A stretch of 64,000 bases of DNA from an uncultured Verrucomicrobiales bacterium (GTDB lineage Bacteria > Verrucomicrobiota > Verrucomicrobiia > Verrucomicrobiales > DEV007). This document shows, piece by piece, positions 1 through 64,000 of this stretch. Location of the stretch: assembly GCA_937891465.1 (NCBI GenBank), contig CALAHF010000080.1, positions 124,001-188,000 of the forward strand, written 5' to 3'. Both the position numbers and the translations under genes were made by a program. Each line of letters begins with the position of its first letter. The first letter of the stretch is position 1. The notes under the pieces were generated by a model. That model saw only the letters and a program-made list of their open reading frames with translations. It had not been told where the DNA came from and searched no databases.

Positions 1-872
1 CAAACCGGTTGGATTTCGTAATTGTACTGCTGGGCCCACCCTGGTTGAGGTTCAGGCATTTGCGAGAGAATCAGAAAGTCTCCAAATCGTTTGAGGGCCT
101 CGAGATACTTGTCGCCTTTGTAAAGTCGGTGCGCCGTGAAAAGCGTGTCCGTCACCGACATCGCAAGGTCATCGTTGAGCGTGTAGAGATCCCAATACTC
201 TTTAATCCGACCTTCCGTCCGCCAGTCGTAAGTCGGATAATTCGCCGTCTTTCCCAGCGAATTCCCTGCCGATGCCGGAGTTTCGTCCCAGCCCTGTGGA
301 AATGCTCCATTGGGAAATTGTGCTCCGAGCAACGCATCCACTGCAACGACAACGGAGTCGTGAACGGTCTTGTTTTTAAATTCGGTCGCCTCATCTAACA
401 AAATGAGAAACTTGATCGCTGATTGTGAGATCCAATCATCCAGGGTGGAGAAGTTTCGCCCTTTGCCTTTCCCGTTTTGGTATTGCCCCGTCAATTTGCT
501 GGTTGGATCGAAGCAAACGGAATTGGTCCACGCACCCGATTCCAGCTGGCCATGAATGAGCGCTTTTCCAGTGGTTAGGGCTGCATCTAAATAGAAGTCA
601 TCGCGCGTTGCTTCATAGGCAGTGAGATATGCCATCCCAACTGTTGGAGTTCCAGGAGGTTGCACCCAAATTTGGTTTTCCTCTGCACGGCCTTCGCCAT
701 GGCGCCACGAAAAGTCGGGAGCCGTGTAATAAACATAGCCGCCATTTCGCGCCACTTTCTCAGTATAGAAGGTCGCCGCCTTTTTCATGGCAGCTTTTAC
801 GGAATTTGCGTCGGGTGATTGTGCTGAAACAAATCCGCAAACCCCGAATGCTAAAATCGCAATGAATCTCAT
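1..872 (-). CDS. Pectate lyase, polysaccharide lyase family 10 (partial, 3' end outside window)
   Basis: Secreted enzyme expected to cleave polygalacturonate by beta-elimination. The frame is open from an ATG at 872 to the window edge (290 codons). It begins with a signal peptide (MRFIAILAFGVCGFVSAQ). The body is helical-barrel-like, with blocks such as YPTYDWRTEGRIKEYWDLY. Close to the edge is MPEPQPGWAQQYNYE, a block characteristic of PL10 lyases. The start lies 4 bp after the stop of the upstream gene, so it is probably the distal gene of the minus-strand operon running from 7957. The catalytic C-terminal part is missing from the window. Family assignment rests on motif recognition only. 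Confidence 0.8.
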   Translation of the reverse strand, partial: MRFIAILAFGVCGFVSAQSPDANSVKAAMKKAATFYTEKVARNGGYVYYTAPDFSWRHGEGRAEENQIWVQPPGTPTVGMAYLTAYEATRDDFYLDAALTTGKALIHGQLESGAWTNSVCFDPTSKLTGQYQNGKGKGRNFSTLDDWISQSAIKFLILLDEATEFKNKTVHDSVVVAVDALLGAQFPNGAFPQGWDETPASAGNSLGKTANYPTYDWRTEGRIKEYWDLYTLNDDLAMSVTDTLFTAHRLYKGDKYLEALKRFGDFLILSQMPEPQPGWAQQYNYEIQPV

Positions 873-876
873 TCCG

Positions 877-1275
877 CTATTCAAGCGAATGATGCGCCGT
901 GCTGTCGAGAATATGATGCACCTCATCTGAGTCCTTTGTTCGGGCAATGAGCGTGTAAGTCTCGGCAAGTTCGTCCGTTTCGTATTCGAGAAAGTCGATC
1001 GGATCATCCGGCGTTTGATATGGCTCGGTGGTCCAAGGGTTAAGCGGAGGAGCTTCCAAATACCCTCCTTCGTCAAGAAGTCCGATCAACTCCGCGCCGG
1101 ACATTTTTGATTTGGGATACAACTCTTCATCAACGTGATAATTTTGCAGGGCGGTCTGCACCTCGCGCAACAGCTCCTTCACTTGCCCGTCGAGGCGCTT
1201 TTCGGAAAAAGCAGGCAGCATGATCCCTAGCCAGAGGGCGACCAGAATGAGCAATCCAATGATACGAGTTTTCAT
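877..1275 (-). CDS. Small membrane-anchored protein, pseudopilin-like (function unknown)
   Basis: 132-residue protein with one N-terminal hydrophobic segment (residues 4-20, IIGLLILVALWLGIMLPAF) and a soluble acidic remainder. The part after the membrane segment (LREVQTALQNYHVDEELYP, then PLNPWTTEPYQ) resembles the body of type II secretion pseudopilins. The usual GF-x4-E cleavage motif is absent, so this is only a resemblance. The ATG at 1275 overlaps the upstream stop (ATGA) and is preferred over the longer frame beginning at 1329, which would start inside the neighbour. It sits between a NosR-like protein and a PL10 lyase. No specific function can be assigned. Confidence 0.7.
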   Translation of the reverse strand: MKTRIIGLLILVALWLGIMLPAFSEKRLDGQVKELLREVQTALQNYHVDEELYPKSKMSGAELIGLLDEGGYLEAPPLNPWTTEPYQTPDDPIDFLEYETDELAETYTLIARTKDSDEVHHILDSTAHHSLE

Positions 1276-2471
1276 TTCAACAGGGTATGAAGAGCGATTG
1301 CAGAAATGAGAAAAACGAGTCCCACCCAATCTTTCCGCTGAAACGAATTAGGGGCGGAGCGTCGGCGAATAAATTCCAATAGCAGCCCGGTGGGGCATCC
1401 GTATTTGCAGTAAGCCATCGGGATGAAAAATGCGAGAAGGAGGCCCACGCCAAAGACTACAATCGTGGCGATGCCGGCAGATTTAATCAGCCACGCATCA
1501 AAAGGCTCGATTCCAGCAAGTCCAATCGGAAGCCGAAAAAAGCTAACTAACAAAACGAGGAGAAGGAGGAAAACAGGAATCAATCGTCCCAACCATTTGA
1601 TGTCGGGATTCAGTTTAGTCATCCATTTTGCCGGTCGAAGTTTCATGAGCCAACGCTGTAAAATTCCGTGAGGACAAACGAACTGACAGTAAACCGGCTG
1701 TTTGGTGAAGAAGGGGAGTGCAAACATCGCCGCTGCAAAAATCACCAGCCCGGGAGTGGCCTCCCAGGGGACTCGCGATTCGATCCAGCCAATCAAGAGT
1801 GATTGCGCAAGTAGATCGCCAAGCAGAATGCCGAAGACGCCGACTGACAGGACCGAATATGGCAGACGAAATTTTTGAACGCGTTTCGATTTCCAGAATG
1901 CAAAGATGCAGCCTCCGAGGAGAACACCGATCAGCACGAAATCCTGCCATCGAAATTTCACCTTCTGCCCCACGGTCGCATTTGGGCCTTTCGCCATTTG
2001 CGTGCGAAAGGAAATACTTTCGACCAGAGCGTCGCTTGTTCGCGTAGCCCCCGAAACGGCATAAATATTGGCCGCACCAAAGTCCGTGATTGCAGCGATT
2101 TCTTCCCACGTCCTTCCGTTCCACGATTCCATAAAAAGAAGATCAAGCGTCACGTCCTCGACATGACTGGGCGTGTCGTAGCTGTCGCGAATTTTTACAC
2201 CGAGAACTTTGTCTTGAGCATCAAACACGATCAATCCGTCAGTTGGTCCCGAGTAACCCGTGATTTCTTTGGCATGCGGCATGGTTCGAGCCGCATATCC
2301 GATTTTCTCACCCGATTTATCAAAAATAAAAAGTCCAGCGCGAGGACCGACATCCGGTTTGAGTTTATGTGTATCGGGAAGGAACACCGTCACCTCGTAA
2401 GCCGTGATCGGTCGATCGCCCTGAACGCGAAGTCGCGTGTGGTGATCACGAATCAGCCACGCGATAATCAC
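1272..2471 (-). CDS. NosR/NapH-like membrane protein: FMN-binding domain plus 4Fe-4S ferredoxin motifs
   Basis: Polytopic electron-transfer protein. Residues about 30-155 form an FMN-binding domain ending in AVSGATRTSDAL, the SGAT motif whose Thr is the flavin attachment site in NqrC/RnfG/NosR relatives. It is followed by about five membrane helices and two cysteine clusters on the inner side, VYCQFVCPHGIL and YCKYGCPTGLLL. The clusters are shorter than a full CxxCxxCxxxCP, so cluster ligation is uncertain. The only standard start is GTG at 2471, but the frame stays open upstream to 2520 and codes a hydrophobic stretch (IYRLTVLVIIAWL). A non-standard start or a miscalled base is therefore possible. 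It probably passes electrons across the membrane, and its partners are not in the window. Confidence 0.75.
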   Translation of the reverse strand: MIIAWLIRDHHTRLRVQGDRPITAYEVTVFLPDTHKLKPDVGPRAGLFIFDKSGEKIGYAARTMPHAKEITGYSGPTDGLIVFDAQDKVLGVKIRDSYDTPSHVEDVTLDLLFMESWNGRTWEEIAAITDFGAANIYAVSGATRTSDALVESISFRTQMAKGPNATVGQKVKFRWQDFVLIGVLLGGCIFAFWKSKRVQKFRLPYSVLSVGVFGILLGDLLAQSLLIGWIESRVPWEATPGLVIFAAAMFALPFFTKQPVYCQFVCPHGILQRWLMKLRPAKWMTKLNPDIKWLGRLIPVFLLLLVLLVSFFRLPIGLAGIEPFDAWLIKSAGIATIVVFGVGLLLAFFIPMAYCKYGCPTGLLLEFIRRRSAPNSFQRKDWVGLVFLISAIALHTLLK

Positions 2472-2519
2472 GAGAACGGTGAGTCGGTAAATCTGGACGA
2501 GAGAAGTGATCCGTGATTT

Positions 2520-3701
2520 CTAGCGTAATTTCTCACCCAAATCACCTACGTATCCGGTTAATTCGAGAAAAGATTTTCCGATGACTTTTCCAGATCCATC
2601 GAGCACGTCGCCCGCGCCTTCCCAGTAACTGACCCCGCCGATCTTCCCGGTCATCTCCTGGTTTTTTATTGTTGGTCGACTTTTTAGAACGATTGGTTTT
2701 CCTGTTTTCGGATCTGTCGTTTTGATTGTTGGGCTGGTTGGATAATTTGCGCCGGTCGCTTTGCTCTTCCAAAAGCCGCCCGCTTTCCATTCATAGGAAT
2801 CCGGTTTCTGGACGGTGATCGAGCCATCCTGATCGATCCAGTTCAGGCTTGAAAACGGGCTCGGCTTTCCGTCTTCCTCTCGCAAGATGTATCCCATCAA
2901 TTCACGGCCATCGTCGAACTGAATTTGAATCCAATCCCAGCCAACCTGGTTCCGATCAAGTTGGCTGCTGGAAATTTCATGGTCCATCCACGCTTCGCCG
3001 GTCACCGCCATTTTCTCGCCCTTAAATTGTAATTCACCCGACACATCGAGTCGCGGATAAGTGATGTAATAACTCGCAGCTGAAGCATCGGCTCCTTTTT
3101 TGGAAATCCCGTCCTTCCCGAAAATCACGTGTGATTGGGCAGGTGAGAGTTTCAGGGAAAATCCCGCCTTGGATTGCACGGAACCGATCAGATCCATCTC
3201 TCCGTCGAATTGTCTTTTCAGCGTCCAGTTTCCGTTTCTTAAATCGAGATCTTCGACTTTTGAAAATGCATCCCAGCCTTCGCGATTCAGTCGTTCCTCG
3301 TGAAGAAAGGTGCCTGTATCGGGATCCGAAACCGCCATATGAGCCATGTAGATGTGCGTCTCGGCATCAACATTGGCCAATCGAAAAAACGTTGCCTGAA
3401 ATCCGAAGCGCCGCTCAGACTCCGATTTGAGATGGCCGGTGATATACCACCATTCGATTTTGAAATCCGGATGCGAGCCGTGGTCTCGCGGGAATTGAAA
3501 TTCGTAATTTGGCTGCGGAATCGAGAACGATTTTTCCTGCCCAAACGTCGCCGAGCCCATGAGAGCAAAAAGCAAAATTACAAAAAACGAAGCAACAGGG
3601 TGCGTTCGACGAACCAACAGGGTAGGTTCGTCTTGGCGTTTCGAACCAATAGGGTTGGTTCGATTAACGGACCCTATTGCTTCGTGAAAAATATTTTTCA
3701 T
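2520..3701 (-). CDS. attH: AttH-like secreted protein, lipocalin-like (CrtC/carotenoid-hydratase superfamily)
   Basis: 393-residue exported protein whose body matches AttH/CrtC-type double lipocalin-like proteins: FKIEWWYITGHL early, MAHMAVSD and a central WMDHEISSSQLDRNQVGWDW block. It overlaps the permease stop (ATGA at 3698-3701), in the same order as attEFGH operons. The N-terminus is odd. About 35 residues precede the signal peptide (HPVASFFVILLFALMGSATFG), and most of them are translated from a cluster of dispersed repeat units at 3588-3684. An original start nearer the signal peptide may have been displaced by the insertion. The substrate is unknown. The carotenoid-hydratase name is by homology only. 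Confidence 0.8.
   Translation of the reverse strand: MKNIFHEAIGSVNRTNPIGSKRQDEPTLLVRRTHPVASFFVILLFALMGSATFGQEKSFSIPQPNYEFQFPRDHGSHPDFKIEWWYITGHLKSESERRFGFQATFFRLANVDAETHIYMAHMAVSDPDTGTFLHEERLNREGWDAFSKVEDLDLRNGNWTLKRQFDGEMDLIGSVQSKAGFSLKLSPAQSHVIFGKDGISKKGADASAASYYITYPRLDVSGELQFKGEKMAVTGEAWMDHEISSSQLDRNQVGWDWIQIQFDDGRELMGYILREEDGKPSPFSSLNWIDQDGSITVQKPDSYEWKAGGFWKSKATGANYPTSPTIKTTDPKTGKPIVLKSRPTIKNQEMTGKIGGVSYWEGAGDVLDGSGKVIGKSFLELTGYVGDLGEKLR
3588..3684. repeat. Dispersed 21-bp unit, cluster of four copies inside the attH 5' coding region
   Basis: Three direct units (3588-3608, 3610-3630, 3642-3662) and one inverted unit (3664-3684). The second and third have perfectly complementary 6-nt arms (CGAACC / GGTTCG) around the cores AACAGGGTA and AATAGGGTT. 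The cluster is translated in frame as part of the AttH-like N-terminus. It is the densest occurrence in the window. Confidence 0.85.
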
Positions 3702-6316
3702 CCCTCCTGCTCCCTTCGTAATTTTGCTCCAAACCAACCCACGCAAAATGCAACGATTCCTGACGTGGCAATCGTGAGGGCTCCCAAGCTGAGGAGGCTC
3801 ATTAGCGGTATTTGATAATCCAACGTCCAGCCGAAGCTCTGGCGGTTAACCACGAAGATTAGCAGGTGGCCCAGCGCGAGGCTCAAAATTAATCCGCCGA
3901 GAGTGCCGACGATTCCAAGTCCGAGGCCTTCCCACAGGGTCGCCGTTGCAATTTGTCGACGGGTGAATCCGATTTCTTTCAAGGTCGTGAGTTCTGATTT
4001 TCGATCGATTAACAATCCAGCTAGGGCCATTCCCAGTCCCGCCACAGCAACGAAAATTGCGATGGCTTCTAATGCGTAGGTGACAGAGAAAGTCCGATGA
4101 AAAATTGTGAGCGATTCGTTTCTGAGCTTTTCGTTGGTTCGAATCACCAGATTAGGAAACTCCTTTTTGAAAGCTGTGCGAGCCGTTTCCGGATCAGTTC
4201 CTTGATTCAAATAAACGGCGACGTTGTTCACTGATTCATCACCAAACCAAGTGACGATTCGGTCTCGATGAACCACCACCATACCGCGTTCATTTCCATA
4301 ATCGGCGTAAATGCCTTTCACCGTTCCCGTGACCTCAAAATCGGGGATGGGCAGTTCGATTGTGTCGTCCATTCCCACCGAAAATCGGCGGCCAAACGTT
4401 TCGCTAATCCAAACAGGGATCGTTTTATTAGGAAGATCGAGATTCAAGTTTTCGGGATTGGGGTCCGTTGGTTTTTCGACCCAAATCAGGCGAAGGCGTC
4501 GGTCGGAGTTTTGATTGTAAACGGATCCGGCCAACCAGGTTTCTTTTCCATCGATCCGAATGAATTGGCGTCGGATAATGTCAACGCCTTCAACTTCGGG
4601 ACGTGCCGCGACTACTTTCCAAGTGTCTTCGCGAATTAGGTTTTCGTTGCCGATGTTTGAAGTGCCTGCCGTTGCAACATAGAGGTCGGCTTTCAGCAGG
4701 TTTTTAATCCAGCCGGTCAAGGTGTGTTCAAAACTGGCTACGAGTATGGCCATGCCTGCAGCCATTCCCACGGCGACGAGTAACCCTGCTGCTGTGAGTC
4801 GATGTCGGCCGCCCGGATTTCGGAATTGTGACGCCGCGTATTTAAGAGGGGCATTTTTTGAAGAAAAGCCCATGAGAACTTTGCGGACAGTAGGGAAAAG
4901 GAGTCCTGCGAGAATGCTCAATCCAAGCAGCCAAAACAGGGCGCCGAGGTAGCCGCCGAGTGGGATTCGTAAATCTCCCGCGCCGCGAATCGGCGGAAGT
5001 TGGCTGAGCGCAATTGCTGCGACCACAAAAACAACGCCAATGATTGGCTTTCGAAGAATGGGCAGTCCCATGCTACGGACTCCACTTTTGAGTGATTGGG
5101 AGGGTGGTGTTGCTGCCGCTTCCCGAGCGGGAATCGCTCCAGCGACGAGGCTGGAACCGAGGCCGAATAGAAACGCAAAAAGCGCTTCGCCGGAGTCGAG
5201 GCGAGCTGCGGTGGTTGTGTTTTCGAAATACAGTGTGTTCACCGTCATCGCGATAGAACCCACCGCGAGTTGAGCCATCCCGTAGCCTAATAGAATTCCA
5301 AAAGCGCTTCCGATCATGCCGATGATCAGCGATTCGAACAGCCACGCGCGCTGGATTCGCCACGACTCCACTCCGAGCGATCGGAGGATTGCGATTTCGG
5401 GGCGACGTTTCACGACCGATGCTTCGAGGGCTTGGAATATCAGATACACACCGACGATGAGTGCGAGCGTCGAAAGAATGGTCAGGTTCAAACGAAACGC
5501 GGCCGTCATCTGTTCGGCCGAAGATTCACGATTGCTCGGGGTATCGATTGCGAATTGAGTTTCGGCGATTTCAGAAAGCCGTTTTTTGGTTTCGGCGAGA
5601 ATTCTTTGACGATCTTCACCGGGTGGGATTTTTAATTCCACACGGGAAATTTTATCGGGTTTGCCGATTAATTTTTGCAAGCCGGGAAGATCAAACAGAA
5701 TCAGGTTTTCGGGGATCGATGCGCGGAGTGGATTGTTGGGAAGTATGGCGGAGATTTCGAGTTCGATGCGTCGGTCATCAAGGATCAGGGGCAAAACGTC
5801 GCCGACTTTCAGGCCTTCGCTGGCGGCCATTGTTTCGCCGATCAAGACCAAACGAGAATCTCCCAGTTTCACATCGAAGGGCTGATTGCTTGGCGGGGAA
5901 GTTTTTGAGTGGTCAGACTTTGCTTCGAGGTAAACTGCGTTGTTCAGCGAAACGAGATCGACTCCGACGAGGCGGTAAAGGCTGGCTTCGGTCTTGGCCG
6001 TTCGCGCAGCGGTAGTTTCAATAATTGGATGAATCCCCACGGGCAGGGGGCCAAGCGCGTCCCGAATTTCCGGTAAAATGGAAACGGGCAGATCGCCAAT
6101 GGGGGCGCGGACAATGAAATCGGATTCTCCCGCGATGGAATCGGTGAACAACGTGAATCCAGAAACTGCCGCGCGATTTGCCAAACGGATCGAGAGAAAA
6201 ACCCCAACCCCGAGGGCGAGAACCGTAATGAGAAGCAGCGTGTTTTTCGGCTCCCGTTTCCAGTGACGCAGGGTCGTTTTGGAGAATAGATTCAAGTTTT
6301 TAGTTTGAAGTTTCAA
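3698..6316 (-). CDS. ABC transporter permease with two FtsX domains (AttF-AttG fusion type)
   Basis: 872-residue inner-membrane permease of the MacB/LolCE superfamily. It has an N-terminal helix, a periplasmic domain, a first FtsX module with three helices (about 280-390), further helices near 430-500, a second periplasmic domain and a C-terminal FtsX module (about 755-865). This is the fused layout called AttF-AttG in some genomes. It is predicted to pair with the ATPase encoded just upstream and to handle lipids, lipoproteins or an exported substrate together with AttH. The start is TTG at 6316 (17-bp overlap with the ATPase gene) or TTG at 6295, which avoids the overlap. There is no ATG nearby. 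Known relatives act in mechanotransmission and not in classical import, but the substrate here is unknown. Confidence 0.85.
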   Translation of the reverse strand: MKLQTKNLNLFSKTTLRHWKREPKNTLLLITVLALGVGVFLSIRLANRAAVSGFTLFTDSIAGESDFIVRAPIGDLPVSILPEIRDALGPLPVGIHPIIETTAARTAKTEASLYRLVGVDLVSLNNAVYLEAKSDHSKTSPPSNQPFDVKLGDSRLVLIGETMAASEGLKVGDVLPLILDDRRIELEISAILPNNPLRASIPENLILFDLPGLQKLIGKPDKISRVELKIPPGEDRQRILAETKKRLSEIAETQFAIDTPSNRESSAEQMTAAFRLNLTILSTLALIVGVYLIFQALEASVVKRRPEIAILRSLGVESWRIQRAWLFESLIIGMIGSAFGILLGYGMAQLAVGSIAMTVNTLYFENTTTAARLDSGEALFAFLFGLGSSLVAGAIPAREAAATPPSQSLKSGVRSMGLPILRKPIIGVVFVVAAIALSQLPPIRGAGDLRIPLGGYLGALFWLLGLSILAGLLFPTVRKVLMGFSSKNAPLKYAASQFRNPGGRHRLTAAGLLVAVGMAAGMAILVASFEHTLTGWIKNLLKADLYVATAGTSNIGNENLIREDTWKVVAARPEVEGVDIIRRQFIRIDGKETWLAGSVYNQNSDRRLRLIWVEKPTDPNPENLNLDLPNKTIPVWISETFGRRFSVGMDDTIELPIPDFEVTGTVKGIYADYGNERGMVVVHRDRIVTWFGDESVNNVAVYLNQGTDPETARTAFKKEFPNLVIRTNEKLRNESLTIFHRTFSVTYALEAIAIFVAVAGLGMALAGLLIDRKSELTTLKEIGFTRRQIATATLWEGLGLGIVGTLGGLILSLALGHLLIFVVNRQSFGWTLDYQIPLMSLLSLGALTIATSGIVAFCVGWFGAKLRREQEG

Positions 6317-6983
6317 GCGCTCCGTCGTGGATCTTTAGCGTCCGGCTGCAGATCCGAGTGGCCGCTTTGCTGTGCGTTACGAGGAGCATTGCGGTGTCAT
6401 GCTTTTGGCTGAGAGCCTCTAACAAATCCAGAATGGACTCGCCCGTTTTCGAATCGAGATTCCCAGTCGGCTCATCGGCGAGAATCAATTTTGGCCGCGG
6501 AGCTAAGGCGCGGGCAATCGCGACTCGTTGCATTTCCCCGCCGGAAAGCTCATCAGGCGTCGCATCAGCGCGATGTGTCAGTTGAATTTCTTCGAGTAGA
6601 TTCTGGACGCGCTCATTTCGTTCGTCGATGTGGATGCCGATGAGCTCGAGCGGTAGCTCGATGTTTTCCCTCGCGGAAAGTGTCGGAAGCAGATGGAAAA
6701 ATTGAAAAATCGTCGACACTGTTTCGCGTCTAATTTTGCACAATTCATCCGCTGTTTTTTCCTGAATGAAATTTCCCGTAATCTCGATCGATCCCGAGTC
6801 CGGTTTGTCGATTCCTCCAAGGCAATTCAGCAAGGTGCTTTTCCCTGAACCGGATGTCCCCATCAAGCCAACTCGTTCACCAGCCGCAAGCGAGAAAGAC
6901 ACGTCACTGAGAACGGTGCGATCACCGTATGCCTTGGTCAGGTTGCTGACTCGGAGAACGGGTTCTGTGGAATTCGAATTCAC
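6300..6983 (-). CDS. ABC transporter ATP-binding protein, LolD/MacB family (AttE-like)
   Basis: 227-residue cytoplasmic ATPase with all the key motifs: Walker A GTSGSGKST at 42-50, a glutamine-containing Q-loop (STIFQFFHLLP), signature LSGGEMQR, Walker B LILADEPTGNLD and the switch histidine in LLVTHS. It energises the FtsX-type permease encoded directly downstream with a short overlap. It begins 15 bp after the BASS transporter gene, so the two are probably co-transcribed. Length and sequence are typical of LolD-type subunits. The attE name follows from the attached permease and attH-like genes. Confidence 0.9.
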   Translation of the reverse strand: MNSNSTEPVLRVSNLTKAYGDRTVLSDVSFSLAAGERVGLMGTSGSGKSTLLNCLGGIDKPDSGSIEITGNFIQEKTADELCKIRRETVSTIFQFFHLLPTLSARENIELPLELIGIHIDERNERVQNLLEEIQLTHRADATPDELSGGEMQRVAIARALAPRPKLILADEPTGNLDSKTGESILDLLEALSQKHDTAMLLVTHSKAATRICSRTLKIHDGALETSN

Positions 6984-6997
6984 AATGGGAAATACGA

Positions 6998-7957
6998 TTA
7001 AGCGGGCGGATCAGTTGTATTTTTCGGTGGGCGCATTCGCCAAAATCCCGCTAGGATGCTTCCAATAATGCAATGATAGGCCGCGCTGATGGCACAAGGG
7101 ACTGCTGCCATGGTTACGGGAAAGTGTTTGATGGCGAGAGCTGAACCCAGGCCGGAGTTTTGCATGCCGACTTCGATCGAGATGGTGCGACAAGCATCTT
7201 CGGGAAGGCGCACGAGTTTTGCGATGACGTAGCCCAGAGTAAATGCCGCAAGGTGCAGGAGGGCAGGGGCCGCGAGGATTTTCCAGCCGTTTCCGAGAAT
7301 GGCTTCATTGTTCTTTCCGATGATGGCAGCAACGATGAGAACGATTGCCACAACCGAAACAAACGGTGAAACTGCAGATGCTTTCTTCGTGAATTTTGGG
7401 GCGAAGTAGTTCAGTAAAATCCCCAGCGAGACGGGGAATAGAACGACTTTGGTTGTCGTCCATAGCATTTTTAAGAACGGCACCGGAACCGCCTCCCCGA
7501 CGAGCCATTTCGTCATGAGAGGTGTCAGTAAAATCGCTGCGAAGGTCGAAATAATCGTCATCGAAACGGAGAGCGCGACGTTGGCTCGGGCGAGATAGGC
7601 GACCACGTTGGATGCCGTTCCGCCGGGGCAGCAGGAGACCAAAATGAGCCCGAGTGCGAGGTGTTTGTCGATTTCAAAAAGTCCCAGAAAATGAGCAATC
7701 GAAAATCCGCACAGCGGCATGATAGTGAACTGGCAAAGCACCCCGACCCCGACCGCACGAGGCATTTTTAGGACGCCTTTGAAATCTGCCAGTGTCAGGG
7801 TCATCCCCATTCCGAGCATGATCACGCCGAGCGCGGGGATAATATAGGGCAAAAACCACGTAAATGCCTCCGGCTCAAAAAGCGCGATGCCAGAGCAGAT
7901 TAGAATCCAAAGTGGAAACAGGTTTGTGAGAATGCGAAACATGCCATGTTTTGCCAC
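6998..7957 (-). CDS. Bile acid:sodium symporter family (BASS) transporter
   Basis: About 319 residues with nine to ten hydrophobic segments and hallmark BASS blocks: LGMGMTLTLADFK, GLILVSCCPGGTASNVV (sodium and substrate site region) and ISIEVGMQNSGLGSALA. Such proteins import organic acids (pantoate, pyruvate, bile acids) using sodium. The substrate here cannot be told from sequence. Start is GTG at 7957 or ATG at 7942, with no clear Shine-Dalgarno to decide. It is the first gene of the minus-strand run ending in the PL10 lyase. Its upstream region, shared with a divergent oxidoreductase, contains a dispersed repeat at 7989-8031. Confidence 0.88.
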   Translation of the reverse strand: MAKHGMFRILTNLFPLWILICSGIALFEPEAFTWFLPYIIPALGVIMLGMGMTLTLADFKGVLKMPRAVGVGVLCQFTIMPLCGFSIAHFLGLFEIDKHLALGLILVSCCPGGTASNVVAYLARANVALSVSMTIISTFAAILLTPLMTKWLVGEAVPVPFLKMLWTTTKVVLFPVSLGILLNYFAPKFTKKASAVSPFVSVVAIVLIVAAIIGKNNEAILGNGWKILAAPALLHLAAFTLGYVIAKLVRLPEDACRTISIEVGMQNSGLGSALAIKHFPVTMAAVPCAISAAYHCIIGSILAGFWRMRPPKNTTDPPA

Positions 7958-7988
7958 GAACCTTGGTTTAGTTCAATGGCTGATTTTG

Positions 7989-8031
7989 CGATTAAATAGG
8001 GTCGGTTCGACGAATCATCCTTATTCGGCTG
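7989..8031. repeat. Dispersed 21-bp unit, inverted pair (degenerate)
   Basis: Forward unit 7989-8009 carries the core AATAGGGTC. The inverted unit 8011-8031 is diverged, with core ATCCTTATT on the plus strand. It lies in the divergent intergenic region between the BASS transporter and the Gfo/Idh/MocA oxidoreductase. Confidence 0.65.
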
Positions 8032-8097
8032 AAGATCGTCATTTTGAAAAATCGCGTCGAATTTGCATTTTAGGCGGTTTCAGTTTATCGCCGAAGC

Positions 8098-9174
8098 ATG
8101 GCAAAAACCGGATATGATTATGCTCCCAGTTCAAAAACCTTGCCGCCGGTTGTTGGTCCGGGCGAGTTTGTGTTTTCAGTCACCGGCCTCGACCATGGCC
8201 ACATTTTTGGACAAACCAATGGCCTGATTGATGCCGGAGGAACGTTGAAATATGTTTACGACGCGGATTCAGCAAAGATGGACGATTTTTGCGAACGCTA
8301 TGCTGATGCGAAGCGTGCGGAGTCAATCGAGCAAATTTTGGAAGATGATGAAACAATCTGTGTCACGTCAGCCTCAATCCCTTGTGATCGCGGTCCGCTC
8401 GGCGTTCGGGTTTTGAATGCGGGGAAACATTATTTCACGGATAAATCGCCGTTTACGACGCTTGAGCAGCTCGAGGATGCGCGCAAAGCAGTCGCTGAAT
8501 CCGGCAAGCGCTACATGGTCTATTATTCGGAACGGCTTCACAATGAGTCGTCGATGAAGGCAACGGAACTGATCAAAGCGGGAGCAATCGGAAATGTTTT
8601 GCAGGTTCAAAATCTCGCGCCACACCGGATGTCGAAGGACGCGCGGCCGGATTGGTTTTTCGATAAAAAAAGCTACGGCGGTATTTTGACTGATATTGGC
8701 AGCCACCAGTTTGAGCAGTTTTTGGAGTTCGCCGGTGCGACTGACGCAACCGTCAATTTTGCGCGGGTCGAAAATTTCACCGCTCCTGATAAACCCGGCC
8801 TCGAAGATTTCGGAGAAACCTCGCTGACCATGAGCACAGGAGCATCGTGCTATTGCCGAATCGATTGGCTGACGCCGGACGGACTCCGGGTCTGGGGTGA
8901 CGGACGCGTTTTTGTGGTCGGAACTAAAGGCACCATGGAAATCCGGAAATACATCGCTCTCGCTCGTCAGGAGCCTGGGAATAAGTTGTTCTTAGTCAAT
9001 GATGAAGGCGAGCAGGAAATCGATTGTGATGGCACAACCGGCTTCCCGTTTTTCGGCGAAATGATCCTCGATTTGCTGAACGGAACGGAGACAGCGATGA
9101 CGCAGGATCATATTTTTAAAGCGGCTGAACTGTCGATGATTGCCCAGAAAATGGCCGACGAAAATCGCGCGTGA
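8098..9174 (+). CDS. Gfo/Idh/MocA family NAD(P)-dependent oxidoreductase
   Basis: 358-residue cytoplasmic oxidoreductase. A Rossmann-type N-terminal domain (GLDHGHIFGQTNGLIDAGG, about residues 30-50) is followed by the conserved Lys in HYFTDKSPFTTLEQ and a C-terminal alpha/beta substrate domain. ILTDIGSHQFEQFLEF corresponds to the catalytic D-x3-H region of the family. It probably oxidises or epimerises a sugar or inositol. Such proteins are numerous in PVC bacteria and individual substrates are not predictable. ATG at 8098 is used. The Nudix gene begins 73 bp downstream, separated by a repeat. Confidence 0.88.
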   Translation: MAKTGYDYAPSSKTLPPVVGPGEFVFSVTGLDHGHIFGQTNGLIDAGGTLKYVYDADSAKMDDFCERYADAKRAESIEQILEDDETICVTSASIPCDRGPLGVRVLNAGKHYFTDKSPFTTLEQLEDARKAVAESGKRYMVYYSERLHNESSMKATELIKAGAIGNVLQVQNLAPHRMSKDARPDWFFDKKSYGGILTDIGSHQFEQFLEFAGATDATVNFARVENFTAPDKPGLEDFGETSLTMSTGASCYCRIDWLTPDGLRVWGDGRVFVVGTKGTMEIRKYIALARQEPGNKLFLVNDEGEQEIDCDGTTGFPFFGEMILDLLNGTETAMTQDHIFKAAELSMIAQKMADENRA

Positions 9175-9191
9175 TTTCATTTCGCGTTTTT

Positions 9192-9234
9192 CGATCCAAC
9201 CCTATCCATTCATCGATCAGACCCTGTTTGATCG
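9192..9234. repeat. Dispersed 21-bp unit, two tandem copies in inverted orientation
   Basis: Units at 9192-9212 and 9214-9234. Read on the minus strand, the second has arms CGATCA and TGATCG, a perfect six-pair stem that differs from the usual CGAACC/GGTTCG, with core AACAGGGTC. It lies between the oxidoreductase and Nudix genes. Confidence 0.75.
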
Positions 9235-9247
9235 TTCAAAAACGAAA

Positions 9248-9790
9248 ATGCACCGAGAGCCGTTTTTAAAACTCCTTGCTGAATACGAAGGTCGGCATCC
9301 TGAAGAATCTGATGTTGTTGATCGGTTCCGCTATTTTGTTTCAGCCCATCCTGATTGCTTCGAGCGCTCACTGCAAATTGGGCATCTGACAGGTTCCGCC
9401 TGGGTTGTGAATGCCGCGGGGGATGCCGTTTTGCTGACGCATCATCGGAAATTGAATATCTGGGTTCAGCCGGGTGGACATGCAGATGGCGAAACCGACA
9501 TTCTTGGTGTCGCATTGAAAGAAGCGGATGAAGAGACGGGTTTGAAGCCGATCGAGGCAATTTCGGACGCGATCTTTGATCTGGATATTCACGAAATTCC
9601 CGCACGGAAAGAGGATCCGGCCCATTTCCACTATGACGTGCGATTTGCGCTCCAGCATTCGGGGGATGGGCGATACGCGATTTCAGAAGAATCTCACGAT
9701 TTGGCATGGGTGTCTTTGGATCAATTGGCTGAATACACCAATGAAGATTCGATCGTTCGAATGAAGAAAAAATTTCGTGCAACGACTTGA
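9248..9790 (+). CDS. Nudix hydrolase
   Basis: 180-residue hydrolase of nucleoside-diphosphate-linked compounds. The Nudix region is PGGHADGETDILGVALKEAD followed by EETGL. It keeps the metal-binding EE pair, with K in place of the usual R and a T in the first Glu position, a variant common in the GGHADG subfamily. The ATG at 9248 is chosen because the longer frame from 9140 runs back through the dispersed repeat and overlaps the preceding gene. The substrate is unknown. Confidence 0.85.
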   Translation: MHREPFLKLLAEYEGRHPEESDVVDRFRYFVSAHPDCFERSLQIGHLTGSAWVVNAAGDAVLLTHHRKLNIWVQPGGHADGETDILGVALKEADEETGLKPIEAISDAIFDLDIHEIPARKEDPAHFHYDVRFALQHSGDGRYAISEESHDLAWVSLDQLAEYTNEDSIVRMKKKFRATT

Positions 9791-9910
9791 GAAAAACAAT
9801 TTAATTCGGATTAATTAATTTTTTATTTTTATTAAATTTATAGCCATCTTAGCTATGTGAATTCTCTCCAAAATTTTCCTTCGGCATAGTCGATCGAGAT
9901 CCAAAGTTCC

Positions 9911-11366
9911 ATGCAGCATCATTTGCCGCCGTACTCTGAATTCTTGTCTTCGGTTCTTGGCGGTGATTCGAACCTTTCGATTTACCTCGTTGGGGCGTGC
10001 GAGCGGCACAATTTTGGTGACATGCTGATGCCTCATGTCATCCAGCAACTGATACAAAAACAGGCGGCGAGTAGTTGTGTGGGACTTATTGATGTCGACT
10101 TGCGGGACGATGGTGGGCACCGTGTGCTTTCGTGTGAGACTGCATTTCGAACCCAAAAAAGCGCGCCGACGGTGATTCATTTTGGTGGGGCGACACTCGG
10201 TTGTGATTTGGCCTACGGATACTCAATGACCACGACTGGTGCGGAGCGTGAGGAGATGGTTCGGATGATGCAAGATGATCCGATGGCAGCAAGAGAATTT
10301 GCCGGGGAACAGACCGGTTTTAAGGGGCATACGGCTTACGTTATTGATGCGAAAACCCGTTGCAAAAATGCAGAAATCTGCGTTTCACGCGGTTGGACTT
10401 TCCGAGCCGGAAACACTCGATGAAGTTCGAAAATCAGAGCTCCTGCGGGTTTTGGGAGAAGCTGATTTTCTGGGCGTTCGGGATTCGACTGGAGCCGATT
10501 TTTTAGAAAAAGAAGGGCTAAGCGTAGAACGAATGCCGTGCGGGGTGACGATGCTCCCACGAGTTTGTCGCAAAGTTTGGGCGAAAAACGAAACCGGGTC
10601 TGCGATGGCAGCTGTGAAAGAGCGTTTTCCGAAAGGTTGGATTTCGGTTCAGGTAAGCGGGTATCGTAAAAAGACCTTCAAACCGCTGATCAAATCGATC
10701 GCTGAAAAATGCGCTCGAATGAATCTCGGAGTGGTGTTTTTTGCTGCCGGAACGGCCACTGGTCATGATGACGTTGTTGAGTTGGCAAAGCGGGCGAATT
10801 CTTTCCCCGAAAATGGCGCCATGTTTTTCCCGTTTCGAAATATTTGGGATATTTCGTCGCTGATCAGCGAATCTCAGATGTGTATCGGTACAAGCCTACA
10901 TGGACGAATTGTGGCGATGTCGGCGGGAATTCCGCGGATTAATCTGGCGGTGAATTTTACGAAAATTAAATCATACTGCCGTTTGTGGGAGCATTCTGCC
11001 GTGCCGTTCGAATTAACCGCCGAGCAGTTGGGAGATCATTTTGAAAATCTCATCGAAATGGACCGCGGGATGTTGAAGGCACATAGTTTGTGGCTCCAAG
11101 AATCATATCTGACGTCATTTGAGAAAATGTGTCAGGCTACAGGTCTGAAGCAGGCTGATTTGGTTGCACTTTCCGATGGGAATCACGGCGAAGCACTGAA
11201 AAATTCCCAGAGCTTAATGTCGGAATGGGCTAGCGATCCGAAGACCCTAAAAATGCTGAAACGCATCAGCCGGCGTCGTAAAAAACGCCGCGAAGGGGTT
11301 CGGGCGACGAAGTCAAAACCGTCTTCAAAAAGCGAATCTACTCCGCTTTCTCGCCTCCCGCATTGA
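9911..11366 (+). pseudogene. Polysaccharide pyruvyl transferase family protein, interrupted by a +1 frameshift
   Basis: Two overlapping frames (9911-10423 and 10275-11366) together make one PS_pyruv_trans protein. The first holds the family N-terminus (ACERHNFGDMLMPHVI). The second holds the C-terminal nucleotide-sugar region (MCIGTSLHGRIVAMSAGIP). The switch is near 10365-10375, at AATGCAGAAATC. Removing one A restores K-N-A-E-S-A-F-H-A-V-G and a 484-residue frame (1456 nt = 3x485+1). Members add a pyruvate ketal to exopolysaccharide sugars. It could be a sequencing error, a true mutation or programmed slippage. The 3' end overlaps the convergent dehydrogenase gene by 29 bp. Confidence 0.75.
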
Positions 11367-13011
11367 TCGATAAGATCGCGTCGATCATTTGCTGGGTCTC
11401 CTCGATATTATGCTGCGGATGCGGTGGCATTGGAACTTCGCCCCACGCTCCCATACCGCCTGAGAGGATTTTTTGAGCGAGTCGATCTCGAGCTTCGGGA
11501 TCCTTGCGGTATTTTTTGGCAACGTCTTGATAAGTCGGTCCGATCGACTTTTGCTCGGTCATATGACAAGCGAGACAAGTGGTTTTCGCGATCATTTTTG
11601 AGCCGGGATGATCCAAATCGAGCCCTTTCATTCGAGGATCGGCCGCCGACAAGTCGATCGAAATCGGCGTCTCCGAATAGGTGATTTTCTTTAATGTCCC
11701 ATCCGCGCTGTCGTACCAGCCGGAACCATATTCGAGCAGGTAAATCTCGCCCTGCGCGCCGGTCTCCATGTCCACCGGATGCACAAAAAGGTGACGGGAG
11801 AGCCACGGTTCGTTCCAGACGATTCCACCCTGTTCATCAAGCTTGATAGCGCGAATCCAAGCACTCGTCCAATCGTAAACAAGCAGGCAATTGTCGAGTT
11901 CAGCAGGCAGTCGACCCGGGTTTTGTGGGAAGTTTTCCACATGATAAACCGGTCCAGCGCAGGCCGAGGCTCGCGGGTAAAACCAGAGCGGTTTGGTTGC
12001 CGCAGGAAGTGATTTCAGCCCTGTGCTGTTGGGGGAATTGTTGAGCGGTTTTTCCCAGCTGAAAGGAGAACCAAGCCTATTGTTTTTGAAATTAAAATCG
12101 GTGTAGGCTTTGTTGTCGGCGACAAAATACGGCCAGCCAAAATTACCTGCTTTTTTAGCCTGATTGATCTCATCAAACCCGCTTGAGCCTCGATCCGTGT
12201 CATCGCCTGCGTCCGGGCCAACTTCGCCCCAGTAAACAAATCCAGTCGCAGAATCGACTGACATTCGGAACGGATTGCGACAGCCCATCGCGTAGATTTC
12301 CGGACGCGTGTTTGGAGTTCCTTCGGCGAAAAGGTTGCCGTCAGGAATGTCATATCCACCTTCGGGTTTTGGGCGAACGCGGAGAATTTTTCCGCGCAAA
12401 TCGTTGGTGTTCCCAGCTGAACGCTGCGCGTCAAATTCGTGATGCCCCTGGCGTTCATCAATCGGAGCTGAGCCATTTGATTTAAACGGGCAGGTGTTAT
12501 CGCCGGTCGAAAGAAACAGGTTTCCGTTTGGTCCGAATGTGAGTGACCCACCTTCATGGCAGACTGCATTTTCGCGGTCGTGTTCGAACTCAAGAATCAG
12601 AGTTTCGTTCGCGAGCTTTTCATTTTTAAACGTAAATTTTGCAAGCCGCTGAACCGGTTTTTCAGGCGCCGAGTAGAACAAATACAGCCATTGGTTGTAA
12701 TCGAATTCTGGATCGAGTGTGATGCCGAGAAGACCTGCCTCGCGTGCATGAGAATCGTTACGAACCTCCACTTCAATGGTTGCGATCGTTTTCGTCGAAC
12801 CGTCTTTGGGATCGAATAATTTCACGCTGCCAGTTCTCTCGACGATGAATACCCGACCATCATTCGTTGGTGCAATTTCCATCGCATCAACCAATCCAGT
12901 AGCTACCGTTTCGACTTCAAAATGTTCATCGGCCGGCAAGCGCTTTTCCTCTGCGAATGCAGAAGCAAAAACTCCCAAAATGGAAGTGAGTGTCAGAATG
13001 TTTTGAAGCAT
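11338..13011 (-). CDS. PQQ-dependent sugar dehydrogenase (glucose/sorbosone type) with C-terminal cytochrome c domain
   Basis: 557-residue exported protein. Signal peptide MLQNILTLTSILGVFASAFA is followed by a six-bladed propeller typical of soluble quinoprotein sugar dehydrogenases (VDAMEIAPTNDGRVFIVERTG, SLTFGPNGNLFLSTGDN, ILRVRPKPEGGYDIPDGN, AMGCRNPFRMSVD). The C-terminal ~90 residues form a small cytochrome c with CLACH and a distal Met-containing segment (GEVPMPPHP). It oxidises a sugar in the periplasm and passes electrons to its own heme. ATG at 13011 is preferred over 13053, which would put 14 residues before the signal peptide. It is convergent with the pyruvyl transferase gene. Confidence 0.88.
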   Translation of the reverse strand: MLQNILTLTSILGVFASAFAEEKRLPADEHFEVETVATGLVDAMEIAPTNDGRVFIVERTGSVKLFDPKDGSTKTIATIEVEVRNDSHAREAGLLGITLDPEFDYNQWLYLFYSAPEKPVQRLAKFTFKNEKLANETLILEFEHDRENAVCHEGGSLTFGPNGNLFLSTGDNTCPFKSNGSAPIDERQGHHEFDAQRSAGNTNDLRGKILRVRPKPEGGYDIPDGNLFAEGTPNTRPEIYAMGCRNPFRMSVDSATGFVYWGEVGPDAGDDTDRGSSGFDEINQAKKAGNFGWPYFVADNKAYTDFNFKNNRLGSPFSWEKPLNNSPNSTGLKSLPAATKPLWFYPRASACAGPVYHVENFPQNPGRLPAELDNCLLVYDWTSAWIRAIKLDEQGGIVWNEPWLSRHLFVHPVDMETGAQGEIYLLEYGSGWYDSADGTLKKITYSETPISIDLSAADPRMKGLDLDHPGSKMIAKTTCLACHMTEQKSIGPTYQDVAKKYRKDPEARDRLAQKILSGGMGAWGEVPMPPHPQHNIEETQQMIDAILSINAGGEKAE

Positions 13012-13112
13012 ATCTGAGGTATACCGGAATCGAAGGCTTTTTTCAATTCGCACTTTTCAGGGGACTGATTCGGGCGATTGCGGAATATTTTTGCCGCCGT
13101 TAGGCTGAGGCC

Positions 13113-13871
13113 ATGAAACACGTTTTCTTTTCCATTCTCGGCATTTTTGGAATGTTCGCAGTTGCCAATTCGCAGGATGATTCGTCAAAGAAATTCTATC
13201 TCATTGGAAATTCCCTGACGTGGGACACCGTTCCATCAAAACTTGATGGCGATGTTCAATGGCATGTGGGCTGCGGAAAAAGCCTCCCGTTTTTGTTCGA
13301 GAATCCAGCCGATCCTTGTGTGAAGACTTCAACGTTTTGGCCGGGTGCTTTAAAAGCAAAGCAATATGATTTTGTATCTGTTCAATCGCATTATGGTTCG
13401 ACGCTGGAGCAGGATGCTGTGGTGATTTCCGAGTGGATGGAGCTTCAGTCTAAGGCCATTTTTGTCATTCACACCGGCTGGGCAAGATCGGCTGAGCGTG
13501 GTGAAGAATGGGCCAGCACGGAGGCTGGTGGAGCGATGAAACATAGTCTCGCCTATATCGATGCGCTCATTGTGTTGCTGAAAAAAAATCATCCTGCTCG
13601 CGATATTCGTCGAACGTGGGCGATGGATTTGCTGGCGAAAGTCGCCGCCGACGCTGAAGCGGGAAAAGCTCCGATTTCAGATGTCGCTGAACTCTACCGC
13701 GATAAAATTCACATGAATGTCGTTACCGGCCGTTATCTCATGCACAACGCGATGCGCCAGGCTCTGGGGCAGCCGCGGTCCGTTGTGGGTTTTGAGAAAA
13801 TTGAGCCAAAGATGAAATTGTATCTAGATTCCGTTTTGGATACGCTCGATCAAAACGGAGGTTCCGAATAA
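13113..13871 (+). CDS. Secreted SGNH-hydrolase-like protein
   Basis: 252-residue protein with signal peptide MKHVFFSILGIFGMFAVANS and an early block FYLIGNSLTWDT. In GNSLT the Ser matches block I of SGNH esterases, although GDS is usual. A C-terminal DKIHMNVVTGRYL carries a His in the position expected for the catalytic D-x2-H. A deacetylase or carbohydrate esterase role is plausible but unproven. It runs convergently into the RluA gene with a 22-bp overlap of coding ends. Confidence 0.65.
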   Translation: MKHVFFSILGIFGMFAVANSQDDSSKKFYLIGNSLTWDTVPSKLDGDVQWHVGCGKSLPFLFENPADPCVKTSTFWPGALKAKQYDFVSVQSHYGSTLEQDAVVISEWMELQSKAIFVIHTGWARSAERGEEWASTEAGGAMKHSLAYIDALIVLLKKNHPARDIRRTWAMDLLAKVAADAEAGKAPISDVAELYRDKIHMNVVTGRYLMHNAMRQALGQPRSVVGFEKIEPKMKLYLDSVLDTLDQNGGSE

Positions 13872-14500
13872 AACGTCGTTTGCTCGCCCGTTGTCGGGTG
13901 CGAAAAAGTCAGTTCGCAGGCGTGCAATCTCATTTCCGCAGGGCCGGTACCATTTCCGTAAAGTGGATCACCGACAATTGGAATTCCGAAGCCTTTTTCA
14001 TGCGCGGAGTGTAATCGCAGTTGATGCGTTCGGCCAGTTACAGGCACAAATTCGATTCGAGACTGCCCGTTTTCGTCGCCAACTTTTTTCCAGTGGGAAA
14101 TGCCCATTTTTCCAAATTCAGGGTCGTAAATTTGATGCGGGCGGTTGTCGATATCGAGACGGAAGGGCAGCTCAATGGTTCCTGAATCCTCGTCTCGCTC
14201 AAGAATTCCATCGAGCAACGCGATGTAGCGTTTTTTGGTTTCCCGCTCCTGAAACTGCCTCGACAAATTTCGATGTGCTTCGGCAGTCAGGGTAACCAAA
14301 AGAATTCCTGACGTATCCATATCCAGCCGATGCGGCGCAGGTTGCTCGATGCAATCCGGGTACAACGCTCGAATCCGGGCCGTCACGCAATCTGCTTTCT
14401 CTGGTCCCCGACCCGGAACAGATAGCATCCCGCTGGGCTTTTCCACGACGACGAATTCGGCTTCTTCGTGAAGAATTTTTATTTGAAGGTCAGGATTCAT
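13850..14500 (-). CDS. RluA-family pseudouridine synthase, catalytic domain only
   Basis: 216-residue RNA pseudouridine synthase. VVEKPSGMLSVPGRG opens the fold, HRLDMDTSGILL carries the catalytic Asp, and GRTHQLRLHSAH is the conserved motif III. There is no S4 domain. In many Gammaproteobacteria this catalytic domain is the C-terminal half of one long protein whose N-terminal half matches the gene just upstream (14568-15320). Here the two are separate, with a repeat pair in the 67-bp gap. Likely substrates are tRNA or 23S rRNA positions as in RluA. Coding ends overlap those of the convergent SGNH gene. Confidence 0.9.
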   Translation of the reverse strand: MNPDLQIKILHEEAEFVVVEKPSGMLSVPGRGPEKADCVTARIRALYPDCIEQPAPHRLDMDTSGILLVTLTAEAHRNLSRQFQERETKKRYIALLDGILERDEDSGTIELPFRLDIDNRPHQIYDPEFGKMGISHWKKVGDENGQSRIEFVPVTGRTHQLRLHSAHEKGFGIPIVGDPLYGNGTGPAEMRLHACELTFSHPTTGEQTTFYSEPPF

Positions 14501-14513
14501 TTTTGGAGGAAAA

Positions 14514-14556
14514 CGAATGAATAGGGTCTGTTCATCGAACGTACCCTATTGGTTCG
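14514..14556. repeat. Dispersed 21-bp unit, inverted pair between the split RluA genes
   Basis: Forward unit 14514-14534 (core AATAGGGTC) and inverted unit 14536-14556 (core TACCCTATT on plus), making a long imperfect palindrome. It occupies most of the gap between the RluA N-terminal-module gene and the catalytic-domain gene. Confidence 0.85.
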
Positions 14557-14567
14557 TGTGAGTGATT

Positions 14568-15320
14568 CTAGTCCACACCACACAGCATGAAACCGAGGAT
14601 TGGCTGGCATTTGTCTTCGCAGCAGCTGAAGAATTCGCCGGGCTGTTTGCGGCCAGAACTGTTGGGTCCGCCCCAATAAAATTCAGCGAGGCCGAGTGGC
14701 TTGAGCCCGTTTTTCGCGGCGTGATTTAACAATTTTGGGGCGCAGCATTCACCGACGCCGCCGGGGATGGAATCGGGTTTTAGAAAAATGTCGCGCAGCG
14801 GACGGGTTTCGCCTCGGAAATTGGTGAACTCGTAAAAGTCATGGATCTCCCGCATCAAGTTTTGGGAGAATTGTTTTCGTTCCTCAAAAATGGCGGCTCC
14901 AGCGCTGGTTTCGCGTCCGTGACCATTCATTTCCGCAGTCATCGCTTTGATTTTCTGTTGCCCTGGGAAAACCTGCTCTGCGAAAATTTTGGGATCGAGC
15001 ATCGACGAAACCCAGCCGGGGACTTTGCGAATACCGCCGGCGAGCGATGAAAAGGCGCGCAATATTTTCTGTTCTCCCGATTCGTTTTCGCATTCTAAAA
15101 TGCCAAACATGTGGCCGCGATCTCCGGGAAACAGTTGGTCGAATCCGAATTGAGGGTCAGCTTGCGATTCATCATTGATGAAATCGAGTCGCTTGAATTT
15201 TTCGAAATCACGCAGCAATTCCTGCGCGAGTTCGATCGCATTGCCGGTCGGCAGCGAATGAACGCGGTCGCAATCGTGACAAAAGCCGAAACAGTTTTCA
15301 GAATGATTTTTGGACAACAT
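14568..15320 (-). CDS. N-terminal module of RluA-type pseudouridine synthase as a stand-alone protein
   Basis: 250-residue protein matching the long N-terminal extension of fused RluA-family proteins. It has a Cys-containing N-terminus (CFGFCHDCDRVHSLPTG), a central helical part and a strongly conserved end (GGVGECCAPKLLNHAAKNGL, LAEFYWGG, CCEDKCQPILGFML). In fused homologues this end leads straight into the catalytic domain. Cysteines at both ends suggest metal binding. It is encoded just upstream of the catalytic-domain gene. ATG at 15320 is preferred over 15362 because the longer frame would extend into the divergent glpD gene. The recognition of the fused relatives is from memory. Confidence 0.75.
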   Translation of the reverse strand: MLSKNHSENCFGFCHDCDRVHSLPTGNAIELAQELLRDFEKFKRLDFINDESQADPQFGFDQLFPGDRGHMFGILECENESGEQKILRAFSSLAGGIRKVPGWVSSMLDPKIFAEQVFPGQQKIKAMTAEMNGHGRETSAGAAIFEERKQFSQNLMREIHDFYEFTNFRGETRPLRDIFLKPDSIPGGVGECCAPKLLNHAAKNGLKPLGLAEFYWGGPNSSGRKQPGEFFSCCEDKCQPILGFMLCGVD

Positions 15321-15345
15321 GGCTGATTGCGTGATCTGTAACCCA

Positions 15346-16851
15346 ATGAACCGATCTCGCATGCTTGATCAACTGGCTGATTCATTGGTGAAATGGGACA
15401 TCATTATTATTGGTGGTGGTGCAACGGGACTTGGTATCGCGGTCGATTCAGCTACCCGGGGCTTGAAAACCTTGCTTGTGGAGCAGGCTGATTTTTCTGA
15501 AGGCACATCCTCGCGCAGCACGAAATTGGTCCACGGCGGCGTTCGCTATCTTCGTGGAGGCGAGATTGGGCTTGTTCGCGAATCGCTGCGGGAACGCGGT
15601 CGATTGTTGAAGAATGCAGCCAATTTGGTGAAACCGTTATCGTTCGTCGTGCCAGCTTATCGCTGGTATGAGCGATTTTTTTATGGGGTTGGGCTGGTGA
15701 TGTATGATTTTCTGGCTGGAAAATTAGGGATCGAAAAAACGGGTCATTTTTCTAAAGAAAAAACGCTTAACCATATTCCGAACCTGAATCCCGATGGCCT
15801 TTACGGCAGTACGTTTTATTGGGATGGGCAGTTTGATGACGCGCGTTTAGCCGTGGCGATGGCGCGAACTGCGGCCGCGAATGATGCCACGGTTTTGAAT
15901 TATGTGCGGGTTAACGGTCTGATAAAAAACGACTCTGACAAAGTAGTCGGAATCGAAGCTGAAGATCAGATTTCGGGTACTAAATATGAAGCGGTCGGAA
16001 AAATCGTCATCAACGCGACGGGTGTTTTTACCGATTCCGTTCGCAAAATGGATGATCCGAAATCGGCTAATGTGATCCAGCCGAGTCAGGGAATTCATAT
16101 TGTGCTCGATGCGGAATTTCTCGGTGGAGACACGGCGATCATGATCCCAAACACGGATGACGGGCGCGTTCTGTTTGCGATTCCGTGGTATGGAAAAGTG
16201 CTGCTAGGAACCACTGACACGGGTAATGTTCCAGTGGAATTGGAGCCGAAACCGCGTCAGGAGGAAATTGATTATCTGATCGAACACGCGGGGCGGTATT
16301 TGCAGAACAAGCCGACGCACGCGGATATTCGAGCAACGTTTGCCGGGCTGCGACCGTTGGTGAAACCTCCGGAAACCGGCGCTGGTGATACGTCGAAAAT
16401 TTCGCGAAGCCACGGTCTGTTCGTGAGTGATTCGGGCCTGCTGACCATGGCTGGCGGGAAATGGACAACTTATCGCCAAATGGCGGAAGATGCGGTGGGC
16501 CGGGCAATTGAGCTTACGGGGATTTCTACGAACCAACCCTGTTCGACCGGTGAACTGACCCTGTTGGATCGTGAAGATGAGGAAGTGGAAGCGCTTGCTA
16601 AAAAGGATCCCGCATTGCTGGAAAAACTGGATCCGGCTCTGCCGTGGCGGATGGGAGATGTGGTCTACGCAGTAAGAAATGAAATGGCTCAGACCCTTCT
16701 CGATGTGTTGTCGCGTCGGACTCGTATTATGTTTTTGGATGAGACGGCGGCGAAAAAATGTTCGCATCCCGTAGTGCAACTAATGGCACGCGAGCTTGGA
16801 AAAAACGAAGCGTGGATTGCGGAACAATTAAAAATACTGCGCGAAATGTGA
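15346..16851 (+). CDS. glpD: Aerobic glycerol-3-phosphate dehydrogenase (FAD)
   Basis: 501-residue peripheral membrane flavoprotein that oxidises glycerol-3-phosphate to dihydroxyacetone phosphate and feeds the quinone pool. It has the FAD dinucleotide fold IIIIGGGATGLG near the N-terminus, SSRSTKLVHGGVRYL, and a substrate and FAD C-terminal motif GGKWTTYRQMAEDA. ATG at 15346 gives the usual GlpD N-terminus (MNRSRMLDQL). Frames from 15310 would add an unusual leader. The gap to the divergent RluA-module gene is only 25 bp, so the promoters must lie inside the coding sequences. Codons for about residues 395-409 (16529-16571) come from two dispersed repeat units, in the linker after the FAD domain (PCSTGELTLLDRE). 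Confidence 0.93.
   Translation: MNRSRMLDQLADSLVKWDIIIIGGGATGLGIAVDSATRGLKTLLVEQADFSEGTSSRSTKLVHGGVRYLRGGEIGLVRESLRERGRLLKNAANLVKPLSFVVPAYRWYERFFYGVGLVMYDFLAGKLGIEKTGHFSKEKTLNHIPNLNPDGLYGSTFYWDGQFDDARLAVAMARTAAANDATVLNYVRVNGLIKNDSDKVVGIEAEDQISGTKYEAVGKIVINATGVFTDSVRKMDDPKSANVIQPSQGIHIVLDAEFLGGDTAIMIPNTDDGRVLFAIPWYGKVLLGTTDTGNVPVELEPKPRQEEIDYLIEHAGRYLQNKPTHADIRATFAGLRPLVKPPETGAGDTSKISRSHGLFVSDSGLLTMAGGKWTTYRQMAEDAVGRAIELTGISTNQPCSTGELTLLDREDEEVEALAKKDPALLEKLDPALPWRMGDVVYAVRNEMAQTLLDVLSRRTRIMFLDETAAKKCSHPVVQLMARELGKNEAWIAEQLKILREM
16529..16571. repeat. Dispersed 21-bp unit, two copies inside glpD coding sequence
   Basis: Units 16529-16549 and 16551-16571, both in inverted orientation relative to the consensus. 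The second matches nearly throughout (arms TGAACT / GGATCG, core GACCCTGTT on plus). They are translated in frame within GlpD. The local protein pattern (PC-x-T) is also normal for GlpD, so exaptation or partial coincidence cannot be separated by eye. Confidence 0.55.
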
Positions 16852-16950
16852 GTTTTGTTACAACGATTTATGACGTGATCGTCTCTCAAAGTCGGTTCGA
16901 CAAAAATCTGATTTGAACGAAGTTATGGAAACTCGAATTCCCCGAATTTA

Positions 16951-17454
16951 ATGAAAACTTCCATTTTTTTGTTCACCCTTCTTTCAATTCCGTTTTCAGC
17001 TGTGAATGCTGATGAAGCGGGTTTCGCGGCTTATGATAAGGACCGGGATGGCACGGTAACGTATGCGGAGCTTGGAAAAGAGAAGAAATTGGATTTTGAT
17101 CGGCTGGATCGGAATCGGGATAAGAATCTGAGCGAAGCTGAATTTGCTGCGGCAGAAAAGAAAGAGGACGCTCCTGAGTCGCTTTTTGATACTCCTGAAT
17201 TTGCCGCACTTGATGCCGATAAAAATGGGCAGCTTTCGCTCGCTGAATTTGGCACGTCGATCAAAAACATGATCGCTAGCATGGACAAGTCTTCGGACTC
17301 GGCTGTGAGCAAAGATGAATATCTTGCCGCTGAAAAAGCCATGGCTGCGGCTGTTCCGGCTGGAAGTGAGAAAAAAGGTTCAGCAGCGAAAAAGGGATCG
17401 GCTGCGAAGAAAGGAACTCCACCGAAGCCTGAAGCGAAGAAAACGGATTCGTAA
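16951..17454 (+). CDS. Exported EF-hand protein with Lys/Ala-rich tail
   Basis: 167 residues: signal peptide (MKTSIFLFTLLSIPFSAVNA), then four EF-hand-like calcium loops (DKDRDGTVTYAE, DRNRDKNLSEAE, DADKNGQLSLAE and the weaker DKSSDSAVSKDE), then a basic tail with tandem KKGSAA repeats. The first three loops keep the acidic 1, 3 and 5 pattern. The third has Gly at position 6 and looks most functional. It probably binds calcium outside the membrane. It ends 65 bp before a strong terminator and precedes a sulfatase gene on the same strand. Confidence 0.85.
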   Translation: MKTSIFLFTLLSIPFSAVNADEAGFAAYDKDRDGTVTYAELGKEKKLDFDRLDRNRDKNLSEAEFAAAEKKEDAPESLFDTPEFAALDADKNGQLSLAEFGTSIKNMIASMDKSSDSAVSKDEYLAAEKAMAAAVPAGSEKKGSAAKKGSAAKKGTPPKPEAKKTDS

Positions 17455-17519
17455 TCCGATCAGCGAATTCAACTGCAATTCCGTTTGTGCAGACACACAA
17501 TGGTCTTGTCGATTTTTGA

Positions 17520-17548
17520 GGCTCCTGCATGATTGCCGGAGCCTTTTT
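17520..17548 (+). terminator. Rho-independent terminator after the EF-hand gene
   Basis: GGCTCC at 17520-17525 pairs with GGAGCC at 17538-17543, followed directly by TTTTT at 17544-17548. It separates the EF-hand gene from the sulfatase gene starting at 17576. Confidence 0.85.
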
Positions 17549-17575
17549 GCTATCCGAAACTTCCATTATTTGTTT

Positions 17576-18991
17576 ATGAGAATCTTTAATGCCATCTTTT
17601 TGGCCGCTTCCCTTTCGGTCGGATCATTCGTTGCCTACGCAGACGAGCGCCCGCCAAATATCATTTTTATCATGGCGGATGATCTCGGCTATGCGGAGCT
17701 GGGCAGTTACGGGCAGGAAAAAATCAAAACTCCAAACCTCGATCAATTTGCGAGTGAGGGGATGCGCTTCACTCAGCATTACACAAGCGCACCAGTTTGT
17801 GCGCCGGCCCGTTGCAGCTTGATGACTGGGCTTCACGGTGGTCATGCCGAGGTGAGGGATAATTTTGAAATTGGAACGTGGGAAAGCCACGATGGTCAGC
17901 TACCGCTTACGGCAGGGGCGGTCACAATCGGCGAAGTCCTGAAGAAAAAAGGTTACAAAACAGGAGCCTTTGGAAAATGGGGAATGGGTGGTGTTGGTTC
18001 AACCGGCGACCCGCTGAAGCAGGGATTTGATCGCTTTTTCGGATACAATTGCCAGCGGCACGCACACAATTTGTTTCCGAAATATCTCATCGATGACGCA
18101 GGAAAACGGGTGCTCCCGGGAAATGATCGAGGCCTCTATGGCGAAACTTATGCTCCGCAGATGGTGGCAGATGAGTTGTTGAAATTTGTCCGTGAGAACA
18201 AAGACGAACCTTTTTTCGCCTACTATCCGACGATCATTCCTCACTTGGCGTTGCAGGTTCCCAATGAAGAACTCGAAGCCTACGAAGGGCAGTGGAAGGA
18301 AACGCCGTATACGGGGAAAAGTTATCTTCCACATCCCAAACCGCGCGCGGCCTATGCGTCGATGATTACGTTTATGGATAAACAGGTCGGCCGTGTCATG
18401 GCGTCGCTCAAGGAGCTGAATCTCGATGAAAACACGATCGTTTTTTTTACATCCGACAACGGTGCGACGTTTTTGAAGGAGCAGGTTGATTACGAATTTT
18501 TCAACAGTGTCAATGGATTGAATGGCTTGAAAGGCAGTATTTATGAAGGAGGAATCCGCATTCCAATGCTGGTTCGCTGGCCCGGAAAAATCGAAGCGGG
18601 GACGACTTCGGATCACGTTTCCGCGCATTACGATGCCATGGCGACCTTGGCTGAAGTTGCCGGAACTCCGATCGAATCAAAGCATGATGGCATCAGTTAT
18701 TTGCCAACATTGCTGGGAAAAGATCAGCCTGAGCATGAATATTTGGCGTGGGATTTCGGTGGCTACGGTGGCCAAGTCGCCATCCGAAAAGGTGATTGGA
18801 AGGGATTGAAGCGGAATATGAAGAAAAAGCCCGATACACCGTTGGAGCTTTATAATTTGGTGACCGATCGTGAAGAAAAGAACGACGTCGCAGCGAAGAA
18901 TCCCGCAATCGTTGCCGAAATGGAGAAGCTTTTGCTCGAGGCCCGCGAAGAGCCGGCGCAGGAACGATTCCGTTTTGGAAAATACGAGTAA
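17576..18991 (+). CDS. Sulfatase (arylsulfatase A-like, S1 family)
   Basis: 471-residue exported sulfatase. Signal peptide MRIFNAIFLAASLSVGSFVA is followed by the metal-binding start PNIIFIMADDLGYAELG. The formylglycine motif is CAPAR with Cys75 in VCAPARCSLMTG. Further active-site blocks are FGKWGMGG and FFTSDNGA. Cys75 must be converted by a formylglycine-generating enzyme, which is not in the window. It hydrolyses sulfate esters, probably on a polysaccharide. ATG at 17576 is chosen because the frame from 17315 overlaps the EF-hand gene and the terminator. Confidence 0.93.
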   Translation: MRIFNAIFLAASLSVGSFVAYADERPPNIIFIMADDLGYAELGSYGQEKIKTPNLDQFASEGMRFTQHYTSAPVCAPARCSLMTGLHGGHAEVRDNFEIGTWESHDGQLPLTAGAVTIGEVLKKKGYKTGAFGKWGMGGVGSTGDPLKQGFDRFFGYNCQRHAHNLFPKYLIDDAGKRVLPGNDRGLYGETYAPQMVADELLKFVRENKDEPFFAYYPTIIPHLALQVPNEELEAYEGQWKETPYTGKSYLPHPKPRAAYASMITFMDKQVGRVMASLKELNLDENTIVFFTSDNGATFLKEQVDYEFFNSVNGLNGLKGSIYEGGIRIPMLVRWPGKIEAGTTSDHVSAHYDAMATLAEVAGTPIESKHDGISYLPTLLGKDQPEHEYLAWDFGGYGGQVAIRKGDWKGLKRNMKKKPDTPLELYNLVTDREEKNDVAAKNPAIVAEMEKLLLEAREEPAQERFRFGKYE

Positions 18992-19032
18992 AAAATTGGC
19001 TTGCGAGTGAGGTCCCGTGCGTAACCTCACCC

Positions 19033-19839
19033 ATGCCAGAACTCGCCGAAGTCGAATTTTTCAGAAAACAGTGGGACCCGGGAATCGGTCACGTTTTTGA
19101 TCGCGTGTCGGTTCATCCAAAAGCGCGGATTTTCCGTGAAACACCTGCGCCGACGTTTAAAAAGCAGCTCGCGGGTGAAACGCTGGAGGCGAGTCATACT
19201 CACGGAAAGAAATGGATGTTTCAGTTTTCCAATGGCAAATGGCTGGCGGGTCATCTTGGAATGACCGGCAAATTGTTCACTGCTTCCTCAGATTACAAAC
19301 CTGAGAAACACGATCATCTCGTGTTGCATGGGAAAGCCACGACCTTGGTTTTCTGCGATCCCCGAATGTTTGGAAAAGTGACGCTGGATTTTGAGGAATC
19401 TGGAGGCTTCCCGAAATGGTGGGTCGATTTGCCGCCGTCACCGCTCGATTCCCGTTTTACGAAAACGCTGGTTTTTGATTTCATGGCGAGGCATCCGAAA
19501 TCACCGATCAAAACGCTGTTGCTTGATCAGCGCGTTTTTCCGGGAATTGGAAACTGGATGGCCGACGAAATTTGCTGGCGATTGCCGATTGATCCGGCAA
19601 CCCGAACGGGAGAACTCGACGAATCGGAGCGAGTTGCAATCTGGAAACTCACACGCCAATTGTCGAAACAGGCCATGGGAGTGATCGGGGATGAATGGAA
19701 AAAGCCGCCAAACTCCTGGTTGTTCAATCATCGATGGAAAGACGGTGGGAATTGCCCAAGGAAAGATTGCGGATCCGATCTGACACGAGCGGACTTGCGA
19801 GGGCGGACCACCTGTTGGTGCCCCAATTGCCAAGTGTGA
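19033..19839 (+). CDS. mutM: Formamidopyrimidine-DNA glycosylase family (Fpg/MutM-like)
   Basis: 268-residue base-excision repair glycosylase and AP lyase. N-terminal MPELAEVE supplies the catalytic Pro and Glu after Met removal. HGKKWMFQF holds the conserved Lys. The helix-two-turn-helix is in VFPGIGNWMADEICWR, and a C-terminal zinc finger has two CysXn pairs (CPRKDC and CWCPNC). MPEL favours Fpg over Nei, which usually has MPEG. It starts 41 bp after the sulfatase stop and may be co-transcribed with it. Confidence 0.87.
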   Translation: MPELAEVEFFRKQWDPGIGHVFDRVSVHPKARIFRETPAPTFKKQLAGETLEASHTHGKKWMFQFSNGKWLAGHLGMTGKLFTASSDYKPEKHDHLVLHGKATTLVFCDPRMFGKVTLDFEESGGFPKWWVDLPPSPLDSRFTKTLVFDFMARHPKSPIKTLLLDQRVFPGIGNWMADEICWRLPIDPATRTGELDESERVAIWKLTRQLSKQAMGVIGDEWKKPPNSWLFNHRWKDGGNCPRKDCGSDLTRADLRGRTTCWCPNCQV

Positions 19840-19855
19840 TCCTCGTACGCAAAAA

Positions 19856-19881
19856 CCCCAGCAACCCTGCGGTTACCGGGG
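19856..19881 (+). terminator. Weak stem-loop after mutM, possible terminator
   Basis: CCCC (19856-19859) pairs with GGGG (19878-19881) and an inner AACC pairs with GGTT around CTGC. There is no T-run after it, so termination is doubtful. Confidence 0.35.
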
Positions 19882-20035
19882 AAATTTGCCTTTCAGAACA
19901 AATCCGACGATTTGTAGATGAAAGTGTTGAGGGATAAATTCCCAAAGTTAGAAGTTAGTCCTCTGGAGTCATTGGCATTCCGCCACCTTTTGGACCACCG
20001 TGACCTTTGCCGCCGCCAGCGTGAGCGCCTGAGCC

Positions 20036-20422
20036 CTAGACGTTTATGTTGGTGTCGCCCATTCCTTCGAAGCGCTGAGTCAGACCGTTTTCGGCGATGT
20101 TTTCCCAGGCGTTTCCGTATTTGATAGCGCCTACTCCGCTAAGAACCGATCCGGTTCCTCCGGCGACGGCACCTGCTGAAGCAGCAAGTTTCGCTACGTT
20201 GTTGATTCCACTATCGCGGTGGACCTGAATGCCGCTTGTCTCGATGCAACCTGTGTAAGGATTTTTGCAGTAAGAGACGACACTTGAGGCGTTGAATCCG
20301 CCGATTTGGGTTTGTCCGATTTCACAGTCCCGTGTTTCAGGGGCGACGTCGGCCATGTAGGTGCTGCTGCAACTTGTTACCAAGGCACATGCAACGGCTG
20401 TAAGCAGTAGTTGTTTCATCAT
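20036..20422 (-). CDS. Lipoprotein of unknown function with an in-frame TAG before a Gly-rich tail
   Basis: Signal peptide ending in LVTSC (lipidation Cys), then a small domain with cysteines (CEIG, SYCKNPYTGCIE) and a Gly/Ala segment (LAASAGAVAGGTGSVLSGVG). ATG at 20422 overlaps the upstream stop. The frame ends at a TAG (20036-20038). It stays open for 26 more codons to TAA at 19955-19957, coding a coherent Gly/His/Pro-rich tail (GSGAHAGGGKGHGGPKGGG). This looks like a nonsense mutation, readthrough or a base error. No family was recognised. It belongs with the Gly-rich gene directly upstream. Confidence 0.65.
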   Translation of the reverse strand: MMKQLLLTAVACALVTSCSSTYMADVAPETRDCEIGQTQIGGFNASSVVSYCKNPYTGCIETSGIQVHRDSGINNVAKLAASAGAVAGGTGSVLSGVGAIKYGNAWENIAENGLTQRFEGMGDTNINV

Positions 20423-20811
20423 TTTGTTATTTCGTAGTTTTGTTCTGTTTGTTTCACGACCTTGCGGGTCGTAAAAGCTTTTGGTTTCGAGCCGCAATGG
20501 CTATTGGTCCCGCAGCTAAGTCCGGCATTACTCGCGCTGTTAAGCACGATTGGTGTCCGTGAATAGCCGCCAGCCCAGGCGCCTGCGGTGTAGGGAAGGG
20601 TGGCAAACCCCGGCAATCCCACATTCCCACCCAGTCCGTAATGTGCCGACGAGGTGTAAGGATCAAGAACGGTCGTGCCGCCGAGCCCGAAAGCGTTGCC
20701 CGCTGAGAAGCAGGCCGCATTCGAAGAACAACCGGCTTTGCCCGCTTTTCCTTTGTAGACTTGGACGCCTACGACCTCGCCGTAACCCACGGCGCTGGAT
20801 TTCCCGCTCAC
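20419..20811 (-). CDS. Gly/Ser/Cys-rich protein, unrecognised
   Basis: 130 residues without a recognisable family, rich in Gly, Ala, Ser and Tyr with spaced cysteines (AGCSSNAACF, LSCGTNSHCGS). The start is GTG at 20811. The frame remains open another ~38 codons upstream with a plausible sequence (WFLEKVKEFLGQARKTSYSP) but no standard start, so the 5' end is uncertain and a signal peptide may be hidden or lost. It overlaps the following lipoprotein gene (ATGATGA), which implies translational coupling and a joint surface role. Confidence 0.5.
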   Translation of the reverse strand: MSGKSSAVGYGEVVGVQVYKGKAGKAGCSSNAACFSAGNAFGLGGTTVLDPYTSSAHYGLGGNVGLPGFATLPYTAGAWAGGYSRTPIVLNSASNAGLSCGTNSHCGSKPKAFTTRKVVKQTEQNYEITK

Positions 20812-20926
20812 TATTGGAGAATAACTCGTCTTGCGGGCCTGCCCGAGAAATTCCTTAACTTTTTCTAAAAACCATAGCCGATAGCGCTTTTTGCAGGCTT
20901 TTTAGAGGTGGCTTTTTTTACTAATT

Positions 20927-22048
20927 TTAGGCAACGCCTTTGAGAAAGCGGCAAATCGCCTCTGAAACCGAGTCTGCGGCCAGCAAATCGGGGCCTTTTG
21001 CCATCGATTCAGCGATCGAAAGCTCGGGATCACGGATTTTAATGATCAAATCGAACTCGGACGCGATTTCAGGAGAGTTATCACTATCACCGACGACGGC
21101 AATAATGGGTTTTCCACTACGTCGCGCCATCTGGGCCAGTCCGTGAGGGCCTTTTCCATTGAGCGTTTGGTGGTCGAGCTTGCCTTCTCCGGTAATAACG
21201 GCGTCGCATTCGGCAATCGCTTGCTCCAAATCGATCAAATCTGCGATTAGCTCAAATCCCGGGCGGAGTTGGGCATCGCAAAACGCCATCAGCCCAAAAC
21301 CGAGACCTCCGGCAGCACCTGCGCCGGGTTGTAATTTTAAAAGGGGGGATCTCCCTAAATCCCGTTCGGCGAGCTTTGCCAATGCGGCCAGGCGATTTTC
21401 GAATCCGGAGAAATCAGCTTCCGCAATCCCCTTCTGCTGACCGTATATCCGCGTGGCCCCGTTTTCTCCGAGCAGGGGGTTGTCCACATCGCAGGCGACT
21501 TCGATTGTTGGAAACGTGAAATCGCCGTCAAATCGAACCCCGCCAACACGGTCCAACTCTTCCGGGAGTCGCGTCACGTCTGCTAAATCACGATCGAAAA
21601 ATCGATATCCCAACGCGCGAGCCATTCCCGCGCCGCCGTCGTTCGTAGCGCTTCCGCCGATTCCGATCACGATTCGCTTCGCCGCGTGTTTAGAAATCGC
21701 GTCTCGCAGCATTTCACCCGTGCCAAAAGTAGAAGCGAGCCACGGGTTTCGATCGTTTTCAGGGATTTTCCATAATCCCGAGGCCGCGCTCATTTCCAAA
21801 ACCGCAGTTTCGCCCGCTACGGCATAGCTCGCCGAAACCGGGTTTCCCATCGCGTCTGAAACCTCGACTTCCATCATCTTGCCCCCAAGAACTTCGCAAA
21901 GCACCTCGGTGGTTCCTTCGCCGCCGTCAGCGATCGGCATTTCGTGGATCTCAAAATTCGCCTCCGATAGCCGTTCGCCCAAAATCCGCGCGACCGTTCC
22001 TGCCGACATCGAGCCTTTAAATTTGTCGGGAGCTATCAGTACGCGCAT
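20927..22048 (-). CDS. Glycerate kinase (GarK/GlxK type)
   Basis: 373-residue cytoplasmic kinase that phosphorylates glycerate, feeding it into glycolysis. It has the family start MRVLIAPDKFKGSMSA, the conserved MPIADGGEGTTEVL, the glycine-rich GIGGSATNDGGAGMARALG and ITGEGKLDHQTLNGKGPHG. The ATG at 22048 gives the canonical N-terminus. The longer frame at 22066 starts in the dispersed repeat (22059-22101). It shares its upstream region with the rhodanese gene, which ends inside the same repeat. Confidence 0.93.
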   Translation of the reverse strand: MRVLIAPDKFKGSMSAGTVARILGERLSEANFEIHEMPIADGGEGTTEVLCEVLGGKMMEVEVSDAMGNPVSASYAVAGETAVLEMSAASGLWKIPENDRNPWLASTFGTGEMLRDAISKHAAKRIVIGIGGSATNDGGAGMARALGYRFFDRDLADVTRLPEELDRVGGVRFDGDFTFPTIEVACDVDNPLLGENGATRIYGQQKGIAEADFSGFENRLAALAKLAERDLGRSPLLKLQPGAGAAGGLGFGLMAFCDAQLRPGFELIADLIDLEQAIAECDAVITGEGKLDHQTLNGKGPHGLAQMARRSGKPIIAVVGDSDNSPEIASEFDLIIKIRDPELSIAESMAKGPDLLAADSVSEAICRFLKGVA

Positions 22049-22058
22049 CTCGTTTTTT

Positions 22059-22101
22059 CGATCCAACAGGGTTGATTTGGCGAACGTACCCTATTGGTTC
22101 G
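22059..22101. repeat. Dispersed 21-bp unit, inverted pair
   Basis: Forward unit 22059-22079 (core AACAGGGTT) and inverted unit 22081-22101, which is identical to the inverted unit at 14536-14556. The TAG stop of the rhodanese gene (22091-22093) is read from inside the inverted unit. Confidence 0.85.
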
Positions 22102-22675
22102 TGGAATCCATTTTTTCCAAATCAGCTTGTTTTTCCTCCTTTACAAGTCGGCCCCAGAATTCATTAAACGGATGAACCTTATTCGCAGGTTCTCCCCCGG
22201 GAGTGACCAGATTGCGGTCTTCATTCGCCCAGGCAAAGATCGATCCCCTCACGTTCTTGGCGTTTTTGACTCCCGCTTTGTTCAATTCATCAACAACCAC
22301 GGCGGAGCGATAACCGACCGAGCAATAAACCGCGATGGTTTCGGGCTTTGGATCGGCCGTTTTTAGATATTCGGAGACATCAGCGGCCGATTCAAGATTC
22401 ACTGCACCGGGAATTTTTGAAATGGCGAATTCGTCAGGAGCTCGCGTGTCGACTATTAAAAGAGGAACCGCGCCTTTTTCGTTTGCGGTCATCAATGTGG
22501 CGAGGGTTCCGGTGGAAATGTGATCCACGCTGGTAAATTCACCCTCGATCTCAGCCGATTTATTTTCGAGAGAGCTCATGGCTTGCAGCTTGTTGTAGCC
22601 GCACTGGCTCACCCCGATCAGGACGCAGCCCACCAGCAAAATCAATCCGAGCCAAACTAGAGTCTGCGTTCGCAT
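22091..22675 (-). CDS. Membrane-anchored rhodanese-domain protein
   Basis: 194 residues: an N-terminal membrane helix (TLVWLGLILLVGCVLIGV), a short linker (CGYNKLQAM) that resembles the start of LemA proteins, then one rhodanese domain (about 60-165). The active-site loop is YCSVGYRSA with the catalytic Cys, and LLIVDTRAPDEFAISKIPGA is the usual first half. It faces the periplasm or cytoplasm depending on topology and may transfer sulfur or act as a redox or phosphate-binding module. The last codons (MDSTNQ and stop) are encoded by a dispersed repeat unit, so the natural C-terminus was probably altered. lspA follows 35 bp upstream on the same strand. Confidence 0.85.
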   Translation of the reverse strand: MRTQTLVWLGLILLVGCVLIGVSQCGYNKLQAMSSLENKSAEIEGEFTSVDHISTGTLATLMTANEKGAVPLLIVDTRAPDEFAISKIPGAVNLESAADVSEYLKTADPKPETIAVYCSVGYRSAVVVDELNKAGVKNAKNVRGSIFAWANEDRNLVTPGGEPANKVHPFNEFWGRLVKEEKQADLEKMDSTNQ

Positions 22676-22709
22676 GTCTCAAACTAGCGCGAAATGATCG
22701 AATCGCCAA

Positions 22710-23261
22710 TCACGCAGCGGTTTTGTCTTTCTTCGGTTTTTCATCGCCGTCTTCTTTCGGCTTCCGAAATGCCACGATGAAAAGCAGGGCAGCTGCAATG
22801 CAAATGCAGGAGTCGGCGACGTTGAATGACGGGAAATGGCCGCCGCTGCCTTTGGCTATCAACTCATAAAACGGCAGTTTGAAATCCAGAAAATCGACGA
22901 CGTAGCCGCGACCGGGAAGGATTCGGTCGGTGAAATTCCCCAAAATCCCGCTAACTAATAGCGCTGCTGCTGTTTTCGATAATTTATCGGGAAACGTATT
23001 TTTGCGCCACAAGAGGACAATAAACGTGAGAGCAGTGATCGCGATCGCTCCGAAAAGCAAATTGGCGTAGGCCGTTCCGTTCAGCATTCCGAAGGCCATG
23101 CCTTTGTTGTGAACACGCACCAGATTGAAAAACCCCTCGATGACCGGCACGGTGTCGGTGTAGCCGAGTAGCTCCGGATCCCGAAAATTCTTCACGATGA
23201 AGAATTTTGTAACTTGGTCGAGAATGTAGAGCGGCAAACTGAGCCAGAGAAAGTATTTCAT
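22710..23261 (-). CDS. lspA: Lipoprotein signal peptidase (signal peptidase II)
   Basis: 183-residue inner-membrane aspartyl protease with four hydrophobic segments. It removes signal peptides from prolipoproteins after diacylglyceryl transfer. Catalytic Asp residues lie in GNFTDRILPG and FNVADSCICI. NLVRVHNKGMAFGM matches the conserved N-x-G-AFG region. The C-terminal tail is short and Lys-rich (KKDKTAA). Likely substrates in the window are the lipoproteins at 20036, 39407 and 40322. It is followed by the rhodanese gene in the same direction. Confidence 0.95.
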   Translation of the reverse strand: MKYFLWLSLPLYILDQVTKFFIVKNFRDPELLGYTDTVPVIEGFFNLVRVHNKGMAFGMLNGTAYANLLFGAIAITALTFIVLLWRKNTFPDKLSKTAAALLVSGILGNFTDRILPGRGYVVDFLDFKLPFYELIAKGSGGHFPSFNVADSCICIAAALLFIVAFRKPKEDGDEKPKKDKTAA

Positions 23262-23301
23262 AAAAAGGGGGGAAACGAGGAGCCTGAGAAATGATACGAG
23301 G

Positions 23302-24129
23302 CTAAACAGCGGAAACTTTCGCTTCGATTTCGCGCATGTAACGCAGGCTTTCCGTGCAGATCGTTTCAGCGCCTGGTTTGTAATCGAAAACCTCGACAGA
23401 AACCCAATCGCTGTATTCGATATCTTTCAGCGCCTTGAAAATAGGCTCGAAATCGACCTCACCCATTCCAGGGCCAAGCAAGTTTGGGTCGTTCGCGTGA
23501 AAATGCGCAATCCATTCTTTGCTGGCACGAATCACATCCGCGATTGGCTCAGTCTCGCTCGACATCGCTTTCACATCGAGGTGAAGTCGGCAATTCGGGG
23601 AATCGACCATCTTCGCCAGCTCAATTCCCGAAGCCGCCGTGTTCAAGAAATCACCTTCGCCCGGCCCGAGTGGCTCAAGCGCGAGCGTGACTCCGAGATC
23701 TTCCAAAACCGGCATCGCCTGCGAAATCGTGTCTTTTGCAAACTCCATGGCCTGCTCGTGAGAAATCTCCGGCAGCAAATTCCGCTGAAAAGGAGAGCCA
23801 AGCACCATGATGTCGCCATCCAGCTCGCGACAGAGTCGCGCAAGCTCAGCCAGGTAAGCGCCCGTTGCCTTCCGCACATCCGCATCTGCTGTTGTCAGAT
23901 AAAACCCTTCCGTTTTCGCCAGCAACCAGTGCAGGCCGACGCATTTGAGATCCGCATCTTTGATCTGCTGGCAAATGGTGGTGCGTTGTTCCGGCCTGAT
24001 GTCGAACACGTTCTCATTGATCGTGAACGGCGCAATTTCGACCCCCGTGTAACCGCATTCTCGTGCGTAAGCGAAAGCCTTTTCGAACGGCCAGTCTTGG
24101 AATGTTTCGTTGCAAATTGCGTAATTCAT
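23302..24129 (-). CDS. Sugar phosphate isomerase/epimerase family (xylose-isomerase-like TIM barrel)
   Basis: 275-residue cytoplasmic enzyme. Motifs for a metal-dependent AP_endonuc_2 barrel are ECGYTGVEIAPF, LALEPLGPGEGDFLNT (metal-binding Glu), LHLDVKAMSSE, HFHANDPNLLGPGMGEVDF and VSVEVFDY (second Glu). It probably interconverts a sugar or keto-sugar, but the substrate is not predictable. ATG at 24129 is the natural start. It lies 40 bp upstream of lspA on the same strand. Confidence 0.85.
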   Translation of the reverse strand: MNYAICNETFQDWPFEKAFAYARECGYTGVEIAPFTINENVFDIRPEQRTTICQQIKDADLKCVGLHWLLAKTEGFYLTTADADVRKATGAYLAELARLCRELDGDIMVLGSPFQRNLLPEISHEQAMEFAKDTISQAMPVLEDLGVTLALEPLGPGEGDFLNTAASGIELAKMVDSPNCRLHLDVKAMSSETEPIADVIRASKEWIAHFHANDPNLLGPGMGEVDFEPIFKALKDIEYSDWVSVEVFDYKPGAETICTESLRYMREIEAKVSAV

Positions 24130-24201
24130 TAGTCAGCGGTGTTTTTCGGAAAGGCTAACCATCGCGTGAAAGGTGTGGTGAATCGACCAAAATTTTTTAG
24201 C

Positions 24202-24232
24202 CGCAAAAAAGCGCATAAAACGCAAAAAAAAA
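24202..24232. repeat. Short tandem CGC-A-run repeat
   Basis: Three near-copies of CGC followed by an A-rich run, in the 179-bp gap between divergent genes. Similar A-rich, CGC-containing intergenic strings are common in PVC genomes. No function is evident. Confidence 0.35.
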
Positions 24233-24308
24233 TAGGAGTTGGAAGAACGGTTCTGCTGACCCGTGTTCCGATGTTTCCACTTCGACATCTCGTGAAAGCG
24301 TCCCTTTC

Positions 24309-25427
24309 TTGATTTTCGATTGGCGTGACACTTTCCGGATTAACATTCGTGCTGCGTTCGCTCTCTTCCTGATTCCTTCATCTTCAGCATTTCTTCATGG
24401 CGAAGAACCGGAGCCGGCGAAAATTCAGCATGTTGTCGCTGTCGAAAACGTCTGCGCGTGGCCAAATCTCACCTTGTTGAATGACGGAACGATCATTGCG
24501 ATTTTTCATAATCAACCGAGCCATGGCGGAAAAGAAGGCGATATCGATTGCTGGGCGAGTAAGGACGGACTGACGTGGACGGAGAGAAGCACGGTAACAA
24601 AACACGAAACGGACACCGTGCGGATGAATCATGCGGCGGGCGTCGCGAAAAACGGCGATCTTGTCGTGCTCTGCTCGGGATGGACCAATGTGAAGCAGTC
24701 GAATCGTCCCAAGCAGGCTAAGTTTCGCGACAATATTCTGCGAAGCTGGGTGCTGCGATCTGCCGATGGTGGGCGGACGTGGAAACAGCGCGACACGTTT
24801 CCCGGCGTAGAAGATGGCTGGTCGGAATTGATTCCTTTTGGCGATATCTGGACGGGCGATGACGGGGCGCTGCACGTGTCCTGCTATCAGGGGAAATTCA
24901 AAGACCCGACGCAATCTTCGAAAACGGAAGGCTGGCGTTCGTGGCATTTAACAAGCGAGGACGACGGTTGGACGTGGAAAAAGGTGTCGATCATCGGCCA
25001 AAAACACAACGAGACGGACATTTTCCCGCTTGGTGGGAAAAGTTGGCTCGCGGCGGCTCGAATCGATAAAATGGAACTGATTCGTAGCGACGACAACGGC
25101 GCGACCTGGCAGGAGCCGGTGCCCGCGAGTGATCGAAATGAAATCAACGGACATCTCATTCGGCTCGCTGACGGGCGTCTGCTTTTCAGCTACGGAGTGC
25201 GGATTGAAGGGCGGCGCGGCGTGCTGGCAAAATTCAGCAGCGACGATGGGAAAACGTGGACGGAACCCCTTCGAATTTCTCACACGGCTGATGGCGGCGA
25301 CTGCGGGTATCCTTCAAGCATTCAACTGGCGAGCGGGAAAATCGTGACCGCTTGGTATTCCAGTGAATCACCGCAGCATACAGGGTATCATCTCGGCGTG
25401 TCGGTGTGGGAAGCTCCAGCGAAGTAA
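24309..25427 (+). CDS. Secreted sialidase-fold (BNR repeat) protein
   Basis: 372-residue protein with five Asp-box repeats that mark a sialidase-like six-bladed propeller: SKDGLTWT, SADGGRTWK, SEDDGWTWK, SDDNGATWQ and SSDDGKTWT. The N-terminus (IRAAFALFLIPSSSAFLHG) is a signal peptide. The start is TTG at 24309 and no ATG fits. An arginine triad was not verified, so exo-sialidase activity is not claimed. PVC genomes carry many such proteins acting on glycans. It runs convergently towards the truncated ceramidase remnant. Confidence 0.82.
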   Translation: MIFDWRDTFRINIRAAFALFLIPSSSAFLHGEEPEPAKIQHVVAVENVCAWPNLTLLNDGTIIAIFHNQPSHGGKEGDIDCWASKDGLTWTERSTVTKHETDTVRMNHAAGVAKNGDLVVLCSGWTNVKQSNRPKQAKFRDNILRSWVLRSADGGRTWKQRDTFPGVEDGWSELIPFGDIWTGDDGALHVSCYQGKFKDPTQSSKTEGWRSWHLTSEDDGWTWKKVSIIGQKHNETDIFPLGGKSWLAAARIDKMELIRSDDNGATWQEPVPASDRNEINGHLIRLADGRLLFSYGVRIEGRRGVLAKFSSDDGKTWTEPLRISHTADGGDCGYPSSIQLASGKIVTAWYSSESPQHTGYHLGVSVWEAPAK

Positions 25428-25442
25428 TTCGGTGCGACGACC

Positions 25443-26351
25443 TCACTCCAACTCCGGCGGCACATCGCCATACTGCCAACCGGTCTTGAATTCGGGTGTC
25501 GGGGAACCTTCAGGCACGGGGCCAGGCTTCATCAAATTCGAGAACTCGATTCCTTTGTCGCGGATTTGATCTCCGGCTTCGGGAATCAAATTCGAATACG
25601 CGGTGAGCCAAGTTTCATAGCCGCCGCCGTTTTCGCCGAGCGCTTCGGTCGTAGGCACGTAGACGACGCAGCCGTTTGCCAAACTGACCGGCCAGGTAAA
25701 GGGAAATTTACTCTTCGCTTTGATTTGCAGGCCGAACTCGCAGAAATATTCCGCCGGATTGGTTACAAAAACAGCGGGTCCGATTTGCACGGTCTGGACC
25801 TCGACACTGCGAACGGGTTCTTTGGCGATCAGCGCGTCCAGCATCACAATTTCCTTCGCCCAAATCCAGTCGCTCAAAGCGGCGGCCTTGGTGGGTTTTT
25901 CTTTCACGAGATCGAGACGTTTTGCGAGGCGTTCTTTCGACGGAGCGCGGCGTGGGATTTTTAGCGATTCATTTTTAAAAGCCACCGTCACGTCATTCGT
26001 CGACTGGTTGGTCTGAACGAGCAATTTCACCGCCTCGGCTCCGACTCTGCCCCCGACTTCCATGGCTGATTTCTCGCCCGTGTTCTTCTTTACGGCGGAT
26101 GAATTATCGACCTGCGTCACATCACCCGATGCACAATTCAAAAACACCACGACCGTTTCTTCGCCAAAAGCTCCATCGATGACTTTTTCCAACGCCCACG
26201 GGTAATTCGCCGAAAATCCTGGAGGACTCGTTGTTGCGTGACAGGCGAAATTCACGACGCAGCCGAGCAATTTCCCCGTTTCATCCGACGCACCGATCAC
26301 GCCGACTTCGGGATCGATCGGGCCGGCCACCTCGACGGCATCGGGATTTCC
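25443..26351 (-). pseudogene. Neutral/alkaline ceramidase-like protein, 5' end deleted
   Basis: The C-terminal ~300 residues of a neutral/alkaline non-lysosomal ceramidase-type protein are readable: EVAGPIDPEVGVIGASDETG, VNFACHATTS, FLNCASGDVTQVD and NPAEYFCEFGLQIK. The N-terminal half with its signal peptide is absent. Upstream of about 26351 the frame runs into the antisense of a different gene remnant and then hits a stop near 26415. A GTG at 26330 could still start a ~295-residue product, but it would lack export and active-site regions. The 5' loss is shared with the oppositely oriented remnant at 26363. Confidence 0.75.
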
Positions 26352-26362
26352 GAATCGCGGAT

Positions 26363-26590
26363 GGGAAAGGAAAATGGGCGCTGGGTTTGTGCGATTCGCT
26401 GACGCTTGCGGAACTCAGTGAGGTGCTAGCGATGCCGGATTTGTTGCCCGGAGTCAAAGTCACACGTGCGCTCAACCTCGATGGCGGAACGTCGTCGGGG
26501 TTCTATTTCGACACGGGCGCGGGAAATCCCGATGTGTATATCAGCCCGATCAAGCGGGTGAGGAATTTTGTGGGGATTAGTCCTCGCTAA
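26363..26590 (+). pseudogene. Phosphodiester glycosidase (NAGPA-like) remnant, C-terminal end only
   Basis: About 75 codons remain, with the hallmark end of NAGPA-domain proteins: SLTLAELSEVLAMPDLLPG then RALNLDGGTSSGFY. There is no start codon in a sensible position; the frame continues upstream only as antisense of the ceramidase remnant. This is a decayed 3' fragment. It faces away from the ceramidase remnant, and both lost their 5' ends at the same point. Confidence 0.75.
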
Positions 26591-26601
26591 AATTTCGAAA
26601 A

Positions 26602-27837
26602 TCAGACTTCCAGCGGTTTTTCGTCGGGAAGGAGATAGCGCGCCGCCTGAGCCACATCTTTATCGCCGCGACCGGACAGGCTCACGACAATGATCTGATC
26701 TTTCGACATGGTTGACGCGACTTTATTCACGTAAGCCAACGCGTGGGAGGTTTCTAAGGCTGGAATAATGCCCTCGATCTCTGAAAGCGTTTTGAAAGCT
26801 GCTAGTGCCTCATCGTCTGTTGCGTAGGTGTATTCGACACGGCCCTCGGATTGCAGAAAGGCGTGTTCGGGCCCGACTGCGGCGTAATCCAAGCCGGCTG
26901 AAACCGAATGGGTCAGCTCGATTTGACCATCGTCATCAGCGAGTAACCACGTTTTCGTGCCTTGCAAAACACCGAGTTTTCCGCCCTGGAATCGCGCGGC
27001 GTGATCGCCTTTTACAATACCGTGACCACCTGCTTCAACGCCCATCATTTTCACGGAATCGTCGCCGAGAAACGGATGGAAAAGTCCAATCGCGTTGGAT
27101 CCACCACCGACGCAGGCAACGAGTAGATCGGGAAGTTTGTCTTCTTTGGCCAAAATCTGGCGACGCGCTTCGGTGCCGATCACACGATGAAAATCGCGCA
27201 CCATCATCGGATACGGATGAGGCCCCAAGGCACTGCCGAGAATGTAATGGGTGTCTTCAACATTGGTGACCCAGTCACGCAACGCTTCATTCACTGCTTC
27301 TTTGAGCGTTTTCTGCCCCGCTTCAACTCCGCGAACTTCCGCACCCATCAGCCGCATCCGAACCACGTTCAAGTGCTGGCGTTCCATGTCGATGGAGCCC
27401 ATGTAAACGATGCATTTCATCCCAAAGCGCGCTGCAACGGTCGCCGTCGCCACGCCGTGCTGGCCGGCGCCGGTTTCTGCAATGATCCGGGTTTTGCCAA
27501 GTCGCTTGGCGAGAAGGATTTGGCCGAGCGCGTTGTTGATCTTGTGCGCGCCGGTATGGAGCAAATCTTCGCGTTTCAGGAAAATTTTCGCGCCGCCGAG
27601 CTGTTCAGTCCAGCGCTCCGCAAAGTAAAGTGGTGTCTCCCGTCCGCAAAAATCAGCCAGCATGTTGCTCAGCTCTTCTTGAAATGCAGGATCGGCTTTC
27701 GCCTTTTCGTATTCCGACGTCAGCTCTTTCAAAGCCGCCATCAAAGTTTCCGGAACAAAACGACCGCCAAACGTGCCGAAGTGGCCGCTTTCGTCTGGAA
27801 GCGTTGTTGGGGTTGGAGAATCGGTGACGGCACTCAT
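26602..27837 (-). CDS. trpB: Tryptophan synthase beta chain
   Basis: 411-residue PLP enzyme that condenses indole with serine to form tryptophan. The PLP lysine is Lys99 in [29 protein letters not shown] is intact, and the phosphate-binding loop is VGGGSNAIG. Length is normal for TrpB1. trpA is not adjacent, so the alpha subunit must be encoded elsewhere. It is preceded by a ~190-bp gene-free stretch and ends 12 bp from the NAGPA remnant on the other strand. Confidence 0.97.
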
Positions 27838-28025
27838 GGTCGAGATAAGAGGATTTTGGAGAAAGAAGAGATTTTTAAAACGAAGTCGAATCTAGCCCGA
27901 TTTTACGATTCGCAAAAAGATTACGAACCCCGCTGCTCAATTAGGCGTTGCGTGACTGAAAATCTTCCATTTACGAAAGAAAATCGCACTGGAAATTTCC
28001 GCAGATCTGACTAGAATTGGTAACC

Positions 28026-28112
28026 ATGAGTATCTTCCTTGGAATCCTTGTTGCCGTCGTCTTTCTTCTTCTTGGCGCAGTTGCCTTCACGTATTTGGTG
28101 AAGGCGAAGTAA
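28026..28112 (+). CDS. Possible 28-residue single-pass membrane peptide
   Basis: ATG at 28026 to TAA at 28110-28112 encodes MSIFLGILVAVV then FLLLGAVAFTYLVKAK: one hydrophobic helix and a positively charged end, as in many small accessory membrane proteins. No strong Shine-Dalgarno is visible. A small stem-loop (CGTCA-TTTT-TGACG, 28117-28130) follows at once. There is no family match by eye. The open frame and clean amphipathic layout argue for a real gene but do not prove it. Confidence 0.5.
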   Translation: MSIFLGILVAVVFLLLGAVAFTYLVKAK

Positions 28113-28312
28113 TTCGTCATTTTTGACGCAGAACGAGAGTATTTCGCGCTTCACACGGGCGTGATAAATGCTTAGCATCAGTGCGTGGCGTTAGAACTGA
28201 GAATTTGAAAAATCTTAGTGACTTTTTAAATTCCTCCGGTGTCTGAACCGATTGGTAAAGCTCAGTTCACCAAAGTTTACCTCTCACTTATTTCCACATA
28301 CCACCATTCTCG

Positions 28313-29882
28313 ATGGACGACCCAAAACGAAACGAAATTGGGGCGACAGTTTTCGCCATTTTACTTGGCCTCGGCGCCATGTTTTTTACTGGATGGCTTT
28401 TTACAGCCGGCGGATGCTCTGATCAGGGCGCTGACCACAAGGTAATTACCAATCAGATCGCCGGATCAGGGAATGCAGCGAAAGCAAATGCTGGAAACAA
28501 AGCGGGTGCAGGCTCGGATTCTGCTGAAGTCGCCGTTTTGCAGGCAAAGCTTGATGCAGCGAATGCAGATATTGAGGCTGAAGCGGCTCGCCGCGCTGAA
28601 CTGGCGGCCCAAAAGCTCGACCTTGAAGCCAAATTGAAAGCAGCTGGGGATACTTCCGGTTTAGAACTGAAAATCAATAACCTTCAGGCTGAAGTTGATA
28701 CGCTCAAGGGAACGCAGGTCAAACTGGACGGAGCGATGAAAGCCAATACGGGGCTCGAGGGAAAACTTGCTGTGCTTATGGCGACGCTCGGAACTGCAAG
28801 CAAAGCGGAATCCGAATTGAAAGCAAAATTTGCTGCAGCTACTCAAGCAGAAGCTGATCTGAAAGCTAAAATCACGGGACTCAACGGCAAAGTTGATGCC
28901 GCGACCAAAGCGGAAGCGGATTTAAAAGCAAAGCTTGCTGCGATGGGCAAGCAAGCAGGGGCGGCTGACATGGCCAAAGCTGAAGCAGGCAAGCTCCAGG
29001 CGCGCATTACTGATTTGGAGAAAAAGCTTAACGAAGCTGGAAAAGCGAAACTCGCGATGTCCGCAAACGCTGGTGACGCAACGAAAAAGCTCCAAGCTGA
29101 TTTCGACGCGATGAAAGCCAAGTCTGCCGCCGATGCAAAAACCGCTGCCGACAAATTGGCGGCTGCGGAGAAGAAGCTGGCTGAGTCATCTAAAGCGATG
29201 GCTGCGAATGCGGGTGATGCAGAAACTTCAAGCGCAACTCGACGCGGCGAATAAAAAGGCCAAAACTGACGGCAATGCCTGGAACGCGGCGAAAACCAAG
29301 TTGGGTGAAACGAACGGTGATCTTCAGAAGCAAATTGATGCGTTGAAAAAGCAACTGGCTGCCAAAGCAGCGGCAATGCCTGCTGCTCCCGCAGGAGCGC
29401 TTGCAGCTGCCGGGGCTGGGCTTCCTGACCTCGATCTTCCATTGCTCGTGAATGATCCGGCCAAGTTGAATCCAGATTTTAAAAATCTCTTTGCGAACCT
29501 TCGCGGAATCGAAGACTCCACCGCAGCACGCGAGAAAGCCTACAAAGAAATTCCCGGTGGTGGAAAATACGAGCCATCGCTTCGTATCCCTTTCGGTTCA
29601 GGCAGCGATTACATTTCCGGAGCTGATAACAAGAAAATTGTAGCTCTCGTGAAAGAGGCCGGCCCCGATGCGAAATTCCTCGCCGTTGGATATGCGAGCA
29701 CGGATGAATCAAACGAGACCAACTATCGCCTCTCGTCACAACGCGCTTCCGACGTTGGCAAAAAGATTGCTGAAGGACTTGGTTCAGAGAAGAACGTTCA
29801 AGCGGTTTACTTCGGTCAGACCGGACGTTTCAGCGGGCAGAAGAGCCCGAACCGGATTGTCGAAATCTGGCGTGTGAAGTGA
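28313..29882 (+). pseudogene. OmpA-family coiled-coil protein, interrupted by a +1 frameshift
   Basis: Two overlapping frames (28313-29254 and 29133-29882) form one ~522-residue protein: an N-terminal membrane helix (VFAILLGLGAMFFTGWLF), a long Ala/Lys/Leu coiled coil (about residues 60-340), a Pro/Ala linker and a C-terminal OmpA-like peptidoglycan-binding domain (GYASTDESNETNYRLSSQRA). The switch is near 29218-29228 at GATGCAGAAACTT. Removing one A rejoins GDAELQAQLDAANKK, and 1570 nt is 3x523+1. It would tether the envelope to peptidoglycan. It may be a true mutation or a base-calling error, because the same 9-mer breaks the pyruvyl transferase gene. Confidence 0.75.
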
Positions 29883-29917
29883 TAGGGTTGGTTCGCTGAA
29901 TCAACCCTGTTGGTTCG
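29875..29917. repeat. Dispersed 21-bp unit, inverted pair at the end of the OmpA-like gene
   Basis: Forward unit 29875-29895 (core GATAGGGTT) overlaps the stop codon of the OmpA-like gene. The inverted unit is 29897-29917 (core AACCCTGTT on plus). As a hairpin in the transcript it could protect or terminate the 3' end. Confidence 0.8.
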
Positions 29918-29971
29918 AAAAACGAAAAGCAGCTTCGACTTAATTAGTAGGAGCTTTTTTTGTGCACTGAT

Positions 29972-31027
29972 CTAAGCAGGGTAGCTGCCGAGAATTTTCA
30001 CGAAACTACAGTGTTTCGAAAGCTGATCGATCGCACTGACGACTTCTTCGTCTTCACAATGACCGGCGATATCGACGAAGAAATAATATTCCCAAGCCCG
30101 ACGTTTTGACGGACGGCTTTCGATCTTCGACATGTTGATTGCGAGTTCTTCGAAAGGTTCAAGCGCCTTGTGAAGCGAACCGGGCTCGTCGCGAACGGAA
30201 AACATCATCGACGTGCGATCGTCACCAGTTCTCGGGCAAGTTTTGTGGCTGATGACGAGAAACCGGGTCGTGTTCGTCGCCAAATCCTGAACGGATTTTT
30301 CGAGAAGGGTCAGCCCATACATTTCTGCGAGGAGTGATCCTCCAAGAACGGCGGCGCCTTTTTGATCAACGGCGATTTTTGCTCCCGCAGCGGTGCTGGA
30401 AACTTCGGTGACGGGAATGTCTCGAAAATTCGTGTTCAGCCAGCCGCGACATTGAGCCAAGACCTGTGGGTGACTGTAAATTTGATCGATTTCTTCGCGT
30501 TCGCATTTCGCCATCAGATTATTCTCAATCGTCAGCATCATTTGGCCGTAAATTTTCAGCGGAGAATCGGCGAACAAATCGAGCGTGTGAGTCACCGCGC
30601 CTTCGGTGGAATTCTCAATCGGCACCACGCCATAATCGGCGAGTTTGCGCGTCACTTGATCAAAAACATCGGCGAAGCTCGGCTGTGGTAAATATCCAAC
30701 GCTATGGCCGAATTTATTGATTGCGGCCTGATGCGTCCAGGTTCCTTCGGGCCCAAGATAGGCGATTTTTAGATCTTCCTCCAGCGCGAGAGCGGCGGAC
30801 ATGATTTCACGATAGATCGCGCGGATCGAATTTTCGGGAAGACGGCCCTCGCTTTTTTCAACGAGTTTGCGAAGGAGCATTTCTTCGCGCTCGGGAGCAT
30901 AAATTTCCAGACCGTCACGTTTTTTGATGACGCCGACTTCGTGAACAATATCGGCTCGCTCATTCAGCAAGCGGATAAGATCGGTATCGAGGGCGTCGAT
31001 TTTTACGCGTAAATCATCAAGAGTCAT
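29972..31027 (-). CDS. pheA: Bifunctional chorismate mutase/prephenate dehydratase (P-protein)
   Basis: 351 residues: an AroQ-type chorismate mutase helix bundle (1-85; LRVKIDALDTDLIRLLNERA), prephenate dehydratase (about 92-270; IAYLGPEGTWTHQAA, VVPIENSTEGAVTHT, TTRFLVI) and a C-terminal ACT domain (GSLHKALEPFEELAINMSKI, ESRPSK) for phenylalanine feedback. It converts chorismate to phenylpyruvate. It is encoded 15 bp after scpB, so it is probably the distal gene of scpA-scpB-pheA, a grouping seen in some PVC bacteria. Confidence 0.96.
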   Translation of the reverse strand: MTLDDLRVKIDALDTDLIRLLNERADIVHEVGVIKKRDGLEIYAPEREEMLLRKLVEKSEGRLPENSIRAIYREIMSAALALEEDLKIAYLGPEGTWTHQAAINKFGHSVGYLPQPSFADVFDQVTRKLADYGVVPIENSTEGAVTHTLDLFADSPLKIYGQMMLTIENNLMAKCEREEIDQIYSHPQVLAQCRGWLNTNFRDIPVTEVSSTAAGAKIAVDQKGAAVLGGSLLAEMYGLTLLEKSVQDLATNTTRFLVISHKTCPRTGDDRTSMMFSVRDEPGSLHKALEPFEELAINMSKIESRPSKRRAWEYYFFVDIAGHCEDEEVVSAIDQLSKHCSFVKILGSYPA

Positions 31028-31042
31028 ATTTCTTTGGGAAAT

Positions 31043-31846
31043 TTAGTGTTCGTCTTCTTCCGAGTTGTCCTTGCCTTCTGACTGGGAATCTACCTCGTTT
31101 TCTGACGGGGCATCGACCTCATCAAATCCGGAAGTGAGGTCTTCGAATTCGTTTTCCTGTGAACCTTCTTCAGTTGCTTCGGTTTCTTCACCTTCGTTGG
31201 ATTCTGGCGAATCATCCAGTCCGGCCAGGGGGAGCTGCTCCTCTTTCGGTGCTTCTTCCTCTTCGTCATCGCCAGCGGTTGGCAAATGCACGGTCCGCAA
31301 TTCATCGGCATTTGGAAGATCGTCGATGTCTTTCACTCCGAAGTGTTCCAGAAAAAGATCGGTCGTTTCATAGAGAAGCGGTTTTCCGGGAAGGTCTGCG
31401 CGACCACCGATTTTGATAAGACCCCGATCGATCACTTTCTGCAATACACCGTCAACGTTTACGCCGCGGACAGCTTCGATGTCGCCTTTGGTAATGGGCT
31501 GACGGTAGGCGATGATGGCGAGAGTCTCGAGTGCTGGCGGGCTGAGACGCTCCGGCCGCATTTCGGGCAACAGGGCGCGGATCCATTCTGCGAATACGGG
31601 GCGGGTTACAAACTTCCAACCGGAAGCGCTTTCGACCAACTGGAGAGCCCGCTCGGTTTCATCATACAATTCGCTAAGATCTTGAATGACTTTGGCGATT
31701 TCTGATGGCGTTACTTTCCGCCAGTCTTCGTCAATCATCTCCTCGCTTTTGTCGGAGGCACGACGAACCGCCTTCGATATCTCCTGAGAAGAAATCGGGT
31801 CTGGTGCCGCAAAAATGAGGGCTTCAACGATTTGGATGAGTTCCAT
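31043..31846 (-). CDS. scpB: Segregation and condensation protein B
   Basis: 267 residues. Two winged-helix domains (about 1-180; [56 protein letters not shown]) match ScpB, the kleisin-associated subunit of the SMC condensin. The C-terminal ~85 residues are an unusual Glu/Asp/Ser-rich acidic tail, probably disordered. It is encoded 54 bp after scpA and 15 bp before pheA, in one transcription unit. The SMC gene is not in the window. Confidence 0.95.
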
Positions 31847-31900
31847 GAAAGTTTGGCGGAAAGAAAAGCAAAAATCGTCACTCTGCGAGTGATTTACACG

Positions 31901-32857
31901 TTAAATATTCTCATTTCGCTGCAGCTCGATTTCGCCCATGGTCACTTCCTGTCGCACGCGGAAATGATTCAGCTTCATCAATTCGAGCAAGGCAAGAAAG
32001 GTTACGATGACTTCGTTTTTTGTAGTAGCGCCTTCGAAAAGGGATTCGAACTTGATTGATTCGCCGGGTTTCACAATGTCGAGGAGGTAAGCGATTTTGT
32101 CGCTCACGGTGAAGCGGTCGTCGATAATTTCGCCAAGTCCTTCGTCATCAAAGCGATCCAGAATGTTCTGGAAGGCTTTGATCAGATCAAAAATTCCCAC
32201 TTCAGCGAGCGGTCGCACTTCGTCCTTATCGGATTCAATCGGTTCCGGTCGGTGAGCGAATAAATCGGACTGCGCCGTCTCGCGTCGGCCGAGGAAACTC
32301 GCGGCGTCTTTGAATTTTTTGTATTCGATCAGCTGTCGAATCAGATCCCAACGTGGATCATCCTCGTCCGCGTCTTCTTCGGGCGGTTGGACGTGTTTCG
32401 GCAGCATCATCCGGCTTTTGATGTAGCAAAGGTTTGCCGCCATCACCAAAAATTCACCAGCGAGATTGATGTTCAGCATTTTGAACGTCTCGATGAAGGT
32501 CATGTATTGCTTCGTGATTTTCTCGATCCGAATGTCGTAAATGTCGAGTTCGTCCTTTTTGATGAGATAAAGAAGGAGATCAAGCGGTCCCTCGAAAATC
32601 TCCATCTGAACTTTAAACTCATGCTGCACCGGCGGAGGCGCGACAGCTCCGGGTTCGGGGCCAGGTTCTTTTTCGATGACGACACCGGAAAGCTGATCGG
32701 CGGTTTCAGAATCTCCACTCGCTCCGCTTAATTCCGCGGAATCAGAACCCTCCGCTGACGATTCCTGAGCGGAATCAACAATTTTCCCATCAACGGGTTG
32801 TTGTGATTCATTCAAGTCGTTTGGCGTGTCGTCAGGTTGTGTTTCGGAGTCAGACAA
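31901..32857 (-). CDS. scpA: Segregation and condensation protein A (kleisin)
   Basis: 318 residues with an acidic, Ser/Glu-rich N-terminal extension (about 1-75) before the ScpA kleisin fold (VQMEIFEGPLDLLLYLIKK, LVMAANLCYIKSRMMLP, then a C-terminal winged helix VIVTFLALLELMKLNHFRV). It bridges the SMC heads and binds ScpB in chromosome segregation. Both Scp proteins carry mirror acidic tails, at the N-terminus here and at the C-terminus in ScpB. It is the first gene of the scpA-scpB-pheA run, 62 bp from uxaC upstream. Confidence 0.95.
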   Translation of the reverse strand: MSDSETQPDDTPNDLNESQQPVDGKIVDSAQESSAEGSDSAELSGASGDSETADQLSGVVIEKEPGPEPGAVAPPPVQHEFKVQMEIFEGPLDLLLYLIKKDELDIYDIRIEKITKQYMTFIETFKMLNINLAGEFLVMAANLCYIKSRMMLPKHVQPPEEDADEDDPRWDLIRQLIEYKKFKDAASFLGRRETAQSDLFAHRPEPIESDKDEVRPLAEVGIFDLIKAFQNILDRFDDEGLGEIIDDRFTVSDKIAYLLDIVKPGESIKFESLFEGATTKNEVIVTFLALLELMKLNHFRVRQEVTMGEIELQRNENI

Positions 32858-32919
32858 GACGACGTATCAAAGCGCGTTGGTGAGCAATTTGCAACGGCAG
32901 TTTCGTCCAATTAACCTGA

Positions 32920-34314
32920 TCAAACACCGAGCTTCAAAAACTCCTGCGCGTTTGCAAAACAGATGTTCTCCACCATCGGCCCTAGAAGAGCGTCGTCATT
33001 TGGAATCAGCCCGTTTTCGGCGTCCGAACCGATGAGGTTACACAATGTTCGGCGAAAATACTCGTGTCTTGGAAATGACATGAACGATCGGGAATCGGTC
33101 AGCATGCCGACAAATTTCGAGAGCAATCCGCAATTCGAAAGCGCGTTCATTTGCCATTCCATGGCTTCTTTTTGATCCAGAAACCACCACCCGCTGCCGA
33201 ATTGAACACCTTTGAAATTCCCAGCCATCGTCGCAAACAGGTAGTTGTGGGCGGGATTGAGATTGTAAATGACGACCTGCGGGAGCTTCTCCATTTCAGA
33301 AAGCCGACCGAGATAGCCGGACATTGCTTCGCCCTGGTTCCAGTCGCCAATTGAATCGCAGCCGATGTCTGTTCCGATCGTTTTGAAAAGATGGCCGTTG
33401 TTATTTCGCATCGCGCCGACGTGCATTTGTTTCGTCCAGCCGCGTTCAGCGTCGAGTTCTCCAAAAAAGAGCATCATCGCCGTGGCGAATTTTGAATATT
33501 CAGCTGGGCTTGCTGCCGATCCGGAGCGCGCACGGTCGAAAATCCCAGCGGCTTCTTCATCAGTGCAAAAATCTGCGAAACAGTGATTCAATCCGTGATC
33601 TGAGAGTCGCCCACCCAGTTCGTGGAAAAAGTCGTGGCGTGAGCGAATCGCGTTTTTGAAATCTGAATACGAAGAAATGTCGGCCCCCGCCGCCGCAGCA
33701 AGTTCTGCGGTCCATGCGTTGAAACTCGCAGGATCAGTGACTCCCAGCGCTTTATCGGGGCGAAAAGTGGGGAAAACCCCGACGTTGAAATCGGGATCGT
33801 CAGCGACCGATTTGTGATAGGCGAGATTACTCGTCGGATCGTCCGTCGTGCACAATCCACGCACATCCCAGCGCTTCAAAATTTCCCGGGCTGAAAATTC
33901 GGGCGTTGCGAGCTGCTCATTGGCCCGATCCCAAATTCGTTTCGCTGAATCACCATCAAGCAGTTCATCGATCCCGAAATAGCGTTTCAGTTCGAGGTGA
34001 GTCCAGTGGTAAAGCGGGTTTCGCAGGGTATGCGGGACGGTTTTGGCGAAGGCCAGAAATTTATCAAACGGATCGCCGTTGCCTGTCACCGATTCTTCGG
34101 GAACGCCGTTCGCGCGCATGGCCCGCCATTTGTAGTGATCTCCTTCGAGCCAAATTTCGAATAAATTCGAAAATTGCCGATTGTTGGCGATGTCCTCCGG
34201 CGGGAGGTGATTGTGATAGTCGAGAATCGGCTGGTTTTCCGCAAACTCATGATATAGCCGCCGGGCTGTTTTCGTTTGCAGGAGAAAATCGTCGTGAATG
34301 AAAGGGGCTGACAT
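32920..34314 (-). CDS. uxaC: Glucuronate isomerase (uronate isomerase)
   Basis: 464-residue cytoplasmic amidohydrolase-fold enzyme interconverting glucuronate and fructuronate (or galacturonate and tagaturonate). Canonical start SAPFIHDDFLL, metal-binding LDYHNHLPPEDIA, WDVRGLCTTDDPTSNL and SWWF-type end blocks (FGSGWWFLDQKEAMEWQMNA, MLTDSRSFMSFPRHEYF). ATG at 34314 is preferred over the TTG at 34329, which reads into the repeat. Together with the PL10 lyase it suggests uronate use, although the two are 32 kb apart. Confidence 0.95.
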   Translation of the reverse strand: MSAPFIHDDFLLQTKTARRLYHEFAENQPILDYHNHLPPEDIANNRQFSNLFEIWLEGDHYKWRAMRANGVPEESVTGNGDPFDKFLAFAKTVPHTLRNPLYHWTHLELKRYFGIDELLDGDSAKRIWDRANEQLATPEFSAREILKRWDVRGLCTTDDPTSNLAYHKSVADDPDFNVGVFPTFRPDKALGVTDPASFNAWTAELAAAAGADISSYSDFKNAIRSRHDFFHELGGRLSDHGLNHCFADFCTDEEAAGIFDRARSGSAASPAEYSKFATAMMLFFGELDAERGWTKQMHVGAMRNNNGHLFKTIGTDIGCDSIGDWNQGEAMSGYLGRLSEMEKLPQVVIYNLNPAHNYLFATMAGNFKGVQFGSGWWFLDQKEAMEWQMNALSNCGLLSKFVGMLTDSRSFMSFPRHEYFRRTLCNLIGSDAENGLIPNDDALLGPMVENICFANAQEFLKLGV

Positions 34315-34321
34315 ACTTATA

Positions 34322-34364
34322 CGAATCAACAGGGTTTGATCGACGAATCAACCCTCCTGAGTAA
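34322..34364. repeat. Dispersed 21-bp unit, inverted pair just upstream of uxaC
   Basis: Forward unit 34322-34342 (core AACAGGGTT) and inverted unit 34344-34364 (core AACCCTCCT on plus). It lies 7 bp upstream of the uxaC start codon, inside its 5' leader or promoter. Confidence 0.8.
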
Positions 34365-34628
34365 CAAAAAGGCCAATTTGGTTGTAGTGTAATTATTTAA
34401 AGGTTGTTGTGAATCGCCTCAAAGCGTTGTGGTTTCCGTCTTTTTGTTTGCGAAGGCTATAATGTGCCCAGCGCATGGCTAGCTACTGGATCGTAGAAAG
34501 CGATTTTTTCTAGTATCCATCAATTGTAAATCTGGTGTTTCGCGGGATTTTTGATTGTATTTCTCCAAAACCAAGGAAATTACGTGCAACCATCACGAAG
34601 TCTTCGCAAAGCCACACAATCGATCACG
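34365..34628. other. Intergenic region between uxaC and the Na/Pi cotransporter gene
   Basis: The gene-free stretch of 314 bp (34315-34628) contains the repeat at 34322-34364 and little else. A TATAAT at 34458-34463 could be a -10 element for the plus-strand gene, but no good -35 is seen. A longer open frame from 34551 exists but lacks transporter-like sequence before 34629. Confidence 0.4.
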
Positions 34629-36434
34629 ATGTTCACAATTCTTGAAATTTTAGGAAGCCTCGGTGTTTTCCTCTTCGGCATGAAAGTCCTCAGTGAGGGC
34701 ATTCAAAAAGTTGCGGGGCAGCGGATGCGAAAAATCATGGCGACAATGACGGGCAATCGCTTGTCCGGCGTGGGCACGGGATTTCTCACGACGTGTTTGC
34801 TACAATCATCTTCGGCGACGACGGTTATCGTGGTGAGTTTTGTGAACGCGGGATTGCTGACGTTAGTGGAATCGATTGGCGTGGTAATGGGGGCAAATCT
34901 TGGAACGACGCTGACTGCTTGGATCATTGCGGCTGTTGGAAAGTTCCCCATTGCGGACATCGCGTTGCCAATCATCGGAATTGGATTGCCATTCCTTTTT
35001 ATTGGAAAAAACAAGGCAAAGGCATTGGGCGAAGTAATGATCGGATTTGGTCTGCTTTTCTTCGGTTTGGGGCTTTTGAAAGACGCTGTTCCTGATGTGA
35101 AAGGAATGCTGGCTGACCAGGCGATGGCAGAGCAGGCGAGGGCAGTTCAAGCTCAGATCTCTAGCTTGAGTGGCTATGGTTACGGATCACTTCTGATCTT
35201 TTTGGCAATCGGGGTTGTATTGACGCTGATCGTTCAGTCTTCGTCGGCTGCGATGGCGATCACAGTGACATTAGCATTAAATGGATGGATTGGTTTTGAA
35301 GAATCAGCCGCGATTGTTTTGGGGGAAAATATTGGAACGACGGTTACGGCATGGTTAGCGTCTCTTGGAGCGAATGTACACGCGCGGCGAGCGGCTCGTG
35401 CTCACTTTATGTTCAACATTCTGGGGGTGCTTTGGATGCTGGCAGTTTTCTACGCTTTTGCTCCGGTGGTCCTGAAACTCGGCGACCTGCTTCCAGATTC
35501 ATTTCGAACCGCGAAACACAATTCGGACATTGGATTTGATCTGGCGATTTTTCACACGCTCTTCAATTTCCTGAATATTTGTATTCTGATCGGTTTTGTT
35601 CCGCTCATTGCAAAAATCGTGACGAAATGGGTCAAAGATGATGGCGCGAATGAACAGCATGGACCTCGCTTGAAATATATTTCGCAGAACATGCTAAACA
35701 TGGGTGAGTTGAACCTTTCCGCTGCTGAAGAAGCGGTTCGTCGACTCGCGGGGCATACCAAGGAAATGTTCGCCGGTTTTGCTTCCGTTTTTGGTTCGCC
35801 TGATGAGGATTTATCAAAGCAGGTGTCTCGATTGAAGGAGATGGAGGATGAGGCGGACGTGTTGACTCAGGATATTACGGAATATTTGGTTCGCTGTTCT
35901 TCCGAAGAAATCGGAGTTCAAAATGCGGGTTCGGTGGCTTCGATGTTGCGAATCGTTTCGGAGTTGGAGGAGGTGTCGGATACAGTTTATCGCCTCATCA
36001 TTTACACGCAGCGCAAATACCGGAAGAAGCGGGAATTTTCTGAAGAGATGGTTGATGATATTCAGGAGTTGGCAGCCAAAGTTGGTGCGACGATCGATTT
36101 TTATCAGGATCATTTGTTCACCAAATTTACGGCGAGCCAGTTGGCGCAAGCTGAGGCGGACGTTGATAAAATCAAATCGCTGAGCAAAAAGCTCAATAAA
36201 GCGGCGGTGCGGCGGATGAAAGCTGATGGAAATCAGGTGAAGACTGAGCTTCTCAATATCGAGATCAATAATTCGCTGGATAAGGTTGGAGATCACTCGA
36301 TTAGCGTGATTCGCTCGACCTATTACATTGCGAACCCGGATGATATTCCCGAGAAATACTGGCTGGATGATATTGTGATGAATGAAATCGGAGTAGACGA
36401 TTCTGACTCAGATGAGGCTAAACCGGAGGCGTAA
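34629..36434 (+). CDS. Na/Pi cotransporter family protein with C-terminal PhoU-like domain
   Basis: 601-residue inner-membrane phosphate transporter. It has two inverted-topology repeats with QSSSA motifs (TCLLQSSSATTVIVV and VQSSSAAMAITV), each followed by a G-x-N-x-GTT segment (GANLGTTLTAW, GENIGTTVTAW). The C-terminal ~230 residues are a helical PhoU-like domain (LNMGELNLSAAEEAVRRLAG, then LEEVSDTVYRLIIYTQR). Sodium-driven phosphate uptake or export is expected. ATG at 34629 gives the conserved start FTILEILGSLGVFLFGMKVL. Confidence 0.93.
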   Translation: MFTILEILGSLGVFLFGMKVLSEGIQKVAGQRMRKIMATMTGNRLSGVGTGFLTTCLLQSSSATTVIVVSFVNAGLLTLVESIGVVMGANLGTTLTAWIIAAVGKFPIADIALPIIGIGLPFLFIGKNKAKALGEVMIGFGLLFFGLGLLKDAVPDVKGMLADQAMAEQARAVQAQISSLSGYGYGSLLIFLAIGVVLTLIVQSSSAAMAITVTLALNGWIGFEESAAIVLGENIGTTVTAWLASLGANVHARRAARAHFMFNILGVLWMLAVFYAFAPVVLKLGDLLPDSFRTAKHNSDIGFDLAIFHTLFNFLNICILIGFVPLIAKIVTKWVKDDGANEQHGPRLKYISQNMLNMGELNLSAAEEAVRRLAGHTKEMFAGFASVFGSPDEDLSKQVSRLKEMEDEADVLTQDITEYLVRCSSEEIGVQNAGSVASMLRIVSELEEVSDTVYRLIIYTQRKYRKKREFSEEMVDDIQELAAKVGATIDFYQDHLFTKFTASQLAQAEADVDKIKSLSKKLNKAAVRRMKADGNQVKTELLNIEINNSLDKVGDHSISVIRSTYYIANPDDIPEKYWLDDIVMNEIGVDDSDSDEAKPEA

Positions 36435-36505
36435 TCTCTAAAGGCTGGACGTGCTTTTCTCTGAAAAGCCGTTGAATCCGCGTGGTTCGACTCCACAATG
36501 CGTTC

Positions 36506-37303
36506 ATGATCCACGACGTTGGCAATCGCATCCTGAATCAGGCCGAACAGAAATTCGGCAAACTGGCGATCAGTGGGGTAATCCGATGGATTGCGATTTT
36601 TCAGATCGCGGTTTGGGCCCTGTCTCTAATTTCCCCCGGATTGCTCAAGCAGCTTGATTTTTATCACGCGGAAATTTTTCAAGGACAGGTCTGGCGGATT
36701 TTCAGCTGGGTCTTCATGTCGTATCCCGGAAATCCGCTGTTCGCATTATTTCGCCTGTTTATTCTCTGGTTCATTAGCGACGCCCTGGAAGGTTGCTGGG
36801 GAGTCTTTCGGACGAACGTTTACGTCGTTGCGATGATTGCAGGAATTTCCGCGATTTGTCTTCTGCCGCAACTCAATGGGGCAGGGCTATACATGACCGA
36901 GTTCTTCTTTCTCGCTCTTTTCATGACCTTTGCGGCGGCGCTTCCCAATCAAATCATCAGTCTTTTTGGAGTGATTCCGATCAAGGCAAAATGGTTGGGA
37001 ATAGCAGACGCAGCATTCATTATTTCGATGGTTATGAGGGAACCCGCCCTTCTTCCGATGGCGATCGTCGGATTGATTCCTTTCGTTCTGGTGTTTGCCC
37101 CGATTTTTTTCAGCGGCGCAAAAAACCGCGGAGAAACAGCTGTGCGCCGGGCAAAATTTCAGCAGAAAATGGCGCCGGGCGACTCGTTCCACTATTGCTA
37201 TATTTGCGGAAAGACGGAAAACGAGGATCCGCATCTTGAATTTCGCGTCGCCGCCGACGGCGAAGAATACTGCGTCGATCACTTGCCGAAAAAAGCAGAC
37301 TGA
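36506..37303 (+). CDS. Rhomboid-like membrane protein with C-terminal zinc-ribbon-like motif, catalytic Ser not seen
   Basis: 265-residue protein with about six membrane helices in the rhomboid order (FQGQVWRIFSWVFMSYPGNP at loop 1, FILWFISDALEGCWGVFRTN). Active rhomboids have a GxSG in helix 4. Here that region reads NGAGLYMTEFFFLALFM, with no Ser, so it is probably an inactive rhomboid or derlin-like protein. The soluble tail holds CYICGKTENEDP and CVDHLP, a plausible C-x2-C / C-x2-H zinc site. Start is ATG 36506; GTG 36482 is possible. It follows the Na/Pi gene by 71 bp on the same strand. Confidence 0.75.
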   Translation: MIHDVGNRILNQAEQKFGKLAISGVIRWIAIFQIAVWALSLISPGLLKQLDFYHAEIFQGQVWRIFSWVFMSYPGNPLFALFRLFILWFISDALEGCWGVFRTNVYVVAMIAGISAICLLPQLNGAGLYMTEFFFLALFMTFAAALPNQIISLFGVIPIKAKWLGIADAAFIISMVMREPALLPMAIVGLIPFVLVFAPIFFSGAKNRGETAVRRAKFQQKMAPGDSFHYCYICGKTENEDPHLEFRVAADGEEYCVDHLPKKAD

Positions 37304-37307
37304 ACGA

Positions 37308-38954
37308 TTACTTTTTGGCTTTTGCGTTGCCTTTAGGTTTCTTCTTTTTAGACGAGAGCAACGTGTAGGGCGGTTTTTCGAACGGAACATCGTTTGAGGT
37401 CACTCGCGGATCGTTTGCTGATTTCAGTTCAGTCATCAGCTGCGGATGAAGCTCATTCGCAATCAAGTCAGCGTATTGTGGGACTTCAGCCACATTAATC
37501 ATTTGATCAGGATCGTTTGCAAGAATGTAAAGTTCACGCGCAGGACGTTTTCCGAATCCCAATTCGTAGTGTTTTTTGAACTCCGGTTCGTTCCGATTCT
37601 CGATCATCCAGGCTTTTGTGGGGCTGGCATCGAGATCGCCAAAGCAGATCATGGTATTGTTGGTCAATGCATCCGTTGATGGGACTTCCCCTGTGGCCAC
37701 CGGCCCGGGAATTCCCATCGGCCAGCGATCGGGCTTAAAATTTACGATGTAGAGATATTCTTCTGTCCGCAGCGCTCGCTGAGGGTAGGGCAATGCACCT
37801 GTTCTTGCCGAGGCAACGTGACGTTCGCGCCCAGTGACTACCCACTTTCGCGTTTGATCGACAAAACCTGACTGGTCAGATTTTAAGGTAGGCATGATAC
37901 TGCGCCCGGTCATTACATCAGGGATTTCAAGCCCGCCCGCTTCGAGAAACGTTGGCGCGAGATCCATCAGATTCACGAAATCATCGACGACGCGGCCGGC
38001 GGGAATTTTATCTCCATTTTCGCCCCAACGGGCGATCAGCGGAACAGCGGTTCCAAAGTCGTAAAGATTGCATTTTCCACGAGGAAACCCCGGTGCTCCA
38101 TGATCTCCACTGATTACAACCAGGGTGTTTTCAAGTTGCCCTGTGGCTTCCAGTTTTTTCAGCAGGACTCCCAATGCAGCATCAAACGCCATAGCTTCGC
38201 CAAGATAATCCGCGAAATCTTCTCTCACGATTGGGACGTCTGGCAGAAAGGCGGGCATTTTTCCCTTCAATTCATCAGGGTTCAGTCCCCACAAGTCTTT
38301 GCCCGATCCCTTGATCCATTTCCGGTGGACATTGGTGGGGCCAAACCAAAAGCAGAATGGCTCGTCTTTGGGCTGAGCTTTTAAGAATCCATCAAATTCG
38401 CGGCCCACTTTTGTTAAAAGTTCAGTTTTGGCTTCATCGGCGGATTTCCCTTTTCCCATCATCCCGGATGCGGTTTGAGAAAACGCGTTAAAATTGGTTC
38501 CTCCGGGCAGCTCGAAAGCGTATTTTTGGTCGCCAAATGGAGCATCTCGTGGCGTGCCCGGGCTCCACACTTTGTAGAGTTTTCCGATGTGATAGCCGGA
38601 ATCTTTCAGCATTAACGGCCAGCTTGGGATTTTTGAATCCCAAACGGCCCCTTGCAAAATCGCTCCCAATCCCGTGCGAAAGAAATACTGCCCGGACAGC
38701 AGTGAACTCCGGCAGGGCGTGCAGGACGGAGCGGTGACAAAGGCATTATTGAACAGAACGCCTTCCTTGGCCATCCGATCGATGTTGGGTGTCTTGATCA
38801 GATCATTGACCGTGTCGGGACCATCAGTTTCTGCATAAACACTTGCATACCGTCCCCAATCGTCAGCGAATGCGAAGAGAATATTGGGACGGTCATCGTC
38901 AGCTGCAACTGCGACGGCAAAGAGACCTGCGAAAAGGGCAAGAAGGTGCTTCAT
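37308..38954 (-). CDS. Sulfatase (S1 family)
   Basis: 548-residue exported sulfatase. Signal peptide [17 protein letters not shown] precedes [19 protein letters not shown] (metal-binding Asp pair). The formylglycine motif is CTPCR, with Cys78 in [12 protein letters not shown], and the second Asp/His site is [13 protein letters not shown]. It ends in a Lys-rich tail. Layout resembles N-sulfoglucosamine/heparan-type sulfatases but the substrate is not certain. ATG at 38954 is preferred over 39002, whose extra 16 residues precede the signal peptide. It converges on the rhomboid-like gene, the two ends being 4 bp apart. A single dispersed repeat unit lies upstream at 38995. Confidence 0.92.
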
Positions 38955-38994
38955 AGAATCACCTTGGCTGGAATCCAGCTTCCAACAAGTCGCA

Positions 38995-39015
38995 CGATCC
39001 AATAGGGTAGGATCG
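38995..39015. repeat. Dispersed 21-bp unit, single copy with variant perfect arms
   Basis: Arms CGATCC and GGATCG pair perfectly around the core AATAGGGTA. Compared with the CGAACC/GGTTCG units, both sides of one pair have changed together, which supports selection on the hairpin. Confidence 0.8.
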
Positions 39016-39025
39016 TGAGGGCACG

Positions 39026-39054
39026 AAAAAAGCCTTCGCGAACGAAGGCTTTTT
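39026..39054 (-). terminator. Strong stem-loop terminator, active for the 39085-39351 gene
   Basis: AGCCTTCG (39031-39038) pairs perfectly with CGAAGGCT (39043-39050) across a CGAA loop. It is flanked by A5 on the left and T-run on the right, so on the minus strand the hairpin is followed by a U-run. It can work in both directions. Confidence 0.9.
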
Positions 39055-39084
39055 GAAAATTAGAGTTGAAATAGATTTTGACAA

Positions 39085-39351
39085 TCAGTCGTCGTCATTG
39101 CTGTCGTCGAGCTGCTCCTTAATCACATATCCAGCGAGAACAGCGAGACCGAGACCAAGCAATCCATAGCCGTTCTGAAGACCCGCTTCGGTGTGCTTCA
39201 CTTCTTCAAAATCCTGAGCCTGCTTTTTGTAAAGCTCGACAGCTTGCTCTATTTTAAGGGGCTGCTTCTTTACTTCACCAGCGTGGGTGTAAGGCGCAAA
39301 AGTAAGTGTCACCAGTGCGACAATCGCAAAAATTGAGAAAATCTGTTTCAT
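39085..39351 (-). CDS. Small exported membrane protein, function unknown
   Basis: 88 residues: signal peptide (MKQIFSIFAIVALVTLTFAPYTHA), a Lys/Glu-rich helix, a second hydrophobic segment (YGLLGLGLAVLAGYVI) and an acidic end (DDSNDDD). It is a lone transcription unit with a terminator 30 bp downstream. Upstream, TTGACA (39384-39389, minus strand) lies one promoter spacing from an A/T-rich -10-like AATAATC near 39361-39367. That would put the start of transcription within a few bases of the ATG at 39351, so the mRNA may be nearly leaderless. No family was recognised. Confidence 0.75.
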   Translation of the reverse strand: MKQIFSIFAIVALVTLTFAPYTHAGEVKKQPLKIEQAVELYKKQAQDFEEVKHTEAGLQNGYGLLGLGLAVLAGYVIKEQLDDSNDDD

Positions 39352-39372
39352 GTAGAAGGGGATTATTGGTTT

Positions 39373-39389
39373 TTGACAGTGTTTGTCAA
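39373..39389 (-). promoter_or_regulatory. Inverted TTGACA/TGTCAA with possible promoter for the 39351 gene
   Basis: TTGACA (39373-39378) and TGTCAA (39384-39389) form a 6-bp inverted repeat with a 5-bp spacer. The right arm read on the minus strand is a consensus -35, with a weak -10 candidate near 39361-39367. It could also be an operator. Confidence 0.4.
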
Positions 39390-39406
39390 GTCGATCTCAA
39401 TTTATT

Positions 39407-40069
39407 TCACCCGAGCGTCGAAACGATCAACGCGGCGTATTTTTCCTGTTTCCAAAAATGGAGGAACTGATCGCGGGGAAGGCGAACGATTCCGTATTGC
39501 GGATCCATCACCAAAATCTCGTTGTAGCTGTGTCCAATCACCACCAGATAATGGCGTTTCCATTCTTTGTCAGATGCCCACATTGCCCGTCGATCAAGCG
39601 TTTCAATGAGCGGTAGGCTTTTCCCGAAATATTTCCCCCGGGGCAATTCGCAGGCGACAATCACAGGGCGTCCCGCGCTGACGTGCTCGGTGAGTTTTTT
39701 GAGCGGATCGTTTGACATCGTGACGGCGAAGGCCGCGAAACGTTGCTGCAAAGCGATTTCCCGAAGCTGGAGAAGCGGATAACCGTCGACTCCACGTGAT
39801 CTGTGAGCGGCGATCAAATCTTTCTCTGTATAAAGGGGAGCTGAATCTTCTTTCCAATAATTTAAGACGCTGGTGAGGGCCGCTGCGCCGCATGAAAGTT
39901 GGCGGGACTGCTTCACCGCGTCGATTTTGCAATACTCGAAGCCCTTGTATCGCTTGTCGAAGTTATCGTTCGAAGTCGACTTGGCTGTCGTAATGCAACT
40001 GGAGAGCAACAGTACGCTCAGCAATCCACTAATCGCCGGGATCAGCCATTTATAAGAGAAGTTTTTCAA
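39407..40069 (-). CDS. Lipoprotein with C39-like cysteine peptidase domain
   Basis: 220 residues from a TTG at 40069: a signal peptide with lipobox LLLSSC, then a papain-like peptidase_C39 fold. The pattern QSRQLSCGAAALTSVLNYW holds the catalytic Cys and its Gln, and HYLVVIGHSYNEILVMDPQYG holds the catalytic His and Asp-Pro. It lacks the ABC exporter parts of bacteriocin transporters. Other starts reach 40204 but would run through a strong palindrome. It is divergent from the L,D-transpeptidase gene. A role in trimming surface peptides is a guess. Confidence 0.75.
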   Translation of the reverse strand: MKNFSYKWLIPAISGLLSVLLLSSCITTAKSTSNDNFDKRYKGFEYCKIDAVKQSRQLSCGAAALTSVLNYWKEDSAPLYTEKDLIAAHRSRGVDGYPLLQLREIALQQRFAAFAVTMSNDPLKKLTEHVSAGRPVIVACELPRGKYFGKSLPLIETLDRRAMWASDKEWKRHYLVVIGHSYNEILVMDPQYGIVRLPRDQFLHFWKQEKYAALIVSTLG

Positions 40070-40121
40070 AAAAGTGTGTTTCGGAGGGAAATGTAACCGA
40101 TTTTTAGAGAAAAGAGTACAA

Positions 40122-40155
40122 GAAATTGCCCGACTCCAAGGAGTCGGGCAATTTC
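40122..40155. repeat. Near-perfect 34-bp palindrome in a divergent intergenic region
   Basis: A 16-bp arm (40122-40137, GAAATTGCCCGACTCC) is followed by AA and its exact reverse complement (40140-40155). It lies upstream of both the C39 lipoprotein (minus) and the L,D-transpeptidase (plus). A shorter inverted repeat GTTAC/GTAAC follows at about 40180-40196. There is no T-run suitable for either gene's end, so it looks like an operator or leader hairpin more than a terminator. Confidence 0.8.
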
Positions 40156-40321
40156 GAAACACGAAACACAAACAGTCAGTTACCGAGAAAGTAACCGTGG
40201 CCACATATTAGTTGATATTTAAGTTTAGTCAATATTTAATTTAAGAGAAACTTCATTTTTTTCTCAAATTCGGGTTTGAGGCTGATTTCGAGGTGATTTC
40301 GTGGTAGTTGTCACCCGACTT

Positions 40322-40975
40322 ATGGGTCCATTCGGAAAGGTTTTGTACGGCGGCTGCGTGATTGCATTATTGGCATTCACTATGAGCGGCTGTGTTTCCA
40401 CGAGGAAGAGAGATTCCGGACCCGATATTACCGCAACGGGGCAGAAGCAGGTTCGGGTGAGCCTGAGCAATCGCGCGGTTTACGTTTATGACGAATCAGG
40501 AAAATCCATTTTCGTTTCAGCCGTTGCGATTGGAACGCAACAGAATCCCACACCGACAGGTGATTTTAAGGCGTTCAACAAAATTGCCCACAAACGAAGC
40601 GGTTCCTACGGCTTTCATGTGAATGGCAATTTGATTCGTCCGGGGAAACGATCAACGATGCCGTCGTATTGTCGTTATGTCGGTTACCCAATGCCATATT
40701 GGGTGGAATTTAAGTCGGGATATGGATTTCATGCCGGAGCCGTCTGGCCAAGTCCGCGATCTCACGGATGTTTGCGAATTCATAAAACGATTGCGAAAGA
40801 ATTTTTTCAAATCGTCGACGAGAGTACGCCGATTCACATTGCCCAATCACTCCCAGAGGATAAATCCAAGCTAGGTAAAAAGATCTGGCGGCCTACCGAT
40901 TACGCATTGCCGAATTCTCCGGGCCCTGTCCTCATTTCAAACGCTCCATTTTCCAATCACAATGTCATCTACTAG
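40322..40975 (+). CDS. L,D-transpeptidase (YkuD) lipoprotein
   Basis: 217 residues. Lipobox LAFTMSGC follows the signal peptide, then a YkuD domain (about 45-190) with the catalytic motif SHGCLRI (Cys) preceded by GYGFHAGAVWPSP. It cross-links peptidoglycan or attaches proteins to it. ATG at 40322 is preferred over GTG at 40301. Its last codons overlap the ispH start (14 bp), so the two are translationally coupled. Its C-terminal extension (LPNSPGPVLISNAPF) is Pro/Asn-rich and unclassified. Confidence 0.88.
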   Translation: MGPFGKVLYGGCVIALLAFTMSGCVSTRKRDSGPDITATGQKQVRVSLSNRAVYVYDESGKSIFVSAVAIGTQQNPTPTGDFKAFNKIAHKRSGSYGFHVNGNLIRPGKRSTMPSYCRYVGYPMPYWVEFKSGYGFHAGAVWPSPRSHGCLRIHKTIAKEFFQIVDESTPIHIAQSLPEDKSKLGKKIWRPTDYALPNSPGPVLISNAPFSNHNVIY

Positions 40976-42209
40976 TCCCGCCCCCGTCCCGCCGGAGAAG
41001 AAAAAAAAGAAAAAGCGCGTCAACGTCCGTACACCGGAAGTGATGGAGCGCGTTCAAGCGGAAGTCGAGGATCATTATCGGAGCAGCATTGTTGAAAAAT
41101 TGCGGGCCCGTGCGGGGTCTATCACGATTGGAAACACCACGCTTCGGCTCGCCAAACAATTCGGATTTTGCTACGGTGTCGAACGCGCGATTGATTTGGC
41201 GTATGCTTCGCGTCGCGTATTTCCAGAGAATCGAATATTTCTCATTGGCGAAATCATTCATAATCAGGAGGTGAATCGCCAGCTGGAAGAAATGGGAATC
41301 GTCTCGCTTCCCTGGCAGGAGATTTCTGAGGAATACGACAATCTTGGCGAAGACGATGTCGTGATCGTGCCTGCATTTGGCGCGCCGATTGCTTTTCTCG
41401 ATAAAATCGAAGCACAGGGATGCACGATGGTGGATACGACTTGTGGTGACGTCATGAAAGTGTGGCGTCGTGTGAAGACCTATTCCAAATCAGGGGTGAC
41501 GTCGATCATTCACGGAAAAGCCGGTCATGAAGAAACTCGGGCAACAGCTTCTCGAGCACTTGGCGATGATAAGAAAGGACACTATTTGGTGGTCCTTACG
41601 TTGGCAGATGCCGATTACGTCTGCGATTATATTCGTAAGGGTGGTGACCGAGATGAATTTCTGAAGCGGTTCGAAGGCGGGTATTCAGATGAATTTGATC
41701 CTGATCTTCACCTTGCGCAAATTGGGGTGGCAAACCAAACAACTATGCTTAAATCCGAGACCGAAGAGATTCAAAAACGGATGTGTGATGCAGTGATTAC
41801 CCGCGATGGAAATGACGAGGGGTATCAGATGTTCGACACCATTTGCGGCGCGACTCAGGAACGTCAGGATGCACTTTTCGAAATGCTGGAAAAGCCGATG
41901 GATATGCTTTTGGTCGTCGGCGGGTATAACAGTTCGAACACTGCTCACCTCGTTGAAATTGGCGAGAAAGAGCTTCCCACATTCTTCATTCGCAGTTCCG
42001 AATGCCTGAAATCACTCGAAGACATCGTTCATTTTGACCTTCATAAAAAAGAAGAGATCTCAAGTTATTCTGAAATATTGAGCAGTGACAAACCCATCAC
42101 AATCGGGGTCACCGCTGGTGCGTCCTGCCCGAATAATCTAATTGAAAATACGGTGCTGAAAGTTTTCGAATTCCGCGGGATTGATGCCGCCGTGGTGGAA
42201 AGTTCGTAA
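40962..42209 (+). CDS. ispH: 4-hydroxy-3-methylbut-2-enyl diphosphate reductase
   Basis: 415-residue 4Fe-4S enzyme making IPP and DMAPP, the last step of the MEP isoprenoid pathway. The three cluster cysteines lie in GFCYGVERAI (Cys70), DTTCGDVMKVW and GVTAGASCPNNLI. It is longer than the ~315-residue E. coli form, with an N-terminal Lys-rich extension and an inserted segment (about 220-300), as in the cyanobacterial and plant type. It overlaps the L,D-transpeptidase gene and is 25 bp before rlmH. Confidence 0.96.
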   Translation: MSSTSPAPVPPEKKKKKKRVNVRTPEVMERVQAEVEDHYRSSIVEKLRARAGSITIGNTTLRLAKQFGFCYGVERAIDLAYASRRVFPENRIFLIGEIIHNQEVNRQLEEMGIVSLPWQEISEEYDNLGEDDVVIVPAFGAPIAFLDKIEAQGCTMVDTTCGDVMKVWRRVKTYSKSGVTSIIHGKAGHEETRATASRALGDDKKGHYLVVLTLADADYVCDYIRKGGDRDEFLKRFEGGYSDEFDPDLHLAQIGVANQTTMLKSETEEIQKRMCDAVITRDGNDEGYQMFDTICGATQERQDALFEMLEKPMDMLLVVGGYNSSNTAHLVEIGEKELPTFFIRSSECLKSLEDIVHFDLHKKEEISSYSEILSSDKPITIGVTAGASCPNNLIENTVLKVFEFRGIDAAVVESS

Positions 42210-42234
42210 CCTGCCCGCTTGCTAAATTGGTAAC

Positions 42235-42672
42235 GTGAAATGGAAACTCATAGTGGTCGGGAAGCCGGCTCTTGCGTTCGCAAAATCAGGCGTGGAAGAA
42301 TACATCAAACGACTGCGCCGATATGCTGCGGTTGAGGTCCAGCAACTGCGTGAGAATGGCCCCGAAGAAAACGGAAAGCGGGCACTTGCTGCAAGTGAAG
42401 GCTGCATTCGGATTATACTCGATGAGCGTGGACGTGGGCTGACGACTGCAACGTTTGTTGAGCAAGTGCAGACGTGGCAAATGAACGGAGTAAAACGCGC
42501 TGCACTCATCATTGGTGGCGCGGATGGTCATACTGACGAGACCAGAGCTGCAGCCGATGTCTTGTTGAAGTTAAGCGATTTCACCCTTCAACATGAGATG
42601 GCGCTCGTAATTCTATTGGAGCAGATTTATCGGATCCACACGATTATCAAAGGAGAGCCTTACCACCGTTAA
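42235..42672 (+). CDS. rlmH: 23S rRNA pseudouridine-1915 N3-methyltransferase
   Basis: 145-residue SPOUT methyltransferase. KWKLIVVGKP start, IIGGADGHTDE (knot, SAM-binding) and the conserved C-terminus YRIHTIIKGEPYHR match RlmH. Length is close to the E. coli protein. The start is GTG at 42235. It methylates m3-psi1915 in helix 69 of the large ribosomal subunit. It is in one plus-strand run with ispH and the damaged TRIC gene, which begins 6 bp after its stop. Confidence 0.95.
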   Translation: MKWKLIVVGKPALAFAKSGVEEYIKRLRRYAAVEVQQLRENGPEENGKRALAASEGCIRIILDERGRGLTTATFVEQVQTWQMNGVKRAALIIGGADGHTDETRAAADVLLKLSDFTLQHEMALVILLEQIYRIHTIIKGEPYHR

Positions 42673-42678
42673 AATTTC

Positions 42679-43252
42679 ATGATTCAGCTTCTTGAATTAC
42701 TCGCGATAACGTCAGCAGCAAATGGATTTCATCGGCGTGTTTTCCATCGCGTTGATCGTCAGCTTCGGTGGTGGTACCTTGCGCGATTTGCTTTTGGATC
42801 GGCATCCGATTTTTTGGATCGGCCAGATGCATTATTCGGTCATTATTTTCGTGCTCGCGATTGTCACTTCCTTGATCAAAAAAATTCCCCAACGGATCGA
42901 AAGATGGCTCCCGGTTCCCGACGCCTTGGGAATGGCATTTTATAGCATTCTCGGAACAGGATTTGCACTTGAAGCCGGAGTCCCCTGGTTCGTCGCGGTT
43001 CTACTCGGAGTAGTCACGGGAACTTTTGGAGGAGTGATCGGGGATGTGGTTTGCAACCGAATCCCCAGTCTGTTTCGGCCTAATTCCCCACTCTATGCCT
43101 CGTGTTCGTTTTTCGGTAGCTGGGTTTTTGTTCTCCTAAAAAACATGACAACCGTTGGCGACACCGTGGCGACATGGACCGGAGTTTCAGTTGTCGTGCT
43201 GCTTCGGTTGCTTTCCCTCCGTTTGAATTGGCGACTGCCAAGCCACGGGTGA
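42679..43252 (+). pseudogene. TRIC-type (UPF0126/YadS) cation channel gene with damaged first helix
   Basis: The body from ATG 42722 encodes most of a TRIC channel: MDFIGVFSIALIVSFGGGTL with its GGGT-RD motif, IFWIGQMHYS, and the second repeat TGTFGGVIGDVVCN. The usual protein begins about 40 residues earlier with a first helix. That start is present as MIQLLELLAITSA from ATG 42679, but in another frame, so roughly 12 residues with an odd number of bases have been lost near 42717. In addition the second-repeat Arg (GGVIRD) is Gly here. It may be a non-functional gene. A 176-residue product from 42722 would lack helix 1. Confidence 0.6.
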
Positions 43253-43288
43253 AAAACTCTTTTCCACGATGCGATACTATCCGTTCGA

Positions 43289-43309
43289 TGAAGTAACCCT
43301 GTAGGTTCG
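43289..43309. repeat. Dispersed 21-bp unit, single inverted copy
   Basis: Core AACCCTGTA on plus with right arm GGTTCG. It sits between the convergent TRIC and DUF1501 genes. A degenerate forward partner (CGATACTATCCGTTCG) may precede it at 43272-43287. Confidence 0.6.
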
Positions 43310-43318
43310 AAACGTTGG

Positions 43319-44737
43319 TTACGCCAAAATATCGTGGATCACTTTTCCGTGAACGTCAGTAAGGCGGCGTTCGATGCCATTGTGATAAAAGGTGAGTTCT
43401 TCGTGATTCAATCCTAATAGATGCATGATCGTGGCATGGAAATCGTGAGGCGAAACGACATTTTCCTGCGCTTTGTAGCCGAACTCATCCGTTGCGCCGT
43501 AGCTCGTCCCGGGTCTCACGCCGGCTCCTGCCAGCCAGCAGGTAAAGCCATTCGGGTTGTGATCACGGCCAAAGGTGCCGGCCTGGAACATCGGCATCCG
43601 TCCGAATTCGGTAGCAAAAATCACCAACGTTTCTTGCAACATACCGCGTTGTTTTAAATCTTTCAGCAAGCCGGCAACGGGCTGATCCAGAATTTCGCCG
43701 TGAACATCGTATTGTTCTTTTAACTTTGAATGCCCGTCCCAGTTGATTCGACCGCCCGAAGCGTAGGCCCCGTTAAAAAGCTGAACAAAACGAACGCCTC
43801 GCTCAATCAGACGGCGCGCCAGAATGCAATTTTCGGCAAACGCGGCTTTTGGTTTATTGGCGCTGTCCGCTCCGTAAAGTTTACGGATGTGATCCGGTTC
43901 AGATTTCAGGTCGGCGACTTCAGGAACGGTCAACTGCATTCGAGCTGCAAGTTGGTAGCTTGCGATCCGGGCGGACAGTTGCTCGTCTCCGGGAAAATTG
44001 GAATTCAGGTTTTGTTCATCGAGAAAGCGAACCGCGTTTTGAGTTGCCTTATCCGTTTGTGATGACAAATCAGCGGGGCGCTGCAAGTGTTTGATCGGCT
44101 TGGTGCTGCTGAAGGGAGTCCCTTGAAACGCCGCGGGAAGAAATCCATTGGCCCAATTGTTCGGACCGGATTGAGGCATGCCGCGCGGATCTTCCAGCGC
44201 AACAAACGCCGGTAGATTTTGATTGGTGCTACCCAATGCAAAATTCACCCAGGCTCCCATGCTGGGGAACCCATCGAACGCGAATCCCGTATTCATTACG
44301 TTTTCAGCCGGACCGTGAGTATTCGATTTGTTCGTGAGCGAATGCAGAAAACAAATGTCGTCCGCCATTTCACCAATATGCGGCAACAGATCGGACGTCA
44401 TTTTTCCGGACTGCCCTCGAGGTTTGAAATCCCACAGCGGCTTCGTCAAATTTCCGTTGGGGCCTTGAAAGGAAACCAGCTTTTCGTTTCCGGGAAGGGG
44501 TTGGCCGTGACGGCGAATCAGTTCCGGTTTGTAATCGAACGTGTCGACGTGACTCAAGGCTCCGGAACAAAACACAACGATTACATTTTTAGCTTTGCCG
44601 GGAAAATGAGCGGCTCGGGGTGCGTTTGGGTTTTGAGCATTCTCCGCCTGCAGCATTGAAGCGAGCGCAATACTGGACATTCCCTGAGCGGTTCCAGCGA
44701 GAAAGCGGCGGCGGTCAAGAAGCGTTTCTGGATTCAT
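43319..44737 (-). CDS. DUF1501 Tat-exported protein (sulfatase-superfamily-like)
   Basis: 472 residues. Tat signal [15 protein letters not shown] is followed by a DUF1501 domain with [38 protein letters not shown] and [15 protein letters not shown] near the end. The family has an alkaline-phosphatase-superfamily fold; its biochemical role is not established. It overlaps the DUF1549/DUF1553 gene by 4 bp (ATGA), the usual partner in PVC genomes, so the two probably form an extracytoplasmic complex. Confidence 0.9.
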
Positions 44738-47169
44738 GGAATGAAGACAAATTCGCTGGAGTTTAAAATCGCACGGCAGACTTGATTGAGTCCGTGTTTA
44801 TGCGCCAGTTCGATCATCATGCAGCGCTCTTTATCGAGGGGTGATCTTGAGTAGGCGAGTTGAAAGGCGCGATCGATTTGTTTTGTAAGATCGAGACCTG
44901 CTTCAGATTTTACTCGTTCGGCAAAGAACGTTGCCTGCCGATTTGCGAAAGGGCTGTTGAGCAAGCTGAGGGATTGAAGTGGCGTGATTGATTGTGTTCG
45001 GGTGGGAGTGAGTTGGCCTCCATCAGGACAGTCGAATGCGCTGAAAATATCAACGGCCTGCATCCGAATTTTGTGAGCGTAAATCATTCGCCGCCATCCG
45101 GATTCATCGAATGTTTCTTTCGAGGTGTAATCAGAAAGTCCGCCGCGACGATTGAATAAATCCCAGCCGGGGCCGCCTGTTTCGAGGTTTAATTTGCCAC
45201 TGACGGCGAGGATGGTGTCGCGAATTGCTTCGGCTTCAAGTCGCCGGGGAGGAAATCTCCAAAGCAATCGAGACTCGGCGTCAATTTTTGCTGCGGCCGG
45301 ATTTGGACGACTGGATTGCTGAAACGTTTGTGACGTCATGATCAGCCGATGCAGTTTCTTGAGCGACCAGCCATTCTCGACAAACCAAACGGCGAGAAAA
45401 TCGAGCAGCTCGGGATGAGTCGGCGCGGCGCCCATTTTCCCGAAGTCGGAAGTGGTAGAAATCAGGCCAGCGCCGAAATGATATTGCCAAACTCGGTTTA
45501 CAATCACGCGAGCGGTGAGGGGATGATCAGTGCGTGTAAGATTGGTCGCTAGAGCAACGCGACGTTCCGGTTCGGGAGTTTTTTCGGTGAGTTTTAAGTC
45601 TCCCAACACAACAGGAACTGCCGGCGCAATCATCCCGCTGTTTTGCATCGGATCGCCCCGTTTCAAAACGAAAGTGGGTTCAAGTTCAGTCGAAAAATTG
45701 GCAGCGTACGTTTGTGGGCCTGCGGAAAGTCGTGCGAGCTCGGCCTGTTGTTTTCGAATCGCCGCGGTCAGCGTTGTGATTTGTTGGGTGTTGATTTCCG
45801 AAGGGGTGACAACCATCATTTTTTCTGCCGCTCGGGTGTCGTCGGTTCGTGGGAGCCGATTCAACGCATGACCGACCGTTTTCCACTCTTTTGAATTTGG
45901 CGGCAGCACTTCGATTAGGTAATCGGCAGGCATTGATGAACCCCGGTGCCAAACGACGCGTTCGATCGTTTCCGCCTTCGCGAATTTGATTTCAATGAAT
46001 GCCTGCCCGGGCGTTGCGGACACCCAGGGAAAAGCCTGTCGTTTATCAGTGCTGCCGTCGACGAGATTATCGAAATGTCGCGTCTGATTAGAGAGGGCAA
46101 AACTGGATGCGTTCGGAGTGGCTCCATTCGTAGCTAGGGCGACGTTTATTTCCTTGGACCACCCTTCGAATTCGTAAAGTGAAGCCGCTTTGCCATCTCC
46201 CGTTCCGTAAATAACCATGCGGATGGCCTGCGCTTCAATTGGTTCAAACAAATCTGTCTGAACGTCAGCGAGCGGTGGTTGAAGTTTTAGCTTCAATCGC
46301 TGGTTTTCGAGTTCCTCTTTCAGCGCATTGAGATGATCCTCGATCTCGGGAATTCGATCGGCCCACAAATCATTTTCCATCCCTCTCAACCGCCGGTCGC
46401 CATACGTGAGTCCGGAGAAAATGGCCTGCATGGCATAATAATCACGTTCAGTGATGGGATCGAATTTGTGATCGTGACAGCGAGCACAGCCAATGGTCAG
46501 GCCCAGTAAACTTTGGCTAACCGTTCGAATCACTTCATCCAATTCATCTTGTCTCGCTTGGCGCATCGCTTCAATATCGCGGCCAATTTGCCCTGGAAGA
46601 TTGGCCGGCCCGGCGACCAGAAATCCCAGTGCGGCATCAACACCTTTGGTGTCGCCTGCAATTTGTTCGAAAACGAATTCATCGTAAGGCTTATCCGAGT
46701 TGAGCGCATCAATCACCCAATCACGGTAGTGCCATGCATTTTTGCGTTCGAGATTGGTTTCAAAGCCAACGGTTTCGGACCACCGAATGATGTCCAGCCA
46801 ATGCTGTGCCCAACGTTCGCCATAGCGGTGGGAGTTGAGTAGTACGTCAATTAACTTCCCCGGATCTGGATTTTTTTCGAATCCAGAAACTTGTTCCGGT
46901 GTTGGAGGAAGCCCCGTGAGAACAAAGTGAGCCCGTCGTAGAAATGTGGAAGAATTCGCCGGAGGAGACGTTGAAAGCCCTGACTTCTTGAGCTGATCAA
47001 AAATAAATCCATCGATTGGGTGGGGAGCGGATTGGGGTGCTTCAGTGCGGACCGGAGTTCTGAGTAACTGTGGGAGCTTCTCCTGAGAATGTGACGCTAC
47101 CGAAATCGAGAAGAAGATCAGGATCAGGAATCGGTAGGAAATTTGCAACTGGCAGGTCGCTGTCGTCAT
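44734..47169 (-). CDS. DUF1549/DUF1553 planctomycete-type cytochrome protein
   Basis: 811 residues. After a signal peptide, DUF1549 (about 50-260) contains [20 protein letters not shown] and a heme-binding [12 protein letters not shown]. The middle (about 300-440) looks like a discoidin-type beta-sandwich. DUF1553 (about 520-800) contains [20 protein letters not shown] and [20 protein letters not shown]. The N-terminal cytochrome (PSCyt1) that often precedes DUF1549 is absent. It is thought to act with the DUF1501 partner in the cell envelope; the true function is unknown. Confidence 0.9.
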
Positions 47170-47247
47170 GGTTTCAAAGCGTAAACCATATAGTGATTGC
47201 CCACTGTTTGAAAAAGGCGGGAATACGATTCAATGCTGTCTGTTCGA

Positions 47248-47268
47248 TAATCCAACAGGGTTGGATCG
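47248..47268. repeat. Dispersed 21-bp unit, single forward copy
   Basis: Core AACAGGGTT, right arm GGATCG and left arm TAATCC. It lies upstream of the DUF1549 gene start and 3' of the modular SH3-tailed gene, in the only gap of this block. Confidence 0.75.
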
Positions 47269-47286
47269 AAACGGTGAGCGAAATAA

Positions 47287-49191
47287 TTAGTTGGCACTGA
47301 TGCTCGCGGGTGCGGTAGCAGTTCCAAATCCCGAAGGGACCTCCGCCGCTTGGGCTGGGCGGAGCGACTTATTTTTTACAATGCCATTCGATCCGTTTTG
47401 AAGTTGGATCAAAGACCACTCGTCACCTGGTTTTGTCATTCGAACCACAGTGCCTGGGGCAAGCTCGGAAACTTCAGAATTAAACTGAGATCTGCCAAAT
47501 TTCATAAAATTGGTTGCTGCGCTGACGACATAATAGTTTGAACCACCTTTGTGACTGGTGGTGCGCTCTTTCCATTTTTTCGGAACTGTTGGATCTGGTT
47601 TTCCAACTTCGGAAAAATCAGGAACTGTGAGTGTCGGGAATTGTAATCCTTTTTTCTCTTGTCCCGGAAGATCGGAAGATGGAGCTGCTGCGAACTCTCC
47701 AGTTGGTCCGCTTCTGCCAGCCGCTGTTGTGTTGGGCGCTGCTGGTGCGGCGGCAGTTAACGGTCCGCCCATTGGTGTGGCGGATGTTGAACCATCGGGA
47801 AACAAGCTGGCATCGATCGTTCCATTTCCGCCGACACGATTTCCTTGAGCTGAGGTTCCTCCAATTCCACGGAAACGATCCATGAGCCCAGGTTTGTCCG
47901 CCGTAGCAACGGCCGCTGGAGCAGTAGCCGTTGGCTGAGAAGCGTCATCCTTTTTGTTGAATTTGGACATAAAACTGGTCTTCTCTTCCTCAACTGCAAT
48001 ATTTGGAGCGGTTGCAATTTCTCCGCCCACTGGCTCTGCGTCATTTTTAGAAAACGGATTGATTTTGTCGCCAACGTTGCGGAGGCGGCCCATGAAGCCG
48101 GGCTTTTCTTCCACTGGCGGCATGTTCACATCTGTATTCGAATTACTCGCGGTCGGCGTAGTGGCAACGGAATCGATATTGGCAGGGGCAACCGGGCTCA
48201 CTGTGTTGTTTGCATTCGGAACCCTGGCAATGCCATCAACCATTGTCGATCCTTGAACTTTCACAGGCGAGGGTGGCGCTGTGGTGGCAACGGGCTGTTG
48301 AATCGGAGCCGTTGGCTGCACCGGTGCTGAAGGAGCATAAATATTGTCATTCCTGTTCTTTTTGCCGATTAGCGGAAGGTTTTGTCCAATTCCCTTCAAA
48401 AAGCCTTTTTTCTCTTTCTCAACCGGAGCAACTGGCTCTGGAGAAACGAGTAAATTTTGCTGAACGTTGTCCTTTTTGCCAATGAAAGTCAACCCGCTGA
48501 GAAAACCCTTGTTCTCCTCTTTTGCAGGAGCGTTAAGATCGACTTCAGGAACCCGGAGTCCGATTTTCTCGTCCTTTTTCTTAAACGGATTCATTCCGCC
48601 AATTTTCTTCACGGCATTCCCTGCCCCTTTAAAAGGAGAAAACCCACTGCGCTCCTCTTCTTCGAGCGGTGAGGAATCAGTTCGGTCCAACGTTGGAGGA
48701 TTGACAGCATCCGCAGGTGGTTCTCCGAGAGGGTTGTTGAAAACGGGAGCGTCGCGCTGAACTTTTACGTTTCCCCGTTGGTCAGTCCATCGGGAAATGT
48801 CGTTCGAGCTCACTTTATTGTATGCTTGGCTTGATTTCTCAAACTCCATCTTGCGGGCAGCATTTTGTTTGATCTGCTTGATCTGCCGAGATTTCGTCAC
48901 TGCACTTGATAAATTACGCTCCTCAAGTGCCCGATCCGTTGAGCGGGCTAGTGATGCCGCTTCGGTATCTTTTTTTGCCTGATACGCCTGAGCTCGTATC
49001 TGCATTAATTTCATCTGGCTACCCGTTGTGCTGGAAGAGCCAGTCGTCATGCCTGATGCGCCCGATGGAGCCGCCGTCGAGATATTTTGGGCTGATGCAG
49101 AAGTTGAAATTGCAACGGATGCCAACGTGATAACGAGGGCATGACACCACAATGAATTTAGGGGCGCGTTTCTGAGAAGTTTTTCCTGCAT
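47287..49191 (-). CDS. Modular exported protein with repeated GF-x-GKK-type motifs and a C-terminal SH3-like domain
   Basis: 634 residues from ATG 49191 (TTG 49200 also possible), with a signal peptide (LVITLASVAISTSASAQ). Next is a helical segment rich in Ala/Lys/Arg (about 60-125). Then at least six variations of one short motif, an acidic EEK or KEK followed by GF and ending in an IGKKD or NPFKK-like basic patch: ERSGFSPFKG, ENKGFLSGLTFIGKKD, KEKKGFLKGIGQN, EEKPGFMGRLRNVG, EEKTSFMSKFNKKDD and ADKPGLMDRFRGIGG, separated by Pro/Ala/Thr linkers. The end (YYVVSAATNFMKFG, GDEWSLIQLQNGSNG) is a bacterial SH3-like domain. No family was recognised. Confidence 0.8.
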   Translation of the reverse strand: MQEKLLRNAPLNSLWCHALVITLASVAISTSASAQNISTAAPSGASGMTTGSSSTTGSQMKLMQIRAQAYQAKKDTEAASLARSTDRALEERNLSSAVTKSRQIKQIKQNAARKMEFEKSSQAYNKVSSNDISRWTDQRGNVKVQRDAPVFNNPLGEPPADAVNPPTLDRTDSSPLEEEERSGFSPFKGAGNAVKKIGGMNPFKKKDEKIGLRVPEVDLNAPAKEENKGFLSGLTFIGKKDNVQQNLLVSPEPVAPVEKEKKGFLKGIGQNLPLIGKKNRNDNIYAPSAPVQPTAPIQQPVATTAPPSPVKVQGSTMVDGIARVPNANNTVSPVAPANIDSVATTPTASNSNTDVNMPPVEEKPGFMGRLRNVGDKINPFSKNDAEPVGGEIATAPNIAVEEEKTSFMSKFNKKDDASQPTATAPAAVATADKPGLMDRFRGIGGTSAQGNRVGGNGTIDASLFPDGSTSATPMGGPLTAAAPAAPNTTAAGRSGPTGEFAAAPSSDLPGQEKKGLQFPTLTVPDFSEVGKPDPTVPKKWKERTTSHKGGSNYYVVSAATNFMKFGRSQFNSEVSELAPGTVVRMTKPGDEWSLIQLQNGSNGIVKNKSLRPAQAAEVPSGFGTATAPASISAN

Positions 49192-49420
49192 GAAGCTCAA
49201 ATGTGAAAATTTTTGTTAATTTATACTGAAATTAGTAAGAAGTCCATCTAAACTCAGGCCAAAATACTCTAGAAATTATAGTTATTCCAGTTTCGTAAAG
49301 ACATTCCTCCGTTCTTGATAACGATCTAGAGGTGAGTTTCTTAAAGTAAAATCTCAAATTACTCGTATCCGGGGCGATCTCTTGAAAGCTGTCGAAAAGG
49401 GGATATTATCCTCTCATTAA

Positions 49421-49507
49421 GGAGGGATGGCTGAGTCCGGTTTAAGGCGCTCGATTCGAAATCGAGTGTAGCGCAAGCTACCGTGGGTTCGAATCCCACT
49501 CCCTCTG
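49421..49507 (+). tRNA. tRNA-Ser(CGA)
   Basis: 87-nt type II tRNA. Acceptor GGAGGGA pairs with TCCCTCT (one G-U), with discriminator G at 49507. The anticodon stem CTCGA/TCGAG encloses TTCGAAA, giving anticodon CGA. The long variable arm (GTAGC/GCTAC around GCAA) and the T-arm GTGGG-TTCGAAT-CCCAC complete the fold. The CCA end is not encoded. Confidence 0.97.
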
Positions 49508-49707
49508 CTTTTATTTTCAATGAGTTACGGAGTTTCAAATTCTGGCGAATTTTGGCGGCTAAGGATTTGATTCGAGAGAGACGAGTAGGACGCAACTAAT
49601 TTCAGCCAGGCAGGCTGCTCCGATTCTCACGACCGGATTCAGAAGTTCAGTGGAATTCTGTGGGTAGAGAGTCCCCAAAGCAATCTGCCGAACACTGCTT
49701 CTAAGAA

Positions 49708-50640
49708 ATGACAAACTCTATTAACAACTCTGCGGAACAAAACGCTCCGCCTGCAATTTCAGACTTCGATCTGGCTGGCATCTCGGAAGAATTGATCAAG
49801 TCGGCAAAGCTGGAGGTAGCAACACAGCCCAATGCCTCCGGCGAGTATGGTCTCAAAGAAGAGGGCGTACTATTTCCTTACTTCACTGCTTATGGTGATC
49901 CTGTCCACGACGATGGATATGACTTCGCCCGGATACGGCTTCTCAGGTCTCGAGGAGATCAGAAGTATTCGCAAAGGCGGAACACAGGCGCTCACTCATA
50001 TTTAACACTGTGGATTCTCGGACATGAGAGGAATGGGTGCCTTTATCTGATCGAGGGAGAAAAGAAGGCTCTTGCCCTTGCGTCCGAGGGGTTAGCGGCG
50101 GTCGGATTACCTGGCTTCTACGGTTACCGATCAAATGGGTTTCTCACCCCTGATTGAGCGAAGTGCTTACTGAATTACGACCAGCCGAAGTGATCTACAT
50201 CGGCGACACCGATGTAGTGTTCAACGCCCAATTCTCTGAGGCTGCGATAGGGCTAAAAGAGCTTCTCGCCGAACATCCGGCGTCTCCGAAGGTGATGGTG
50301 CTTGCTATTGCCGTAGACTCTCCGGGTAAGGGTGAAGATGATTGTCGAGGCGAATTAGGTGATGGTTTCCGCGCGTGGTTCTCCGAAGCTCTTGGGACTC
50401 GTATTCCGCTGAAGGATGGGATGACGAAAGATCAACTGGCAGTTGGGATTTTAGAAAACCAATTGGATCGTCTAAAGCAGCGATCCAAGGAACCAGATTG
50501 GACCTTCCGCATTCAGAATGGATTGGCGAAGCTGGCTGTGTGCCGAAATGCTGCCGACGAACATTGCTGCGCAAAGGTAAGTAAACTGTCTCTTCATGTT
50601 GATGCTGCTATTATGAGGTTTGTGGATCGCTTTTTTCTAA
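49708..50640 (+). pseudogene. DUF3854/Toprim (phage-type primase-like) protein remnant beside tRNA-Ser
   Basis: The frames 49708-50157 and 50154-50816 form one Toprim-like protein: YGLKEEGVLFPYFTAYGDPV, CLYLIEGEKKALALASEGL (Toprim Glu), then VIYIGDTDVVFN (D-x-D) and a helical region (KDQLAVGILENQLDRLKQR). The two halves are out of frame by one missing base near 50152-50156. After about 50580 the frame turns into antisense of the neighbouring DUF1552 gene, so the 3' part is lost. Such proteins occur on satellites and integrated elements. No integrase or att repeat was found. Confidence 0.7.
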
Positions 50641-50701
50641 CCGCGCTCCTGCTCGCGCCAGCGGGGATCAGAGGTCGGGAAATATTGATTTTTCTATTTC
50701 A

Positions 50702-52033
50702 CTATACTTCCTCCAGCATCGATTTCGCGTCGCCGAACTCGTTGAGGCGAACGTCCATTTTATCCATCATCGATAGAAAAAGCCGCGAGAGCTGGCGATC
50801 AGGTTTGCCTTTGTAATCAAGGACTCGTCCGGCTTTGATACGACCTCCGGCGTTGCCGAGAAGCATGATGGGAAGCTGATCGTTGTTGTGCTTGGCCCCG
50901 GCCATCATGCTCGAACAACTCAGCAGCATCGTGTTATCGAGCAGGGTGCGTTCGCCTTCCTGAATCGCGTCGAGTTTCCCGGCAAGGTATGCGATTTGCT
51001 CCATGAAAAATTGATTCACCCGCAGCCAATCTTGATTGTCGGAATGCGAAAGCAAATGGTGGATCATGTAATCAATTCCACTGCCGGGCTGTTGTATCGA
51101 TTTGAGATTCGGGAAACGGAGCGCGCTGTGATCGTTGTTCAATTTCAGCGTCGTGATGCGGGTCGTATCTGTTTGAAATCCGAGCACCATGATATCGCAC
51201 ATCAGTCGCATATGTTCGCCGATGTCCTGCGGAATTCCGTCGGCAGGCCGGTCCATGTTTGGCTCCGCGATCGTCGGACGCCAGCCTTGAAGTTCGCCGC
51301 GTTTTCCCGCGTTTTCGATTCGCTGCTCGACCTCTCGAACAGAATTCAAATACTCGTCCAGCTTCTGCTGATCTGTTTTACTGATGTTGTTCCGCAGCGA
51401 CTTCGCATCGGAAAGAATCGCATCGAGTACCGATTTGTCGGCGGGTGTCGCGGCGTCTTTAAAAAGCCGATCGAACGCCAAGGCGGGATAGATTTCCAGC
51501 GGCGTCGGTGTGGTCGGCGAGCTCCATGAAATGTGGGAGCTGTAGAGCATCGAATAATTTTTGTGAACCGATGGATTTGAGCGTTCGCAACCGAGAACCA
51601 GACTCGGGACTTTGGTGGTTCTGCCGTAAGATTGAGCCAACAATTGATCCATGCTCGTGCCCGAACGGATTTCGCCACCCGACGCAATTGGCGCACCGGA
51701 AAGCAAATTTCCCGTCTGCGAACTGTGGATATTTCCCTTTCGAGCTTCTTCGTGATAGAGCCCGTTTATAAAAAGCATTTTCTCCCGAAAATTCGCGAGC
51801 GGCTCCAGCACTTTTCCAAGCTCCATCGCAGCGGCTTCACCCTTCGCCCACCATTCGCTGGAATGAAACCCGTTCCCTGAAAACACGACAGCAAGCCGGA
51901 CCGGTGCCTCACTGGCTGGTTTGTTTTTTTTCGGCTCATCACCCCAGACGTTGTGAGATTCGAGCCACGGAAGCGCCAGGCTGACTCCGGTTCCTCGGAG
52001 GAAATTGCGTCGGGAGAATAAATTCGAGTTCAT
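50702..52033 (-). CDS. DUF1552 Tat-exported protein (cassette A)
   Basis: 443 residues. Tat signal FSRRNFLRGTGVSLALPWLE, then the DUF1552 body: RLAVVFSGNGFHSSEWWAK, SLVLGCERSNPSVHKNYSML, ISWSSPTTPTPLEIYPALAF and the conserved end MLLGNAGGRIKAGRVLDY. It is encoded 5 bp after the DUF1587-1595 cytochrome gene, in the fixed order seen in three cassettes here. The downstream side (after 50702) abuts the truncated Toprim gene. The function of the family is unknown; a role in the envelope next to the cytochrome partner is inferred from gene order. Confidence 0.9.
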   Translation of the reverse strand: MNSNLFSRRNFLRGTGVSLALPWLESHNVWGDEPKKNKPASEAPVRLAVVFSGNGFHSSEWWAKGEAAAMELGKVLEPLANFREKMLFINGLYHEEARKGNIHSSQTGNLLSGAPIASGGEIRSGTSMDQLLAQSYGRTTKVPSLVLGCERSNPSVHKNYSMLYSSHISWSSPTTPTPLEIYPALAFDRLFKDAATPADKSVLDAILSDAKSLRNNISKTDQQKLDEYLNSVREVEQRIENAGKRGELQGWRPTIAEPNMDRPADGIPQDIGEHMRLMCDIMVLGFQTDTTRITTLKLNNDHSALRFPNLKSIQQPGSGIDYMIHHLLSHSDNQDWLRVNQFFMEQIAYLAGKLDAIQEGERTLLDNTMLLSCSSMMAGAKHNNDQLPIMLLGNAGGRIKAGRVLDYKGKPDRQLSRLFLSMMDKMDVRLNEFGDAKSMLEEV

Positions 52034-52038
52034 TGAAA

Positions 52039-55000
52039 TCAGTGTTGAAAGTCTCGTCCGCGAACGTTTTGGAATTGCGGGCTTTGCACAATTTTTTCGA
52101 TCACGACGCCCACTCGGAAGTCATTTTTCTCAAGCGCGGTTTGAATGTCATCGAGCAACGGCTGGTCGGATAGTTGCACGCTTCGACCCAATGCGTAGCC
52201 TAGAAATTTCCGACAAAATTGGCGAACAAAATCGTCACGGCGCGCTCCGATCAGATATCCTCGAAGCCCATCGATTCCCTCAAACTCCGTGCCGTCGTTC
52301 AGCTTCGCTTTCACATCTGCACCGCCGCGAGATCGCCCGATCGCATCGAATCCCTCTAAAGCAAAGCCGAGCGGATCGATCTTCGCATGGCATCGCGCAC
52401 AACTCGCATCGGTACTGTGCCTCTCAATCAGTTGTCGTTCGGTTAGTCCCTCCGGCGCTTCTTCAGGCAAGACAGGAACGTCCTTCGGCGGACGTGGCAA
52501 TTTTTCGCCGAGCAGGACTTCACTCACCCAATTCCCGCGAAGGATCGGGCTGGTTCGGGAGGCACCGCTATGTTTCGCCAGCGTCGCGGAAAATCCAAGG
52601 ATGCCGCCGCGCCCTTTTTTGCGAAGTCCTTCAACTCGCTGCCAGTCTCCGCCGCTCGCCGATTCGATTCCGTAAAATTTCGCCAACGCCGGACTCACAA
52701 AACTGTGGTCCGCGTCGAGCAGAGAAAGAAGCGATTGATCATTTCCAAAGAGGTCGATGAAGAATCGCACAGCCTCTTCCTGCATGTCCGCACGAATTTC
52801 AGTGAACTCAGGAAAATGTCGCTCGCTCTTTTCATCAAGCGTTTCCAGAGACCGAACGTGCAGCCATTGCGTTCCAAATTCGGTCGCGAGTCTGCGAATG
52901 TTAGGGTGAGAAATCATGCGGTGCGTCTGTTTCGCTAACCCATCAGAATTCCGAAAATCGCCAGCAGCAACGGCAGCTTTCAATTCAGCATCCGGGCTTG
53001 AAGACCATAGAAAATAACTGAGTCGCGTGGCCAATTCCCAATCGCTCACCGGTGCAGCATCAGGGCCGGGAGCCGCCGATTCTCCCCGATACAAAAACTT
53101 CGGTGCGACCAGAACCCGAGCGATCAGTTGCCGAACTGACGCCTCGTGTGGCAATTCCTGATCACGCAATTTTTGATAAAGCGCGACCAGCTCCGTCGAT
53201 TCTGCACCGGACAGAGGACGCCGCCAGGCTTCCGCCGCAAATTCGATGGCCGCATCGCGCTGTCGCGTTTCGGCCGTTTTTTGCCGGGCCCGAAAATCTT
53301 CCGCAGCGCGCCGAATCGTTTCACGAAAAGGCTCCAGCGCACTCGGGTCGGCATCCTGAGTGGCGTATTGCCAAATCTGATCAAACGCATCGACCTGTTT
53401 CAGCGGAGCGTCGCTCACAAAAAACAGATCGTCCCACAGCCGGTCGAGCCGCGCCGATTCCGCTTCGTCGAGCATGAGTCGCTTCAAATGATGATCCTCA
53501 CGAAAATAAAGTTTCAGCGTCACCACGCCATCGACCGGCACTATTTTTGGGTAACAAAGCGCCACTGGAAATAGATCGCGAAACTCGCCAAAGGCCTTCT
53601 CGAATTTCATTTTCGCATCGCTCCCGTCGTTCACGAGCACTGGAATGTCGAAGCGGGTATCGAGATTATTGTCAGTCCATTGTCCTTTTTTCAGAATCGA
53701 TTCGGAACCGCCAATGAGCAGTTTTTCGTCGAGTACGGACGGTTTTTTCAAAAGCACCTGCATCTGCACGCTGCCCGTCTCCACCGAAGCAAGTTTTCCC
53801 CTGACAACGAATTCACTGTTTTTCGCAAACGCGGCTGGGATTTTCACTTCTGTCACCGAAGGCGCTTTCGCGCGGATCGAGCTGGTTTCCCTTTTCGTCT
53901 GAAACGAACGAATCGCTCTCGCGAGCAGTGGGCTGTTCAGCGGAAAATCAGATTCCAGATGCTCGCGAACTTTCTTCGCCAAATCCGGAGACGGTTCTCT
54001 TCGCCACGCAGCGATTGCCGCCGGATCGGCCGGTTCGACCGCCCCAACCGCAGGCTGACTCAGGAAATGCCAGGGACCGATCGGATTCGACTCCAGAATT
54101 TTTGGCGAGACATCCTTTGCCAAATCCCATGTCGTCTTTCCATCCGTGACCGTCAGGTTCAGCGCCGTGAGATCGCAGACATGATTTCCTTCGCCGGGAC
54201 TGATGACGAAAGCCACAACCTCCCCTTTTTCCACGGGCACATTTTCAAACGGCCCAATTTTGTGCGGATCGAGAGTCTTGCTCTCCCCGCTCGCCAAAAC
54301 CTCGGTGGTCCTTCCGCGCCGCACTTCCAGCGACCACAGGATTCCATTTCCACAATCGGTGTGAGCATCAGCAACGTCACCTCGCACCTGGATTTTCCCC
54401 GAAACCGGACTGCGCCATGCAATGACCAATGCTCGCGACGGCGACGGATGCGTCGCAATGCTGTTGCCTTTCATAAGGCCGGGAACGCGAACCGCGTCAG
54501 GTGAAGAATTCGCCACCACACTGAGATCTTCCTTTGCCCGCCAGCCCGAGATGAAATTGTAATTTCCATTAGTCACTTTTTCTGTGAGTAGGGGTTCGAG
54601 AGTTAAATCGCCATGCCCCAAATACTCCTCCCAAATCGCGAACAAGTCCGTGTTGGTGCTCGTGTGGCCGCCGGCAATCGCGTTCAGGCAATCTTCCGTC
54701 CCCTCGATGATGCGCGCTTTTTCAGCCTCCAAATGTTTCGTCAAATCCGGGAGAACATCGATCGGAAATTCTGGAAGGCCGGGAGAAATCAGCCGCGCAT
54801 TTTCCCAGATCACGTCATCGCCATCCGAGCCATCGCCGGCCGGAGTTGTGGTTAAAAAAAGCGTCACTTCATTTTCGTTGCCGCCGAGTTTGATCCGCAT
54901 TTCACGCTCCGCCGCAAAAGGCGCGATCGGTTCAAGCCATGTTTTCGAACTGTCCTTTTTTCCCACCTGTTCAACCGAAACAAAACGCCACAACACCCGC

Positions 55001-55902
55001 TGCCATGGCTCGATATCATCAGCGGTAAGTTGCTTTGTGCGAAATTTCTGCCGCAGCGGATCGAGCAAAAGCGAGGGCTCTTTTCCTTCCAGCGCGGTGC
55101 GCAAAATACCGAGATATTTTGAATTCAACCCCTCCGCATTTCCTCGTTCTTGCAACGCATCAAGATAGTGCCCCACCGGGAGATGGCCGCTGCCGACCCC
55201 CGTTTCCACTCGAATGCCGCCCTTCACCGTTTCGCCTTTTTCGACCGTTGTCGTGTGCTTCGCATACAAATTTCGAATCGCATTCAACTTCGCCTGCGTC
55301 CAATCGGCTGGCGACGTGCTCGGAGAAAATTCGATTCCATCCGGCAACAACATCGCGTGATTCGCCACATCTTTCGCTGCATCGAGATATTTCGTGAGCA
55401 GAGCCGGTGACATTACCAGCGCCGAGCCCACATTTGTAAATCCCTCTCCCGCCGCGCCATCGACCGGAAACTCACGCGCGGGATCAAGCGACTCCACGCC
55501 TGTCAAATCGCGAATCGTGTAGGTGTATTCCCGATTCGACAAACGCCGCAGCACCACCGGACCCGGATCGCCGGCATTCGCCAGCGCGATTTCATCGAGC
55601 GTTCTCTGAACCCAGCCGGTAAAAAGTTCGCGTTCCGCGTTTGAAAATTGCGGCTTCTTTTTCGGCGGCATTTCCCCATCGTGGATTTGGTGGAGCACAT
55701 GCTCCCACACCTTGGAATCCGCCGCAATATCGGCCACAGTACCAAACCGCTCCAAATCGAGATCCCCTTTCTGCGTTTCTGAATCGTGACAATCCAGGCA
55801 AAATTTCGAGAGGAGCTGTTGAATCGGTTTATCAATCGATTGCGAAAAAACCACGCTTCCCGGCGATGCCAAAAAAACGAGCGTAAGAAAAAAGTGCTTC
55901 AT
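52039..55902 (-). CDS. Large planctomycete-type cytochrome c protein with DUF1587/1595/1592/1588/1585 domains (cassette A)
   Basis: 1287 residues. Signal peptide, then CLDCH at 35-39 (PSCyt1-like heme site), DUF1587 (about 105-170; RRLSNREYTYTIRDLTGVE), a long central region that seems to include a jelly-roll-like carbohydrate-binding part, DUF1595/DUF1592 (about 880-1080; FAAEAWRRPLSGAE, LATRLSYFLWSSSPDAELKA), DUF1588 with CARCH (RTSPILRGNWVSEVLLGE, CARCHAKIDPLGFALEGFD) and DUF1585 at the end (FLGYALGRSVQLSD). It is nearly twice the length of the cassette B relative, mostly through the central region. It is likely a periplasmic or outer-membrane redox protein. Confidence 0.92.
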   Translation of the reverse strand: MKHFFLTLVFLASPGSVVFSQSIDKPIQQLLSKFCLDCHDSETQKGDLDLERFGTVADIAADSKVWEHVLHQIHDGEMPPKKKPQFSNAERELFTGWVQRTLDEIALANAGDPGPVVLRRLSNREYTYTIRDLTGVESLDPAREFPVDGAAGEGFTNVGSALVMSPALLTKYLDAAKDVANHAMLLPDGIEFSPSTSPADWTQAKLNAIRNLYAKHTTTVEKGETVKGGIRVETGVGSGHLPVGHYLDALQERGNAEGLNSKYLGILRTALEGKEPSLLLDPLRQKFRTKQLTADDIEPWQRVLWRFVSVEQVGKKDSSKTWLEPIAPFAAEREMRIKLGGNENEVTLFLTTTPAGDGSDGDDVIWENARLISPGLPEFPIDVLPDLTKHLEAEKARIIEGTEDCLNAIAGGHTSTNTDLFAIWEEYLGHGDLTLEPLLTEKVTNGNYNFISGWRAKEDLSVVANSSPDAVRVPGLMKGNSIATHPSPSRALVIAWRSPVSGKIQVRGDVADAHTDCGNGILWSLEVRRGRTTEVLASGESKTLDPHKIGPFENVPVEKGEVVAFVISPGEGNHVCDLTALNLTVTDGKTTWDLAKDVSPKILESNPIGPWHFLSQPAVGAVEPADPAAIAAWRREPSPDLAKKVREHLESDFPLNSPLLARAIRSFQTKRETSSIRAKAPSVTEVKIPAAFAKNSEFVVRGKLASVETGSVQMQVLLKKPSVLDEKLLIGGSESILKKGQWTDNNLDTRFDIPVLVNDGSDAKMKFEKAFGEFRDLFPVALCYPKIVPVDGVVTLKLYFREDHHLKRLMLDEAESARLDRLWDDLFFVSDAPLKQVDAFDQIWQYATQDADPSALEPFRETIRRAAEDFRARQKTAETRQRDAAIEFAAEAWRRPLSGAESTELVALYQKLRDQELPHEASVRQLIARVLVAPKFLYRGESAAPGPDAAPVSDWELATRLSYFLWSSSPDAELKAAVAAGDFRNSDGLAKQTHRMISHPNIRRLATEFGTQWLHVRSLETLDEKSERHFPEFTEIRADMQEEAVRFFIDLFGNDQSLLSLLDADHSFVSPALAKFYGIESASGGDWQRVEGLRKKGRGGILGFSATLAKHSGASRTSPILRGNWVSEVLLGEKLPRPPKDVPVLPEEAPEGLTERQLIERHSTDASCARCHAKIDPLGFALEGFDAIGRSRGGADVKAKLNDGTEFEGIDGLRGYLIGARRDDFVRQFCRKFLGYALGRSVQLSDQPLLDDIQTALEKNDFRVGVVIEKIVQSPQFQNVRGRDFQH

Positions 55903-56175
55903 GTCGAGGATCGCGGGGACAACAAAAGTATCACGATTTCAGTAGAAAATTCAGCGACAAAAAGTGAAAGAAAGAATCAGGCAAGATGAAATTGATAGGA
56001 AGATTTTCATTGCTTGCATCTACGATGCGTCATCGGACAATCCTCCACAACTTCCCGATTGTAAGTTATTTGTCAGGATGTGTTTCGTAAGACCTGATCT
56101 GCCCCAACGTCACAAAATTGAACTCTGAGCCTCATTTCTTCGCTGACGTTTAATAGAGCAGCCGGCCCATCCGAT

Positions 56176-57609
56176 TCATGGCATCAATTCAGTTAAAGGA
56201 CCCTTCAAATCGAGATCCTTCAGATTTGAATCCAATTGACCAAACGTCTCAGGCGCTTCCAATCCGGCGGCATGCATGAGCGAAAGGTAAAGATTCGCGA
56301 TCGTTCTGTGCCCGGATTCGCGATACTTCGGATATTCGATGTAACGCCCCATTCTCAGCTTCCCGGCCATTCCGCCGAGCAGGACAAATGGCCAATCTGC
56401 CATGCCACCATGATGATCGCCACCGGAGCAGCCCATGTAGACGATTAGCGTGTTGTCGAGCATCGATCCATTCCCTTCCGGAACTCTGTCGAGCTTTTCC
56501 GCCATGCTTGCGATCTGCTTTAGATGCAGTTTTTCGATCTCCATCCGTGCCTGATGCCCGGTCCAGCCGTTGGACGCCGCGTTTTCCTGCAGGTGGCCGA
56601 TGGAATGAACCGAATTTGAAAGACCGAGCTCGGAATACTTCACGCCCAGCGTGTCTGGGCGCAGGGTGATCACATTCGTCAGGCCGGCAACCAGAGCGGC
56701 GGACGCGATTTCAAAGTGCGATTCGATACGCGCAGATGGCGCCATCGAATCAAAGCGATTGGTGAGCTTCGGCGCGTGCTCCTGAATGGAGTCCGTAAGC
56801 GCTGCTTTCCGCTCCTCGATCTTTCGCAATGAAACGAACGAATCCATATAGAGGGCGAAACGTTCTTTGTCGTCGCCGGATAGTTGCTTCTCGACACGTC
56901 GCGCATCTTCCGTCAGGAAATCCATGAGATTGCCGTTGAGGGCAAGTTTCTTTTCCAGTTGCTCGGGGCTTGCGACGGCTGCGCCGAAAAGTTCGAGGAA
57001 TGCTTTTCGCGGCGATCCCTGATAGGCAACCGGCTTCCCGGCTCCGTAGGCTGAAAGGTTAGGGTAACAGTAGGTATCTTCCGGCTTCCACCCAGCCTCC
57101 AGCAATCGCCCGTTCATCGCCATCCCATACATCGGATAAGGACCCGTGGAGAGATGCTGCCCAAGCAGACAATCCAAGGTCGGTGCAATGGCTACGTTTT
57201 CGGAATCGTGGCAGGAAAGAGCGCCAAATCCCGTCGTATGATTGCCCCGGAAACCTTCGCCCGACAGGCTTTGGATAATCGTCAGGCGATCTTTGAACGA
57301 ATTGAGTGGGGTGAGTTTTTCCGGCAAATGGAGGTCGGAGAGCGGGGCATCAACAAGCGGCCCGAGACGTCGCGCGCTGTTGCCGAGCTTCTTTCCGTCG
57401 TCCGGATTGAGGTAGTGATTTTCGAGGCCGCCGGGGACAAGATTGAACTTGTCGATCCCGGATGATTTCACCACGAAGACGAATCGTTTCGGCAACGCTG
57501 CTTCGTCTCCAGCGGCGTGGACACGAACGGAATTCAGAAACGGCGCCATCGCGAGGGAGCTGCCCCCGAACGAGAGGTCCCGAAGAAATTGTCTTCTTTT
57601 TGTGATCAT
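56176..57609 (-). CDS. DUF1552 Tat-exported protein (cassette B)
   Basis: 477 residues. Tat signal TKRRQFLRDLSFGGSSLAM, then DUF1552 blocks: RFVFVVKSSGIDKFNLVPGG, HDSENVAIAPTLDCLLGQHL, VITLRPDTLGVKYSELGLS and FVLLGGMAGKLRMGRYIEYP. It contains the His-rich SGGDHHGGMADWPF, which could bind metal and is less obvious in the other two paralogues. It is encoded 12 bp after its cytochrome partner. The 273-bp gap to cassette A (55903-56175) holds no gene that I can see. Confidence 0.9.
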   Translation of the reverse strand: MITKRRQFLRDLSFGGSSLAMAPFLNSVRVHAAGDEAALPKRFVFVVKSSGIDKFNLVPGGLENHYLNPDDGKKLGNSARRLGPLVDAPLSDLHLPEKLTPLNSFKDRLTIIQSLSGEGFRGNHTTGFGALSCHDSENVAIAPTLDCLLGQHLSTGPYPMYGMAMNGRLLEAGWKPEDTYCYPNLSAYGAGKPVAYQGSPRKAFLELFGAAVASPEQLEKKLALNGNLMDFLTEDARRVEKQLSGDDKERFALYMDSFVSLRKIEERKAALTDSIQEHAPKLTNRFDSMAPSARIESHFEIASAALVAGLTNVITLRPDTLGVKYSELGLSNSVHSIGHLQENAASNGWTGHQARMEIEKLHLKQIASMAEKLDRVPEGNGSMLDNTLIVYMGCSGGDHHGGMADWPFVLLGGMAGKLRMGRYIEYPKYRESGHRTIANLYLSLMHAAGLEAPETFGQLDSNLKDLDLKGPLTELMP

Positions 57610-57621
57610 AAAATCGTGTGG

Positions 57622-59937
57622 CTATCTTCTATATAAAAAGGAATCTGAACTCAATAGAGAGACAACGAGCGCCTGAAAGCTACCACCGTTATCGACATAG
57701 GCCTTTTCCGCTTCCATCAAGGTCCTGGAGTCACTCAGCATCTCATTACGGCCCATTAAATAGCGGAACAAATGCCGGATGAACGACTGGCGCGCGCGGT
57801 CCGAATGCCCTAACCGATGCATCATCTCGATCGCGTCCTCGACTTCGCCATCGACAGCAGGATCGCCTGAGAACCCAATCGCTCCGGATGAATCGATCTC
57901 GCGGGTCGTGAGTTTGCCCTCCTTCAGTTTTTGATCGAACTGCCCGTCGCGTCGCGTGTAAATTTCGCCGTTCTCGTCAAAGTAGTGATGCGTTCGATGC
58001 CTCCCCCAATCGTCAAACATCTCAAACGGCTCACCGAGCGGATTCATCTTGCGATGACATTTCCAGCAACGCTCGGCCCGAAGCGGTTCCATGCGTTCTC
58101 TGAGTGTCATGTGAGGATCGGTCGGCACAGCCGCGTCGACATCCGGCGGCACATCGCCAAGCACCCCGGCCAGCAATCGCTCATAAACCCAGATCCCACG
58201 ATGAATTGGATCGTTATCCTCATTCAGCGAATACGCCGCCAACCACGCAGGATGCGTCAACAAACCCGCGCGTTGCTCCCTGGGCATCTCCAACGGCTGC
58301 TCCATCGGCCAGTCCCACTTTTGCTCCGCGATGCGATGACTGCTCGGCAAATTGTAAGGCTCAATATAAATCAGATCGGCGATGCCGCGCGATTTGGCCG
58401 TAAACGGAAAATTCGGATGAGGATACATTCCCTTCTCCAACGCCGTTTTATATTTAGCGACCGTTTTCTCCGCATCCTTCCGGGCATCTACCAACGCACG
58501 CTCGGCCTTTTCCGGCATATCCACAAAATTGAAATCCTTCTTTATCTGCGTCCGGCGTTTTTCAATTTGCGCATCGACATAACCCGAACCCGTGATTTCA
58601 GCGATTCTCTCTTCGTAATGCTCGCGGGCATATTCGTTGTCGCCCGGATGCGCGATAAAATACTCATTCGTCGTCAACAATTCGGCAATGACGTCTTTGT
58701 CCTCCTTCAACACATGTTCAATCAACATGCGCGCGTCGTGAATCAGCATCGCTGTATTCCATTGGGGTATCTTTTCCTCACGCCGCCGATCGTTATCCTT
58801 GAACACGTTTCCGGCGCGGTGGAATCCAAAAAACTCATCAAAGAAACGCATGATTCGCGGCAGATCCTTTCGATCCCAGTGTCCCGTGGTGAGTTGCTCC
58901 TTCAACAGCAGCTGAACAAGGCGAGCCACATCCTCTTTGGTTTTCAGTTCACCCTTTTTCAACGCTTCACGAATAGACTGATTGCGATCCGGCGTCTGAT
59001 CCGTCAGCGCGAAGGTGAGCGCATGCGCCAACTCATCCGGCGACAAATGCCGACGCCCATGTTCATCCACATCGCCCAAGCCGAATTCCATCCGGTAGAT
59101 CGACTCCGGACTCAGGAACATCGCTTTGATCGTCGTTTTGAGTCCGTCGAGATTGCCGCCGGTTTCGATGTTCTGTTTGAGAAACGTCAGATACTTTTCC
59201 CGCTCTTCTTCCGTCGGGTTGCGCCCGACCACCCGAAGATGCTCCCGTGTGACCAGCCCCCTTAGCGCCTGCTCCTCAGGCAACGGCTTATCGTCTGTGA
59301 AATCCTTGAACTCGCCGCGCCGTTCCCGGTCCGCCAGGAACGAATCGGCCACGATCATCGCCATCTGCACCGTACTCTGATCCGCCACCGACATCGCTGC
59401 GTAGTCGCGAATCCCGCGCTCAGAGGTCACATACGCGTATGGGCTTTTCGCCTTACCAAATCCCTTGTATGCAAAAATCTCCGGGCTGAAACGCCAGAGT
59501 CGCGCAGGCGAAAACGGCGGTGTTTTGATCTCTCCGGAAAACAGCTTCTCGTGATTCACCCAATTGCCATATTCGGGCGCGAGCAACTTTTTGCGATACG
59601 CCTCACCCGAACCCGCGATTAGCAGTTGCTGATCAATCCACTCGATGACTGCGTTGCGTTCCGAATCGGTTGGCTGCTCTTCTTCATCAGGCGGCGGCAT
59701 ATCTCCAGCCGTCAATTGCGCGAGAATCTCAAACCACAGATCGGAGGTCTCAGCATTTCCAAAGTCAAACGGCGCCTTGTGGAGAGTCAGCTTGCCCTTC
59801 TGCTTTTCCTCCCCATGACAGCGGATGCAATGGGATTCCAAGAAATGGCTTACATGATCAGATTCAGCGCCGTTTGACGGCATCGTGAAGCCGAACGACA
59901 AGGACAGCACAAAAAAGATGAGAACTCGAACCAACAT
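57622..59937 (-). CDS. Planctomycete-type cytochrome c protein, DUF1592/DUF1588 (cassette B)
   Basis: 771 residues from ATG 59937, which opens a signal peptide (MLVRVLIFFVLSLSFGF); the frame back to 60105 lacks sense. An N-terminal CIRCH (PSCyt1) follows, then the DUF1592-like middle (LSPDELAHALTFALTDQTPD), LLTHPAWLAAYSLNEDNDPI and DUF1588 with CWKCH (RMEPLRAERCWKCHRKMNPL), and a DUF1585-like end (HLFRYLMGRNEMLSDSRTL). It is more compact than the cassette A protein and lacks the DUF1587 block. It is paired with the DUF1552 gene downstream. Confidence 0.9.
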   Translation of the reverse strand: MLVRVLIFFVLSLSFGFTMPSNGAESDHVSHFLESHCIRCHGEEKQKGKLTLHKAPFDFGNAETSDLWFEILAQLTAGDMPPPDEEEQPTDSERNAVIEWIDQQLLIAGSGEAYRKKLLAPEYGNWVNHEKLFSGEIKTPPFSPARLWRFSPEIFAYKGFGKAKSPYAYVTSERGIRDYAAMSVADQSTVQMAMIVADSFLADRERRGEFKDFTDDKPLPEEQALRGLVTREHLRVVGRNPTEEEREKYLTFLKQNIETGGNLDGLKTTIKAMFLSPESIYRMEFGLGDVDEHGRRHLSPDELAHALTFALTDQTPDRNQSIREALKKGELKTKEDVARLVQLLLKEQLTTGHWDRKDLPRIMRFFDEFFGFHRAGNVFKDNDRRREEKIPQWNTAMLIHDARMLIEHVLKEDKDVIAELLTTNEYFIAHPGDNEYAREHYEERIAEITGSGYVDAQIEKRRTQIKKDFNFVDMPEKAERALVDARKDAEKTVAKYKTALEKGMYPHPNFPFTAKSRGIADLIYIEPYNLPSSHRIAEQKWDWPMEQPLEMPREQRAGLLTHPAWLAAYSLNEDNDPIHRGIWVYERLLAGVLGDVPPDVDAAVPTDPHMTLRERMEPLRAERCWKCHRKMNPLGEPFEMFDDWGRHRTHHYFDENGEIYTRRDGQFDQKLKEGKLTTREIDSSGAIGFSGDPAVDGEVEDAIEMMHRLGHSDRARQSFIRHLFRYLMGRNEMLSDSRTLMEAEKAYVDNGGSFQALVVSLLSSDSFLYRR

Positions 59938-59986
59938 TAAAAAACAGGCTAACAAGCCCTCGCTGTTCCACAATTGGGGATTGCGT

Positions 59987-61120
59987 TTAATTGCGTCCCC
60001 CAATGCGATGTCTTCTCGGTAATTCGATAACTTGAGGCAAGTAAGAATCAGCTCTCGAGTCGGAGACGGGCGATACGCATTCCGGAAAATGTTGACCGTG
60101 CCCATTGATCTGTTTCGTCACCGACGCATCGATTTCGGGGCCGTGAAAGCTAACCTCCATCGCCTCCTGTTCGGATCGGGAAATTTTCATTTTCCCTGCT
60201 TCACTCCGCCATCCGGCAACGGAATCTTTGACCGTGCTCAGGATCTGGTTTGCCTCGCTCTCATCGAGCCAAAAATTCGGAGGGACTTCAAGAGCCAGAT
60301 CGAAACTGAGTGAGTTATCCGTCTCAGAAATGTTTAAATTCAATCCCCTTCCATCCCGATCCGGATTGATGTCGTGGGCGGGCGACAGCTTCCACCCGTG
60401 CAGTGTGAGAAGAAATCCATGGTTCCTCAGATGGTCATCCGTGTTGTGAATCGCGATCGAAAACACAATTCGCCGCCACAGTTCTTTCAAATCAGCATCA
60501 GGTTCAGGCCCTTGCTGGATGATCAATTCAACGAGATCGAGATAATTCACCCCGGTAACATGATCATCGCCGTCGTTCTGCCCCAGAAGCGTCATCGCCG
60601 AAGCAAAGTGAATGCGTTTTTCTCCATTTGTTCCCACTTCACGATCAAATCTCCGGGTCATGTAGGTGCCCTGTTTTCTACCGAACTGCTCCAACCGCGC
60701 CTCGGGCACGGCAAGGCCCGCGGCGACAGCCAGCTGATGCGCCACCATTTCCCACGCGCCCATGTCACGTTCATCGTTCCGCCCCGGTAACTTAGCAATC
60801 CAGAGATCGCCCGCCTCATCTCGCACACCGGCTTTGGGGCGAGCCCCACCGAGAGAAGATCCCGGAGCAATCATCAGATTGAGCCACTGAATATAATGTG
60901 AATCCTCGCTGGCATCTTCCCGCTGCAATTTCCAACTCGCCTGTTCCAGCTCTCGCAGCGAAGCCCATGGCGGAGTCGCCATCGTAGCGCCATCACTTAG
61001 CCATGAATTACCAGCAGCAGCTTCTTCCTTAAACCGCAATGCTCCGACACGCTGCGCATCATGAACTCCGAGAAGAAAGTCCAGTTCCTGTAATCGACTG
61101 ATAGTAATTTGCTTTTTCAA
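59987..61120 (-). CDS. HipA-family kinase-like protein, N-terminus missing
   Basis: 377 residues from a TTG at 61120, with a TAA just upstream in the same frame, so no longer protein is possible. The body is a HipA-type Ser/Thr kinase fold: SSLGGARPKAGV (P-loop-like), LWIAKLPGRNDERD, YMTRRFDREVG, HNTDDHLRNHGFLL (catalytic Asp/Asn) and LSPAHDINPDRDGRG (metal-binding D). It begins at ELDFLLGVHDAQRVGALRF, which in complete relatives is preceded by ~100 residues of N-terminal subdomain. No HipB antitoxin is adjacent. Toxin activity is doubtful for a truncated kinase. Confidence 0.75.
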   Translation of the reverse strand: MKKQITISRLQELDFLLGVHDAQRVGALRFKEEAAAGNSWLSDGATMATPPWASLRELEQASWKLQREDASEDSHYIQWLNLMIAPGSSLGGARPKAGVRDEAGDLWIAKLPGRNDERDMGAWEMVAHQLAVAAGLAVPEARLEQFGRKQGTYMTRRFDREVGTNGEKRIHFASAMTLLGQNDGDDHVTGVNYLDLVELIIQQGPEPDADLKELWRRIVFSIAIHNTDDHLRNHGFLLTLHGWKLSPAHDINPDRDGRGLNLNISETDNSLSFDLALEVPPNFWLDESEANQILSTVKDSVAGWRSEAGKMKISRSEQEAMEVSFHGPEIDASVTKQINGHGQHFPECVSPVSDSRADSYLPQVIELPRRHRIGGRN

Positions 61121-61508
61121 GGTTTTTTAACGGCGCGTCGGTCCGGCCGGGTTTGAGGGGGTGCACTTTTTCGTTGGTTGCCGTGACCTCGATATTTCGA
61201 ACGGTCGGCATGCGCTGTTTCTCCCAGATGTTTGGTTTGGCTAATCCAGGGTCACCGGTTCCTCCATGGGTTCCGATAATCCGAAAGGCGGGACCTTCTC
61301 CTGTCATAATAACAGTGGCGGTTTCATTGGATCCGTCGATTCCAAGGCGTCCGGTTTCATCCAGGAGGATTTCAATGGTTTCGCTGATCCGGTAATTGCC
61401 GCGGGGGAAGTCCAGTTTCCCGTCTCCTTGAGATAGAGCATGTCGGATTGCCTCTGTATCATCCGCTTCCCCGTCACCAATTGCCCCGAAGTTCTTTACA
61501 TTGCTCAT
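61059..61508 (-). pseudogene. Right-handed beta-helix (pectate lyase superfamily) protein, 3' end lost
   Basis: A normal start (MSNVKNFGAIGDGEADDTEA, the family's first turn) runs for about 115 residues (FPRGNYRISETIEILLDET, PAFRIIGTHGGTGDP) and then loses sense after EVTATNEKVHP. The remaining codons overlap the HipA frame and end at 61059. The other turns of the helix and any catalytic part are missing. It starts 21 bp after the DUF1552 gene of cassette C, as if it had been the third gene of that operon. Confidence 0.75.
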
Positions 61509-61529
61509 AAGTAGATAATTAACTCTCAG

Positions 61530-62891
61530 TTACGCCAAAATCGACTTAAGAAGTCCGTTGCTGTCTGCAAAGCTTTCACGCTCGACCCCCAGAGTTTGCA
61601 ATTGTGTGAGCCAGAGATTTGCCAGCGGCGTGCCGCGTTCGCAGTGGATGTGCTTCCCGAGTTTTAACTTGCCGCCACCACCGCCAGCGACCACCACAGG
61701 GAGATCGTTGTATTGGTGGGTTGAGCCATCGCCGATCCCGGCGCCGAGGGTAAACATCGTGTTATCCAGAAGCGAAGACCCGTCTGACTCCTCGATTTGA
61801 TCCATCTTCTCTACCAATCTGGCAAATGCGCTCACGTGAAAGCGATCCAGCTTCAAAAGATCTTCGAGATTCTTTGGTTGGCTGTGTGTCATGCTGTGAT
61901 GATTTCGCGGTCCATCGAGGATTCCCTCATAATTTGTCTGCGTGCCCCAACGCTCTGGCGCGACCATGAGAGAAGCGACATTCGTGAGCCCTGACTGCAA
62001 TGCGGTCACCAAAAGATCACCCATGAGGTGGATATATTCATTGCGGGGCAAGTGATCAGCAGGGCGTTCAACCCGATATTCCGAGAGTTCGGCCTTCATC
62101 GAATCGATACGGTCCATCCGAGTCTCGATCGCACGAATCGCCTCGAAATATTCTTCGAACTTCTGACTGTCCGACGCGCCGAGACGGGATTTGAGACGCT
62201 TCGCATTTCCCAGCGCCAAATCGGTGATGTTTCGGTTTCGTTGGTTCGAGCTCGTGCCGAACAGTCGATCATAGACCCGACGAGGGTTGCGCATCGAGGG
62301 AGCAACATGGCCGGTCCCATACCAGGACATGTTGTCGAAGTAGATCGATTCGATGTTATCTTTGTGATCATTGCAGCTCAGTTCCAAGGTAGGGAACGGA
62401 GTATTCCGGCCAATCGCATCCGCTGCGATATGATCCATCGTCCGCGCTTGCGGGTAAGCCGAGGACTCCACTTCAAACGGTGCCACACTGGTGAGAAAGC
62501 ACGAAGCTGCCTGAGCATGGGAATCAGTGCCGTGCTGGAAGGTGCGATCCATCCCCGTAATGAGCGCTATCTTCTCCCGCATCTCGTGCAAGGGAGCAAG
62601 CGTCGGCGTAAATGTCAGTTGATGTTTTCCTACCGGGGCTGGTTCACCTTCGAACCGCCAGACGTTATTCTGGTTTGCAAAACTCGGCAGTTTTCTATCA
62701 CTTTCACCGGGAAAGAATCCGCGCCGCACAAGGCCGTTCGGCAGGTAGAAAAAAGCGAGACGCTGCGCGGGTTTGGCTGACTTCTCTTTTGCAGCGAGGC
62801 TTTCGAACCAAGGCAGACTCAGAGCAGCGCCCCCGGCTCCTGCTATGAATTTGCGACGTGAAAGCGGACTCGGATTCTGGTTAGTTTTCAT
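61530..62891 (-). CDS. DUF1552 Tat-exported protein (cassette C)
   Basis: 453 residues. Tat signal LSRRKFIAGAGGAALSLPWF, then DUF1552 blocks close to those of cassette A: RLAFFYLPNGLVRRGFFPGE, FPTLELSCNDHKDNIESIYF, MSWYGTGHVAPSMRNPRRVY and VVVAGGGGGKLKLGKHIHCE. It overlaps the end of the cytochrome gene by 11 bp. It is followed at 21 bp by the truncated beta-helix gene. It is probably exported folded and held in the envelope beside its partner. Confidence 0.9.
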   Translation of the reverse strand: MKTNQNPSPLSRRKFIAGAGGAALSLPWFESLAAKEKSAKPAQRLAFFYLPNGLVRRGFFPGESDRKLPSFANQNNVWRFEGEPAPVGKHQLTFTPTLAPLHEMREKIALITGMDRTFQHGTDSHAQAASCFLTSVAPFEVESSAYPQARTMDHIAADAIGRNTPFPTLELSCNDHKDNIESIYFDNMSWYGTGHVAPSMRNPRRVYDRLFGTSSNQRNRNITDLALGNAKRLKSRLGASDSQKFEEYFEAIRAIETRMDRIDSMKAELSEYRVERPADHLPRNEYIHLMGDLLVTALQSGLTNVASLMVAPERWGTQTNYEGILDGPRNHHSMTHSQPKNLEDLLKLDRFHVSAFARLVEKMDQIEESDGSSLLDNTMFTLGAGIGDGSTHQYNDLPVVVAGGGGGKLKLGKHIHCERGTPLANLWLTQLQTLGVERESFADSNGLLKSILA

Positions 62892-64000
62892 GCGGGGTTT
62901 TGTGAAGAAACGGGGCGCTCATTGCAACGCGTTTGAGAAGGGTTCGCATTTCGTCCTCGCCTTCCATAGCAAGGTCGGCGATCTCATCGAGGGCGGGTGA
63001 ATCAGCCGGGCCGAGTTTTCGACCGAGCCCATAGGAAAGTAAATGAGCGGTGAACCCACGGATGAAGCGCCGCTTTTCTTGAAGGAGGAGTTTCTTAAAC
63101 TCGACCACGGTTGTGAAGTCATACTGATTAAACAGCACGCCGCTGGAATCGACCGGGCGACCATTTTCGTATGTGTCTCGCCAGACTCCGGTCGGGCTGT
63201 AGTTTTCGAGCGCAAATCCGAAGGGATCAATCTGGTTGTGGCAACCGGCACAATCTTTACGCTGGCGATGTTCGGCGAGGCGTTCGCGGATGGTTAGGGT
63301 TTCCAGCCGTGCTTCGTCGACCTCTGGAAGCACCGGCACATCGGCAGGAGGAGGCTCTGGTGGATCATTGAAAATGACAGCGTTCACCCACGATCCGCGT
63401 GTTATCGGCTGGGTGCGAGTCGGCGTCGATGTCATCGTCATGACCGCTGCGTTTGTAATCACTCCGCCCCGGTGAGGATCATCCAATGGCACACGATTGA
63501 ATTTGAGCACTTGAGGATTTCCTCCGATCGCTTTGCCCTCGTAGTTGGCTCGAAGCATGTCGCTCTGCCAGGTGAAATCCGGGTCTAACAAATCCATCAC
63601 CGAGCGGTTTTCGAGATAGATGGTTTCGAAGAGCAAAAGAGGCTCCATCATCATGTGCATGCTCACGCGGTAACCATTGTAGTAAAAGTAGTCGTATTTC
63701 TTTGGGGCGGGAACTGCGGTAATAAGCCGCTCCAATTGCAGCCACTGCGCAGGGAAACTGTCGCAAAAACGGCTCATGCGAACGTCGTTCAGCATGCGGT
63801 CGATCTGCCCGCTAAGCACCTCGGGCTCCTTCAACGTTCCTGTTTCAGCGGCGTCCAGAAGTTCATCATCCGGAATGCTCCCCCAGAGGAATAGCGCAAG
63901 ACGCGAAGCCAACTCGAAATCGTCAGTTGATTGCGAACCGGACTTCTGATTCTCCCCGGTTTCGTAGAAGTAAAGAAAGTCAGGCGAAGCCAGAACAGCT
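62881..64000 (-). CDS. Planctomycete-type cytochrome c protein, DUF1592/1588/1585 (cassette C; 5' end outside window)
   Basis: The frame stays open to the window edge (373 codons). It begins in DUF1592 (ASPDFLYFYETG, DDFELASRLALFLWGSIPDDEL), continues with PAQWLQLERLI and DUF1588 (PITRGSWVNAVIFNDPPEPP, CAGCHNQIDPFGFALENYSP with heme motif CAGCH), then DUF1585 (FTAHLLSYGLGRKLGPADSP). The N-terminal cytochrome and DUF1587 parts would lie beyond 64000. It is the third copy of the same gene pair in this block. Confidence 0.92.
   Translation of the reverse strand, partial: AVLASPDFLYFYETGENQKSGSQSTDDFELASRLALFLWGSIPDDELLDAAETGTLKEPEVLSGQIDRMLNDVRMSRFCDSFPAQWLQLERLITAVPAPKKYDYFYYNGYRVSMHMMMEPLLLFETIYLENRSVMDLLDPDFTWQSDMLRANYEGKAIGGNPQVLKFNRVPLDDPHRGGVITNAAVMTMTSTPTRTQPITRGSWVNAVIFNDPPEPPPADVPVLPEVDEARLETLTIRERLAEHRQRKDCAGCHNQIDPFGFALENYSPTGVWRDTYENGRPVDSSGVLFNQYDFTTVVEFKKLLLQEKRRFIRGFTAHLLSYGLGRKLGPADSPALDEIADLAMEGEDEMRTLLKRVAMSAPFLHKTPHEN

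Follow-up and report, generated by a model that had tools for sequence, protein, structure and literature searches.

The locus described here is probably a two-gene form of TrcP, in which a separate cytidine deaminase, likely directed at C32 of tRNA-Tyr, and a separate pseudouridine synthase would act one after the other, possibly in a complex. In Vibrio cholerae, TrcP (VCA0104) converts C32 of tRNA-Tyr in two steps, first to U and from there to pseudouridine (PMC9553926). The gene pair lies in a 64,000-nt stretch of DNA from an uncultured Verrucomicrobiales bacterium, which is referred to as the window. The preliminary description had recognised an RluA-type enzyme divided between two genes, with modules that are fused elsewhere, and this part stood; it missed the identity of the N-terminal module as a TrcP-like deaminase and the membership of the repeat in a large dispersed family. 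Since this module matches the cytidine deaminase half of TrcP, the locus would be more than a split RluA, namely a tRNA editor encoded by two genes. The features of the locus are as follows:

13850-14500, minus strand: downstream gene, predicted RluA-family pseudouridine synthase of 216 aa (PF00849, NF007543, PDB 2i82)
14321-14332, minus strand: HRLD motif read in the sequence, with D60 as presumed catalytic aspartate from RluA-family knowledge
14513-14557, no strand assigned: one copy of the dispersed palindromic repeat, 45 nt long, within the 67-nt gap
14568-15320, minus strand: upstream gene, predicted TrcP-NTD-like cytidine deaminase module, a separate protein of 250 aa (homology to fused N-terminal halves, AF2 model)
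14607-14621, minus strand: codons C234 to C238, counterparts of the TrcP zinc ligands C324 and C328
14682-14684, minus strand: codon E213, counterpart of the TrcP catalytic E303
14745-14747, minus strand: codon C192, counterpart of the TrcP zinc ligand C282
14841-14993, minus strand: two-helix hairpin, residues 110-160, at the place of the long helical tRNA-binding domain of TrcP (alignment and model)
15255-15278, minus strand: zinc-knuckle-like GxCxxCxxxH motif, residues C15-H22, a beta hairpin in the model that may bind zinc

Both open reading frames were found where they had been described, as neighbours on the minus strand. The upstream frame, for which a longer reading (14568-15362, minus strand) is also open, ends in PILGFMLCGVD and a TAG stop, four residues past the ILGFML block, and the next ATG follows 67 nt downstream of this stop in another frame. 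Of the 67 nt that separate the two genes, 45 nt are palindrome, a real inverted repeat with arms at 14513-14533 and 14537-14557, so that the reported order of conserved block, stop, inverted repeat and catalytic domain in a different frame was borne out. Promoter and terminator scans of the locus gave no more hits than in shuffled sequences. At its other end, the synthase gene overlaps a plus-strand open reading frame (13113-13871) tail to tail by 22 nt (window positions 13850-13871).

The predicted deaminase and the adjoining synthase

The upstream protein has no match in Pfam, NCBIfam or PHROGs, and a PDB sequence search with this N-terminal module (N-module) returned nothing. Fused proteins from Vibrio, Pseudoalteromonas, Bacteroides and Prevotella have an N-terminal half that is homologous to it (tblastn E-values of 1e-22 for Vibrio and 1e-21 for Pseudoalteromonas), and it was these fused relatives that pointed to TrcP. 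TrcP needs C282, C324, C328 and E303 (PMC9553926), and the comparison, in which Vibrio homologues of TrcP and not V. cholerae TrcP itself were aligned, places C192, E213, C234 and C238 of the upstream protein opposite C282, E303, C324 and C328 with identical spacing, C-21-E-21-C-4-C (offsets 21, 42 and 46). The four residues are invariant across 20 aligned N-modules. The AF2 model of the upstream protein is confident (pLDDT 90.4, pTM 0.89) and shows an alpha/beta structure broken by the two-helix hairpin; a Foldseek search of the PDB with this model yielded no meaningful match and no deaminase, and in the original study the deaminase likeness of TrcP had come from a Dali search with the CDA domain (PMC9553926). 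An AF2 model of one fused homologue, computed for domain packing, was left unused (pLDDT 60.6, pTM 0.54). By its sequence, the upstream gene corresponds to the TrcP N-terminal half and is a predicted zinc-dependent cytidine deaminase, which gives a module without a match in Pfam, NCBIfam or PHROGs a probable function.

A basic patch on the helical domain of TrcP is required for tRNA binding (PMC9553926). In the AF2 model of the upstream protein, the hairpin at this place consists of the helices 110-134 and 139-160. The first catalytic Cys follows the GxMFG motif at a distance of 123 residues in the window protein and of 116-127 residues in nearly all of its clade and the f27 relatives, as opposed to 208-220 in the long-arm forms of Vibrio, Pseudoalteromonas and Bacteroidota. 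The region of the basic patch is an alignment gap in the window protein, and with the arm and the motif distance this short, the patch is without a counterpart here; the substrate or the binding mode may therefore differ from those of TrcP. The GxCxxCxxxH motif is present in the short-arm members with a complete N-terminus (as AxCxxCxxxH in Desulfobaculum), except for the lone module L043, and the motif-bearing members, apart from Desulfobaculum, also have a cysteine at position 77 (C77); long-arm forms have neither. The motif may be a zinc knuckle that has taken over tRNA binding. The missing arm and patch and the gained motif would also suit a protein that has lost or changed its activity and now, for example, does no more than bind tRNA for the synthase or deaminates another nucleotide, but as none of the four deaminase residues varies within the family, we regard this as quite improbable.

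The downstream protein passes the gathering score of PF00849 (E = 2.7e-28; 99.6 bits against 26.8) and matches RluA in the PDB (2i82, E = 2.2e-37), while its 141.5 bits against the RluA equivalog NF007543 lie below the cut-off of 286. Its gene carries the motifs HRLDMDTSG and GRTHQLR, and we take D60 of HRLD to be the catalytic aspartate, as is established for the RluA family. The genome encodes eight PF00849 proteins, this one included; judged by these matches, the downstream protein is the RluA-like pseudouridine synthase half of a TrcP-like pair.

Age of the split and the palindrome in the gap

Two explanations had been put forward for the gap, namely that the repeat may have split a fused gene, or that the split form is ancestral in the lineage. 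Two genomes of the same taxonomic family (G019 and G455) carry a pair that is divided at the identical point, with matching ends and an 8-nt overlap, and the repeat is absent both from the gap and from the surrounding 5-kb loci. Split pairs without the repeat also occur in G280 (4-nt overlap), in Lentisphaeria (L031, 8-nt overlap), on a Desulfobaculum plasmid (genes 6 nt apart) and in Myxococcota/Deltaproteobacteria (L025-L030, L032), where the genes overlap by 4-11 nt wherever the start can be placed; L027 and L029 have no ATG, GTG or TTG start near the junction, and their frames continue from the same place. The two-gene adjacency was found across Myxococcota, Thermodesulfobacteriota and Verrucomicrobiota. 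Cultivable carriers of the separate genes include a myxobacterium and Desulfobaculum bizertense, whereas most of the genomes compared are metagenome assemblies. The fused form was found in a single further family of the phylum (f27) and, outside it, in spirochaetes, Bacteroides, Prevotella and three gammaproteobacterial genera, Vibrio, Photobacterium and Pseudoalteromonas, for which the reported fusion in Gammaproteobacteria is thus confirmed.

According to the N-module tree, the window belongs to a clade of 11 rows, every one of them split, with a support of 100/100, which favours the ancestral split. The synthase tree agrees weakly (71/98), the three family members not forming one clade there (p-AU 0.067), and the concatenated tree requires a minimum of three changes between the split and fused states. 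The neighbours in the concatenated tree (L021 beside L035) also point to Verrucomicrobiota as the phylum of the window. The repeat-free split relatives and the all-split clade mean that the split is older than the repeat at this locus, and that the palindrome came into the gap afterwards and did not cause the split. A dispersed repeat that was inserted into a fused gene and divided it in this lineage would explain why the repeat sits precisely in the gap, and the same phylum does contain fused forms; however, with the same split and ends in the repeat-free loci of G019, G455 and the Myxococcota, the all-split clade, and a repeat that belongs to a genome-wide extragenic family, this course of events is hardly credible. 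With the split as the older event, the palindrome may have exchanged a translational coupling based on overlap for a spaced leader containing a hairpin. Within a clade of fused proteins, one split pair was observed (L033:2905-4456) with a 40-nt gap and 18 extra residues beyond the usual end; it arose either through a separate, recent split or through faulty assembly.

The arms of the palindrome comprise 21 nt each and are 81% complementary, and as RNA it has a folding energy of -18.4 kcal/mol (z = -4.65). The repeat core AATAGGGT-N15-ACCCTATT is present in two copies in the window, compared with 0.00 expected, and in 50 copies in the genome, with 0 for the reversed control. The wider, strict pattern AAYAGGGT-N13-17-ACCCTRTT gave at least 265 copies in this genome; the second species of the genus has 525, and up to 148 and 92 were counted in the genera g12 and g2, respectively. 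The pattern is absent from the other 15 of the 18 genera of the family, with a reversed control of 0 or 1. A covariance model of the repeat recovers the same places. The consensus of 51 columns is TTTACGAACCAATAGGGTnnGTTCGnCGAACnnACCCTATTGGTTCGTGAA; across genera, the outer core is fixed and the inner arms vary, and copies are sometimes arranged in pairs with 54-nt spacing. The copies in the window are located at:

3638-3688
7985-8035
14510-14560
16525-16575
22055-22105
29871-29921
34318-34368
47222-47272

Most of them lie outside genes, in the approximately 7% of the window without long open reading frames. The degenerate copy at 16525-16575 lies within a glycerol-3-phosphate dehydrogenase-like open reading frame (15310-16851) and is apparently translated. 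Two possible identities of the repeat were rejected. For a conserved RNA structure, there was no match in Rfam and no covariation of the arms beyond shuffles, the latter being a weak test because the copies had been chosen by their palindromic core; for a RAYT-driven REP, no strict copy lies near any of 21 Y1_Tnp loci, of which one, a fragment, belongs to this genome and the other 20 to eight related genomes. The fragment in this genome (L041), its only one, is a degenerate Y1-type transposase with other repeats around it and without the window palindrome. No relevant publication on this repeat in Verrucomicrobia was found. With copies throughout the genome, most of those in the window extragenic and none near a Y1 transposase, the palindrome in the gap is one dispersed extragenic copy.

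Substrate and course of the proposed edit

Three of 75 genomes in the family, and 8 of 388 in the phylum, contain the upstream module. A close homologue of the synthase occurs in four of the 75, three of which are exactly the deaminase carriers (Fisher's exact p of about 6e-5, calculated by hand and with kinship ignored); the family member G005 has the synthase, and no deaminase was detected in it. This lone homologue (L126, G005:C168) is located at a contig end, downstream of a 5S rRNA-like sequence. Conversely, TrcP-NTD-like modules without an adjoining synthase were observed at L036:2785-3558, L037:198-986 and L043:1709-2603, in genomes that carry RluA-like genes elsewhere; L036 and L037 share a similar neighbourhood with an adjoining elongation factor P-like gene. 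These three modules are candidate stand-alone C-to-U tRNA editors.

The only tRNA-Tyr found in the genome has the anticodon arm GCAGA-CTGTAAA-TCTGC with C32, and among the 35 tRNAs examined, position 32 is C in 16 and U in 18. C32 is thought to be common in bacterial tRNA-Tyr, and its presence here is therefore permissive and does not discriminate; E. coli K-12, which is not known to have trcP, has C32 in this tRNA as well. In the proposed reaction, the upstream zinc-dependent deaminase would act on a cytidine in tRNA, most likely C32 of tRNA-Tyr, and turn it into uridine, which the downstream RluA-like synthase would then isomerise to pseudouridine, the two enzymes acting as separate proteins and possibly in a complex. 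For this pair, we infer the enzymatic activity, the substrate, the sequential action and any complex. Counting against a two-gene TrcP are the blank Foldseek search, the absent patch, the synthase-only genome G005 and the failure of the Vibrio halves to form pseudouridine.

TrcP has been described as one enzyme that requires a link between its two halves and whose helical arm keeps the tRNA tethered during both reactions; the Vibrio TrcP-NTD alone produces U32, and in vitro the free NTD and free CTD together formed U32 and no pseudouridine (PMC9553926). A natural two-gene form must overcome this block in another way, or stop at U. The latter would apply if the upstream protein were a stand-alone C-to-U editor and the synthase an ordinary RluA acting on U32 of other tRNAs or on 23S rRNA, the two being merely co-transcribed without any conversion of C to pseudouridine. 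The Vibrio experiments, the lone N-modules, the synthase-only genome G005 and the 18 of 35 tRNAs with U32 in this genome all fit such an arrangement, but the adjacency is kept across three phyla, the same modules have been fused repeatedly elsewhere, and the close synthase is nearly missing from family members without the deaminase, so that we consider it unlikely. For the preferred reading of a sequential two-gene editor, a more far-reaching version is possible, although we hold it only tentatively: two free enzymes would convert C to pseudouridine without the arm, by means of the zinc knuckle and perhaps a transient complex, channelling would be dispensable, and the lone deaminases would leave U32. 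If this were true, covalent channelling would not be essential, and some genomes would keep a U32 that is not genetically encoded. Since the separated Vibrio halves made no pseudouridine, the natural two-protein form is a test of the channelling model, which becomes directly testable with the widespread armless two-gene form and the lone deaminase modules. The search for bacterial tRNA editing is also widened to Myxococcota and Verrucomicrobiota.

Comparison with REP elements, RluA and TrcP

Like REP elements and REPINs, the repeat in the gap is a short extragenic palindrome in hundreds of copies; unlike them, it has no GTAG or CGTC tag in its 51-column consensus and no linked Y1 transposase. 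For the downstream protein, the nearest curated family is that of E. coli RluA, the pseudouridine synthase of U32 in tRNA and U746 in 23S rRNA, from which it differs in scoring less than half of the RluA cut-off and in adjoining a deaminase gene.

According to the original study, all aligned TrcP homologues hold both halves (PMC9553926), and a paper from 2025 describes trcP as so far Vibrio-specific (PMC12588516); in the openly accessible main texts of the literature, we found no report of a split TrcP or of stand-alone deaminase modules. In common with TrcP, the window has a homologous deaminase module that carries the C-E-C-C residues at unchanged spacing and, next to it, an RluA-family synthase module, and its genome also contains the candidate substrate, C32 of tRNA-Tyr. 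TrcP is one polypeptide with a 135-residue helical domain that bears the basic patch, whereas the window has two open reading frames, separated by a stop codon and the 67-nt gap, and a helical hairpin of about 50 residues without the patch; its family has in addition the GxCxxCxxxH motif and, in nearly all members, the paired cysteine C77. Although the pair thus departs from two features that define TrcP, the single polypeptide and the long helical arm, we infer that it would work like TrcP.
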